NCBI GenBank assembly: GCA_021817785.1
Contig: JAKAFY010000014.1
Location: 1-40,764 of the forward strand
DNA: 40,764 nucleotides
Origin: a bacterium
GTDB taxonomy: Bacteria; Patescibacteriota; Microgenomatia; UBA10105; UBA927
Reading direction: 5' to 3'
Numbering within the stretch: position 1 is the first letter of the stretch; every line of letters starts with the position of its first letter. The translations under genes were made by a program, and so were the position numbers. Shown here one piece after another: positions 1-40,764 of the stretch. A model generated the notes under the pieces. The model ran no database searches and was not told where the DNA came from. It saw only the letters and a list, made by a program, of their open reading frames with translations.

Positions 1-1
1 G

Positions 2-1429
2 ATCTTCGATATCATGCGCACCGAGCTGGATATGATAGATCCCAGCCGGTATCCGGACCACATCGGGAGTACGTCAATACGCCCGCGCATTGCGTCGCTC
101 AAATCGACGATCGAAGACGCGGCAAATCTGTTTGTAAACGCGCAGCCGCTGCTCACCAATTTGCCGAGCATATTAGGCCAGCCCAACAGCAAACGCTATC
201 TCATCATTTTCCAAAATGACAAAGAGCTGCGGCCAACCGGGGGATTTATCACCGCATATGCGCAGTTCCGGTTTGACCAGGGGAAGATGGTGCTGGAAAA
301 ATCCGACGATATTTATTCGCTGGACGCAGCCATGACCAAAAAATTCCCTGCTCCGCGGGAGATCCTTACGTTCCACAAAGACGTATTCAACTGGTATCTG
401 CGGGACAGCAACCTGTCGCCGGATTTTAAGAAATCCATGCAGCAGTTTGAAAGCATGTACAAATATGTGCCGGGTACGGAAAAAATAGACGGCATCATAG
501 CACTGGATACCAATGTACTGGTCGAAACGCTGAAGATACTGGGCCCTGAAACCATTGCAGGACGCGTCTACTCTGCCGAAACAGACAAACGGTGTGATTG
601 TCCGGGCGTGATTTATGAGCTGGAAGATTATTCCAGCCGGCCGGTCAACTACGTGCGTACCGACAGGAAAGGGGAGATCGGCACCCTTATGCAGAACCTG
701 CTGCACAAAGCGCTCGGCGTGTCCCCGGGGAAATATTGGGGCAGCCTGTTTCAGATGATGATTGCGGAAATACAGGATAAGCATATCCTCGCGTACTTCC
801 ATGATCCGGCAACCCAACAGGGGGTAGAAAGCTTCGACATGGGGGGAAGAATCCAGACCGCATCGGAAACCGCATCCCTGTTTAAATACAAGGAAGGCCA
901 GGGGTGGGACTACCTGCATGTCAACAACAGTAATATGGCAGGAGCCAAATCGAACCTGTTTGTCAGCCAGAAATATACAAAAGACGTGACGGTAAACGGA
1001 GACGGTACGATAACGACTAAACTGACCGTCGACTACAAGAATCCGTATCCCGGAAGCGATTGTAATCTGGAACGAGGCGGATTGTGTCTCAACGCGCCGC
1101 TGCGGAACTGGGTGCGCGTGTATGTGCCTATGGGAAGCAAGCTGGTCGACAGCAAAGGAACGCAGAATCCGTTGAATAACACGGCATCTACCATGACGAC
1201 CTACACTGATCTCGGCAAGACGGTGTTTGAAGGGTTTCTTATCGTCAACCCGCTGGGATCGGCAAAGCTGGAACTTACCTATACGTCTCCGGTTAAGTCA
1301 ACGGACGGCAAATACCACGTGCTTATCCAAAAACAGCCGGGTACGCAGGGAGATCAGTTTATCCTGAAACTGAACGGAAGCGAACGCGAAAACGTTGTCC
1401 TCAATACAGACATGGAATTCAGTCTGTAA
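2..1429 (+). CDS. DUF4012 family envelope protein, C-terminal part
   Basis: The reading frame is open from the window edge, so the gene starts upstream and only about 475 residues are visible. An internal ATG at 14 is not a convincing start. The segment beginning LIIFQNDKELRPTGGFI (about residues 63-80 from that ATG) is the hallmark of DUF4012, a family common in Patescibacteria and Actinobacteria. The rest looks like an extracytoplasmic beta-rich domain with Cys residues (CDCPG near 195, SDCNLERGGLCL near 350) and no membrane segment, so any anchor must lie in the missing N-terminus. The role of the family is unknown; a surface or envelope function is inference. The recO gene follows 12 nt downstream in the same direction. 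Confidence 0.85.
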   Translation: MFDIMRTELDMIDPSRYPDHIGSTSIRPRIASLKSTIEDAANLFVNAQPLLTNLPSILGQPNSKRYLIIFQNDKELRPTGGFITAYAQFRFDQGKMVLEKSDDIYSLDAAMTKKFPAPREILTFHKDVFNWYLRDSNLSPDFKKSMQQFESMYKYVPGTEKIDGIIALDTNVLVETLKILGPETIAGRVYSAETDKRCDCPGVIYELEDYSSRPVNYVRTDRKGEIGTLMQNLLHKALGVSPGKYWGSLFQMMIAEIQDKHILAYFHDPATQQGVESFDMGGRIQTASETASLFKYKEGQGWDYLHVNNSNMAGAKSNLFVSQKYTKDVTVNGDGTITTKLTVDYKNPYPGSDCNLERGGLCLNAPLRNWVRVYVPMGSKLVDSKGTQNPLNNTASTMTTYTDLGKTVFEGFLIVNPLGSAKLELTYTSPVKSTDGKYHVLIQKQPGTQGDQFILKLNGSERENVVLNTDMEFSL

Positions 1430-1441
1430 CGGAACCTTCTC

Positions 1442-2005
1442 ATGTACCGATCAAACGGGAAGTTATATAAAGCGGAAGGCATTATCCTTTCCCGAAGGAA
1501 CGTCGGCGAAGCCGATAGGATACTCACGATATTTACGAGGGAATACGGAAAAATACGCTGTGTCGCCAAAGGCATCCGACGGGTGAGCAGCAGGCGTGCA
1601 CCACACCTTGAGATATTTACCCGCGTGGGGCTTATGATCCATCGCGGCGGATCGATGGACAGCGTGACGGAAGCGACTCCTATCGACGTCTACCAACATC
1701 TCCGACAGGATCTCGAGCGTGTGAGTATGGCATATTTTTACTGCGAGTTGATCTCCGTGCTGTTGGCCGAACATCAGGAGCATGCCGACGTGTATCTCTT
1801 GCTTTGCACCACTTTGTCGAATCTCGATACGCAGACGGGGACACTTGATCCCATGGTATTCCGTGAGTTTACGCTGGAGTTGTTGTGGACGCTGGGATTT
1901 TTGCCGAGGGGCCAGAGGCTGCAGGGGGAAAAACTGCAGTCGTTCGTCGAAAACATCGCCGAACGCCGTCTCCGCACCCCAAAACTCGTGCGGCAGCTTT
2001 TGTAG
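1442..2005 (+). CDS. recO: DNA repair protein RecO (short form)
   Basis: RecO is a recombination mediator that anneals single strands and helps load RecA in the RecF pathway. The N-terminus (YKAEGIILSRRNVGEADRIL, then IFTREYGKIRCVAKGIRR) matches the RecO OB-fold pattern, and helical segments follow. At 187 aa it is about 50 residues shorter than typical RecO, and it lacks the C-terminal Cys-rich zinc-binding segment found in many homologues. The ATG at 1442 is weakly supported by a GGAA stretch upstream. The gene ends only 12 nt before the promoter of the next transcription unit (the glyS leader). A frameshift truncation is possible, but the three downstream frames show no continuation of the family. 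Confidence 0.8.
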   Translation: MYRSNGKLYKAEGIILSRRNVGEADRILTIFTREYGKIRCVAKGIRRVSSRRAPHLEIFTRVGLMIHRGGSMDSVTEATPIDVYQHLRQDLERVSMAYFYCELISVLLAEHQEHADVYLLLCTTLSNLDTQTGTLDPMVFREFTLELLWTLGFLPRGQRLQGEKLQSFVENIAERRLRTPKLVRQLL

Positions 2006-2017
2006 GTTTTTCGGATC

Positions 2018-2047
2018 TTGACAGCAGATTGCCGGAAGGAATAGACT
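2018..2047 (+). promoter_or_regulatory. Promoter of the glyS T-box leader
   Basis: TTGACA (2018-2023), an 18-nt spacer and TAGACT (2042-2047) form a good sigma70-type promoter just after the recO stop. It predicts transcription from about 2054, directly before the first candidate leader hairpin. It is assigned from sequence match only. Confidence 0.55.
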
Positions 2048-2054
2048 CTACAAA

Positions 2055-2191
2055 GAACGCGATGATCCCGGTGGCACGGGGAAGCGGAAAAAAATGAAGC
2101 AGGTCCGACGTGATCGGACAAGTAGGGTGGAACCGTCCTGAGTGAAACCGAAGGATCCCTACCACAATTATATTGTGGGAGGGATTTTTTT
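2055..2191 (+). promoter_or_regulatory. T-box riboswitch leader for glycyl-tRNA synthetase
   Basis: The conserved T-box core AGGGTGGAACCG lies at 2124-2135, preceded by a perfect 6-bp hairpin (GTCCGA 2103-2108 with TCGGAC 2114-2119) in the place of Stem III. The core can pair with CCCTACC (2157-2163) as an antiterminator, competing with the terminator that follows. The UGGA bulge (2128-2131) would pair with an acceptor end UCCA, and U73 is the expected discriminator of bacterial tRNA-Gly. A short Stem I candidate is CGC/GCG (2058-2060, 2084-2086) enclosing CCCG/CGGG (2067-2070, 2077-2080), with GGC followed by A exposed in its loop (2073-2076), fitting a Gly specifier. Uncharged tRNA-Gly would switch on the synthetase. 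Stem I is much shorter than in Firmicutes and is my inference; the core is clear. Confidence 0.85.
2155..2191 (+). terminator. T-box-controlled intrinsic terminator before glyS
   Basis: ATCCCTACCACAAT (2155-2168) pairs with ATTGTGGGAGGGAT (2172-2185) with a single A/G mismatch, followed by a run of seven T that ends directly before the glyS ATG. The 3' arm also holds GGGAGGG, the only Shine-Dalgarno-like sequence for glyS, so the hairpin would both stop transcription and hide the ribosome-binding site. Confidence 0.85.
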
Positions 2192-3616
2192 ATGACTACA
2201 ACCATGGAAGATATCGTCGCTTTATGTAAACGCCGGGGGTTTGTGTATCCTACCAGCGATATTTATGGCGGACTGACCAGCTCGTATGACTACGGGCCGG
2301 CCGGAGCGGAACTGCTCCGCAACATACGAAATATCTGGTGGAATTATTTCATCAAACGACGGACGGATATGGTGGGGTTGGATTCCCAGATCCTGCTGCA
2401 TCCCAATACCTGGGTGGCTTCCGGGCATGTATCGGCGTTTAATGATCCGCTCGTGGAAGACAAAAAGACCCACAAACGGTATCGTGCCGACCATCTGATC
2501 GAAGCATGGATACAACAACATCCTGATAAGGCGCTTGTGGTTGAGGATTTAACGATAGACCAGATGGGGGAGTTTATCGCCGCAAACACTATAAAGAGTC
2601 CGGACGGAAACGAACTCACCAGGCCGCAGAAGTTTAATTTATTGTTTGAAACAAAACTCGGAGTCGTAGAAGGGGAAAAGTCCACGCTCTATATGCGGGG
2701 AGAAACCGCCCAGGGAATATTTACCAACTTTAAAAATATTATCGATTCCACCCGCGTGACGTTTCCCTTCGGGGTGGGGCAGATCGGAAAGTCATTCAGG
2801 AACGAAATAACCACCGGCCAATTTATTTTCCGTACAATCGAGCTCGAGCAGGCGGAAATAGAATATTTCTTTGATCCGGAGACGACGGACTGGAAAACGC
2901 TGATGGATGAATGGAAAAGTGCCATGTGGGACTTTGTGACCAAAGAACTCGGCGTTTCCGCAGCACATCTTCGTTGGCGGCAGCATACCGACAAAGAACG
3001 CAGCCATTACAGTAAGGATACGTATGATCTGGACTATGAATTTCCGTTCGGGTGGAAAGAGCTCTGGGGGATAGCGTACCGCACCAATTACGACCTGACC
3101 CAGCATGCCAACCTGTCAAAAGCAGATCTTACCTATACGGACCCCAAAACCGGCAAAAAGTTTATCCCGCATGTCATCGAGCCGGCACTTGGAATCAATA
3201 GGACATTTTTTATGCTTTTGGCCGATGCCTACCGTAAGGAACCTGCCCGCAATACTACGCACAGCGTTGCAGGCGGGGAAATGCGGACCGTGCTCGCCGT
3301 AAAACCTGCGCTTGCTCCCACGAGTATCGCGGTGTTTCCGCTGGTCGCCAATAAGCCGGAACTCGTGGAGAAAGCAAAGTCCGTATTTTTGGACTTATCC
3401 AAGCGGTTTTCCGTGGCATGGGATGCCCGTGGGAACATCGGGAAGCGGTATTTGTCTCAGGATGAAGTGGGTACCCCCTGGTGTGTTACGATAGACTATA
3501 CGACGCTTGAAGACGATACCGTGACCGTACGCGACCGGGATACCGCGGTACAGGAGCGGAGAAACGTCACCGAACTTTCAGCGTATTTTCAGAAAAAATT
3601 AGATACGATAGAATAG
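2192..3616 (+). CDS. glyS: Glycyl-tRNA synthetase, dimeric (alpha2) type
   Basis: This enzyme charges tRNA-Gly in the cytoplasm. It is a class II synthetase of the single-chain type (474 aa), not the split alpha/beta form. Visible signatures are the N-terminal CKRRGFVYPTSDIYGG, a motif-2 region FRNEITTGQFIFRT followed by EQAEIEYFF (about residues 203-228), a motif-3 region VIEPALGINRTFF (about 329-341), and an anticodon-binding domain with GKRYLSQDEVGTPWCVTID (about 417-435). In motif 2 the usual RTREFEQME reads RTIELEQAE. The ATG at 2192 follows the terminator U-tract immediately; a second ATG at 2204 is possible. Expression is expected to be controlled by the T-box leader. A small exported-protein gene follows 15 nt downstream, probably co-transcribed. 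Confidence 0.95.
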   Translation: MTTTMEDIVALCKRRGFVYPTSDIYGGLTSSYDYGPAGAELLRNIRNIWWNYFIKRRTDMVGLDSQILLHPNTWVASGHVSAFNDPLVEDKKTHKRYRADHLIEAWIQQHPDKALVVEDLTIDQMGEFIAANTIKSPDGNELTRPQKFNLLFETKLGVVEGEKSTLYMRGETAQGIFTNFKNIIDSTRVTFPFGVGQIGKSFRNEITTGQFIFRTIELEQAEIEYFFDPETTDWKTLMDEWKSAMWDFVTKELGVSAAHLRWRQHTDKERSHYSKDTYDLDYEFPFGWKELWGIAYRTNYDLTQHANLSKADLTYTDPKTGKKFIPHVIEPALGINRTFFMLLADAYRKEPARNTTHSVAGGEMRTVLAVKPALAPTSIAVFPLVANKPELVEKAKSVFLDLSKRFSVAWDARGNIGKRYLSQDEVGTPWCVTIDYTTLEDDTVTVRDRDTAVQERRNVTELSAYFQKKLDTIE

Positions 3617-3631
3617 GAGTGGAGGAATACT

Positions 3632-4102
3632 ATGAAACATAAAATGACGATTTTGTATGTGGGGTTGGTGCTTCTATTGGGTGTAACCGGATTTGTGGTC
3701 TACAACGCACTCTTTGGCGGTGCTCCTCCCGCACAGACCACACAAAACGCCATTCCGACGCCTGTTGCTATGCCGACGGTGGACTCATCCGTCAGCGTCA
3801 CGCTTACCAAATCTGCAAAGCCATATACCGTAGACCTAAGCGTAACCGGCATGAACGGGAAATATACGAGTGTCGGCTATGAATTCAGTTATGAAAGCAA
3901 GGGACTGATCAAAGGGGTCAACTCCGGAAGCACACCGCTTGATGTATCCGGAAAAAGCGATTTTTCCCGTGAAGTCTACATGGGAACCTGTTCCAGAAAC
4001 GACTGTACGCCGGACACCGGTGTCACCAAAGTATCCGTGGCACTGGAATTTACGGACACCACGGGCAACAAGAGCCAATTCTCCAAAGATTTTGATCTGT
4101 AG
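3632..4102 (+). CDS. Membrane-anchored exported protein of unknown function
   Basis: A good Shine-Dalgarno (GGAGG, 3621-3625) precedes the ATG by 6 nt. The 156-aa product has a short basic N-terminus and one hydrophobic segment (about residues 5-28), then a Pro/Thr/Gln-rich linker (about 30-50) and a soluble beta-rich domain of about 105 residues. I see no lipobox, so an uncleaved N-terminal anchor with the domain outside the membrane is likely. Two Cys in CSRNDC (about 126-131) could form a disulfide. The domain resembles small Ig-like or beta-sandwich modules in overall composition, but I do not recognise a family. The stop lies only 3 nt from the stop of the convergent phosphatase gene. 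Confidence 0.7.
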   Translation: MKHKMTILYVGLVLLLGVTGFVVYNALFGGAPPAQTTQNAIPTPVAMPTVDSSVSVTLTKSAKPYTVDLSVTGMNGKYTSVGYEFSYESKGLIKGVNSGSTPLDVSGKSDFSREVYMGTCSRNDCTPDTGVTKVSVALEFTDTTGNKSQFSKDFDL

Positions 4103-4105
4103 TGT

Positions 4106-4717
4106 CTAGGCAACTTTGTTGAGCACATGGGCTTCGCCGCCGGTTTCCGGGCTATAGCGGACAACACTCACCGACGCATTGGCAAATCCGTATCTGTTGA
4201 CTTCTTCAAGGGGGATATCCAGGATCACCGAAAGAAAATTCCGTATAAATGAGCCATGGGAAACGATTGCCACGGTCCGGCCTCTGTATGCATCGTCTGC
4301 CAGATGCTCAATAATTCTTTTGGCGCGCGCGGCCACGTCTGACAAACTTTCCCCGCCGGGCGGGCGGAAACGCGGGTATTGCCACATGGTTCCCAGGACA
4401 ATCTGCGGATACCGCGCATTCGCTTCCTCGTACGTCAGGCCCTCGAGCACGCCAAAAGACCGTTCATGTACATCCGCCATGGTCGTAATCGGAATGTGGC
4501 TATGGTGTGCTTGGATCGCTTGCGCGGTCTGCACGGCCCGAAGAAGCGGGGAGCTTATGATGTAGTCGATGGGATATGATTTCAGATAGCGCGCTACGGC
4601 TTCCGCCTGCTTCACGCCCTCTACCGTCAGCGGAATATCGGATATGCCCATCATGCGGTTTTCTTTGTTCCATTGGGTCTGTCCGTGGCGGACAACGAGA
4701 AATGTCGCGTGTTTCAC
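4106..4717 (-). CDS. Histidine phosphatase family protein (phosphoglycerate mutase-like)
   Basis: Branch-1 histidine phosphatase of 203 aa if started at the GTG at 4717. The phosphohistidine motif VVRHGQTQW is near the N-terminus, followed by SSPLLRAVQTAQAI, the acid-site region ERSFGVLEGLTYEE and the second catalytic His in IVSHGSFIRNFL. Substrates of this family range from phosphoglycerate to nucleotides and sugar phosphates and cannot be deduced here. An upstream in-frame ATG at 4795 would add 26 residues unlike any family N-terminus. The GTG is preferred because a TATACT hexamer ends exactly 6 nt before it. The gene is on the opposite strand to everything around it and converges on the glyS operon with a 3-nt gap. 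Confidence 0.85.
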   Translation of the reverse strand: MKHATFLVVRHGQTQWNKENRMMGISDIPLTVEGVKQAEAVARYLKSYPIDYIISSPLLRAVQTAQAIQAHHSHIPITTMADVHERSFGVLEGLTYEEANARYPQIVLGTMWQYPRFRPPGGESLSDVAARAKRIIEHLADDAYRGRTVAIVSHGSFIRNFLSVILDIPLEEVNRYGFANASVSVVRYSPETGGEAHVLNKVA

Positions 4718-4723
4718 CTTACT

Positions 4724-4729
4724 AGTATA
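4724..4729 (-). promoter_or_regulatory. -10 hexamer of the histidine phosphatase gene
   Basis: TATACT on the reverse strand is separated by 6 nt from the GTG start. With normal -10 spacing the transcript would begin at the start codon, a leaderless mRNA. No clear -35 was found. Confidence 0.5.
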
Positions 4730-4763
4730 CCCCGCGTCGGCAAAAGACATCCATACAATGTCT

Positions 4764-4967
4764 CTTCGCTCTCGTTCGTTTCGGCAAGCAGGCATGGCTT
4801 TCGGTCTTTATGTTCTATACGCGATTGCTTTGCGTGGGAAGCAAATCGTGAAATGCCTCTTGACCCTCCTTCGCTAAAGCTTCGGCGGGCAGGTATGGCT
4901 TTCGGTCTTTATGTTTTATACGCGATTGCTTTATGTGGGAGGCAAATCGTGAAATGCCTCTTGACAT
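4764..4967 (+). repeat. Tandem duplication of about 100 bp upstream of mraZ
   Basis: Two direct copies, about 4764-4868 and 4869-4967. The best-matching 77-nt cores (4788-4864 and 4889-4965) differ at only 5 positions. Each copy contains an imperfect hairpin in which GATTGCTT pairs with the AAGCAAATC (copy 1) or AGGCAAATC (copy 2) arm, and the copy-2 change keeps pairing as G-U. Each copy ends in CTCTTGAC; in copy 2 this is the mraZ -35 element. No protein-coding signal was recognised in this 306-bp gap. Confidence 0.85.
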
Positions 4968-4989
4968 AACGTGAAAAATGGTAAATTAT
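4961..4989 (+). promoter_or_regulatory. Promoter of the mraZ-led division cluster
   Basis: A perfect -35 TTGACA (4961-4966), a 17-nt spacer and AATTAT (4984-4989) as -10. Transcription would start near 4996, giving a leader of about 28 nt without a clear Shine-Dalgarno. The -10 lies inside the predicted MraZ operator, which fits autorepression. Confidence 0.65.
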
Positions 4990-5013
4990 GGTTATTAGTG
5001 GGGAAATGTGGTA
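4974..5013 (+). promoter_or_regulatory. MraZ operator: four TGG boxes at 10-bp spacing
   Basis: Four consecutive 10-mers end in TGG plus two bases: AAAAATGGTA, AATTATGGTT, ATTAGTGGGG and AAATGTGGTA, with TGG starting at 4979, 4989, 4999 and 5009. MraZ from E. coli binds TGGGN repeats with 5-nt spacers (10-bp period), and Mollicutes MraZ binds a similar series, so this is read as the autoregulatory site. It covers the -10 and start region of the mraZ promoter. Confidence 0.8.
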
Positions 5014-5023
5014 GAGTTGAAAC

Positions 5024-5428
5024 ATGAAGTTATTCCTTGGGGAATATGACCATGCTTTAGATGAACGGGGCCGTGTAACGCTCCCCAGAAAGATTCGGCA
5101 AGAGATAGAAGACGTGGAGGTAATACTGGCGCGAGGATACGAGGGATGTGTTTTCGGATTTGACAAGAGAAGCTGGGAAGTAGAAGCGGCAAAGCACTTT
5201 GACACACCGGTAACCGACGAAAAAGGACGACAGATACGGCGGTACCTCTTCGGCAGCGCACAAAAAGTAGAGGTAGATAAGCTTGGTCGTATTTTACTGC
5301 CTGCCCAGCTCAAGGAGTACGCATCCATTTCCCGAGAGGTAATCGTTGTCGGAGCCGGAGATCATTTTGAAATATGGAATAGGCTGCGTTGGCAAGAGTA
5401 TTCGAAGAATCTGGAAGGACTATCATGA
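5024..5428 (+). CDS. mraZ: Transcriptional regulator MraZ
   Basis: MraZ is a ring-forming DNA-binding protein that usually represses its own division and cell-wall operon. The 134-aa product has the expected two AbrB-like (SpoVT) halves, each with the conserved DxxGR element: DERGRVTLP near residue 13 and DKLGRILLP near residue 85. The N-terminus FLGEYDHALDERGR is typical. It is the first gene of a co-directional run of about 24 kb. Its stop overlaps the rsmH start in ATGA (5425-5428). The four 10-bp-spaced TGG boxes upstream are its likely target. Confidence 0.95.
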   Translation: MKLFLGEYDHALDERGRVTLPRKIRQEIEDVEVILARGYEGCVFGFDKRSWEVEAAKHFDTPVTDEKGRQIRRYLFGSAQKVEVDKLGRILLPAQLKEYASISREVIVVGAGDHFEIWNRLRWQEYSKNLEGLS

Positions 5429-6300
5429 ATGCCGTCCATATTTCGGTGATGCGGGAAGAGGTATTGGACGGATTGCATATTGAACCCGGAAAAAAATACA
5501 TCGATGCAACGGTGGGAGCAGGCGGTCACGCGGTCGAGATCGTAAAACGCGGAGGAATAGTCCTGGGCATAGATACAGACCCGACTGCCGTTCGGATAGC
5601 AACAACGGAACTGGAGAAAACAGGAGTGACAGGGTGGAAGGTGATACAGGGGAATTTCCGGGATATAGAACAAATAGCCAAAAAAGAGGGATTTGAACGG
5701 GTACGCGGCGTGTTATTTGATTTGGGTGTATCGAGCATGCAGTTGGATACGCCGGAACGCGGATTTAGCTACCGGTTTACCGATGCTCCTTTGGATTTGC
5801 GGATGAACCAGCTCCAGGGAGAATCGTCTGCCCAATTGGTAAACCGGGCAAGTAGGGAGACATTGTATGACATATTTAGCACGTATGGTGAGGAACAGTT
5901 GGCTGGCCGGCTTGCTGACGCTGTTTGCAGCGCCCGTTCGGTAAAGCGTATAGAAACGGTCGGTGACATCGTCAGCATACTGGAACAGTTGGTTCCTGAC
6001 GAGCATGCGCGGTTTTCGGTACTGTCGCGTATATTTCAGGCGCTCCGGATAGCGGTGAATGAAGAGATGGACGCGTTACGGGAAGGATTACACGGCGCAC
6101 GGGAGCTTTTGGAACCGGGAGGATATTTGGTTGTTATCAGTTTTCATTCGCTTGAAGACCGCATCGTAAAGCTTTTTATGCGGGAAAGCGCATGGCAAGT
6201 GATAACAAAACATCCGGAAGTTCCGACGCCAGGAGAAAGAATCTCCAATCGAAGGAGCAGAAGTGCGAAATTACGGATAGCGGTAAAAAAATCTATATGA
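5425..6300 (+). CDS. rsmH: 16S rRNA (cytosine1402-N4)-methyltransferase RsmH
   Basis: RsmH (MraW) methylates N4 of C1402 in the 16S rRNA decoding site using SAM. The 291-aa product shows the N-terminal HISVMREEVLDGL, the SAM-binding TVGAGGHA (about residues 31-38), LFDLGVSSMQLD (about 98-109), the typical GFSYRFTDAPLDLRMN (about 114-129), and a C-terminal VISFHSLEDRIVK. The start at 5425 is chosen over the in-frame 5389 because the family N-terminus begins there, a GGAAGGA Shine-Dalgarno precedes it, and it overlaps the mraZ stop. It ends in an ATGA overlap with the ftsL-like gene. Confidence 0.95.
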   Translation: MNAVHISVMREEVLDGLHIEPGKKYIDATVGAGGHAVEIVKRGGIVLGIDTDPTAVRIATTELEKTGVTGWKVIQGNFRDIEQIAKKEGFERVRGVLFDLGVSSMQLDTPERGFSYRFTDAPLDLRMNQLQGESSAQLVNRASRETLYDIFSTYGEEQLAGRLADAVCSARSVKRIETVGDIVSILEQLVPDEHARFSVLSRIFQALRIAVNEEMDALREGLHGARELLEPGGYLVVISFHSLEDRIVKLFMRESAWQVITKHPEVPTPGERISNRRSRSAKLRIAVKKSI

Positions 6301-6620
6301 ACACCTTGGTCAAAATTCTGCGCATCGTTTCCCCGATCGTCGCAGTCACTCTTTTAATTGTCCAGGTGATCGTTTCCAATCAGTTGGCAACACTCGGAAA
6401 ACATATGGAACAGCTTGATATGGCCGTTTCCAGAGAGCAGGACGTGCGGGAAACGCTTGAAACGCAGGTAGCTTCCGCGTCATCGCTTCTTGCGATACGG
6501 GAACGCGCGATCGCCGAGGGCTTTCACGAACCGAAACCAAATCAGATCGTGGCCCTTTCTCCCGACTCCGTGGCGTTCGGCGTGACCGGCACGCATCCTA
6601 CGCAGGCAATGCTTCCCTAA
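6297..6620 (+). CDS. ftsL: FtsL-like divisome protein
   Basis: Small bitopic membrane protein of 107 aa. It has one hydrophobic segment (about residues 9-28), then a coiled-coil-like heptad stretch (about 30-68: SNQLATLGKHMEQLDMAVSR and onward) and a short tail. This architecture, and the position between rsmH and ftsI, matches FtsL, the scaffold that links the FtsQ-FtsB group to FtsW and FtsI. Sequence conservation in this family is low, so the call rests on topology and synteny. The start at 6297 overlaps the rsmH stop (ATGA); the longer frame from 6192 lies inside rsmH. Confidence 0.75.
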   Translation: MNTLVKILRIVSPIVAVTLLIVQVIVSNQLATLGKHMEQLDMAVSREQDVRETLETQVASASSLLAIRERAIAEGFHEPKPNQIVALSPDSVAFGVTGTHPTQAMLP

Positions 6621-6638
6621 TGATGGTAGGATACTTCT

Positions 6639-8321
6639 ATGAACTCGTATGTTCGTAGCTCGCTGCTTTTTGGCGCGTTTCTCGCGGCGTTTGGGTTGCT
6701 TATTCTCCGCCTGTTTTACTGGCAGGTCATTTCCGCAGACAAGCTGCAAAAGGCAGCGGCCAGCCAGCACTTTGTAGAATTTACCGTCCCCGCATCCCGG
6801 GGAAGCATTCTCGATGTTGGCGGAAATCCCATCGTTATCAATCAGCCCGCATTTTTAGTGTACGCAGAGTCACGGATGATTACCGATATCCGTACATTTG
6901 CAGAAAAAGTAGGAGGTGTCCTTTCTCTCGATATCCCGACATTGATTTCCGAATTGTCCGACCGCAACCGGGTGTGGGTGCCGCTGATGCATAAAGTGGA
7001 TCTTACGAAAGTGACGGAACTCAAAAGCCTGAATCTTGCCGGCCTGGGGTTTGAAAAGGAACCAAAACGGTATTATCCCGAGGCTTCTACGGCTGCCCAG
7101 TTGTTGGGGTTTGTCGGCGCTGACGTCAACGGAGCCGACCGGGGGTATTTCGGGCTGGAAGGCTACTATGACCGCCAGTTACGGGGTACCGACGGGCTGA
7201 TCCGTCTGGAAAAAGATGCGCACGGCGCACCGCTTCTTATCGGGGAAGAAGAACGGCTGCCGCCGGATGACGGCCGGACACTGGTGCTGTGGATGGATAA
7301 AGTAATCCAGCAGATCGTCGAGCGCAGATTAGCCGAGGGGATAGAAAAATACGGGGCAAAACAGGGCTCCGTCGTCATATTGGATCCCTCGACCGGAGGC
7401 GTAATGGCCATGGCCTCGTACCCAAGCTATGACCAGGGCAATTTTTCAGCGTACGATAAATCGCTCTATACGAATCCGGTTGTCGCAAGCTCGTATGAGC
7501 CCGGGTCGACATTTAAGACGTTGGTAATGGCTGCCGCTATAGATCACCACCTGGTCACCCCGGACACGATGATGGACGAGTCCGGCCCGGTGCAGGTGGG
7601 ACCCAATTTTATACGGACCTGGAACAACCAATATCACGGGAAGATCACGATGACGCAGATATTGGAATATTCGTCCAATGTGGGGATGGTGTTTGTGGCG
7701 AGAAAATTAGGCAAAGACACGCTGCTTTCGGAAATCAAAGGCTATGGGTTCGGCAAGCCGACGAATATAGATTTGGAAGATGAATCATCGCCGGAACTCC
7801 GACCCGATAACCAATGGCAGGAAATCGACGAGGATACGGCGTCCTTCGGGCAGGGAATTGCCGTGACTCCCATACAGATGGTCCGTGCCGTTGCCAGTCT
7901 GGCAAACGGAGGCCGCCTGATGGAACCGCATGTCGTGAAAGAAATCCGGGATGCGCACGGGAAAGTGATCCCGATACCGCCGAAGGTGGTGGCCCAGGTG
8001 ATACGTCCGGAAACGGCGAGAATCGTTACCGAGATGATGGTGGCGGCGGTGGATAAAGGAGAGGCGCAATTTGCCAAACCGAAGGGATATCGCATAGCCG
8101 GAAAAACCGGCACGGCACAGATTCCTGTGGCCGGCCATTATGATGCGACCAAAACCATCGCGTCGTTTGTGGGATTTGCGCCGGCAGATCACCCGAAATT
8201 TGTCATGCTGGTGACGCTTCGCGAGCCATCAAGTTCCCAGTGGGGTTCCGAAACCGCTGCTCCGTTGTTTTTTGCAATTGCCAAGGATCTGTTTACCTAT
8301 TGGGGGATCCCCCCTCAGTAA
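6639..8321 (+). CDS. ftsI: Peptidoglycan transpeptidase FtsI (class B PBP)
   Basis: Division-specific penicillin-binding protein that crosslinks septal peptidoglycan. One N-terminal membrane helix (about residues 8-28) is followed by the PBP dimerisation region (PASRGSILDVGGNPI near 50) and the transpeptidase domain with all three catalytic motifs: S290-T-F-K293 (SxxK), S345-S-N347 (SxN) and K489-T-G (KTG). The total of 560 aa is usual for FtsI or PBP2b, and no PASTA domains follow. A Shine-Dalgarno (GGTAGGA) lies upstream of the ATG. It is placed after ftsL as in the classical cluster. Its glycosyltransferase partner would be the FtsW encoded at 23228. Expected to be a beta-lactam target. 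Confidence 0.95.
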   Translation: MNSYVRSSLLFGAFLAAFGLLILRLFYWQVISADKLQKAAASQHFVEFTVPASRGSILDVGGNPIVINQPAFLVYAESRMITDIRTFAEKVGGVLSLDIPTLISELSDRNRVWVPLMHKVDLTKVTELKSLNLAGLGFEKEPKRYYPEASTAAQLLGFVGADVNGADRGYFGLEGYYDRQLRGTDGLIRLEKDAHGAPLLIGEEERLPPDDGRTLVLWMDKVIQQIVERRLAEGIEKYGAKQGSVVILDPSTGGVMAMASYPSYDQGNFSAYDKSLYTNPVVASSYEPGSTFKTLVMAAAIDHHLVTPDTMMDESGPVQVGPNFIRTWNNQYHGKITMTQILEYSSNVGMVFVARKLGKDTLLSEIKGYGFGKPTNIDLEDESSPELRPDNQWQEIDEDTASFGQGIAVTPIQMVRAVASLANGGRLMEPHVVKEIRDAHGKVIPIPPKVVAQVIRPETARIVTEMMVAAVDKGEAQFAKPKGYRIAGKTGTAQIPVAGHYDATKTIASFVGFAPADHPKFVMLVTLREPSSSQWGSETAAPLFFAIAKDLFTYWGIPPQ

Positions 8322-8346
8322 ACATGTGTTTTTGCGACCGGTGCGG

Positions 8347-8352
8347 TATAAT
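8347..8352 (+). promoter_or_regulatory. -10 hexamer before the murE-like gene
   Basis: A perfect TATAAT ends 6 nt before the ATG at 8359, in the 37-nt gap after ftsI. No Shine-Dalgarno is present in the gap. This predicts an internal promoter giving a leaderless mRNA. The -35 is weak (TGTGTT, 8325-8330). Confidence 0.55.
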
Positions 8353-8358
8353 ATATCA

Positions 8359-9531
8359 ATGATTCGGAGCCTCAAAAGCCTCTATCATTTCTTTGTCGCC
8401 GTTGCCGCCAATATATGGTTTGGATTTCCAAGCAGGAAGCTCACCATTATCGGGGTAACCGGCACGGATGGCAAAACAACCACGACAACGCTTATATATG
8501 AAATTTTAACCGGTGCCGGATTGAAGGCCTCAAAAATTACCTCGGTGCATGCCGTCGTAGCCGGGCGCGAATATGATACCGGATTCCATGTCACCACCCC
8601 TTCTGCCTGGTGGGTACAGCGGTATCTTCGGGAAGCGCTTGATCATGGGGATACGCACGTCGTGCTGGAAGTTACGTCCCATGCGCTATCCCAGTTCCGC
8701 GTATGGGGGGTGCGGTTTGCCGTCGGCGTGATTACCAACGTGACGCATGAACACCTGGACTGGCACAAAACATTTGAAAATTATCTGCACACCAAATTGC
8801 GTTTATTGCGGTACGCCCGTATAGCCGTGATCAACCGTGATGACAATGACGTCTATACCGCGGCTCTGCCCGTACTCCAGAAAAAACGGTATGTGACGTA
8901 TGGTATACGTCGCGATGCCATGGTGAATCCGTCGACCTACCCGTTTAAAACCCTGCTTCCCGGTGAATTTAACAAATACAACATATTGGCCGCGTTAAGC
9001 GTCGCAGACATACTGGGTATAGACCGTTCCCGGGCGGTCAAAACCGTGGCGTCTTTTGCCGGCGTCGTGGGACGGATGGAACTAGTTGCCACAAAGCCCT
9101 GTAAAGTCATCGTGGATTTTGCCCATACGCCAAACGCAATTGAGCAGGCGCTGCGGGCAAGCCGGGACATGGCGAAAAAACGGCTGATCCACGTGTTCGG
9201 AAGCGCGGGGTTGCGCGATCATTCGAAACGGCCGCTTATGGGAAAGGCATCCGCCGCATACGCGGATGTCATCGTCCTGACCGAAGAAGATTATCGTACG
9301 GAACACGTGGATACGATTATGGACGCCATCATGACCGGCATCCCGCCGGGAAAAGAAGTGCATCGGTATCCCAACCGTCATGATGCGTTAGTCTATGCGC
9401 TTTCCATCGCACAGCCCGGAGATGTCGTGATAGCAACCGGCAAAGGACATGAAAAAAGCCTGTGTCGCGGCACCAAGGAGTATCCATGGAGCGATACCGC
9501 AGAAATAAAAAAGATTTTAAAGACGCGTTGA
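8359..9531 (+). CDS. murE: MurE-like UDP-MurNAc-tripeptide ligase lacking domain 1
   Basis: ATP-dependent Mur ligase that should add the third residue of the stem peptide to UDP-MurNAc-L-Ala-D-Glu. The P-loop GTDGKTTT is at residues 35-42, followed by the central domain (LEVTSHALSQFRVWG, TNVTHEHLDWH) and the C-terminal domain (VDFAHTPNAIEQALR, FGSAGLRDHSKRP, GKGHEKS). Unusually, the N-terminal UDP-binding domain of about 90 residues is missing. It is replaced by about 30 residues with a hydrophobic stretch (YHFFVAVAANIWFGF). The amino-acid-selecting DNPR motif reads EDYR (310-313), so the diamino acid used cannot be predicted by the usual rule. The start at 8359 is chosen over upstream frames that lie in ftsI. 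Confidence 0.85.
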   Translation: MIRSLKSLYHFFVAVAANIWFGFPSRKLTIIGVTGTDGKTTTTTLIYEILTGAGLKASKITSVHAVVAGREYDTGFHVTTPSAWWVQRYLREALDHGDTHVVLEVTSHALSQFRVWGVRFAVGVITNVTHEHLDWHKTFENYLHTKLRLLRYARIAVINRDDNDVYTAALPVLQKKRYVTYGIRRDAMVNPSTYPFKTLLPGEFNKYNILAALSVADILGIDRSRAVKTVASFAGVVGRMELVATKPCKVIVDFAHTPNAIEQALRASRDMAKKRLIHVFGSAGLRDHSKRPLMGKASAAYADVIVLTEEDYRTEHVDTIMDAIMTGIPPGKEVHRYPNRHDALVYALSIAQPGDVVIATGKGHEKSLCRGTKEYPWSDTAEIKKILKTR

Positions 9532-9540
9532 TTGTATGTT

Positions 9541-10239
9541 ATGGTGACATGTTCCGCAGGGATCTACCAATCATCACTTTTGAGCCGGGTTTCCGGAGTG
9601 GTGCACGGGTTTTCAACGCGCCAACTTGGTGATGCACGGGTTGCCGCAAACGCCGAGGCAATAGCCGGGCAGATCGGCGGCAGAAGCATGACGATCGTTG
9701 GCGTCAAACAAGTGCATGGAAATACGGTGCTGCCGGCAGACGGCCGCACGCCGAGAATCGCAGGGGATGCCGACGGCATTGTCAGTGTAGCCCCGCGGGT
9801 ATTGCTTGAAATTCATGTTGCAGATTGCGTGCCTGTTCTGTTGGCCGATCCGGATACGGGAGTTGTCGCCGCTGTCCACGCCGGTTGGCGCGGCACGCTC
9901 GGCGGCATTGTCGGAAACGCGGTCCGGGCGATGACGCTGAAGGGCGCCAATGCGGCGCATATATGCGCCGTGATAGGACCGCATATCGGGACATGCTGTT
10001 ATGCGGTATCACAGGAACGGGCAACATTGTTTCCCGGCGTTTCGTCGTTTTGGGAAGGAGCGTGGCACGTAGATTTAGGCAAAAGCGTCTATGATCAGCT
10101 GATTGCGGCACACGTTGAGCCGTCGCGGATAGACCGTTTGATTTCATGTACCGCGTGTCAGACGGATCGCTTTTTTTCGTATCGCAAAGACCAAAAAGCT
10201 ACATTCGGAGAGATCGTCGGGATGATCGGGCATATATGA
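9541..10239 (+). CDS. pgeF: PgeF/YfiH family (multicopper-oxidase-like fold) protein
   Basis: Member of the YfiH/DUF152 family, reported as peptidoglycan editing factor PgeF and, for other members, as purine nucleoside-active enzymes. The 232-aa product has the family signatures VKQVHGN, HVADCVPVLL, VHAGWRGTLGG and GPHIGTCCYAV, whose His and Cys residues form the metal site. The position between murE and murC supports a peptidoglycan-proofreading role. The ATG at 9541 is preferred; a TTG at 9532 directly after the murE stop would add 3 residues. It ends in an ATGA overlap with murC. Confidence 0.85.
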   Translation: MVTCSAGIYQSSLLSRVSGVVHGFSTRQLGDARVAANAEAIAGQIGGRSMTIVGVKQVHGNTVLPADGRTPRIAGDADGIVSVAPRVLLEIHVADCVPVLLADPDTGVVAAVHAGWRGTLGGIVGNAVRAMTLKGANAAHICAVIGPHIGTCCYAVSQERATLFPGVSSFWEGAWHVDLGKSVYDQLIAAHVEPSRIDRLISCTACQTDRFFSYRKDQKATFGEIVGMIGHI

Positions 10240-11630
10240 AACAAAAAAAATACGCATACTTAGTCGGTATCAAAGGCGTCGCAATGGCTGCGTTAGCCGT
10301 ATATCTTTCAGAAAGCGGGATGCGGGTGACCGGCAGCGACGTCGCGGACGAATTTCCTACGGACGAAGAGCTGAAAAAAATACAGGCAACGATCTATACG
10401 GGATTTGATGCGGACAGAATCCGCACACTCAAACCGGATGTCGTCTACTATACCGGTGCCCATGGCGGACGGGATAACCCGGAAGTACAGGCTGCAGCAG
10501 CGTGCAACATTCCCGTTTTTCCGCACGGTCAGGCGCTGGGCGAACGCATGAAAGGAAGCCGGCAGATCGTGGTAGCAGGCAGTCACGGCAAAACGACGAC
10601 GAGCGCCATGATCGCGACGCTGATGCGCGAGGCTAAGCTTGACCCATCCTACGCAATCGGATGCGGGTCCATATCTTCCCGGTATCCGGCTGGACACAAA
10701 GGGGCCTCAACGTGGTTTGTCGCCGAGGGAGATGAGTACGTTACCGATCCGCATCATGATCTGACGCCGCGGTTTTTATGGACAACTCCGGAAATAATGG
10801 TCGTCACCAATATAGATTTTGACCATCCTGATGTATATGCCGGTCTGTCTGCCGTACAGGATGCGTTTCGTGCCCTGCAAAAACAAGCCACCGTCACCGT
10901 GTTAAATGCCGATGACGCCAATAGCAGAGTATTGCAGACGGGTACCAATATCATAACGTACGGGTATTCACCCGCGAGTGACTTCCGTATTACTCATGTG
11001 GGGTCCGGGGATGAGCGGACATTTTTTCGGCTGGAAGAACGTGGTGTTCCCGTCGGAGAGTTTGTATTAAAGGTGCCCGGGGCACACAATGTGTCGAACG
11101 CGACGGCCGCATTGGTCGCTGCCCATACTGCCGGGGTAGATTGGAAAACGCTGCACGAAGGACTGCTTCAGTTTACCGGGACCAAACGTCGGTTTGAAAA
11201 ACTCGGACAGTCCGCGGGTGTGACATATTATGACGATTACGCACATCATCCGGCGGAAATACGGGCGACGCTTGCGGGTGCCCGAACGTGGTATCCGCAT
11301 CAGCGGATTATTGCCGTATTCCAGCCGCACACCTATTCGCGGACAAGCGCATTATTGCCGGAATTTGCACGCGCGTTTCAGGATGCGGATATGGTGGTAC
11401 TGACGGATATTTATGCGTCTGCACGGGAACACGATACGCTTGGCCTGGATGGCATGACGCTTGTTTCCAGTATGCGCGCGTGTCACAGGGATGTACGGTA
11501 CGGAAAGGACTATACTGAAATACATGCGATCCTTTCTGCCGAAACACATCCAGGAGACGTCGTGATATGCATGGGAGCAGGAGATATATATACATGGGGA
11601 AAGCGGCTGCTGCATGACAGCGTCGCCTGA
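10236..11630 (+). CDS. murC: UDP-N-acetylmuramate--L-alanine ligase (MurC)
   Basis: Adds L-Ala to UDP-MurNAc, the first amino-acid step of the stem peptide. At 464 aa it is full length with three domains: an N-terminal Rossmann-like nucleotide domain (VGIKGVAMAALA, GSDVADEFPT), a central ATPase domain with P-loop GSHGKTTT (residues 115-122) and TNIDFDHPDVY, and a C-terminal domain (YYDDYAHHPAEIRATL, FQPHTYSRT). The YAHHPxE and QPHTYSR motifs separate MurC/Mpl from the other ligases. The glycine pattern GIKGVAM differs from the usual GIGGxGMS, so an Mpl-like specificity cannot be fully excluded. The start at 10236 overlaps the pgeF stop. Confidence 0.9.
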   Translation: MKQKKYAYLVGIKGVAMAALAVYLSESGMRVTGSDVADEFPTDEELKKIQATIYTGFDADRIRTLKPDVVYYTGAHGGRDNPEVQAAAACNIPVFPHGQALGERMKGSRQIVVAGSHGKTTTSAMIATLMREAKLDPSYAIGCGSISSRYPAGHKGASTWFVAEGDEYVTDPHHDLTPRFLWTTPEIMVVTNIDFDHPDVYAGLSAVQDAFRALQKQATVTVLNADDANSRVLQTGTNIITYGYSPASDFRITHVGSGDERTFFRLEERGVPVGEFVLKVPGAHNVSNATAALVAAHTAGVDWKTLHEGLLQFTGTKRRFEKLGQSAGVTYYDDYAHHPAEIRATLAGARTWYPHQRIIAVFQPHTYSRTSALLPEFARAFQDADMVVLTDIYASAREHDTLGLDGMTLVSSMRACHRDVRYGKDYTEIHAILSAETHPGDVVICMGAGDIYTWGKRLLHDSVA

Positions 11631-11647
11631 CGGAAGGGATATAAAGG

Positions 11648-12628
11648 ATGAATACCGTGATACAACCATTACAGGAGGCACTGGGAAACCGGGTAAAAGC
11701 GGATGAACCGCTTGCGCGATATACGACGTTTAAAATCGGCGGACCTGCGGATTATTTTTATGAAGCAAAAACGTCCGACGAATGTGCCGCTGCGGTGGCG
11801 ATTGCCCGGAAACTCAACCTGCCCGTGTTTATCCTGGGAGGCGGATCCAATATTCTCATCGGGGATAAAGGAATACGAGGCATGGTGATACGGAATTTGA
11901 GTACACACATAGGGATAAAAGGAGTGAAATCCGCCCTCATCGGTGAAGACCGCAAAAAAGTCGTATACGTCGAAGCGGATGCGGGTGTGCCCGTGAACAA
12001 ACTGGTCCGCTTTACGGTAGATGAAGGGCTGTCCGGGCTTCACATGCATCTTGGGTTGCCGGGTTCCGTGGGCGGGGCCTTATATATGAATTCCAAATGG
12101 ACGCGTCCCGAAGGGTATATCGGGGACGTTGTCTACCAGGCGCGGCTGGTGACCGGGGAGGGGGAAGATATCGTCGTGCCGCAGTCGTATTTCCATTTCG
12201 CGTATGACACGAGTGTGTTGCAGAGCACCAAGGATACCGTTATTTCCGTGGTGTTTGCCCTGGTCGCGGCAGATAAAGACGAGCTTTGGAAGATCGCAAC
12301 TGAGAGTATCACCTATCGGAGAGAAACCCAGCCGCAGGGAGTGAGTTCCGCAGGGTGTACATTCCGGAACCTGTCAAAGGCGGAAGCGCTGACGTTATCG
12401 ACACCGAATCTTACGACATCGGCAGGATATCTGCTTGACCATGCGGGGCTTAAAAACGAATCCGTAGGAGATGCCTATATTTCTCCGGTGCATGCGAACT
12501 TCATCATAAACCGGGGGAAAGCAACCGCCGCTGACGTGGTAAAATTGATAGACCTATGCCGCGAGCGGGTATTGAAACGGTTTGGTGTGCGGCTTGCTGA
12601 AGAAATACAGCGTGTCGGAGAATTTTAA
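11648..12628 (+). CDS. murB: UDP-N-acetylenolpyruvoylglucosamine reductase MurB
   Basis: FAD/NADPH-dependent reductase that converts enolpyruvyl-UDP-GlcNAc to UDP-MurNAc. It has 326 aa with YTTFKIGGPADYF near the N-terminus, the FAD-binding GGGSNILI and GLPGSVGGALYMNS, and a C-terminal region with HANFIINRGKATAADV and GVRLAEEIQRVG. In the catalytic loop (SSAGCTFRN, about residues 233-241) Cys237 stands where E. coli has the proton-donor Ser229; a Cys here is common in many MurB proteins. The Shine-Dalgarno GGAAGGG precedes the ATG. It is placed just before murA, which makes its substrate. Confidence 0.95.
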   Translation: MNTVIQPLQEALGNRVKADEPLARYTTFKIGGPADYFYEAKTSDECAAAVAIARKLNLPVFILGGGSNILIGDKGIRGMVIRNLSTHIGIKGVKSALIGEDRKKVVYVEADAGVPVNKLVRFTVDEGLSGLHMHLGLPGSVGGALYMNSKWTRPEGYIGDVVYQARLVTGEGEDIVVPQSYFHFAYDTSVLQSTKDTVISVVFALVAADKDELWKIATESITYRRETQPQGVSSAGCTFRNLSKAEALTLSTPNLTTSAGYLLDHAGLKNESVGDAYISPVHANFIINRGKATAADVVKLIDLCRERVLKRFGVRLAEEIQRVGEF

Positions 12629-12634
12629 CGATCT

Positions 12635-13978
12635 ATGGAAACATTTATCATACAGGGTGGCCGGCCGATGCACGGAAACGTTACGGTCGGGGGAGCCAAA
12701 AATGTCGCATTGAAAATCCTGATCGCGTCGCTTCTTACCGATGAAGAAATTGTCATCCACAACGTTCCCAGACTCCGGGATGTTTTCTCTCTCATCGACG
12801 TGCTAAAAAGTCTGGGAGTACACGCGTCCGTCGAAGGAAATACGGTCCGTATCAGAAACGGCGATGCGTTGGAAGATCCGACCGTGCCGCTCGACATCGG
12901 AGCACGGCTGCGCACATCGTCCATGGTACTGGGGCCGTTGCTTGCACGCTACGGCAGGGGAAATGTCCCGAATCCCGGCGGATGCCGCTTGGGAGCGCGT
13001 CCGATAGACCGGCATATAGACGGACTTCGTCTGATGGGAGCTGACATCGTCTACAATCCGGATGACGGATTTTTCCATGCGACGGCCGCCAAACTGCACG
13101 GGGCGACCGTGCAGTTTCCCAAAAATACGCATACGGGTACCGAATCCATCCTGCTTGCCGCCGTATTGGCGACCGGGCAAACCGTCATAGAAAATGCGGC
13201 GGCGGAAGTGGAAGTTGATGATCTTATCACGTGCCTTACGCTTATGGGTGCATCTATTACGAGAAAAGATCCCCGTACCATCGTCATTGACGGGGTTTCC
13301 AAACTGCATGGGGTGGAATATACGATTATGCCGGACCGTAATGAGGAAGTAACATTTGCCATAGCCGCAGCGATCACCGGCGGGGACATCACCGTTTCAG
13401 GATCACAACTTCCGTACCTGGATGCTTTTCTGAAGCCGTTTACCAAAGCAGGCGGCGTCTATGAAAAAATAGACGCGACACATACGCGGTATGCCAAAAA
13501 CGGATGCATCCGTGCGACGGATATCCTGACCGAGCCGTATCCCGGATTTATGACCGACTGGCAGGCACCCTGGGCCGTGTTTATGACCCAGGCCGAAGGG
13601 ATATCGACGATCCATGAAAGCGTATTTGAAAGCCGGTTTTCCTATGTCGCGGAACTCAAAAAAATGGGGGCACACATAGATTTTTATGACCCGCCGGTTG
13701 CCGAGCCGGAAACGTTTTATAACTTTAACTGGGCGGACCGGAAAGAAGGGTATCACCAGGCCATCCGCATCCATGGCCCGACGAACCTGCATAACGCGGT
13801 GCTTTCCGTTGACGATATCCGTGCAGGCGCGTCGCTCGTACTGGCGGCTCTCATGGCTCCGGGCGAGAATTATCTGCATGGCGTAGAGCTCATTGACCGC
13901 GGCTACGAAAGTCTGGAAGACCGGCTGACGCAGCTGGGTGCGAGCGTTATCCGAAAACACGAGGAGGTGGAGCTATGA
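12635..13978 (+). CDS. murA: UDP-N-acetylglucosamine 1-carboxyvinyltransferase MurA
   Basis: Transfers enolpyruvate from PEP to UDP-GlcNAc, the committed step of peptidoglycan synthesis. The 447-aa product has the N-terminal GGAKNVALKILIAS with the catalytic Lys-Asn pair, and PGGCRLGARPIDRH with the PEP-binding loop Cys117 (E. coli Cys115). Because the Cys is present rather than Asp, fosfomycin sensitivity is expected from family knowledge. Further matches are RTSSMVLGPLLARYG, MPDRNEEVTFAIAA and the C-terminal DDIRAGASLVLAAL and IDRGYE. It lies 6 nt after murB without a visible Shine-Dalgarno. It ends in an ATGA overlap with the glmU-like gene. Confidence 0.95.
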   Translation: METFIIQGGRPMHGNVTVGGAKNVALKILIASLLTDEEIVIHNVPRLRDVFSLIDVLKSLGVHASVEGNTVRIRNGDALEDPTVPLDIGARLRTSSMVLGPLLARYGRGNVPNPGGCRLGARPIDRHIDGLRLMGADIVYNPDDGFFHATAAKLHGATVQFPKNTHTGTESILLAAVLATGQTVIENAAAEVEVDDLITCLTLMGASITRKDPRTIVIDGVSKLHGVEYTIMPDRNEEVTFAIAAAITGGDITVSGSQLPYLDAFLKPFTKAGGVYEKIDATHTRYAKNGCIRATDILTEPYPGFMTDWQAPWAVFMTQAEGISTIHESVFESRFSYVAELKKMGAHIDFYDPPVAEPETFYNFNWADRKEGYHQAIRIHGPTNLHNAVLSVDDIRAGASLVLAALMAPGENYLHGVELIDRGYESLEDRLTQLGASVIRKHEEVEL

Positions 13979-15291
13979 AAAAAGAACTGGTGGCGGTCGT
14001 ATTGGCCGCGGGAAGCGGCAAACGGTTCTGGCCGTTTAGGCATGATAAGAATCTTTTCCCTATGCTGGGGAAAACATATTTCGATTTCACCGTGCGCGAT
14101 ACCCTGCCCAAAGAAATTTCATCGGTCGTGCTTATCGTCAGTGAGAAAAATGCGGCGCAGTTTGCAAAGACGGAATTCGGAATACCGTGCACGCGTGTCG
14201 TTCAAAAAGAAGGGGACGGGATGTCTGACGCGATTGTCGCCGCACGCGACGCATTGCAGGGGAAAAGCATCCTCGTCATCATAGCCGATGACGTGTCGGA
14301 CCCCCTGATGTTCCGGCGCGTTCTCGATACTGCGGGGAAACGCGTATTCGGAGTGCTTCCGGCGTATCGCACCAGGACATATTTCCCCGGCGGATATATC
14401 GCGTTTTCCGGACAGCGGCCTATCGGCATCGTGGAAAAGCCGGGAGAAGGCAAAGAGCCAAGCGCATTTGTCTACTTCGGCGGCCAGTATATCGAGGATG
14501 CAGATACGTTACTCGACGCACTTCTTGCGGCAAAAACCGACCGTGATGATGTCTATGAACGCGCGCTGACGGCCCTTATGAAATCGCATGATTTCGCCGT
14601 GGTCCCGCAGGACGAACCGTTTGTCTCCCTGAAGAATCCGTGGCACGTTTTGGACGTCACGGACTACCTGTTGCATCACCGGCTGATCCCGGGACAAGGC
14701 AAACGCGTTGATATCCACAACAACGTCGTGATAGAAGGGGACGTATATCTTGGGAACAATGTCCGCATATTTGAAAATACCAAAATCGTAGGTCCCGTGT
14801 ATATTGGCGATAACACGATTATCGGAAACAACAACATCATCCGCGACTCCTATATAGGGGCTGACTGTGTCACGGGGTTTAATACTGATATTACCAGAAG
14901 TTATATAGGTGACCACTGCTGGTTTCACAGCAACTATGTGGGAGACAGCGTATTGGAAGGAAATGTGAGCATGGGGTCAGGGTCGGTGCTTGCGAATCTC
15001 CGGCTCGACGAGGGGGAAATATATTCGGTCGTCAGGAAAGAAAAGGTACATACTCATCGCACTAAGCTCGGGGCGATGATCGCGCGCGACGTCAGGATCG
15101 GCGTCAACGTAAGTATCATGCCGGGCGTAAAAATCGGCAGCGGCAGCATGATCGGCGCCGGCGTCACTCTGGATGCCGATCTTTCCGAGCAATCATTCTG
15201 TGTCGCGGTCAAGAACGGCTATGACGTGAAAAAGAATACGAAAACCGTAACGATACCGGCGGCACGGAATGCGTACAAATCAAAAATCTAA
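13975..15291 (+). CDS. GlmU-like nucleotidyltransferase with left-handed beta-helix domain
   Basis: Two-domain protein of 438 aa. The N-terminal half is a sugar-1-phosphate nucleotidyltransferase (VVLAAGSGKRFWPF, residues about 8-21; IADDVSDPL near 102; GIVEKPGEG near 150). The C-terminal part is a hexapeptide-repeat beta-helix (from about 245: VVIEGDVYLGNNVRI, PVYIGDNTIIGNNN, SYIGADCV). It probably makes UDP-GlcNAc or a related activated sugar. Its position directly after murA, which uses UDP-GlcNAc, supports GlmU. However, the acetyltransferase active-site motifs of GlmU are not clear, so it may be a GlmU paralogue. Start and stop overlap or abut its neighbours. Confidence 0.75.
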   Translation: MKKELVAVVLAAGSGKRFWPFRHDKNLFPMLGKTYFDFTVRDTLPKEISSVVLIVSEKNAAQFAKTEFGIPCTRVVQKEGDGMSDAIVAARDALQGKSILVIIADDVSDPLMFRRVLDTAGKRVFGVLPAYRTRTYFPGGYIAFSGQRPIGIVEKPGEGKEPSAFVYFGGQYIEDADTLLDALLAAKTDRDDVYERALTALMKSHDFAVVPQDEPFVSLKNPWHVLDVTDYLLHHRLIPGQGKRVDIHNNVVIEGDVYLGNNVRIFENTKIVGPVYIGDNTIIGNNNIIRDSYIGADCVTGFNTDITRSYIGDHCWFHSNYVGDSVLEGNVSMGSGSVLANLRLDEGEIYSVVRKEKVHTHRTKLGAMIARDVRIGVNVSIMPGVKIGSGSMIGAGVTLDADLSEQSFCVAVKNGYDVKKNTKTVTIPAARNAYKSKI

Positions 15292-15295
15292 GCAC

Positions 15296-16021
15296 ATGAA
15301 ATCACAGGATATTATCATCTTGCACGGGTGGAACCTGTCGGGCGCAAAGTTTGCGCCGCTTGCGGATGCTCTGCGGGCAAAAGGGTACCGCGTGTTTACG
15401 CCGGATCTCCCGGGATTCGGAAAAGAACCCGCGCCAAAGCGCTCCTGGCATGTGGTGGATTATGCGGAATTCGTCAAACACTATACTGATGTGCACCGCA
15501 TCAAAAACCCCGTGTTTATCGGGCATTCGTTCGGCGGCAGGGTAACGCTCAAATACGTGCAGCTGTATCCTGAGAACGTGCGGTCGATCGTTCTGTCCGG
15601 CACACCCGGATTCAGCCCCATCCCGAAGAAAAAAATGTTCCTTTTTTTCGTAATCGCGAAAGTCGGAGGATTTATTTTCTCGTTGCCCCCGCTCAATCTG
15701 CTTGCTGACTGGGCCAGGCGCTGGCTGTATTACGTGGCCGGCGCACGCGAGTTCATACGTGCGGAAGGCGCGATGCGCGATACGTTTAAACATGTCGTCC
15801 AGGACAATTTGGTGAGCGCGATGGAATCGGTGCGGGTTCCCTGTCTGCTGCTGTGGGGTGAATACGACGTGATCGTGCCGGTAGCTATCGCGCGGCGCAT
15901 GCAGGAAGTGATTGCCGGAGCCATACTCAAGGTGATCCCCGAAGTCGATCACGGCGTCCCGTTTAAAGAGCCTGCGGTATTTTCTGGGTATGTAGAACAG
16001 TTTTTACACGCACCATCATGA
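15296..16021 (+). CDS. Alpha/beta hydrolase
   Basis: Single-domain alpha/beta hydrolase of 241 aa. It has the oxyanion-hole start HGWNLSG (about residue 9), DLPGFG, nucleophile elbow G-H-S78-F-G-G, acid residue in LWGEYDVIVP (about 187) and catalytic His in VDHGVPFKEP (about 222). A hydrophobic lid segment (about 105-135) suggests a lipophilic or membrane-near substrate. The substrate is unknown. It is embedded between the glmU-like gene and murF with 4-nt spacing and an ATGA overlap, so a cell-wall or carrier-lipid role is plausible but inferred from position only. Confidence 0.8.
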   Translation: MKSQDIIILHGWNLSGAKFAPLADALRAKGYRVFTPDLPGFGKEPAPKRSWHVVDYAEFVKHYTDVHRIKNPVFIGHSFGGRVTLKYVQLYPENVRSIVLSGTPGFSPIPKKKMFLFFVIAKVGGFIFSLPPLNLLADWARRWLYYVAGAREFIRAEGAMRDTFKHVVQDNLVSAMESVRVPCLLLWGEYDVIVPVAIARRMQEVIAGAILKVIPEVDHGVPFKEPAVFSGYVEQFLHAPS

Positions 16022-17487
16022 TACCGGTGATACTGCTGCTTTCGGTGCTTTGGAGTATACGCATAATCGGCAATGTCGTAAGCTTTGCCCATTTGTGGTG
16101 GGTGAAAGAGTACCGGTGGGACCGGATGCTGATCCATCTGCGCACGCCGCAGGGCAAGCGCATCTATATATTGCCATGGAAACGGCCACGGATCTCCCCG
16201 AAATCCCTGTTTCTGGTGGCAAGTTCCCTCCTTTGTATTTTTGCATTTATTTTCTATTCCGGGCTGCCCGCTCTCGTGGCGTTTGGTATCGCGGATGTCG
16301 CGAGTTTTCCGCTGACGTTTGTGCTGGTGGGCATGATAAACATGCCGGTTGCGGGCTATCACTGGTACGTCATCGCCAGGGCGCGGCGCATGTTACGTGC
16401 GCATACACCACTCACAGTCGTGGGGATAACCGGAAGCTACGGAAAAACATCGACAAAAGATTATGTATCTACGATAGTGTCGGCAGCATATAAGACATTG
16501 AAAACCGCAGCCAGTAAAAACGCCCCCATCGGCATCTCCGAAGTGGTGATCTCGGCATTGCGTCCGGATCATGACGTGTTTGTCGTCGAAATGGGTGCGT
16601 ATAAACCGGGAGAGATAGCCTTTATGTCAAAACTGGTGCGGCCGGAGATAGCAATAATTACGGCGATCAATGAACAGCATCAGGATTTATTCGGGACCAT
16701 AGAAAATACGATGAAGGCAAAGTACGAACTGATCGCCAACCTGACCGGCAGACGTATCGCGATACTCAATGCCGATGATACTCGGGTGCGCATCATGGGC
16801 ACATGGGCGAAACGCGATGGCGTGACCGTCTGGTGGTACGGCACAAAGCAGAACGTTCCGAAGGGAGCAAAGAACTTTAGGGCGACGGATATCGGGACGG
16901 ATAGTCACGGGATTTACTTTACCTGTGTGTGCGGCGCGCAAAAAAAGCGCGTCACCGCTCCGGTCATCGGGACACACCAGGTGCAGAATATTTTGGCATC
17001 TGTGGCAGCAGCCGTTGCGGTCGGGATGCCGTTTGAAGATGCACTGCACGGCGTGTCACACCTTGTCCCCGCGCCGCATGTCCTGGAGCGGATTCCCGGG
17101 ATAGACGGCATGACGCTTATTGACGACAGCTTTAACAATAATCCCGACGCGGCCAAAGCCGCGCTCGATGTGCTGGCGTTGGGCAGTCCGAAGCGGGTTC
17201 TTGTCTTTCAGCCTATGATTGAGCTGGGGAGCTATGCCGTATCCGCGCACGAAGACGTCGGCGCATACGCGGCAGGGATGTGTGATGCGATTGTCCTGAC
17301 CAATGCCAACTGGGAAGCGGATTTTCTGCGCGGGGTGCGTCGGGTAAATACAAAGATTCCGGTAACGGTTGCACATGGCGCAAAGGCAGCTCTATACATA
17401 CGTACGTTTGTCTCCGGCGGCGGTACCGTGTTGGGTAAGGGAAAGGAGTCGGCGGGAGTACTCCGTTTGCTCCGGAAAGAACCGTAA
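16018..17487 (+). CDS. murF: MurF-like ligase with N-terminal membrane domain
   Basis: Mur ligase expected to attach D-Ala-D-Ala to the UDP-MurNAc tripeptide. The ligase core starts near residue 130: P-loop GSYGKTSTKD (139-148), KTAASKNAPIGI, VVEMGAYKPGEIAFM, the MurF-typical TAINEQHQDLFG, and DDSFNNNPDAAKAAL (about 372-386). The usual soluble N-terminal domain that binds UDP-MurNAc is replaced by about 125 residues with three to four predicted membrane helices (about 1-25, 58-80, 82-106, 108-122). This tethers the enzyme to the membrane close to MraY. It overlaps the hydrolase stop (ATGA). MurD was not found in the window. Confidence 0.85.
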   Translation: MIPVILLLSVLWSIRIIGNVVSFAHLWWVKEYRWDRMLIHLRTPQGKRIYILPWKRPRISPKSLFLVASSLLCIFAFIFYSGLPALVAFGIADVASFPLTFVLVGMINMPVAGYHWYVIARARRMLRAHTPLTVVGITGSYGKTSTKDYVSTIVSAAYKTLKTAASKNAPIGISEVVISALRPDHDVFVVEMGAYKPGEIAFMSKLVRPEIAIITAINEQHQDLFGTIENTMKAKYELIANLTGRRIAILNADDTRVRIMGTWAKRDGVTVWWYGTKQNVPKGAKNFRATDIGTDSHGIYFTCVCGAQKKRVTAPVIGTHQVQNILASVAAAVAVGMPFEDALHGVSHLVPAPHVLERIPGIDGMTLIDDSFNNNPDAAKAALDVLALGSPKRVLVFQPMIELGSYAVSAHEDVGAYAAGMCDAIVLTNANWEADFLRGVRRVNTKIPVTVAHGAKAALYIRTFVSGGGTVLGKGKESAGVLRLLRKEP

Positions 17488-17496
17488 CGCAACCTT

Positions 17497-18765
17497 ATGT
17501 TTCGAAAAATTATCAGCGCATCGCTTTCACCGAATACGACGTCTGCGGATATACGTACCGCCTGGCGGACGATAGTGACACCCTGGACCTGGCAAAACGG
17601 GTCGTCGCTTACCCGTGTCTCACAATGGTTTGAGAAAACGTATGGTGTGCGCGAGGTGCATTTTTTCCAGAGCGGTCGCGTCGCGCTATTTGAAGTGTTC
17701 CGCGCATTACACATAGGAAACGGGGACGACGTTTTGGTGCAGGCATTTACCTGCGTCGCAGTCCCGAACAGCGTGAAATGGGCGGGTGCCACACCTATCT
17801 ATGTTGATATAGACAGTTTTCTCAATATAGATACGCAAGATGCGGAAAAGAAAATCACTCCCCGGACGAAGGCGATTGTCGTGCAGCACACGTTCGGCAT
17901 CCCCGCGGACATGGACGCTATCATGGCGTTTGCACAAAAACATGCGCTGCTTGTCATAGAAGATTGTGCGCACGCCATCGGTGCGACACACAACGGCAAA
18001 GCCCTCGGGACCTGTGGGGACGCTGCCATATTCAGTTTCGGGAGAGATAAAGCGGTTTCCAGCGTGTGGGGCGGGGCGGCTATCATCAATGCATCATGCG
18101 CGGTAAAAGCCGCAAACTCCCGGTTGCACAAGACAGCTTCCGATATGCCACAGCCGGCGTTCGGATGGATTCTCCAGCAGCTGCTGCACCCCATCGCGTT
18201 TTCCCTGATCCTGCCTACCTATACCATGGGCCTCGGTAAAGTCGTGCTTGTGCTGTTGCAGCGCATGCACCTGCTGTCAAAACCCGTAGCGGCTGCGGAG
18301 CTTTGCGGAGGGCAGCCGGAGGGAATACTGACCCGGTACCCCAATGCACTGGCCCGGCTGTTGGAGGTCGAGCTTCAGGCACTGCCGGATATGGTGGACA
18401 GGCGGATGCAAACCGCACGGTATTATATGAAGCATGTGGATCCCCGATACGTCCGCGTTCCGCACAAAAACGGCGCATCGTATCTGCGGTACCCCATATT
18501 TGCCGATGATCCGCTGTCGTGCCGCAAAGCGGCCCGGGCAAAAGGAATACTGTTGGGTAATTGGTATCACCATGTCATAGACCCGCAGCACACGGATGTT
18601 ACGGCAATAGCCTATACGATCGGCAGCTGCCCTAAAGCGGAATATGCGGCAGAACACATACTCAATCTGCCGACGCTTATAACCGAAAAAGAAGCTGCTG
18701 CGGTGGAATCGGTGCTGAGGTACTATATAGGTATTCCCCGGAAAAAATCCGTGCCGGGACGGTAG
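17497..18765 (+). CDS. DegT/DnrJ/EryC1-type PLP aminotransferase
   Basis: PLP-dependent fold-type I protein of 422 aa in the sugar aminotransferase (DegT/StrS) superfamily. Visible features are FFQSGRVALFEVFRAL, VLVQAFTCVAVPNSV, the Asp-containing VIEDCAHAIGA (about residues 150-160) and the PLP-Lys region FSFGRDK185AVSS. These proteins transaminate keto-sugars for cell-surface glycans, or use amino acids linked to lipids. A role in modifying an envelope sugar is inferred from its position inside the peptidoglycan cluster. The C-terminal third is less typical. Spacing to both neighbours is under 10 nt. Confidence 0.8.
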   Translation: MFRKIISASLSPNTTSADIRTAWRTIVTPWTWQNGSSLTRVSQWFEKTYGVREVHFFQSGRVALFEVFRALHIGNGDDVLVQAFTCVAVPNSVKWAGATPIYVDIDSFLNIDTQDAEKKITPRTKAIVVQHTFGIPADMDAIMAFAQKHALLVIEDCAHAIGATHNGKALGTCGDAAIFSFGRDKAVSSVWGGAAIINASCAVKAANSRLHKTASDMPQPAFGWILQQLLHPIAFSLILPTYTMGLGKVVLVLLQRMHLLSKPVAAAELCGGQPEGILTRYPNALARLLEVELQALPDMVDRRMQTARYYMKHVDPRYVRVPHKNGASYLRYPIFADDPLSCRKAARAKGILLGNWYHHVIDPQHTDVTAIAYTIGSCPKAEYAAEHILNLPTLITEKEAAAVESVLRYYIGIPRKKSVPGR

Positions 18766-18771
18766 TATCAT

Positions 18772-19737
18772 ATGCATATAAACTGGATAGACTGGATATT
18801 GCTCGTGGTATTTGGGTATGCCCTTATAGACGGATGGGAACGGGGATTTTTTTCGCTTCTTATCGGACTCATCTCTCTTCTGGGTTCGTTGTGGTTTGCC
18901 GTACGTTACCATACGATGGTCGGAAATTTTTTTGTCCATACGTTCGGACTGACGACGACCTGGAAAGACGTGATGGGATATCTGGTCGTCGCCATCGTGA
19001 CGCAAATCGCAATTGAAATGGTCTGTGTCGCCCTGTTCCGTCGTTTACCGGAGAGCCTCCGGGAGTCCAAAACAAATACCTGGATGGGGAGCGTCGTGTC
19101 GCTCGTAAATACACTGGTTATCACGGCGTTTGTCCTGCTATTGATTTTGAAGCTTCCGTTCCGCGGTACGATAAAAACCGATATAAAAAATTCCGTTATC
19201 TCGTCAGTACTCACCCGGCTGGCCGAACAATACGGCGGTCAATGGAATTCGGCAGTCAATGATATTGCACAAAATACCACGAAGTTTTTGACCGTGGAAC
19301 CCGGATCTCAGCAGCGCGTTCCCCTGGATATCGGGACGCCGGATACGCTTTCCGTCGATACGGCAGATGAACAGGCGATGGTAACGCTGGTCAACCACGA
19401 ACGCACATCCCGCGGGATAGCGCCGCTTTCCGTAAACGAACAGATCACAAAAGTCGCCGAAGCGAAAAGCCGGGATATGTTTACCAGAAAATACTTTTCC
19501 CACTATGACCCGGATGGGAAAAATGTTGCGGATCATATGAAAGACGCAGGTATTTCGTATACCGTAGTAGGTGAGAATCTGGCCTATGCGCCGGATCTTG
19601 CTACCGCGCATCAGGGGCTGATGAATAGCGCGGGACACCGGGCCAATATACTGGATACGCACTATCACAAGATTGGCATAGGCGTCATAGACGGCGGCAT
19701 ATACGGAAAAATGTTCACGCAGGAATTTACGGACTGA
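18772..19737 (+). CDS. CvpA-like membrane domain fused to a CAP/SCP domain
   Basis: Fusion of 321 aa. Residues 1-125 are a CvpA/colicin V production-type membrane domain with about four helices (WIDWILLVVFGYALIDGWER start, then helices near 20-40, 62-85, 103-125). After a linker (about 130-195), residues 200-321 form a CAP (SCP/PR1-like) domain: LVNHERTSRGIAPL, a His in the SHYDPDG segment, GENLAYAP, and the signature SAGHRANILD followed by IGIGV. The CAP domain would face outside. CvpA proteins are linked to envelope and cell-wall processes, but the function of the fusion is unknown. It lies 6 nt after the aminotransferase gene and 4 nt before the MBL gene. Confidence 0.85.
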   Translation: MHINWIDWILLVVFGYALIDGWERGFFSLLIGLISLLGSLWFAVRYHTMVGNFFVHTFGLTTTWKDVMGYLVVAIVTQIAIEMVCVALFRRLPESLRESKTNTWMGSVVSLVNTLVITAFVLLLILKLPFRGTIKTDIKNSVISSVLTRLAEQYGGQWNSAVNDIAQNTTKFLTVEPGSQQRVPLDIGTPDTLSVDTADEQAMVTLVNHERTSRGIAPLSVNEQITKVAEAKSRDMFTRKYFSHYDPDGKNVADHMKDAGISYTVVGENLAYAPDLATAHQGLMNSAGHRANILDTHYHKIGIGVIDGGIYGKMFTQEFTD

Positions 19738-19741
19738 TCCC

Positions 19742-20371
19742 ATGCTCACGATCCACACCCTCGTCGTAGGAGAGCTGCAAACGAATTGTTATTTCATCAC
19801 GGACGCCGCATCCCATACAACACTTATCGTAGACCCCGCAGACGCGCCGGAATATATAAGTGACGTGCTGATCCGGGAAGCATTGACGCCGATCGGGGTC
19901 GCTGCCACGCATGGGCATTTTGATCACCTATTGGGGGCGTTTGGTTTACAGGTCACCTACAACATCCCGTTCTATATCCACGCGGATGATACGTTTTTGC
20001 TCAATCGGATGCAGGCTTCCGGCAAACACTTTCTCAAACGACAGAACATAGATCCGGCGCCTGTGATGACGCAAAAACTCACCGACGGACATGCATTACG
20101 TATCGGCAAAGAATCCATACGGATCCTGCATACTCCGGGGCATACGCCCGGATCCGTTGCGTTCATCGTGCCGTCGGCCCAGGCGGCGCTTGTGGGAGAT
20201 GCGCTCTTTGCCGACGGCAGCGTGGGACGGACCGATGCGTCGTATGCGAGTGCGCCTGCGTTGCGGGATTCTATCGAGCGCATTGTCCGCTGTCCCGATG
20301 TACGGACGCTCTACCCGGGTCACGGCAACCCGCTCTCTGTGGATCGCGCGGCGGCGATGTTCGGCGTATAA
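19742..20371 (+). CDS. MBL-fold hydrolase (glyoxalase II-like)
   Basis: Metallo-beta-lactamase fold protein of 209 aa. It has the full set of metal ligands: THGHFDHLLG (HxHxDH, about residues 59-68), HTPGHTPGS (about 124-132), GDALF with the bridging Asp (about 146-150) and PGHGNP near the C-terminus. This is the single-domain form related to GloB; the C-terminal substrate-binding domain of true glyoxalase II is absent, so the substrate (a thioester or other ester) is uncertain. Co-directional in the cluster, 4 nt after the CvpA-CAP gene. Confidence 0.85.
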   Translation: MLTIHTLVVGELQTNCYFITDAASHTTLIVDPADAPEYISDVLIREALTPIGVAATHGHFDHLLGAFGLQVTYNIPFYIHADDTFLLNRMQASGKHFLKRQNIDPAPVMTQKLTDGHALRIGKESIRILHTPGHTPGSVAFIVPSAQAALVGDALFADGSVGRTDASYASAPALRDSIERIVRCPDVRTLYPGHGNPLSVDRAAAMFGV

Positions 20372-20372
20372 T
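20367..20372 (+). promoter_or_regulatory. Possible -10 hexamer before the PF04020 gene
   Basis: TATAAT overlaps the stop of the MBL gene and ends 6 nt before the ATG at 20379. No -35 and no Shine-Dalgarno were seen. It fits the leaderless pattern but could be chance within an operon. Confidence 0.3.
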
Positions 20373-20378
20373 ACGATC

Positions 20379-20717
20379 ATGTTTATCTGGATAGCCCGTT
20401 GGATACTCAATGCACTGGCGTTGTATATCGTGGCCTCGGTGGTCCCCGGGATACATCTTGCCTCCTTTACGTCCGCGCTTTTGGCGGTTGTCGTCATCGG
20501 GCTGATCAATACCCTGCTCAAGCCGTTACTTTTTGTGCTCACGCTTCCGATTACCGTGCTGACACTCGGAATTTTTAGTCTGGTGTTAAACGCGCTGATG
20601 CTGCTGCTTGCAGGGTCCGTACTTTCCGGTTTTCGGGTAGAGGGATTCGGTGCGGCGTTTGTGGGATCCATCGTCCTGTCAATCGTTTCCGCCGTGCTCC
20701 ACGCGCTGATAAAATAA
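20379..20717 (+). CDS. Four-helix membrane protein, phage holin family 4 (PF04020)
   Basis: A 112-aa protein made almost only of four hydrophobic helices (about residues 5-22, 29-50, 53-77, 85-110), with the family pattern IARWILNALALYIVASVVPG and a segment rich in NTLLKPLL and LP. PF04020 proteins are widespread in bacteria and, despite the name, are mostly chromosomal; their function is not known. The ATG at 20379 is chosen because the family begins there; the longer frame upstream lies inside the MBL gene. Confidence 0.85.
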   Translation: MFIWIARWILNALALYIVASVVPGIHLASFTSALLAVVVIGLINTLLKPLLFVLTLPITVLTLGIFSLVLNALMLLLAGSVLSGFRVEGFGAAFVGSIVLSIVSAVLHALIK

Positions 20718-20726
20718 CTTACCATT

Positions 20727-21740
20727 ATGGCCTATTCCATAACTTCCATAGATGATGCCTCCCAATGGGAATGGTTTATGCTGCAGACCGCACCAAACGC
20801 ATTGTTTCAGAGCTGGAACTGGGGAGAGGTACAGAAACGGGTCGGCGGACAGGTATCGAGATTCGGCATCTTTGACGGAAAAACAGTGCGCGGGCTCATC
20901 CAGACCGTGGACGTGCGGGCACGCCGCGGTGCGTTCCTCCACGTACGGCACGGGCCGGTGTTGGCCGCTCCGACGCCAGTTCTCTGGCGTGAAACATTCC
21001 GCTTTTTGAAGGAACAGGCGCGGAAAAAACACATGTGGTTTATCCGCATGAATCCGGTACTGCCCGACACTGCCGACCTTCGCCAACTCTATGCCGCAAA
21101 CGGCCTGCATCCTGCCGCCATACACCGCATGGACGGCGAACAATGCTGGGTACTCGATCTTTCGCCGGGTGAGGACGCACTGCTTTCCGGTATGCGGAAA
21201 ACGACCCGATACGAAATCCGCAGGGCGGCAAAAGAAGGGGTAGAAGTATTTTCAACGGAAAATCCCGCATACCTTAAGGATTTTTTCGCATTGTATACCG
21301 AAACATCCGTACGTCACGGATTTGTCCAGCATACGGGTATACGCGAGGAATTTGAAGTATTTGCCAAAAAACATCAGGCGGTCCTGTATTTGGGTAAGGC
21401 CGGCGGCCGGACGATTTCCGCTGCGATCATCCTCTACTACGGCAATCAGGCGATCTACCACCACGGTGCGTCCGTCCCGTCAAAACTTCCCGCCTCGTAT
21501 GCCATACAATGGGAAGCGATCCGGGAGGCAAAAAAACGGGGTATGAACGTATACAATTTCTGGGGGATAGCCCCGGAAAACAGCGCGAAGCATCCCTGGC
21601 GGGGTATAACGTTGTTCAAAAAAGGGTTCGGAGGGCGCGAGGTGAATTATATCCACGCACATGACCTGCCGGTTTCGCCGCTCTATGTCCTTCCGAGAAC
21701 CGTGGAACTTGTACGAAGAATATCCCGGGGGTATGATTAG
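20727..21740 (+). CDS. FemAB/FemX-like aminoacyl-tRNA-dependent peptidyltransferase
   Basis: Protein of 337 aa in the FemABX (GNAT-like) family, which uses aminoacyl-tRNA to add residues to the stem peptide of lipid II and so builds interpeptide bridges. Visible features are FQSWNWGEVQKRVG near residue 27, the core WVLDLSPGEDALLSGM followed by RYEIRRAAKEGVEV (about 140-175), LYTETSVRHGF, GRTISAAIILYYGNQAIYHHG and a C-terminal NFWGIAP then GITLFKKGFGG. The latter two are typical of the family. The location beside mraY, murG and the lipid kinase supports a cross-bridge role. Which amino acid it adds cannot be deduced. Confidence 0.9.
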   Translation: MAYSITSIDDASQWEWFMLQTAPNALFQSWNWGEVQKRVGGQVSRFGIFDGKTVRGLIQTVDVRARRGAFLHVRHGPVLAAPTPVLWRETFRFLKEQARKKHMWFIRMNPVLPDTADLRQLYAANGLHPAAIHRMDGEQCWVLDLSPGEDALLSGMRKTTRYEIRRAAKEGVEVFSTENPAYLKDFFALYTETSVRHGFVQHTGIREEFEVFAKKHQAVLYLGKAGGRTISAAIILYYGNQAIYHHGASVPSKLPASYAIQWEAIREAKKRGMNVYNFWGIAPENSAKHPWRGITLFKKGFGGREVNYIHAHDLPVSPLYVLPRTVELVRRISRGYD

Positions 21741-21741
21741 C

Positions 21742-22122
21742 ATGAGTATGAATACACTGCTGCATCGCCATACGGTTTCGTTCCGCCACGCCTTGGACGG
21801 CGTACGGTGGGCGCTTATGACACAGCCAAATTTCCGCATCCACCTGTTGTTTGCGGCCTTCGCGCTGTTTCTGAGCTGGTATCTTGCCGTCTCTCCTGTG
21901 GAATTTACGGTCATTATACTGACCATCGTGTTGGGGTTGTCGGCGGAAATGATCAATACGGCACTGGAAGCAATGACGGATCTTATCACCAAAGAATGGC
22001 GTGAGGAAGCCAAAATCGCAAAAGACGTATCGGCAGGGATGATGCTCACGGTCGCCGTCGGGGCGGTTATCGTCGCATGTTATATATTCGGTCCGAAGCT
22101 CATGACGCGTTTTTTGATATAA
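21742..22122 (+). CDS. dgkA: Diacylglycerol/undecaprenol kinase (DgkA family)
   Basis: Small integral-membrane kinase of 126 aa with three predicted helices (about residues 33-52, 54-75, 98-120). It carries the family signature EMINTALEAMTDLI (about 74-87), which holds the catalytic Glu and metal ligands. Gram-positive-type members phosphorylate undecaprenol to return it to the lipid-carrier pool; that role fits a cluster containing MraY and MurG. The ATG at 21742 lies one base after the FemAB stop; an ATG at 21733 inside the overlap or one at 21748 are alternatives. Confidence 0.85.
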   Translation: MSMNTLLHRHTVSFRHALDGVRWALMTQPNFRIHLLFAAFALFLSWYLAVSPVEFTVIILTIVLGLSAEMINTALEAMTDLITKEWREEAKIAKDVSAGMMLTVAVGAVIVACYIFGPKLMTRFLI

Positions 22123-22128
22123 CACGAT

Positions 22129-23163
22129 ATGCAACTTCTCCTAGGTATAGTATTATTTTCATGGTTTTTGCACAGCGTTTTGTTCCTGCCGTTTATCCGG
22201 CTGTTGTATCAGCTGCGCCTGCAACGGTTGGCACAGGTAACGCGGGATGCGTTTAACAAACGGACTCCGCTGTTTGACAAGTTTCACCGGCATAAAGCGG
22301 GGACGCCGGTCGGTGGGGGACTTTTGATTATCGCGGTGACGACCGCACTTTTTCCGATCGTGCTGCTTCTCATGTATTATTTTTGGATCCCCATTACGGC
22401 GGTATACCCCATGGCAAGCGAAGTAAAAATACTTTTGTTTACCTTTATCTCCTTTGGTCTGTTGGGACTTTTGGACGATGTGAAAAAAACGTTCGGATGG
22501 GTCAAAAACGGATTTTTCGGGCTGCGGCTCCGGCACAAATTACTGTTTGAAATCGTGCTTGCCAGCATCATCGGCTTCTGGCTGATGAATGATCTGAAGA
22601 TCAGTATTTTTAACATCCCCCATATGGGCGTCCTGTATCTCGGGTGGTGGTATATACCGTTTGCGGCGTTCGTCATCATCGCATTTGCCAATGCGTTTAA
22701 CATCACCGACGGACTGGATGGGTTGTCATCCGGCGTGCTTTTGATTTCCCTGTTTGCCTTTTGGTTTTTATCCGCGTCGATTCTGGATACCGTCCTGTCT
22801 ACGTTTATCGCGTTGTGGATCGGCGGCGTATTGGCGTTTCTGTACTTTAACGTGCTGCCGTCCCGGTTATTTTTGGGAGATGTCGGTGCACTGTCGTTTG
22901 GTGCGACATTCGCCGTCGTAGGACTTATCCTCGGCAAAACGCCGGCGCTCGTCATCATCGGAGGCATATTTGTCATAGAAGTGGCATCGTCGTTAATTCA
23001 GCTTGTGTCCCGTTCTCTGACCGGCAAAAAGGTATTTGCCGCAGCACCACTTCATCTGTGGCTGCAGGTCAAGGGGTGGCAGGAGTCGAAAATCGTGATG
23101 CGCGCATGGATTGCCGCGATTGTGTTGGCGCTGTTTGGGTTGTGGCTTGCCCTGCTTTCCTGA
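22129..23163 (+). CDS. mraY: Phospho-MurNAc-pentapeptide translocase MraY
   Basis: Integral-membrane enzyme that moves phospho-MurNAc-pentapeptide onto undecaprenyl phosphate to make lipid I. The 344-aa product has about ten membrane helices, HRHKAGTPVGGG (about residues 51-62), the catalytic Asp pair D116-D117 in GLLDDVKK, AFNITDGLDGLS (about 188-199) and GDVGALSFG. The histidine motif that normally reads PxHHHFE is here PLHLWLQ (307-313): only the first His (H309) remains and the other two are Leu and Trp. Otherwise the active site looks intact. It lies 6 nt after dgkA. Confidence 0.92.
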   Translation: MQLLLGIVLFSWFLHSVLFLPFIRLLYQLRLQRLAQVTRDAFNKRTPLFDKFHRHKAGTPVGGGLLIIAVTTALFPIVLLLMYYFWIPITAVYPMASEVKILLFTFISFGLLGLLDDVKKTFGWVKNGFFGLRLRHKLLFEIVLASIIGFWLMNDLKISIFNIPHMGVLYLGWWYIPFAAFVIIAFANAFNITDGLDGLSSGVLLISLFAFWFLSASILDTVLSTFIALWIGGVLAFLYFNVLPSRLFLGDVGALSFGATFAVVGLILGKTPALVIIGGIFVIEVASSLIQLVSRSLTGKKVFAAAPLHLWLQVKGWQESKIVMRAWIAAIVLALFGLWLALLS

Positions 23164-23215
23164 TGCCGTCGGTTTTTTTGAGCTGCGAGTCGGTTTTTAT
23201 CTTCACTCTTTGTGA

Positions 23216-23221
23216 TATACA
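23216..23221 (+). promoter_or_regulatory. Possible -10 hexamer before ftsW
   Basis: TATACA ends 6 nt before the ATG at 23228, within the 64-nt mraY-ftsW gap, one of the few gaps in this cluster. No Shine-Dalgarno is visible. It is consistent with an internal leaderless promoter. Confidence 0.35.
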
Positions 23222-23227
23222 ATCTAT

Positions 23228-24388
23228 ATGCGCCCCGTACCGGGAACTGTTATGGCTGGGATATTCGGAACACATACGCACACGTCGACAGAAACACGAA
23301 GCAGAATGCCAAAGCATCCGGCGGGCCGGGGGGACCGGTGGCTGCTTCTCGGCATCATTGTCCTGGCCGCTATCGGCATTCTGATGGTCTATGATTCGTC
23401 GGTGGCCATCGCCATACGCGATTTCGGTGACGCATATCATTATGTCCGCGATCAGGTGAAATGGCTGGCTCTGGGGTTTATCGCGTTTAGCGTGTTATCC
23501 CGCGTACCCTACCGGTTTTGGCGGCAGTTTGCCGTCCCCGCAATTGTCGGAACCATGGTGCTGTTGGTGGCGGTATTTATCCCCGGATTCGGCGTACGGG
23601 CGTTGGGCGCCCACCGATGGCTCAACTTCGGCGTATTTATCCTGCAGCCTGCGGAGCTTGCGAAGCTGTCCATCATTCTGTATCTGTCCGCCTGGTTTGC
23701 GACTAAAGAACACGGACGCTTTCTGGCGTTTCTGCTGCTGACCGGGATGATCGTCGGGTTGGTGATATTGGAACCGGATCTCGGGACGGCCATGATATTG
23801 TTGACTACCGCGCTGACGCTGTATTTTCTCTCGGGCGCACCGGTATCACAATTTTTATTACTCCTGCCTGTGATCGTCGCGGGAGTGGCGGCCCTTGCCA
23901 TATTTGAACCGTACCGGCTGCAGCGGGTCATGACGTTTTTAAATCCCGAAGCTGACCCGTTGGGTGCATCGTATCAAATCCGCCAGATATTGCTTTCCTT
24001 GGGATCCGGCGGATTTTTTGGTATCGGGCTGGGAAAATCACGGCAAAAATATGAATACCTGCCGGAAGCAAACACCGATTCCATTTTTGCCATCATCGGC
24101 GAAGAAACGGGATTCGTCGGTACGGTCATCGTGATTTTAATGTTCCTCTTTTTGCTATGGCGGTGTTTCCGCATCGCACGGCGGACACAGGAACCGTTCG
24201 GAAAATTGCTTGCGTTGGGGGTCGGGTCCTGGATTGGCATACAAACGTTCGTCAATATCGGCTCTATGGTAGCCATGTTGCCGTTGACCGGCGTACCGCT
24301 GCCGCTCATATCCTACGGCGGATCAAATCTGGTCATCACGCTGGGAGCGCTCGGCATGGTCTATAATGTGAGTAAGTCGCATACCTAA
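23228..24388 (+). CDS. ftsW: SEDS peptidoglycan glycosyltransferase FtsW
   Basis: Polymerises lipid II in the septum together with FtsI. The 386-aa product starts with a basic, Thr-rich cytoplasmic tail of about 35 residues and has about ten membrane helices. SEDS signatures are GAHRWLNFGVFILQPAELAK (about residues 127-146), LEPDLGTAMIL, and a large extracellular loop with ADPLGASYQ and GLGKSRQKYEYLPEANTDSIFA, followed by PLTGVPLPLISYGGS (about 357-371). The Asp in EPDLGT is the essential residue of the family. The position between mraY and murG matches the classical cluster. A second SEDS gene (RodA type) is at 38190. Confidence 0.92.
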   Translation: MRPVPGTVMAGIFGTHTHTSTETRSRMPKHPAGRGDRWLLLGIIVLAAIGILMVYDSSVAIAIRDFGDAYHYVRDQVKWLALGFIAFSVLSRVPYRFWRQFAVPAIVGTMVLLVAVFIPGFGVRALGAHRWLNFGVFILQPAELAKLSIILYLSAWFATKEHGRFLAFLLLTGMIVGLVILEPDLGTAMILLTTALTLYFLSGAPVSQFLLLLPVIVAGVAALAIFEPYRLQRVMTFLNPEADPLGASYQIRQILLSLGSGGFFGIGLGKSRQKYEYLPEANTDSIFAIIGEETGFVGTVIVILMFLFLLWRCFRIARRTQEPFGKLLALGVGSWIGIQTFVNIGSMVAMLPLTGVPLPLISYGGSNLVITLGALGMVYNVSKSHT

Positions 24389-24392
24389 AACT

Positions 24393-25511
24393 ATGGCACA
24401 TACATCCCAACGAACCGTGATGGTAACCGGCGGACACATAACACCGGCAATGGCCACGATAGAAGTGCTTCGGAAGCAGCATCCGGATTGGCGGATCGTA
24501 TGTGTCGGCAGGAAATTCGCGTTAGAAGGGGAAACCGTTGAATCGGAGGAATATAGATTGGTATCGGATGCCGGACTGAAGTTTCTGCCGATTATTGCCG
24601 GCCGGCTGAAACGCGAAGGCGGGGTAGGAGCCTGGGTGGCATTGGGCAAAATACCCATAGGGTTTTTCCAGGCTATATGGTATGTCATGACAGAGCGGCC
24701 TGACCTCATCGTATCGTTCGGCGGATATGTCGCCCTCCCGGTTGTAATCGCGGGATGGATGCTCCGCGTGCGTTCGGTAACGCATGAACAGACTCGTGTG
24801 CCGGGCCTGGCAAATAAAATAATCGCGCATTTTTCGGCGCGGACATGCGTGAGTTTTTCCGACGGCGTATCGGGATTGGGGGACCACTATCTCTATACCG
24901 GGTTGCCGCTTCGCAACAGCGTATTCACGCCTCCTGCAAAGCCTACCCTCACACTACCCAAAGAAAAATTGCCGATCATCCTTATCGTCGGCGGCAGTAC
25001 AGGATCGGTGAGCATGAATGAACGCGTATATGCCGCGATACCCACCCTGATCCAATCCTACACGGTCATCCATCAGGTGGGTCGTCTGTCGTGGGAAAAA
25101 GCGGTCGCCGTCCGCACAGCACTCAGGCGCGTTGCAGAACGCTATGTCATCGCTCCGTATCTTTCGGAATCGGATTACAGCTGGGCGCTTCATCATGCAG
25201 CGCTGGTCGTCGGCAGAAGCGGTGCGAATACGGTGCTTGAGATTGCTGCGGTCGGAAAAGTCGCGGTTTTTGTGCCGCTGCCGTGGGCTGCCGGCAACGA
25301 GCAATATCATAATGCGGTCTACCTCCAAAACGCGGGAAGTGCCGTCATCGTCCCTCAACCGGAGTTTACGGCCGAGCGGTTGATTTCTTCCGTCGCACAG
25401 TGCATGAAAACCCGCGAGCTGAGGGAACGTGCTGCACAAAAACTTGCGTCGACAATACCCCGGGACGGCGCCGAGCGTCTTGCCCGCGTCATAGAAGACC
25501 TCATACACTAA
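24393..25511 (+). CDS. murG: Lipid II synthase MurG
   Basis: GT-B glycosyltransferase that adds GlcNAc to lipid I on the cytoplasmic face. It has 372 aa. The N-terminal G-loop is shortened to TGGHITPAMATIEVL (usual form GGTGGHIxPA), so the first Gly pair is missing. Then come FGGYVALPVVIAG, the acceptor-site THEQTRVPGLANK, GLPLRNSV, the C-domain G-loop VGGSTGSVSMN and the UDP-GlcNAc-binding GRSGANTVLEIA followed by PLPWAAGNEQYHNAVYL. All main donor-binding residues are present. It lies 4 nt after ftsW and 9 nt before the ftsQ-like gene. Confidence 0.92.
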   Translation: MAHTSQRTVMVTGGHITPAMATIEVLRKQHPDWRIVCVGRKFALEGETVESEEYRLVSDAGLKFLPIIAGRLKREGGVGAWVALGKIPIGFFQAIWYVMTERPDLIVSFGGYVALPVVIAGWMLRVRSVTHEQTRVPGLANKIIAHFSARTCVSFSDGVSGLGDHYLYTGLPLRNSVFTPPAKPTLTLPKEKLPIILIVGGSTGSVSMNERVYAAIPTLIQSYTVIHQVGRLSWEKAVAVRTALRRVAERYVIAPYLSESDYSWALHHAALVVGRSGANTVLEIAAVGKVAVFVPLPWAAGNEQYHNAVYLQNAGSAVIVPQPEFTAERLISSVAQCMKTRELRERAAQKLASTIPRDGAERLARVIEDLIH

Positions 25512-25520
25512 TGGACATAT

Positions 25521-26222
25521 ATGGCATCACGACTCTATAGCTATACGATACGCAAAGTGTTGCGCATCACGGGATTTGTGCTGCTTTCGTTTGCGGTAGC
25601 GGGAGCCGCGGGTCTGCTGTTTGTACGGGCGTTTTCTATCCGGCAGGTAGAAGTGGACGGCGATGGCATGACCATCGAACTGGACCGTTCCAAATTGGGG
25701 GAGAATCTATGGCTCATACCCACAGACCGGCTGACCCGGGAACTGGTCGCAGATTACCCGCTTCTGTCGACCGTGCGCTTTGAAAAACGGTTTCCGGGAA
25801 CATTAATTATCCATTTGGTCAAACGGAAACCGATAGCAAACATCGTATCGGGCGGGGTTTCGTATGCGGTGGATGCGGACGGATATATCCTGGGAAACGC
25901 AACGTCCCTCACTGCCTACCCGGTATTGCAGTTTGATATCGGCCTGTACGCGATAGGCAGCAAAGCGGCAGACGACCGGGTACACGCCTGTCTGGCCTTT
26001 CTGAAAGAATTGAACGGTGCGCTCGCCATACAGCGCATGACAAATGGATCCGGAACGTCCATACGTGCCATAATGGGCAATACAGATATATTATTACCTC
26101 AACATGGGGATATACGCAGGAAAGCGGATACTTTACAAACAATTGTAGAGGGGTTTAGAATAAAAGGAACACTGCCCGCCGTGATTGATCTTCGTTTTGA
26201 AAAGCCGATCGTCACGAATTAA
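25521..26222 (+). CDS. ftsQ: FtsQ/DivIB-like division protein
   Basis: Bitopic division protein of 233 aa. It has a basic N-terminus, one membrane helix (about residues 14-36) and a POTRA-like domain (IRQVEVDG to about 115, including RFEKRFPGTLIIHLVKRKP). The beta-domain after it includes YAVDADGYIL, the D-x-x-G pattern typical of FtsQ. FtsQ links FtsL/FtsB to the divisome. The call is supported by the position just before ftsA and ftsZ. It has no obvious Shine-Dalgarno and starts 9 nt after murG. Confidence 0.88.
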   Translation: MASRLYSYTIRKVLRITGFVLLSFAVAGAAGLLFVRAFSIRQVEVDGDGMTIELDRSKLGENLWLIPTDRLTRELVADYPLLSTVRFEKRFPGTLIIHLVKRKPIANIVSGGVSYAVDADGYILGNATSLTAYPVLQFDIGLYAIGSKAADDRVHACLAFLKELNGALAIQRMTNGSGTSIRAIMGNTDILLPQHGDIRRKADTLQTIVEGFRIKGTLPAVIDLRFEKPIVTN

Positions 26223-26239
26223 AAGATAGCTACGAAGAT

Positions 26240-27538
26240 ATGGCACGCGATCGAATCCTCTCCGCAATAGACATCGGTTCCTCCAAAATCGTGACGCTTA
26301 TCGCCGCAATGACCGAGGACAATGAAGCCCGTATTATCGGCGTATCGTCCGTCCCCAGCCGCGGACTCCGCAAAAGCCAGGTTGTGAACATAGAAGAAGC
26401 CACCGAAGCAATTTCCGCGTCGTTGGAAGCTGCGGAACGCATGGCCGGTACCTCCGTCGCGCAGGCATTTGTGAGCGTTGGCGGCGCACACATTGCATCG
26501 CTAAATTCCCATGGCGTCGTGGCAGTAGCCGAGCCGGAAAAAGAAATTACCCAGGCGGATGTCCGACGCGTCATCGACGCGGCCAAAGCCGTCCAATTGC
26601 CCACATCCCGTGAAATTCTGCATGTCCTGCCTCGCGGATATACCGTGGATGGGCAAGAAGGAATTGTGGATCCGGTCGGCATGAGCGGGGTGCGGCTGGA
26701 AGTAGAAACGCATCTCGTGACCGGCGGGGCGACCGCGGTACGCAACTTACACAAATGCGTTGAAGAATTGGGCGTGGAAGTCAACGGCGCTGCCTTTGGC
26801 GGTTTGGCATCTGCGATGGCTACCCTGTCTGACACGGAAAAAGAGCTGGGCGTCGTGCTGGTCGACATCGGCGGCGGGACGACGGATGTCGCTATCTTTG
26901 TCGAGGGCGCGTTGTCGTATTCGTCCGTCATCCCGGTGGGAGCGATCAATATCACCAAGGATCTGGCGGCGGGACTTCGGGTTTCACTGGAAAGCGCGGA
27001 GAAAATTAAATTGCGCTTGGGAGAGGTGACCAAACTGCGGGTGACACTCGAGGACGAAAAACCGAAAGGGAAAGGCGACAAAGACGATGAAATTGACGTA
27101 TCGGATCTAGGGCTTCCGGAAGGGATGCAGAGCATTTCCAAAAAGACGCTGATTGAAGGCATCATCAAACCCCGGTTAAATGAAATATTTACGATGGTGG
27201 GGCTGGAAATCAAACGAAGCGGTTTTGGCGGAATGACGCCTTCGGGAGTGGTCATGACCGGCGGCGGCGCGCTCACCGTCGGAGCAGTGGAAGCCGCGCG
27301 AAGAAATCTCGCGATGCCGGTGCATACCGGTGTGCCGCAGCATATCAGCGGACTGATCGATGAGATTATGACCCCCTCCTACGCGGCGAGTGTCGGACTG
27401 CTATTATGGGGAGATAAGACGGGAAAATCGGAATCTTCCAGTTCACTTTTTTCAGGACTCGGGAAAATCGGAGGAAGCGTTCAGGTAAAGGGACTTGCCG
27501 GGAAGGTAGTCGATCTGGTAAAGTCATTCCTACCCTAA
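26240..27538 (+). CDS. ftsA: Cell division protein FtsA
   Basis: Actin-like ATPase that anchors FtsZ to the membrane. The 432-aa product has phosphate-1 AIDIGSSKIVTLIA (about residues 8-21), the SHS2 1C domain, phosphate-2 VDIGGGTTDVAIF (about 211-223), the adenosine motif VVMTGGGAL and a C-terminal amphipathic helix ending KVVDLVKSFLP, the membrane-targeting sequence. An acidic and lysine-rich insert (about 273-295) follows KLRVTLEDE in the 2B region. It starts 17 nt after ftsQ; a 201-bp gap separates it from ftsZ. Confidence 0.95.
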   Translation: MARDRILSAIDIGSSKIVTLIAAMTEDNEARIIGVSSVPSRGLRKSQVVNIEEATEAISASLEAAERMAGTSVAQAFVSVGGAHIASLNSHGVVAVAEPEKEITQADVRRVIDAAKAVQLPTSREILHVLPRGYTVDGQEGIVDPVGMSGVRLEVETHLVTGGATAVRNLHKCVEELGVEVNGAAFGGLASAMATLSDTEKELGVVLVDIGGGTTDVAIFVEGALSYSSVIPVGAINITKDLAAGLRVSLESAEKIKLRLGEVTKLRVTLEDEKPKGKGDKDDEIDVSDLGLPEGMQSISKKTLIEGIIKPRLNEIFTMVGLEIKRSGFGGMTPSGVVMTGGGALTVGAVEAARRNLAMPVHTGVPQHISGLIDEIMTPSYAASVGLLLWGDKTGKSESSSSLFSGLGKIGGSVQVKGLAGKVVDLVKSFLP

Positions 27539-27739
27539 AGAAATATAGAATATATTATCTCCACATAGTGCTGCCCCTGTTGGAATAATCGTATGCCAAG
27601 TAGTAGAATTTCGACATATTTTTCATTTTGCCCGCCCCAACAGAAACAGCTATGGTGTATATATTGCAATAGTATGTATGAAAGGATGCAGGAATTTCGA
27701 AACATATAAACGGCAAACGTCGAAATTTCACAACGTGGT
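27539..27739 (+). promoter_or_regulatory. ftsA-ftsZ intergenic region with AATTTCGA boxes and a candidate promoter
   Basis: This is the largest gap inside the cluster. AATTTCGA occurs at 27607 and 27693 in direct orientation and inverted as TCGAAATT at 27720-27727. The last two can form an 8-bp stem with a loop of about 19 nt just before ftsZ. A candidate promoter is TTGCCC (27628-27633), 17 nt, TATGGT (27651-27656). No Shine-Dalgarno stands before the ftsZ ATG. The boxes may be a regulator or attenuation site; function is not known. Confidence 0.4.
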
Positions 27740-28924
27740 ATGCTCATCAAGCCAGATTTAGCCAGATTTGCGAAAATAAAGGTTGTCGGTATCGGCGGCG
27801 GCGGGAGCAATGCGGTCAATTCCATGATCATCAACAACCAGATCAATGGAGTGGACTTTATCTCCGTCAATACCGATGCCCAGGCGCTTTTGTTGTCCCA
27901 GTCCCAAAATAAAATCCAGATCGGTGAAAATCTGACGCGGGGTTTGGGCGCCGGCGGCAGTCCGGACATAGGCAGGCAGGCGGCAGAGGAATCCCGGGAA
28001 AAAATTGCGGAATATCTGCGCGACTCGGATATGGTGTTTTTGACCTGCGGCGAGGGCGGAGGTACCGGCACCGGGGCTACTCCCGTGTTTGCCGAAATTG
28101 CCAAGGAATTGGGAGCGCTTACCGTGGCGGTGGTCACCAAACCGTTTCACTTTGAAGGTACACGCCGGATGGTGAGCGCCGAAGAGGGGATTGCTAACCT
28201 CAAAGACAAAGTAGACACGCTCATCGTCATCCCCAACCAGCGGCTGCTCGAAGTCATCGATAAAAAAATGACGTTACTGGAAGCGTTTCGGGTGACGGAT
28301 TCCGTGTTGGGACAAGGCGTACAGGGTATTTCCGACTTGATCACCATGCCGGGACTTATCAACGTCGACTTTGCGGATGTGCGTACGATCATGACCAATG
28401 CCGGCTCGTCGCTGATGGGTATCGGCACCGGGGTTGGGGAAAACCGCGCATCCACTGCGGCACGCACCGCCATCGCCTCCCCGCTTCTGGAAACGACGAT
28501 TGAAGGAGCCAAAGGAGTCCTGTTTAACATCATCGGAGGCAACGACTTAACCATGGCAGAAGTGGATGAAGCGGCCAAACTGATATCGTCGGCCGTCGAC
28601 CCGGATGCAAACATCATTTTCGGCGCTACGATCGATGAGAAATTGGTCGACCAGATCAAAATTACCGTGATTGCCACGGGATTTGACGAAACCAAACGCC
28701 GTTTACGTGAGCTTTCCGGCCGGCCGGTACAGGACAGCCGGTATGGAGCGCCCCGCGCGACGTCGTACGGCAAACCCGTACCTCCGGCGCCGCAGGCACA
28801 GCCCATCACCGAACAGCCGGTCTCGCATCAGCCGCCGCAACCCACATTTGCGCCGCGGGAGGACATCGTCCCTCCGGAGGAGGACGAATTCGACATCCCC
28901 GCATTTCTGCGCCAGCGGAGCTAA
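27740..28924 (+). CDS. ftsZ: Cell division protein FtsZ
   Basis: Tubulin-like GTPase that forms the Z-ring. The 394-aa product has the N-terminal [13 protein letters not shown] (about residues 15-27), the tubulin signature [12 protein letters not shown] (about 103-114), the T7 loop with [10 protein letters not shown] (about 209-218), then a Pro/Gln-rich flexible linker (about 335-380). It ends in the conserved C-terminal peptide [10 protein letters not shown], which binds FtsA. All GTPase elements are intact. It is the last division gene of the cluster; the P-loop kinase starts 3 nt after its stop. Confidence 0.97.
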
Positions 28925-28927
28925 AGA

Positions 28928-29692
28928 ATGTCCAGACTTGAACATATTCCACTCAATCAGCCCTCAACGTATTTTTTGTACGGTCTATTCGGAGAAGAGC
29001 ATCTGGCGCGTCGGAAACGATTACTCGCTTGGCGGACAACATATCATGCATTTTCGCTTCAGGATTCGCAACACGCGGACATCATGCTGGCAGATGCTGT
29101 ATCCCGGACGATAGAAGAACGGAACAGGCTCGGGCGAAAGAAGTCTCTGACTGATTTTATTGTTTTTGTAGCGCATCAAGGTGTAGGGAAGGATTATATT
29201 GCAGATCATATGTATCGGAACGGGTATGCGCGGATTACGATGTCTGATATCGTCCGTAGCGTGGCTCCCGTTTTAGGATACAGCCCTGATAGCACCCAGG
29301 GAAAAATAGACGCGGGTCATGTAATGAGACGCATGTTTGGCAAAGGTATATTTGTAGATCTAGGCGTGCGGGAGGCAATGGAACGCGGAAAAAAGCGGAT
29401 CGTCATGACTGGACCGCGTTCTTCTTTGGAAATACGTACTGCGAAAAAGTATGGCGCGAGAATCGTTGGTTTAATAGCCGATATTGATCCCAAAACGGAC
29501 TGGGCAATCCGTTTGGAACGTGCTACGAGGCCTCGTAAACAAAAAGGGAGTGCTGTACGTGTCATGACGAAACAAGATTTTATAAGTCGTGAGCGGCAGG
29601 AAAAAAGAAGGATAAACCGACTCATGGCTTTTGCGGAAATAATTGTGGTCAATAATCGTCCGGCGAGGAAAGTGATTAGTGAGCTGATATAA
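28928..29692 (+). CDS. P-loop nucleotide kinase-like protein
   Basis: Product of 254 aa with a P-loop near residue 82 (FVAHQGVGKDYIADHM) followed by RITMSDIVRSVAPVLG. This resembles dephospho-CoA kinase and (deoxy)nucleoside monophosphate kinases of the AAA_18/CoaE group. Basic residues in ERATRPRKQK (about 196-205) could form the lid. The first 75 residues have no recognised domain; an internal ATG at 29084 would remove most of them and still give a complete kinase. It follows ftsZ by 3 nt, so it is probably co-transcribed. The substrate is unknown; nucleotide or coenzyme A metabolism is inference. The repeat-rich island begins directly downstream. Confidence 0.65.
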   Translation: MSRLEHIPLNQPSTYFLYGLFGEEHLARRKRLLAWRTTYHAFSLQDSQHADIMLADAVSRTIEERNRLGRKKSLTDFIVFVAHQGVGKDYIADHMYRNGYARITMSDIVRSVAPVLGYSPDSTQGKIDAGHVMRRMFGKGIFVDLGVREAMERGKKRIVMTGPRSSLEIRTAKKYGARIVGLIADIDPKTDWAIRLERATRPRKQKGSAVRVMTKQDFISRERQEKRRINRLMAFAEIIVVNNRPARKVISELI

Positions 29693-29790
29693 ACTCACGT
29701 TGCGATAAAGTCAGTAACACAGCCTAAGTCATGCATAGATGCAATAAGAATAATCTAAATCGTTAATGTCTTGCGAGGATTGTTAAAAAG

Positions 29791-29836
29791 GAGTAGCTTG
29801 GGGTTTGAGAGTGGAGACTAGGCAACTAATCTCCAC
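29791..29836 (+). repeat. Island repeat A, copy 1
   Basis: It has the pattern GAGTAGCTTGGGGTTTGAGA followed by the hairpin GTGGAGA (29811-29817) / TCTCCAC (29830-29836). Similarity to copy 2 extends upstream as CYTGCGAGGA (29770-29779). The distance from TAGCTT to GTGG is 17 nt in all three copies. It lies upstream of the first island gene and its promoter. Confidence 0.8.
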
Positions 29837-29849
29837 AAATGAAATCTTA

Positions 29850-29878
29850 TTGCGGTTTGTTTATTTGTAATTTATGAT
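29850..29878 (+). promoter_or_regulatory. Promoter of island gene 1
   Basis: TTGCGG (29850-29855), a 17-nt spacer and TATGAT (29873-29878), ending 8 nt before the ATG at 29887. No Shine-Dalgarno is present, so a leaderless transcript is likely. Confidence 0.55.
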
Positions 29879-29886
29879 ATATGTAT

Positions 29887-30534
29887 ATGGGTATATTTGA
29901 TTTATTTAAATCCTCAAAATATTCCAAAATGGATCAACAAATTTTGGAATCAACAATTCAAAATTATATAGCTACTGGATTTTCACCAAAAGATGCAAAA
30001 GACATGAGCACATCAATGCTTGATTCTTGCATTGCACAGTCCAAAAAAGACGGTACGTATGACCTGCCGGGAAATTTTGGAGACATAATGATAGGAGCCG
30101 TACATACGAGTGACCCTATCCTAGCTAAAGTATTTGATAAAATTAGAGAGAAACTTCCTATAAAAAGACAGGATGGTGTTAAGGATGAAGACATAAAGTG
30201 GTGGTGGAACTTGAATGATATTGAACGAAGAATGATGATAGCGCAAGACGATGCAAGTAAATTGAATTCATTCATGACGGATAGAAAAAAAGGAATGTCA
30301 AAGGAGGAGGCAGCTGTTAGAGTTAGAAAGTACTTTCCAATATATGGAGATCCTGAGGACATAACAAACGCCAGTGGGGACGACAGGCCATTACCTTATG
30401 AGCTCAAAGATCGGATAAATCTTTATATTGAAAAGAAGGTAAAGGGTAATACAGATGAATATAGAGATGAAATTGAAAGGTCTTCATCCTTTAACTCTTT
30501 AATTAGAAAAGAAATCAAAGCCAATAATATATAG
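29887..30534 (+). CDS. Island gene 1: soluble protein of unknown function
   Basis: A 215-aa, highly charged, mostly helical protein without membrane segments or signal peptide. The start MGIFDLFKSSKYSK resembles the amphipathic N-terminus of many small cytosolic proteins. Later parts include a Lys/Asp-rich stretch (about residues 95-110, KDEDIKWWWNLNDIERRMM) and a C-terminal Glu/Lys-rich helix. I recognise no family. An in-frame ATG at 29881 sits only 2 nt after the -10, so 29887 is preferred. The base composition is clearly AT-richer than the division cluster, consistent with recent acquisition. It lies between repeat A1 and repeat B1. Confidence 0.65.
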   Translation: MGIFDLFKSSKYSKMDQQILESTIQNYIATGFSPKDAKDMSTSMLDSCIAQSKKDGTYDLPGNFGDIMIGAVHTSDPILAKVFDKIREKLPIKRQDGVKDEDIKWWWNLNDIERRMMIAQDDASKLNSFMTDRKKGMSKEEAAVRVRKYFPIYGDPEDITNASGDDRPLPYELKDRINLYIEKKVKGNTDEYRDEIERSSSFNSLIRKEIKANNI

Positions 30535-30611
30535 TTATTAATTTATTATTGCTTAGATTCATGTTTTGGAAAGTTGAATAAGAACTAAAATTGACTTAAA
30601 GTATTTTCTTT

Positions 30612-30697
30612 GCTACATTCCTCTTGAAGATTTCATACATGCATGATTGAAGATAGGGTGTCCTAGAAATCCCCGCCTTTTTGAGGCAGAGAAGTTA
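30612..30697 (+). repeat. Island repeat B, copy 1
   Basis: The left end GCTACATTCCTCTTGAAGA (30612-30630) and the right end ATCCCCGC (30669-30676) through GGCAGAGAAGTTA (to 30697) are shared with copies 2 and 3; the middle is variable. Left and right ends are complementary with bulges (TTC-C-TCT against AGAGAA, and TA-C around an unpaired A). The last bases TTA form the stop codon of the reverse-strand phosphatase gene. Confidence 0.75.
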
Positions 30698-31309
30698 ATT
30701 GCGTATCAATCCAGATATGGAGATACCTTCTATATAAAATGAATTGCCTCTTGCTGTGAGAATAGCTGTGTTTTGAATACGAATTTTCCCCATATCTTTG
30801 TAGTACTGCATATTCATAAGATTCAAGAGATATCGCATAATTCCTGCGTGTGACACGAGTAAAACGTGTTTGCCAACGTACTCTGAGATAACTTTTATCA
30901 AGAACGGGTGAAGTCGTTCTGCAATAGAAATATCGGTTTCCATACCTGATAATCCGAATAAACCTGAATAAGGTAAACGTGTAAGAAAATGACCTCGATT
31001 CGGTCGTGTATATTGAAAGGAATGCCCCTCATATATGCCAGCATCACGCTCAATAAGAGCTTTATCTATTTGTACGGGAAGATGCTTTGAACGGGCGATA
31101 ATATCCGCGGTTTCTCTCGCTCTGCTAAGTGGTGATGAGTAGATTGCATAAATAGGTATATCTTTTAGTGTGCGTATTATATTATGGGCTTGTTTTATGC
31201 CTGTCCTATTAAGAATTATATCTGTATTACTCATAACCACCCCAGCCGTTTCACCATCTGTTTGGCCATGACGGATGAAATGTAGGTATGTATATTCAGG
31301 ACATTTCAT
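30695..31309 (-). CDS. Island gene 2: histidine phosphatase family protein
   Basis: Branch-1 histidine phosphatase of 204 aa, distinct from the one at 4106. It has HFIRHGQTDGE near residue 10, SSPLSRARETADII (about 58-71), ERDAGIYEGHSF (about 87-98) and the second catalytic His in LLVSHAGIMRYLLN (about 149-162). The catalytic set is complete. Substrate unknown. It is the only island gene on the reverse strand. Its stop codon lies inside the end of repeat B1, and its start is about 100 nt from repeat A2. TATAAT ends 6 nt before the ATG, and no Shine-Dalgarno is seen. Confidence 0.85.
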   Translation of the reverse strand: MKCPEYTYLHFIRHGQTDGETAGVVMSNTDIILNRTGIKQAHNIIRTLKDIPIYAIYSSPLSRARETADIIARSKHLPVQIDKALIERDAGIYEGHSFQYTRPNRGHFLTRLPYSGLFGLSGMETDISIAERLHPFLIKVISEYVGKHVLLVSHAGIMRYLLNLMNMQYYKDMGKIRIQNTAILTARGNSFYIEGISISGLIRN

Positions 31310-31315
31310 AACGTA

Positions 31316-31321
31316 ATTATA
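31316..31321 (-). promoter_or_regulatory. -10 hexamer of island gene 2
   Basis: A perfect TATAAT on the reverse strand, 6 nt before the ATG at 31309, placing the predicted transcript start at the start codon. No convincing -35. Confidence 0.55.
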
Positions 31322-31394
31322 TCATACTATAGGTTTATATTAATCTAATGAAGTCTACACATTGATAAACTACGAGGCTAGCTAAAACTTAGAA

Positions 31395-31459
31395 CCTGCG
31401 AGGAACTAGGGGAGTAGCTTGGGGTTTGAGAGTGGGGACTAGGGTAACTTAATCCCCAC
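31395..31459 (+). repeat. Island repeat A, copy 2
   Basis: CCTGCGAGGA (31395-31404), GGAGTAGCTTGGGGTTTGAG (31411-31430), then the hairpin GTGGGGA (31432-31438) / TCCCCAC (31453-31459). Compared with copy 1 the fifth stem pair changed from A-T to G-C on both strands, so the stem is conserved by compensation. A second TARCTT-like motif (GTAACTT) lies in the loop at 31444. A T-rich stretch follows. Confidence 0.8.
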
Positions 31460-31460
31460 T

Positions 31461-31489
31461 TTTGTTTTATGAAAAAAGTATGCTAGAAT
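31461..31489 (+). promoter_or_regulatory. Promoter of island gene 3
   Basis: Extended -10 TGC-TAGAAT (31481-31489) with a weak -35 (TTTGTT, 31461-31466). The -10 ends 9 nt before the ATG at 31499. Confidence 0.5.
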
Positions 31490-31498
31490 ACCGAAATC

Positions 31499-31840
31499 AT
31501 GAAAATTAAGACAGTATCTGCTAAAGGAGAACGCTTGGTTGAGGATGCTCAGGGAGCGCTCCGTAGGTTTAAGAGAAGGACGGGACAACATCTAAGCGTG
31601 TTTGGTGCAGGTCCTGGACTTATGGGTCATGCTGAAACTGCGCTTAACCCAACTGCTCATGGAGATGGTGCTCATGTCAGCGATAGGGATGATGTGGTGT
31701 TTGTAGAAAATTTGTACGAACGACCAGTTAGAACAAAGCCAGAAAAAACCTTTAGTTTGTTTGGATCGGGTGAAATACAGGTAGAAGATACGCAACCAAA
31801 ACCTCGTCAACGAGTTCTTAAACTTAAGATAGCAGTTTAA
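31499..31840 (+). CDS. Island gene 3: small protein of unknown function
   Basis: A basic 113-aa protein. The N-terminus (about residues 1-30) is rich in Lys and Arg and probably helical. The middle contains Gly/His-rich segments (GHAETALNPTAHGDGAHVSD, about 43-62), and the C-terminus ends in RQRVLKLKIAV. There is no signal peptide, membrane segment or known catalytic motif. I do not recognise it. It sits between repeats A2 and B2 with its own promoter, in the same arrangement as island genes 1 and 5. Confidence 0.55.
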   Translation: MKIKTVSAKGERLVEDAQGALRRFKRRTGQHLSVFGAGPGLMGHAETALNPTAHGDGAHVSDRDDVVFVENLYERPVRTKPEKTFSLFGSGEIQVEDTQPKPRQRVLKLKIAV

Positions 31841-31873
31841 CAACAAGCGCTATTGTTATTTCCATTGTCGCTT

Positions 31874-31963
31874 GTTATATTCTTCCTGAAGACTGAATAA
31901 ATGCATGGTTCGAGTGAGATTGAGTGTCCCATAAACCTCGCATTTTTGAGGCAGAGAAGCTGA
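31874..31963 (+). repeat. Island repeat B, copy 2
   Basis: Left end GTTATATTCTTCCTGAAGA (31874-31892), right end CCTCGC (31936-31941) through GGCAGAGAAGCTGA (to 31963). The two ends again pair with bulges. The changed bases at the extreme ends (GTTAT against GCTGAT) stay compatible through G-U pairs. An inverted repeat (ACAAGCG with CGCTTGT, about 31843-31875) lies at its left border. Confidence 0.75.
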
Positions 31964-31989
31964 TAGTACGCTCTAAATCGATTAGTGAG

Positions 31990-31995
31990 TATAAT
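31990..31995 (+). promoter_or_regulatory. -10 hexamer of island gene 4
   Basis: A perfect TATAAT ends 7 nt before the ATG at 32003; no Shine-Dalgarno. Confidence 0.55.
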
Positions 31996-32002
31996 ATCCT
32001 TC

Positions 32003-32356
32003 ATGGCGACACGAAAAGATGTAATACTAGCAATTCGTGAAATAAGGAATGATATTTTTGCTAGGTCAAAAAGTGGAAATGCTCACGATAAGCTTCGTAA
32101 CAGATGTGAGCGAGTTGACGATGTTGGGTTGGGAGGTCAAGGTTATGGCAGCGTGGAAATGATAGATCCCCTTTTTCCATCAGAGCGTGGTCATAGTGTA
32201 TGTATTGTTCCAAAGCGAGGACTGGGTGGTTGGATAGCAAGTCTCACTGGAAAGAAAATAATTGGAAGTGTACGGAATAGAAAGGATGATATAGAAGTAC
32301 AGCGTGAGCTTAAGTCTTTAACTGGCGCACATAAATGGAAGCGTAGACATAAGTAG
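32003..32356 (+). CDS. Island gene 4: small basic protein of unknown function
   Basis: A 117-aa basic protein. The first third is a charged helix (ATRKDVILAIREIRNDIFAR), the middle is Gly-rich (VGLGGQGYGSV), followed by PKRGLGGWIASLTGKK and a very basic C-terminus (HKWKRRHK). It could bind nucleic acid, but no domain is recognised. An in-frame GTG at 31985 would overlap the -10, so the ATG at 32003 is chosen. The stop codon is 4 nt before the TAGCTT of repeat A3, and repeat B2 lies 40 nt upstream of the start, so the gene is tightly bounded by repeats. Confidence 0.55.
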   Translation: MATRKDVILAIREIRNDIFARSKSGNAHDKLRNRCERVDDVGLGGQGYGSVEMIDPLFPSERGHSVCIVPKRGLGGWIASLTGKKIIGSVRNRKDDIEVQRELKSLTGAHKWKRRHK

Positions 32357-32358
32357 CT

Positions 32359-32405
32359 GATAGCTTGGGATTTGAGAGTGGGGATTACGGAAACGTAGGC
32401 CCTAC
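32359..32405 (+). repeat. Island repeat A, copy 3
   Basis: ATAGCTTGGGATTTGAGA then GTGGGGA (32378-32384), with the stem closed by CCCTAC (32400-32405) through one G-U pair. An inner hairpin TACG-GAAA-CGTA adds a GNRA-type tetraloop. Only the downstream part and the TAGCTT-17 nt-GTGG spacing are shared with copies 1 and 2; upstream is the end of gene 4. Confidence 0.7.
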
Positions 32406-32421
32406 GCAAGGAGTTTCGAAG

Positions 32422-32450
32422 TATACAAAATGTTGTTATTATCCTATAAT
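32422..32450 (+). promoter_or_regulatory. Promoter of island gene 5
   Basis: TATACA (32422-32427), a 17-nt spacer and TATAAT (32445-32450), ending 6 nt before the ATG. No Shine-Dalgarno. Confidence 0.6.
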
Positions 32451-32456
32451 ATATAA

Positions 32457-32846
32457 ATGGGAAAAATACTAGAGACTGTATATCATCCACCCGTGGAAAT
32501 TCGTGACCCTGACAACGTCAACGCTGCGGTTCGTGCAATAAGAAATACAGGCAGTCGTAAAGCTCGAATATTCTACACAAACAAGACAGAAATAGATATT
32601 ACCGATCATCGTTGGACAGAACCTACTCATAGGTGGTTATTAACGGTTCATCAGGATGGTTCTGGATTGGTAAATATTAAAGCAACAGCACCGGATAGCG
32701 CTATCCATGAACTTGGTGCTGGTCAAATGAGAGAATTAGTAAAAGTAATTCGTAGTGATGAAGAAACCTGCTTAATGGGATGGAGCACATCTCGAGGAAG
32801 GCGACGCGCTTTGGTATTTAAAACGCTACGTTATATCCCAGATTGA
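32457..32846 (+). CDS. Island gene 5: small protein of unknown function
   Basis: A 129-aa soluble protein, probably alpha/beta. A helix with repeated Ala/Arg (VNAAVRAIRNTGSRKARIFY, about residues 22-41) is followed by strands (TEIDITDH, HRWLLTVHQDGSGLVNIKAT) and a C-terminal basic part (GWSTSRGRRRALVFKTLRY). No catalytic motif, signal peptide or membrane segment. Not recognised. It has a clear promoter giving a leaderless mRNA and lies between repeats A3 and B3. Confidence 0.6.
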   Translation: MGKILETVYHPPVEIRDPDNVNAAVRAIRNTGSRKARIFYTNKTEIDITDHRWTEPTHRWLLTVHQDGSGLVNIKATAPDSAIHELGAGQMRELVKVIRSDEETCLMGWSTSRGRRRALVFKTLRYIPD

Positions 32847-32863
32847 TTATAGATTTGATGCAA

Positions 32864-32984
32864 GTTACATTTTCTCTTGAAGACCTAAAAATATATTCTT
32901 TCTGTTAATTCCGTTAGGGGAGTATTGAAGCTAAAGTCAATTCCTGTCTTATAAATCCCCGCATTTCTATATCAGCGAAGTTAG
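32864..32984 (+). repeat. Island repeat B, copy 3
   Basis: Left end GTTACAT followed by CTCTTGAAGAC (32864-32884), right end ATCCCCGC (32955-32962) through CAGCGAAGTTAG (to 32984). The middle is about 30-35 nt longer than in copies 1 and 2. The ends remain partly complementary. This copy closes the island. Confidence 0.7.
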
Positions 32985-33020
32985 CCTACAAGGAGAGTCC
33001 TCGTAGGTAATTTTATTTTC
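32985..33020 (+). terminator. Hairpin at the right border of the island
   Basis: CCTAC (32985-32989) pairs with GTAGG (33003-33007), and GGA with TCC inside, followed by a T-rich stretch. It may terminate transcription of island gene 5 before the peptidase gene. Confidence 0.45.
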
Positions 33021-33081
33021 ATTCACTTCAATTGGTTCGGATGAACGATACTGATGGGGTATACTATACTGCAGAAACGCC

Positions 33082-33741
33082 ATGTACGTGTATACCATTA
33101 TCCGCCTCCCACGTCGAACACTATCCCTTCATATCCACGAAAATGGTGAGTTGGAGGTGAGGGCGCCGCGCTATGTTCCTGAACGTATTATTCGCCGGTT
33201 TGTAGATTCCAAGCAGGAATGGATAGAGAAAACGAGGCAGAAGCTGGCCACCGCACCTAAAAGTAAAAAACCAACGTATCAAGAGGGAGAAGCGTTCCGT
33301 TTGGGAGGCAGGGAATACTCGTTACATATCACCGATGGCAACGCAATTGTCCTTACTCCGACAAAATTATTTTTTCCTAAAAAGTTTTTAGTACGACCAA
33401 CGTATCACATGGAGGCATTTTGCCGCACATTTGCCAAGCAATTTTTGACACACCGGTTGGATTTCTATGCCAAAAAAATGAACGTGTCTTATAAACGGAT
33501 TTCTATCCGCGATACGACAAGTCGTTGGGGGTCGTGTTCGAATACCGGCACTATAAGTTTTTCCTACCGGCTTATAGTAGCCGAACTTCCTATCATTGAT
33601 TATGTCGTCATCCATGAGCTTGCGCACCTCACGTATCATCATCACAAACCATCTTTTTGGGCTCACGTTGCCACGCATTATCCAGACTATATAGCTGCCA
33701 GGACATGGCTCCGTCGTGAAGGGCATACGCTCAAAATTTAG
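33082..33741 (+). CDS. YgjP-type zinc metallopeptidase (DUF45/M48-like)
   Basis: A 219-aa protein of the YgjP/SprT-like family. The N-terminal beta-rich half (IIRLPRRTLSLHIHENGELEVRAP is typical of the family) is followed by the conserved RDTTSRWGSCSNTGTISFSYRL (about residues 145-167, RWGSC is diagnostic) and the zinc site H178-E-L-A-H182, with a further His/Pro pair in HHHKPSFW. Members are predicted metal-dependent hydrolases; substrates are mostly unknown. It ends 51 nt from the convergent membrane-protein gene. TATACT repeats (33060-33070) upstream may be its -10, but the spacing (11 nt) is longer than for other genes here. Confidence 0.88.
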   Translation: MYVYTIIRLPRRTLSLHIHENGELEVRAPRYVPERIIRRFVDSKQEWIEKTRQKLATAPKSKKPTYQEGEAFRLGGREYSLHITDGNAIVLTPTKLFFPKKFLVRPTYHMEAFCRTFAKQFLTHRLDFYAKKMNVSYKRISIRDTTSRWGSCSNTGTISFSYRLIVAELPIIDYVVIHELAHLTYHHHKPSFWAHVATHYPDYIAARTWLRREGHTLKI

Positions 33742-33792
33742 ATCCCGATCGCGTCGTATAAACGATGATTTGTGCAATACATATTCGTATAT

Positions 33793-34251
33793 TTACGGAA
33801 ACCGAGGTGCATTCGTTCTTAGCGCATAAAGAATATAGAGAAGAGTGATAGGTATCGCGACGAGTGCCGTTCTGACCCAAATATCAGAGATACGATATCC
33901 TAGGATAAATATCATATTATCCGAAGAGTTCCCGACAGCCCAGTAAAGTACTATCGCACTGAGGAGAATTCGCTCCAGTATATTTTCATCAGTAAATCTC
34001 CACCGCTTTAATATAAAAATAGCCGCTCCTTTTGTAATACTTTTCTCCAAAACATAGATGATACCAACGAGAACAGGCGCCAAAGGAAAATATAGTATTG
34101 GATATTTCTCTACCACTGAAGCGATGAGAAGATCTGCCTCCCGGCCATGCATATATACCACTCCCCAATAAGAGACGATAGCGTCAAAGAGAAAAAGGAG
34201 AGACAGGAGTATCCATGAAGTCTTTTTCTGTAAAATGATTACGGAAGTCAT
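33793..34251 (-). CDS. Four-helix membrane protein of unknown function (DUF5658-like)
   Basis: A 152-aa integral membrane protein with four predicted helices (about residues 12-30, 50-68, 90-107, 120-140). The pattern SLLFLFDAIVSYWGVVYMH in helix 1 with an Asp, and a positive loop after helix 2 (EKSITKG), resembles DUF5658-type proteins; the match is by eye and uncertain. The ATG at 34251 is chosen over an upstream ATG at 34275 because reverse-strand TATATA ends 7 nt before it. It is AT-richer than its neighbours and converges on the YgjP gene. Confidence 0.6.
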   Translation of the reverse strand: MTSVIILQKKTSWILLSLLFLFDAIVSYWGVVYMHGREADLLIASVVEKYPILYFPLAPVLVGIIYVLEKSITKGAAIFILKRWRFTDENILERILLSAIVLYWAVGNSSDNMIFILGYRISDIWVRTALVAIPITLLYILYALRTNAPRFP

Positions 34252-34258
34252 GTGAGCG

Positions 34259-34271
34259 TATATATAGTATA
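34259..34271 (-). promoter_or_regulatory. -10 region of the four-helix membrane protein gene
   Basis: On the reverse strand TATACT (34266-34271) and TATATA (34259-34264) precede the ATG by 14 and 7 nt. Either may act as the -10; the second fits the leaderless pattern. Confidence 0.4.
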
Positions 34272-34321
34272 CCAAGAGATTGTATGGGTCTGAAATCGTA
34301 GTACAATGATAGGCAAGATAT

Positions 34322-35044
34322 ATGAAGCCGCTTCATACCATCCGTTCGCATTACGAGCCGCACAGCATGGATACCAAGGAGCATTTAAACTGGCTGCGGG
34401 CCGCGGTATTGGGCGCTAACGACGGCATAACGTCCGTCGCGGGCCTGGTCCTGGGAGTAGCGGGTGCCACAACGCATAGCGGCGTCATATTTGCGGCGGG
34501 ACTGGCGGGGCTTATCGCCGGTTCCATCTCCATGGCGAGCGGCGAGTACGTATCGGTAAGCAGCGCACGCGATACGGAGGAATCGCTTATGAACAAAGAG
34601 CGATGGGAATTGGCGCATGAGCCGGAAAAGGAGCTTCAAGAGCTAGCAGGCATATATGAGCGTAAAGGCCTGAAAAAATCGACGGCGCTGTTGGTCGCCC
34701 AAGAGTTGACGGCACATGACGTCTTTACCGCCCACGTCGAAGCAGAGCTTGGCATGCATCCTGAAGAAACCGTCAACCCCTGGCATGCGGCATTGGCGTC
34801 CGCCCTGTCGTTTCTTGCCGGAGGGGTGATCCCGTTTATCGCGATCATCGTGCCTCCCGCGCCGCTACGGATACCCATTGCGTTTCTCTCCGTTCTGGTC
34901 GCGCTTGTGGTGACCGGGGTGTTGAGCGGATCGATAGGGAAAGGGTATGTGGGCAAATCCGTCGTCCGCGTCGTCATCGGCGGCGTACTGGCTATGGTCG
35001 TCACGCATGTCGTCGGGAAAATATTCGGCGTCACCGGCGTATAA
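34322..35044 (+). CDS. VIT1/CCC1 family transporter-like protein
   Basis: A 240-aa membrane protein of the VIT (vacuolar iron transporter) family, which moves Fe2+ or Mn2+ in eukaryotes and probably in bacteria. It shows the family start HLNWLRAAVLGANDGITSVAGLVLGV (about residues 20-46), GLIAGSISMASGEYVSV (about 62-78), a long cytoplasmic helical hairpin with many Glu residues (about 85-145, the metal-binding region in VIT1), then three C-terminal helices. Five membrane segments in total. The start at 34322 has no clear Shine-Dalgarno; an ATG at 34370 is possible. Divergent from the four-helix membrane protein gene (70-bp gap). Confidence 0.88.
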   Translation: MKPLHTIRSHYEPHSMDTKEHLNWLRAAVLGANDGITSVAGLVLGVAGATTHSGVIFAAGLAGLIAGSISMASGEYVSVSSARDTEESLMNKERWELAHEPEKELQELAGIYERKGLKKSTALLVAQELTAHDVFTAHVEAELGMHPEETVNPWHAALASALSFLAGGVIPFIAIIVPPAPLRIPIAFLSVLVALVVTGVLSGSIGKGYVGKSVVRVVIGGVLAMVVTHVVGKIFGVTGV

Positions 35045-35045
35045 G

Positions 35046-35074
35046 TTGAACGGATGGATTTCTTTTGGTATACT
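35046..35074 (+). promoter_or_regulatory. Promoter of the ileS T-box leader
   Basis: TTGAAC (35046-35051), a 17-nt spacer and TATACT (35069-35074). It starts directly after the VIT-gene stop and predicts an untranslated leader of about 300 nt. Confidence 0.6.
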
Positions 35075-35094
35075 CTTTGGTAGAAAAGCGTTTG

Positions 35095-35206
35095 CCCGCC
35101 TCTAACGGCGGGTAAAATCCCGCAATCAACGGGAGAGGCCCCACTACGCGTAAGGCTACGCGGGGCAAGCTGAAGAAAGAAATGGATCCCCAATCAGGTC
35201 GGGGAT
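35095..35206 (+). repeat. Cluster of short palindromes in the ileS leader
   Basis: Non-coding stretch with several hairpins: CCCGCC/GGCGGG (35095-35112), the overlapping alternative GCGGG/CCCGC (35108-35123), CCCC with CGCG/CGCG and GGGG (35139-35165), and ATCCCC/GGGGAT (35186-35191, 35201-35206). The last one, with flanking GG and GACA, resembles short dispersed palindromic elements of other genomes, but only one copy is in this window. Confidence 0.5.
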
Positions 35207-35221
35207 GACAAACCAAACTAG

Positions 35222-35382
35222 ACTCTTCCGGGAATGCCCGTCATAGCAATAAATGAAGAGTTCATAGCAAGAAAGTTCACAGTTCATAGATTATGAACCA
35301 GGAACCTGCATTGAACTGACTAAAGGTGGTACCGTGGGCAATCGCTCACCCTTTACGATATACTGAAGGGTGAGTTTTTTTT
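35222..35382 (+). promoter_or_regulatory. T-box riboswitch leader for isoleucyl-tRNA synthetase
   Basis: The T-box core AAAGGTGGTACCG lies at 35322-35334. Its UGGU bulge (35327-35330) would pair with an acceptor end ACCA, and A73 is the expected discriminator of tRNA-Ile. A perfect 7-bp hairpin GTTCATA-GAT-TATGAAC (35282-35298) stands in the place of Stem III. A short Stem I candidate is ACTCTTC/GAAGAGT (35222-35228, 35255-35261) enclosing CGGG/CCCG. The specifier codon cannot be fixed; AUA or AUC alternatives exist in the 3' side loop. The core can pair with CACCCTTT to form the antiterminator. Uncharged tRNA-Ile would allow read-through. Confidence 0.85.
35345..35382 (+). terminator. T-box-controlled intrinsic terminator before ileS
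   Basis: CTCACCCTT (35345-35353) pairs perfectly with AAGGGTGAG (35366-35374), followed by eight T that run up to the ileS ATG. As in the glyS leader, the only Shine-Dalgarno-like sequence (AGGGTGAG) is in the 3' arm of the terminator. Confidence 0.85.
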
Positions 35383-38247
35383 ATGGACTTAAAAGTAAAA
35401 AACTATCAGGAAAAATACGATGTTCCCAAAGGTGAGCATGAGGTGCTGGCCTACTGGGATGAGACAAAAGCGTTCGAACGGTCGGTTTCCGAACGGCCGG
35501 AATCCAAACGGTACGTGTTTTATGACGGGCCGCCGTTTGCCACGGGACTGCCGCACTACGGCCATATATTGGCCTCTACGGTGAAAGACGTCGTACCCCG
35601 GTATTGGACGATGAAAGGCTACCGCGTCGACCGCGTGTGGGGGTGGGATTGCCACGGCGTACCCATAGAAAACATCATCGAAAAAGAATTGGGCCTGAAA
35701 GGCGGGAAAAAGGGCATAGAAGCACTGGGCATCGACAAATTTAACAATGCGTGCCGCATGGCAATCCTCCGGTTTGATAAAGAATGGGAAAAGGTGATAC
35801 GGAGAATCGGCCGATGGGTGGATTTTGCGCATTCGTATAAAACCATGGATAAAACGTTCATGGAATCCGAATGGTGGGCGTTTAAGACGCTTTATGACAA
35901 AGGATTAGTGTATGAAGGACGCCGGGTTATATTGTATTGCCCCCGGTGTGCCACGCCGCTTTCGAATTTCGAAATCGCGATGGACAACAGCTACAAGGAT
36001 GTCGTAGATAATTCACTCTATGCCAAATTTGCCATAAAAGGAAAACAACATGAATATCTCGTAGCCTGGACGACTACCCCCTGGACGTTAATCGGAAACG
36101 TGGCACTCGCCGTCGACGCAGATGCGACATACATCGCCGTACAAGACGGAGAAGATATGCTTTGGATGGCGCAGTCCCGCGCCGCCGCACTCATGGATGG
36201 GAATGTCCATACGCTCAAAACGATGAAAGGAGCGGACATGGCAGGATGGGAATATGAACCGCTGTATACCTATATGCCGCTCGATGGGAAACGCGCGCAT
36301 TATGTGACAACTGCGGACTTCGTTTCATTGGAAGAAGGATCGGGAATCGTCCATACTGCCGCAATATTCGGAGAAGACGATTACCGGCTAGCGGTAGAAC
36401 GGGATCTGCCGCGGGTGCCGACGCTCGACGACCAGGGAAAATTCCTGGATTTTGTCACCCCGCTTGCCGGCGTGTTTTATAAAAAAGCAGAAGACTGGGT
36501 GATAGAGGATTTATCGAAACGCAATCTGGTGTTTCTCGCGGAAAAAATGACGCATTCATACCCGTTCTGCTACCGCTGCGAGACGCCGCTCTACTTTAAC
36601 GCCGTACCCGCCTGGTTTATCAACGTGCAGAAACTGAAGCCGGACCTGATCGCGCAAAACGAAAAAATAAACTGGTATCCCGGACATTTGAAACACGGCA
36701 GATTCGGTAAGGGTCTGGAAACAGCGCCGGATTGGAATGTGTCCAGAAGCCGCTATTGGGGGACGCCCATGCCTGTTTGGAGAGAAGTGAACAGTAAGCA
36801 GTTGACAGTTGACGGTAACGCAAAAATACGAATTATCGGATCACTTGAAGAATTAAAACAGTGGGCCGTGGATCCTGAGAAAGTAGACAAACTTACGGAT
36901 ATCCATCGGGAATTTCTGGATGACATCGACGTCTGGGTAGATGACAAAAAAACCATAAAAGGCAAACGCATACCGGAGGTATTTGACTGCTGGGTAGAAA
37001 GCGGCAGCATGCCGTTTGCATCTATCCACTATCCGTTCGAGCATGAAAAGGTATTTGAGCAAAGCCACCCTGCACAGTTTATCGCCGAATATATCGCGCA
37101 GACGCGCGCATGGTTTTACACCCTGCACGTCATGTCCGTAGGACTTTTTGGGAAACACACGTTTGATAACGCAGTGACCACCGGGACCATACTCGCGTCC
37201 GACGGCAGCAAAATGAGCAAATCCAAGAAAAATTTCCCGGATCCAACTACACTCATGGAAAAATACGGCGTGGATGCATTGCGGTTTTATCTCATGGGAT
37301 CAGTGGTTATGAAAGCGGAAAATCTGAACTTTTCCGAGGACGGGGTGAAGGAAGTGTATCAAAAAATCGTGTCAATCGTCTGGAACGTATGTAGTTTTTA
37401 CAAACTCTATGTATCTTCTCCCGCCCCGGATGCTGCCCCCAACGCCGTCCACGTCCTGGACCGCTGGGTGATGAGCAAGCTCAACGGGTTTGTGGAAGAT
37501 ATGACGTTTGCGATGGACCACTATGACACCGTCGCTGCATGCAGACTGATATCGGAATTCGTAGCAGACCTGTCGACGTGGTACTTAAGACGCAGCCGCG
37601 ACCGCATACAGGAAGACCGTAACGCACAGGCAGTATTCGGATGGGTGCTTCGGGTATTGGTGACGGTCATGGCGCCGATCACGCCATTTATCACCGAGCG
37701 CATCTACCAAAATCTGGCGGACCAAACGGATTCGGTACATTTGGAATCATGGCCAAAATTTGATGCAGCATATATCGACCTTAAACTGGAAGAAGAAATG
37801 GTATTGGCACGAGAAATTGTTGAAATTGCTCATGCGGCAAGAAAGCAATCTGCTATTAAGTTACGTCAACCATTATCTTCGGCGGTCGTGACGGTCGTAA
37901 AGCCGTTGTCAGACGATGTACTCGGTGTTATAAAGGATGAAATTAATGTATTGGAAGTAACTCAAATAACTGGTACTGCCGCAGGCGTCATGTTTAATAC
38001 CACCTTAACTCCGGAATTAATTGCATTGGGGACAGCCCGTGGGCTTATCCGCGAGATTCAGGTGCTTCGGAAAGAAAAAGGTTGTACTATAGATGGACAT
38101 ATCCGTCTGACATTGCCGGAAACATATAAAACGCTTTCCAAAGATCTGTTGGCAATGGTGCAGAAGGAAACAGTAGCAGAAGATATCTCATGGGGAACCG
38201 ATCTTTCCATATCTACCACGCAGGCGACCACCACGTTGACTGGGTAA
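35383..38247 (+). CDS. ileS: Isoleucyl-tRNA synthetase, eukaryote-like (type 2)
   Basis: Class I synthetase of 954 aa that charges tRNA-Ile. The HIGH motif reads HYGH (about residues 58-61) in DGPPFATGLPHYGHILA, followed by GYRVDRVWGWDCHGVPIEN. KMSKS is intact (in SDGSKMSKSKKNFPDP, about residue 613). The editing domain (WTTTPWTLIGN, about 227-237) is present. The HYGH and DCHG forms are typical of type 2 IleRS, usually less sensitive to mupirocin. A small in-frame insert (VNSKQLTVDG, about 469-478) is encoded by short heptamer repeats after the YWGTPMPVW segment. The gene is under T-box control. Its 3' end overlaps the rodA start by 58 nt. Confidence 0.95.
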   Translation: MDLKVKNYQEKYDVPKGEHEVLAYWDETKAFERSVSERPESKRYVFYDGPPFATGLPHYGHILASTVKDVVPRYWTMKGYRVDRVWGWDCHGVPIENIIEKELGLKGGKKGIEALGIDKFNNACRMAILRFDKEWEKVIRRIGRWVDFAHSYKTMDKTFMESEWWAFKTLYDKGLVYEGRRVILYCPRCATPLSNFEIAMDNSYKDVVDNSLYAKFAIKGKQHEYLVAWTTTPWTLIGNVALAVDADATYIAVQDGEDMLWMAQSRAAALMDGNVHTLKTMKGADMAGWEYEPLYTYMPLDGKRAHYVTTADFVSLEEGSGIVHTAAIFGEDDYRLAVERDLPRVPTLDDQGKFLDFVTPLAGVFYKKAEDWVIEDLSKRNLVFLAEKMTHSYPFCYRCETPLYFNAVPAWFINVQKLKPDLIAQNEKINWYPGHLKHGRFGKGLETAPDWNVSRSRYWGTPMPVWREVNSKQLTVDGNAKIRIIGSLEELKQWAVDPEKVDKLTDIHREFLDDIDVWVDDKKTIKGKRIPEVFDCWVESGSMPFASIHYPFEHEKVFEQSHPAQFIAEYIAQTRAWFYTLHVMSVGLFGKHTFDNAVTTGTILASDGSKMSKSKKNFPDPTTLMEKYGVDALRFYLMGSVVMKAENLNFSEDGVKEVYQKIVSIVWNVCSFYKLYVSSPAPDAAPNAVHVLDRWVMSKLNGFVEDMTFAMDHYDTVAACRLISEFVADLSTWYLRRSRDRIQEDRNAQAVFGWVLRVLVTVMAPITPFITERIYQNLADQTDSVHLESWPKFDAAYIDLKLEEEMVLAREIVEIAHAARKQSAIKLRQPLSSAVVTVVKPLSDDVLGVIKDEINVLEVTQITGTAAGVMFNTTLTPELIALGTARGLIREIQVLRKEKGCTIDGHIRLTLPETYKTLSKDLLAMVQKETVAEDISWGTDLSISTTQATTTLTG
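36787..36813 (+). repeat. Heptamer repeat inside ileS
   Basis: A short tandem repeat with the unit CAGTTGA (two perfect copies after a degenerate GTGAACAGTAAG). It is translated as part of VNSKQLTVDG. Similar AGTTCAY heptamers lie in the ileS leader (35274-35288). Confidence 0.6.
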
Positions 38248-39296
38248 TTCTTTTGTCGCTCCTACTTTTGGGACTCGTCGGGTTATTTGTGTTGCTGACG
38301 ACCAGTGCGGGATTGTTTTGGCAGCAACTTATCTTTTTGATACTGGGAGCTGTCCTTATTTACGCAGTTTCCCGGCTGGACACCATCATCCTCTGGTGGT
38401 TTGCGCCATACGGATACATCATATCGCTCGTTTTGCTTACCGCATCGTATCTTTTTCACCCTATACGGGGAGCGTCACGGTGGATTGTCATCGCCGGCGT
38501 GCAGCTGCAGCCGTCTGAAATGGTCAAACCGTTTATCATACTGGCATTTGCGCGGGCGATCACCATGTTTACCCCCCGCGCGCTTCGCAATTTCTGGATT
38601 CATCTGCTGTTGCTTCTTGTGCCGTTTATCCTGGTACTGCGGCAGCCGGATTTGGGGACAGCGATCGTCTATGGCAGTTCCTGGCTATCCATGATTATCG
38701 CAGGAGGGTTTCCGATCATCCTCCTGTTTTTGGCTGCTATCGTCATATCCGCGGGATTTCCGTTTCTGTGGCATGTGTTGGCGCCCTACCAACGCGGCCG
38801 GATACTCACGTTCCTCGATCCTGCGGCAGACCCGCACGGGGCCGGATACAATGCGCTGCAGGCCATGATCGCGGTGGGCAGCGGCCAGGTGTTTGGCCGC
38901 GGATTGGGGCGTGGGACGCAAAGTCATTTGCGGTTCCTCCCGGAGTACCACACAGACTTTATTTTTGCGACGCTGGTGGAAGAATTGGGTTTTTTGGGCG
39001 GGTTTACGCTGCTTGTCCTCTACGGCACGCTGTTGTGGCAGCTGCTGAAACCCCATATCCGGGGCTCCATAGGGAACCCGTTCGTATTTTTTTATACCAT
39101 CGGACTGTTTGGCATACTGCTTACCCAGGTGGTGATCAATATGGGAATGAACATGGGCATCATCCCGGTAACCGGTATTACCCTGCCGTTTGTATCCTAC
39201 GGCGGCAGCTCCATATTGTCCCTGTGCATGGCATTTGGCATGCTTATTGCGCTGCGGCGGGGTGGCGACAGCGAAGGAAGCATTGCAATTCGCTGA
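38190..39296 (+). CDS. rodA: SEDS glycosyltransferase, RodA type
   Basis: Second SEDS-family peptidoglycan polymerase of 368 aa with about ten membrane helices. It has IRGASRWIVIAGVQLQPSEMVK (about residues 92-113; RGAxRWI and QPSE are SEDS hallmarks), LRQPDLGTAIVYG with the essential Asp (about 151-163), ADPHGAGYNALQA, EYHTDFIFATLVEELG (about 250-265) and ITLPFVSYGGSS. RodA works in cylindrical wall growth with a class B PBP; no such PBP is adjacent. The ATG at 38190 lies inside ileS (58-nt overlap); a later TTG at 38253 would cut into the first helix. It is probably co-transcribed with ileS. Confidence 0.88.
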   Translation: MGNRSFHIYHAGDHHVDWVILLSLLLLGLVGLFVLLTTSAGLFWQQLIFLILGAVLIYAVSRLDTIILWWFAPYGYIISLVLLTASYLFHPIRGASRWIVIAGVQLQPSEMVKPFIILAFARAITMFTPRALRNFWIHLLLLLVPFILVLRQPDLGTAIVYGSSWLSMIIAGGFPIILLFLAAIVISAGFPFLWHVLAPYQRGRILTFLDPAADPHGAGYNALQAMIAVGSGQVFGRGLGRGTQSHLRFLPEYHTDFIFATLVEELGFLGGFTLLVLYGTLLWQLLKPHIRGSIGNPFVFFYTIGLFGILLTQVVINMGMNMGIIPVTGITLPFVSYGGSSILSLCMAFGMLIALRRGGDSEGSIAIR

Positions 39297-39311
39297 TCCT
39301 GCCGGTATAAT
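39283..39311 (+). promoter_or_regulatory. Promoter of rplU
   Basis: TTGCAA (39283-39288), a 17-nt spacer and TATAAT (39306-39311), ending 8 nt before the rplU ATG. The -35 lies inside the end of rodA. No Shine-Dalgarno is present, so a leaderless mRNA is likely. Confidence 0.6.
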
Positions 39312-39319
39312 ACGAGTCT

Positions 39320-39634
39320 ATGTTTGCTATCATCAAAGTCGGAAACACGCAATTTAAAGTCTCTCCCAAAGACGTCATTTTGGTAGACAAAATCGACGGA
39401 AACGCCGGTGACACCATACAAGTTACCGACGTGTTGCTCGTGTCTGACGGCAAAAAGACGGAAGTCGGAACACCGCTTGTCAAAGGAGCCACAGTAACCG
39501 TAAAGATAGTAGGCCAGGAACAGGGAGAAAAAATTGCGGTCCGCCGCTACAAACAAAAAGTACGGTACCGACGCCACATCGGGTTTCGCGCGCAGCTCAC
39601 CCGGCTCGAAGTCATACGCGTTGATCACGCATGA
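39320..39634 (+). CDS. rplU: 50S ribosomal protein bL21
   Basis: Ribosomal protein of the large subunit that binds 23S rRNA. At 104 aa it is the normal length. Family signatures are the start FAIIKVGNTQFKV, the central strand GTPLVKGATVTVKIV, and the C-terminal rRNA-binding loop RRYKQKVRYRRHIGFRAQLTRLEV. The usual partner rpmA (bL27) does not follow; instead a tRNA methyltransferase-like gene overlaps its stop in ATGA (39631-39634). Confidence 0.95.
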   Translation: MFAIIKVGNTQFKVSPKDVILVDKIDGNAGDTIQVTDVLLVSDGKKTEVGTPLVKGATVTVKIVGQEQGEKIAVRRYKQKVRYRRHIGFRAQLTRLEVIRVDHA

Positions 39635-40764
39635 AACGGACGTTTTTTATCCTCGGGCGCACTCCAACTCTTGCTTTCTTAGAACTTCAGTCGCTGTATC
39701 CGTCTGCAGTCTTATTGCTTTCCGATGTTGCGGTCGTGTCCTGTGAGGTGGACGGCAAGGAAGTGATGCATCGGCTGGGGGGCACCGTAAAAATAGTGCG
39801 CGACGTGTCGGAAGTGCCATCGGTAGAGCCGGAGAGTGTATTCCGCGCACTCCTGCCATATGTCTCGGAGGGGAAAATTTCATTCGGGTTGAGCGGATAC
39901 GGCTCCGCGCATATCCCGCAGTCCCTATACTCCGCGGTCAAAAAACTCTTTGTCGCGCGTGCGGTCGGCGTCCATTATGTGGAGTCCCGGCACGAAGACG
40001 CATTAAGCAGCGTCGTCGTGACCAAGCAACATCTTACCGAATTGGTCGTCATCGGCTTGCCGCACGCCTATGTGTTAGGTATTACCAGTGCGGTACAGGA
40101 TTTTGAAGAATGGAATACCCGCGACTCAGCTCGCCCCGCATCGGACCCAAAACGCGGCATGTTGCCGCCGAAAGTGGCACGGATGATCGTGAATATCGCT
40201 CTGGGAGAAGGGGATGTAAAGGGGAAAACGCTTCTTGATCCGTTTTGCGGCGTGGGGACAGTGCTTGCGGAGGCGCAGATGTTGGGAGCCCAGGCTGTAG
40301 GGTTTGATATCGTAGAAGACGCCGTGGTGAAAGCGCAAAAAAACATCGCATGGCTTCGTGCGCAATACGGATTGCTGCAGCAAAATGCCGTACATATAGC
40401 GACGGGAGACGCGACGCATGTGTCGGAGTATATCCCCATAAGTTCCGTGGACGCTATAGCGACAGAACCGTTCATGGGAGAACAGATACGGCGCCCCGAA
40501 GGCGTAAAAATTCCGGCACATGATGCCAAAAATATCATCAGGGGACTGGAAAAATTGTACATAGGGTGCCTCAAAGAATGGGTGAACGTATTGCGCCCGG
40601 GTGGACGCGTTGTCATGGCTATGCCGGCGTATGTCACTGACCGTGGGGTGATGAATGTGAAAAAAGTTGTTGACAGATGTGAAATCCTCGGATATACTCT
40701 CCTCACTGGACCTATAGAATACAGTAGGCCGCAGGCGATAGTACGAAGAGAATTTTTTGTATTT
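39631..40764 (+). CDS. Trm11-like tRNA (guanine-N2) methyltransferase, 3' truncated by window end
   Basis: The frame is open to the last base (378 codons), so the C-terminus is missing from the window. The C-terminal half is a Rossmann methyltransferase: LLDPFCGVGTVLAEA (from D203, the SAM-binding site), GFDIVEDAVVKAQKN, and a catalytic-motif position reading TEPFMG (about 278-283), where N2-guanine tRNA methyltransferases of the COG1041/Trm11 group have DPPYG-like sequences. The N-terminal about 150 residues resemble the divergent pre-domain of this group (MKRTFFILGRTPTLAFLEL is typical). Modification of G10 of tRNA is the likely role but is inference. It starts within the rplU stop (ATGA), so translation is coupled. 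Confidence 0.8.
   Translation, partial: MKRTFFILGRTPTLAFLELQSLYPSAVLLLSDVAVVSCEVDGKEVMHRLGGTVKIVRDVSEVPSVEPESVFRALLPYVSEGKISFGLSGYGSAHIPQSLYSAVKKLFVARAVGVHYVESRHEDALSSVVVTKQHLTELVVIGLPHAYVLGITSAVQDFEEWNTRDSARPASDPKRGMLPPKVARMIVNIALGEGDVKGKTLLDPFCGVGTVLAEAQMLGAQAVGFDIVEDAVVKAQKNIAWLRAQYGLLQQNAVHIATGDATHVSEYIPISSVDAIATEPFMGEQIRRPEGVKIPAHDAKNIIRGLEKLYIGCLKEWVNVLRPGGRVVMAMPAYVTDRGVMNVKKVVDRCEILGYTLLTGPIEYSRPQAIVRREFFVF

Follow-up and report, generated by a model that had tools for sequence, protein, structure and literature searches.

The window analysed here, a stretch of 40,764 nt from a member of the Patescibacteria, contains a run of small genes separated by two alternating repeats, A and B, and this raises the question of what these repeats are and how the genes between them came to be there. 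The initial annotation described five unrelated genes, with gene 2 inverted, in strict alternation with the repeats, and this order was obtained again when repeats (A at 29794, 31415, and 32361; B at 30659, 31924, and 32945) and open reading frames were recovered independently. The details also agree: the gene 2 stop codon (30695-30697) is inside the end of B1, A3 follows the end of gene 4 (32356) after 4 nt, and the GC content drops to 36-42% in the island, most of the flanks having 49-56%. What had to be changed is the left border. Across the 1.28 Mb genome the B core is matched only four times, and never in the reversed control; three of these matches are B1 to B3, and since the fourth is the 3' end of ftsZ (28895-28923) the island starts at 28925 and not at 29693, and thus includes a nucleotide-kinase-like gene. 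The island therefore extends from the ftsZ end to B3 (28925-32984) as a tandem of three units without a recombinase: B0-kinase-A1-gene1-B1, gene2-A2-gene3-B2, and gene4-A3-gene5-B3. The last two are the units that had been suggested if B marks the borders, and they fit; the first is added here. The features are listed in Table 1.

Table 1. Features of the ftsZ island and its flanks (positions in the window)
Feature	Position	Strand	Remarks
ftsZ, probable integration site at 3' end	27740..28924	+	Pfam Tubulin 2.1e-49, FtsZ_C 3.4e-34
B0, predicted attachment core at ftsZ end, left island border	28886..28924	+	GAATTCGACAT-CCCCGC-ATTTCTGCGCC, then gene end; B pattern with 0 mismatches; core alignment
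Nucleotide-kinase-like gene, unit 1, between B0 and B1	28928..29692	+	PHROG dNMP kinase 6e-7
A1	29770..29836	+	block TTGCGAGGA..GGAGTAGCTTGGGGTTTGAGAG and 26-nt hairpin 29811-29836
Gene 1, 217 aa	29881..30534	+	weak PHROG match; no Pfam, NCBIfam, or PADLOC family
B1, predicted attachment-site copy	30620..30698	+	core 30660-30687 GTCCTAGAAAT-CCCCGC-CTTTTTGAGGC; reads IPAFLRQRS*
Gene 2, histidine phosphatase superfamily, unit 2, inverted	30695..31309	-	PF00300 (His_Phos_1) 2.9e-39
A2	31395..31459	+	TGCGAGGAACTAGGGGAGTAGCTTGGGGTTTGAGAG and 28-nt hairpin 31432-31459
Gene 3, 113 aa	31499..31840	+	no Pfam or PADLOC family; as A-gene3-B also in G004
B2, predicted degenerate attachment-site copy	31880..31963	+	reads NLAFLRQRS*
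Gene 4, 117 aa, unit 3	32003..32356	+	no family found
A3	32361..32405	+	TAGCTTGGGATTTGAGAG and 28-nt hairpin 32378-32405
Gene 5, 129 aa	32457..32846	+	no family found (Pfam, PADLOC, and PHROG among those searched)
B3, right border	32873..32984	+	core 32946-32973 GTCTTATAAAT-CCCCGC-ATTTCTATATC; reads IPAFLYQRS*
ygjP, host metallopeptidase gene, right flank	33082..33741	+	PF01863 1.4e-55

The array structure is real and B is a copy of the ftsZ end with which the island begins on its left, so that B1 to B3 are direct repeats of the 3' end of the target gene at the far borders, B2 being degenerate by the deletion of one base. The B core is an inverted repeat of two 11-bp half-sites around the spacer CCCCGC, which is within the 6-8 bp expected between inverted half-sites, and the symmetry of the half-sites is 6.6 of 11 against 3.05 in shuffles (shuffle maximum 4.09). 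In B3 an arm-like site, TTGAAGCTAA, is immediately 5' of the core. Copies of the ftsZ end are also found in relatives. All 29 relatives searched have ftsZ, and 79 of the 374 genomes of the class match the ftsZ-end pattern; in 15 of these 79, extra copies of the ftsZ end follow 1.4-7.5 kb downstream, on the contig and strand of the gene itself, while the reversed control gave none. In one genome (G015) the extra copy follows the host's own variant of the ftsZ tail, IPAFLRQKN*. In most copies the ftsZ sequence goes no further than the IPAFL codons and is joined to a conserved left arm, GTCYTADAAAT, that ftsZ lacks, the exception being the copies in G368 with GGGACAT as the left arm. These features bear on whether the ftsZ end was simply duplicated as a segment, with unrelated genes inserted and no site-specific recombinase involved. 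That tandem copies adjoin the parent gene would suit such a history, but the IPAFL boundary, the left arm that ftsZ does not have, and the recombinase genes at the same place in relatives already contradict it and make it very improbable.

Behind ftsZ in these relatives are elements of 6-7.5 kb that carry a tyrosine recombinase. When integrase matches below 1e-50 were collected from the 374 genomes, all eight adjoined ftsZ (G311, G100, G371, G001, G022, G278, G173, and G268), and thus this integrase family is linked to ftsZ. The ftsZ-linked integrases match PF00589 at 1e-30 to 1e-32 and have conserved catalytic residues. In addition, a viral contig has, beside tailed-phage genes, an element in which two copies of the core flank the element's own integrase. 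Because of its identity to the ftsZ end, its copies in relatives, the ftsZ-linked recombinase, and its inverted-repeat core, B is, as judged from sequence, the attachment site of an ftsZ-targeting integrase. Whereas relatives encode the integrase within the element, no recombinase was found in the three units, as the initial annotation had said, and a search of the host genome for the cognate integrase gave no match at 1e-20; the only PF00589 proteins there are two Xer-like proteins, both nearest XerC/XerD. It may be, therefore, that the array can no longer move.

The content of the units turns over between related species. In the congeneric G002 the site is empty and ftsZ is followed directly by ygjP, and in the congeneric G004 A-gene3-B is found in other company. 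In three genomes (G002, G009, and G084) a contig ends exactly at the core. The earlier proposal named as its refutation a lack of further repeat copies together with a constant gene order in relatives; what relatives show is further copies and rearranged content. The view of the locus as a gene-cassette array is therefore retained in so far as it is mobile, cassette-like, and variable between related species, but not as an array of integron-type cassettes. An integron with B as attC would account for small AT-rich genes with unrelated products between repeats, but it is extremely improbable and we count it as already refuted, because there is no integron integrase (the two PF00589 proteins being Xer-like), B1 and B3 show no folding beyond that of shuffled DNA, as against the single-strand folding of attC, and B is an ftsZ end with a short 11-6-11 recombinase core.

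The explanation that we favor, and consider very probable, is that a tyrosine recombinase acting in trans has placed three tiny recombinase-less elements in tandem at the ftsZ 3' end. These units would be cis-mobilizable or satellite-like and inserted successively. A recombinase from elsewhere would recognise the 28-bp core, two 11-bp half-sites with the 6-bp spacer, which coincides with the codons for IPAFLRQR, the conserved tail of FtsZ. Crossover would leave ftsZ intact because every element brings the missing end of the gene, and each insertion would leave one more ftsZ end, giving B0 to B3. The A repeat would have been kept by the units after loss of the integrase gene. We infer both the chemistry at the core and the mobilization in trans.

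The A repeat is the less certain part of this scheme. The A core is matched three times in the 1.28 Mb genome and not at all in the reversed control, and the repeat consists of a 22-nt block, shared with some integrase leaders, and a hairpin. The claim that both repeats are structured stands for A only, since each of its three copies forms the hairpin (z from -2.3 to -2.8 against shuffles) and folding of B1 and B3 is no better than that of shuffled DNA. In 96 relatives the window A core has almost no match outside the window, and A is recognisable there only with a loosened pattern. A search of the region against Rfam gave sub-threshold matches only. We infer that A is a second conserved, cis-acting part of the elements, most likely a site to which the integrase, or a partner, would bind; the nearest upstream core in the window is 0.4-0.9 kb from A, which is far for a classical arm site and counts against this. 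Two other roles were rejected. A single-stranded DNA origin or a terminator does not fit because A1, A3, and the viral copy have no T-run and a terminator scan found none there. The window A is not a dif site because its half-sites differ and both kinds of site occur, at separate positions, in the viral element L187.

Three further readings give A a larger part. It is unlikely, in our judgement, that A and B are both recombination sites of a two-site cassette system in which A-gene-B is exchanged independently of the part from the core to A. Such a system would explain why the similarity between the window and G004 reaches the end of the B core on one side but stops at A on the left, and why A is placed 81-93 nt before the start codons of genes that are unrelated to one another. 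Other elements often have at this position a 28-nt dif-like palindrome, the half-sites of which match a class-wide, mostly once-per-genome site. However, these half-sites are not shared by the window A (GTGGGGAC..ATCCCCAC), L187 argues that the two types are distinct things, and one shared cassette could also result from homologous recombination. Equally doubtful is that A is a regulatory RNA that pairs with the integrase leader and was left behind when the integrase gene was lost. The 22-nt block does recur in integrase leaders just 5' of the start codon (19/22 in L151 and L153, 17/22 in L062; 0/2000 shuffles), the hairpin is retained despite sequence change, and the same leaders contain CTCGCAA stretches to which the TTGCGAGGA block is complementary. 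On the other hand, the order of the two blocks differs between A and the leaders, the leaders of L187 and L152 match no better than shuffles, and units without an integrase would have no use for such an RNA. A broader and speculative proposal, to which we give the same low probability, is a class-wide platform anchored on ftsZ in Patescibacteria: B would be read by an ftsZ-specific integrase from larger elements or phages, Int or the Xer proteins of the host would act on A (or on the dif-like site that corresponds to it), and modules of one or two genes would be stacked and swapped with no recombinase of their own, integron-like, on an essential gene.

Tandem integration by a recombinase acting in trans, the reading preferred here, can be compared with known systems. 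In the SCC-type islands of staphylococci elements are stacked behind a single conserved protein-coding gene, at its 3' end, and some have no recombinase; they differ from the ftsZ island in having serine recombinases (Ccr), larger elements, and another target gene. The closest known case is that of cis-mobilizable elements accreted in tandem, as in the ssrA islands of Dehalococcoides. These are arranged in tandem behind a single-copy essential gene and bounded by direct repeats of its 3' end, the left arm differs between the gene and the repeats, and 15 islands without an integration module have been termed possible cis-mobilizable elements (PMC3146451). The tandem stack, the gene-end repeats, and the differing left arm are common to both, but Dehalococcoides uses a serine recombinase and an RNA gene instead of a tyrosine recombinase and a protein-coding gene, and the ftsZ units are only about 1-2 kb and have A sites. 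CIMEs have lost their integration genes and kept their att sites, and newcomers integrate in the att site of an older element (PMC5704250). Here too predicted att sites (B0-B3) flank three units with no recombinase; unlike CIMEs, the units are the size of gene cassettes and show no sign of being decayed conjugative elements. A CIME is mobilized by the arrival of an active element at its side, a behaviour on which the turnover of content and the contig ends at the core bear only indirectly here. The dif modules of Acinetobacter plasmids are small gene modules between recombinase sites (PMC13141974). Relatives of the ftsZ elements carry dif-like sites, and the Xer half-sites GTCGYA/TGCGAC that should bound a dif module are found inside them, but neither A nor B in the window has these half-sites, the window A is unlike dif, the borders are ftsZ ends, and the location is chromosomal.

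The gene ftsZ, which is among the most conserved in bacteria, is an integration hotspot across several families of one class of Patescibacteria, and the same spot in relatives is the landing site of recombinase-carrying elements with cargo that includes antiviral defences. An integrase family and a tailed phage are linked to this hotspot, as is cargo of the defence type, and our literature search found no description of ftsZ as such an integration site. It offers a ready route to mobile genes, and to links between phages and their hosts, in bacteria that have tiny genomes and mostly cannot be grown, and the tiny recombinase-less units are an example of how single genes may travel without an integron.

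As for the genes themselves, four of the five products were said to be unrecognised, and indeed a Pfam family was assigned to gene 2 alone. None of the six window proteins belongs to a PADLOC family, no homologue of gene 1 was found in 222 other genomes, and no viral homologue of gene 5 was found; the AlphaFold2 models of these two proteins are too poor for use (pLDDT 46 and 37, respectively). The genes had each been given a promoter; good sites do lie before genes 2 and 5, but the frequency of promoter-like sites is not above that in shuffles (10 observed versus 11.3). The kinase-like gene is present in 10 of the 96 genomes searched, and its only close homologue, in G002, is downstream of ygjP.

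In agreement with the initial annotation, A and B, at three copies each, alternate strictly with five unrelated short ORFs, gene 2 being inverted relative to the others, the stretch is AT-richer than its flanks (36-42% GC vs 49-56% in the neighbourhood), and four of the five products are unrecognised, a Pfam family being assignable to gene 2 only. The claim that both repeats are structured holds for A, all three copies of which fold as hairpins better than shuffled DNA, but not for B, because B1 and B3, the copies folded, were no better than shuffled DNA. A promoter for each gene is supported only in part: promoter-like sites in the island are not enriched over shuffles.

The translation of B is the FtsZ C-terminal tail. 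On its left the island borders on ftsZ, which stops at 28924 and encodes the tail IPAFLRQRS*; B1 reads ATC CCC GCC TTT TTG AGG CAG AGA AGT TAA in frame and so gives IPAFLRQRS* as well, while B2 translates to NLAFLRQRS* and B3 to IPAFLYQRS*. When the host genome (1.28 Mb, 96.7% complete) was searched for both repeats, as had been proposed, a degenerate pattern for B, allowing 3 mismatches at most, matched only ftsZ and B1-B3, on one strand, with 0 matches in the reversed control, and the A core matched at A1-A3 only. The core of B, a putative recombinase site, has two 11-bp inverted half-sites flanking CCCCGC (symmetry 6.6/11 vs 3.05 in shuffles), and TTGAAGCTA or TAGCTTCAA sites adjoin many cores. 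To the left of the shared part, ftsZ has codons such as GAATTCGACAT, whereas most copies have the conserved arm GTCYTADAAAT. With their differing left arm and inverted half-sites, the copies are more than simple duplications.

The ftsZ-end pattern was matched in 79 of 374 genomes of the class; 15 of these, from families f1, f4, f17 and f30, carry additional copies 1.4-7.5 kb downstream, on the contig and strand of ftsZ itself, and the reversed control gave no extra copies. In this search the copy in G293 is inverted, and in G001 and G151 it is on a different contig. G004, of the same genus as the window, has two additional copies downstream of its ftsZ, at 1.7 and 2.3 kb, and G011 and G015, of the same family, have one each, IPAFLRQKN* being read by both ftsZ and its copy in G015. 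Named contigs with an element-type site include Gottesmanbacteria, Levybacteria and other Patescibacteria. Island content does differ between relatives: G002 is an empty site with ygjP directly behind ftsZ, and G004 shares A-gene3-B with the window at high identity, from A through the end of the B core, and is different left of A. The kinase-like gene is patchily distributed in relatives and is located elsewhere in G002, and gene 1 was found in none of the other genomes among 223. Contigs of G002, G009 and G084 end exactly at the first core base or just past the core spacer, which hints at, but does not prove, mixed site occupancy in these samples.

In G311, G100 and G371, elements of 6-7.5 kb lie between ftsZ and its copy, with a full tyrosine recombinase adjoining ftsZ. 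Across the 374 genomes, eight recombinase matches were below the strong-match cut-off of 1e-50 (G371, G001, G100, G278, G311, G173, G268, G022), all beside the ftsZ 3' end. The element recombinases match PF00589 with E-values of 1e-30 to 1e-32 and retain the catalytic residues; the one at the G022 element is broken. The tyrosine recombinase for which a search had been suggested was found in relatives, including G001 of the same genus, but not in the host genome, which has no integrase of the ftsZ type and just two Xer-like proteins. Site-specific integration at ftsZ is well supported, as is the division of the island into three units, and we infer that these are mobilized in trans. Defence-type genes are among the cargo of relatives' elements: candidates for PDC-S02 and PDC-S45, NYN nucleases and a reverse transcriptase like AbiP2 (9e-173); the window's island cargo had no defence-family match.

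Features of the island, of its contig and of related genomes
Feature	Position	Strand	Remark
A/B array	29693-33081		
Unit 1			B0-kinase-A1-gene1-B1; ftsZ end taken as B0
Unit 2			gene2-A2-gene3-B2
Unit 3			gene4-A3-gene5-B3, then ygjP
T-box-like match	35173-35356	+	28 bits
Palindrome GTCGCAAAAGTATTATTGTGCGACAT	G000:C4:32780-32805	-	Xer gene 1.6 kb away
ORF with SLIHISEPTRQ	L109 (G001:C3) 31-258		at contig end
Replication protein	L109 (G001:C3) 1199-2239		Phage_CRI, 5e-10

In its workings the island resembles the ssrA islands of Dehalococcoides, which also stand in tandem and in many cases have no integration module (PMC3146451), and it resembles cis-mobilizable elements that arise by accretion (PMC5704250). 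It differs in its ftsZ target, recombinase family, tiny units and A sites. Searches of open-licence papers turned up no description of ftsZ as an integration site of this kind.

Repeat A combines a block (TTGCGAGGA.., GGGAGTAGCTTGGGGTTTGAGAG) with a hairpin of 24-28 nt, and a like arrangement lies ~115 bp from the core in a viral element and before a cargo gene in G001. A 22-nt part of A recurs in integrase leaders (19/22 in two, 17/22 in one); in two other leaders the match was not above shuffles. Our best guess is that A acts in cis as a site where the integrase or a partner binds. In elements of other families, the comparable spot ahead of the last cargo gene is occupied by TTAGCYTCAA and then a palindrome of 28 nt whose half-sites are GTCGYA and TGCGAC. 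Class-wide, the 26-28 nt palindrome occurs in 177 of 374 genomes, mostly once per genome, near a xer gene at 9 of 30 loci, and in one complete genome it lies near the skew switch (site at 818,859, switch at about 660-790 kb); it most likely represents dif on the chromosomes of this class. The A repeat of the window is not dif because it lacks these half-sites and because the viral element has both kinds of site. In L193 (G006:C12), TTAGCCTCAA and a dif-like palindrome lie at ~8500 near another, distantly related integrase that is not at ftsZ; the motif is thus not confined to ftsZ elements.

On the viral contig L187 (IMGVR_UViG_3300027835_000014), an integrase-bearing element of this kind, ~6 kb, is flanked by an ftsZ-end core on either side and adjoins tailed-phage genes. 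The tailed-phage part, with which the element is in tandem, has its own second, distant integrase beside an ftsZ-type core, which suggests that ftsZ is a target of the phage as well and that its hosts are Levybacteria-like. In L109, a contig of G001, a filamentous-phage-type replication protein is encoded immediately to the left of an A site and a cargo gene, so some elements may replicate by rolling circle. The terminal ORF of the same contig presumably reflects sequencing-adapter read-through. In the window, a weak T-box-like match, under the family cut-off, lies just 5' of a large aminoacyl-tRNA-synthetase-like ORF starting at 35383.
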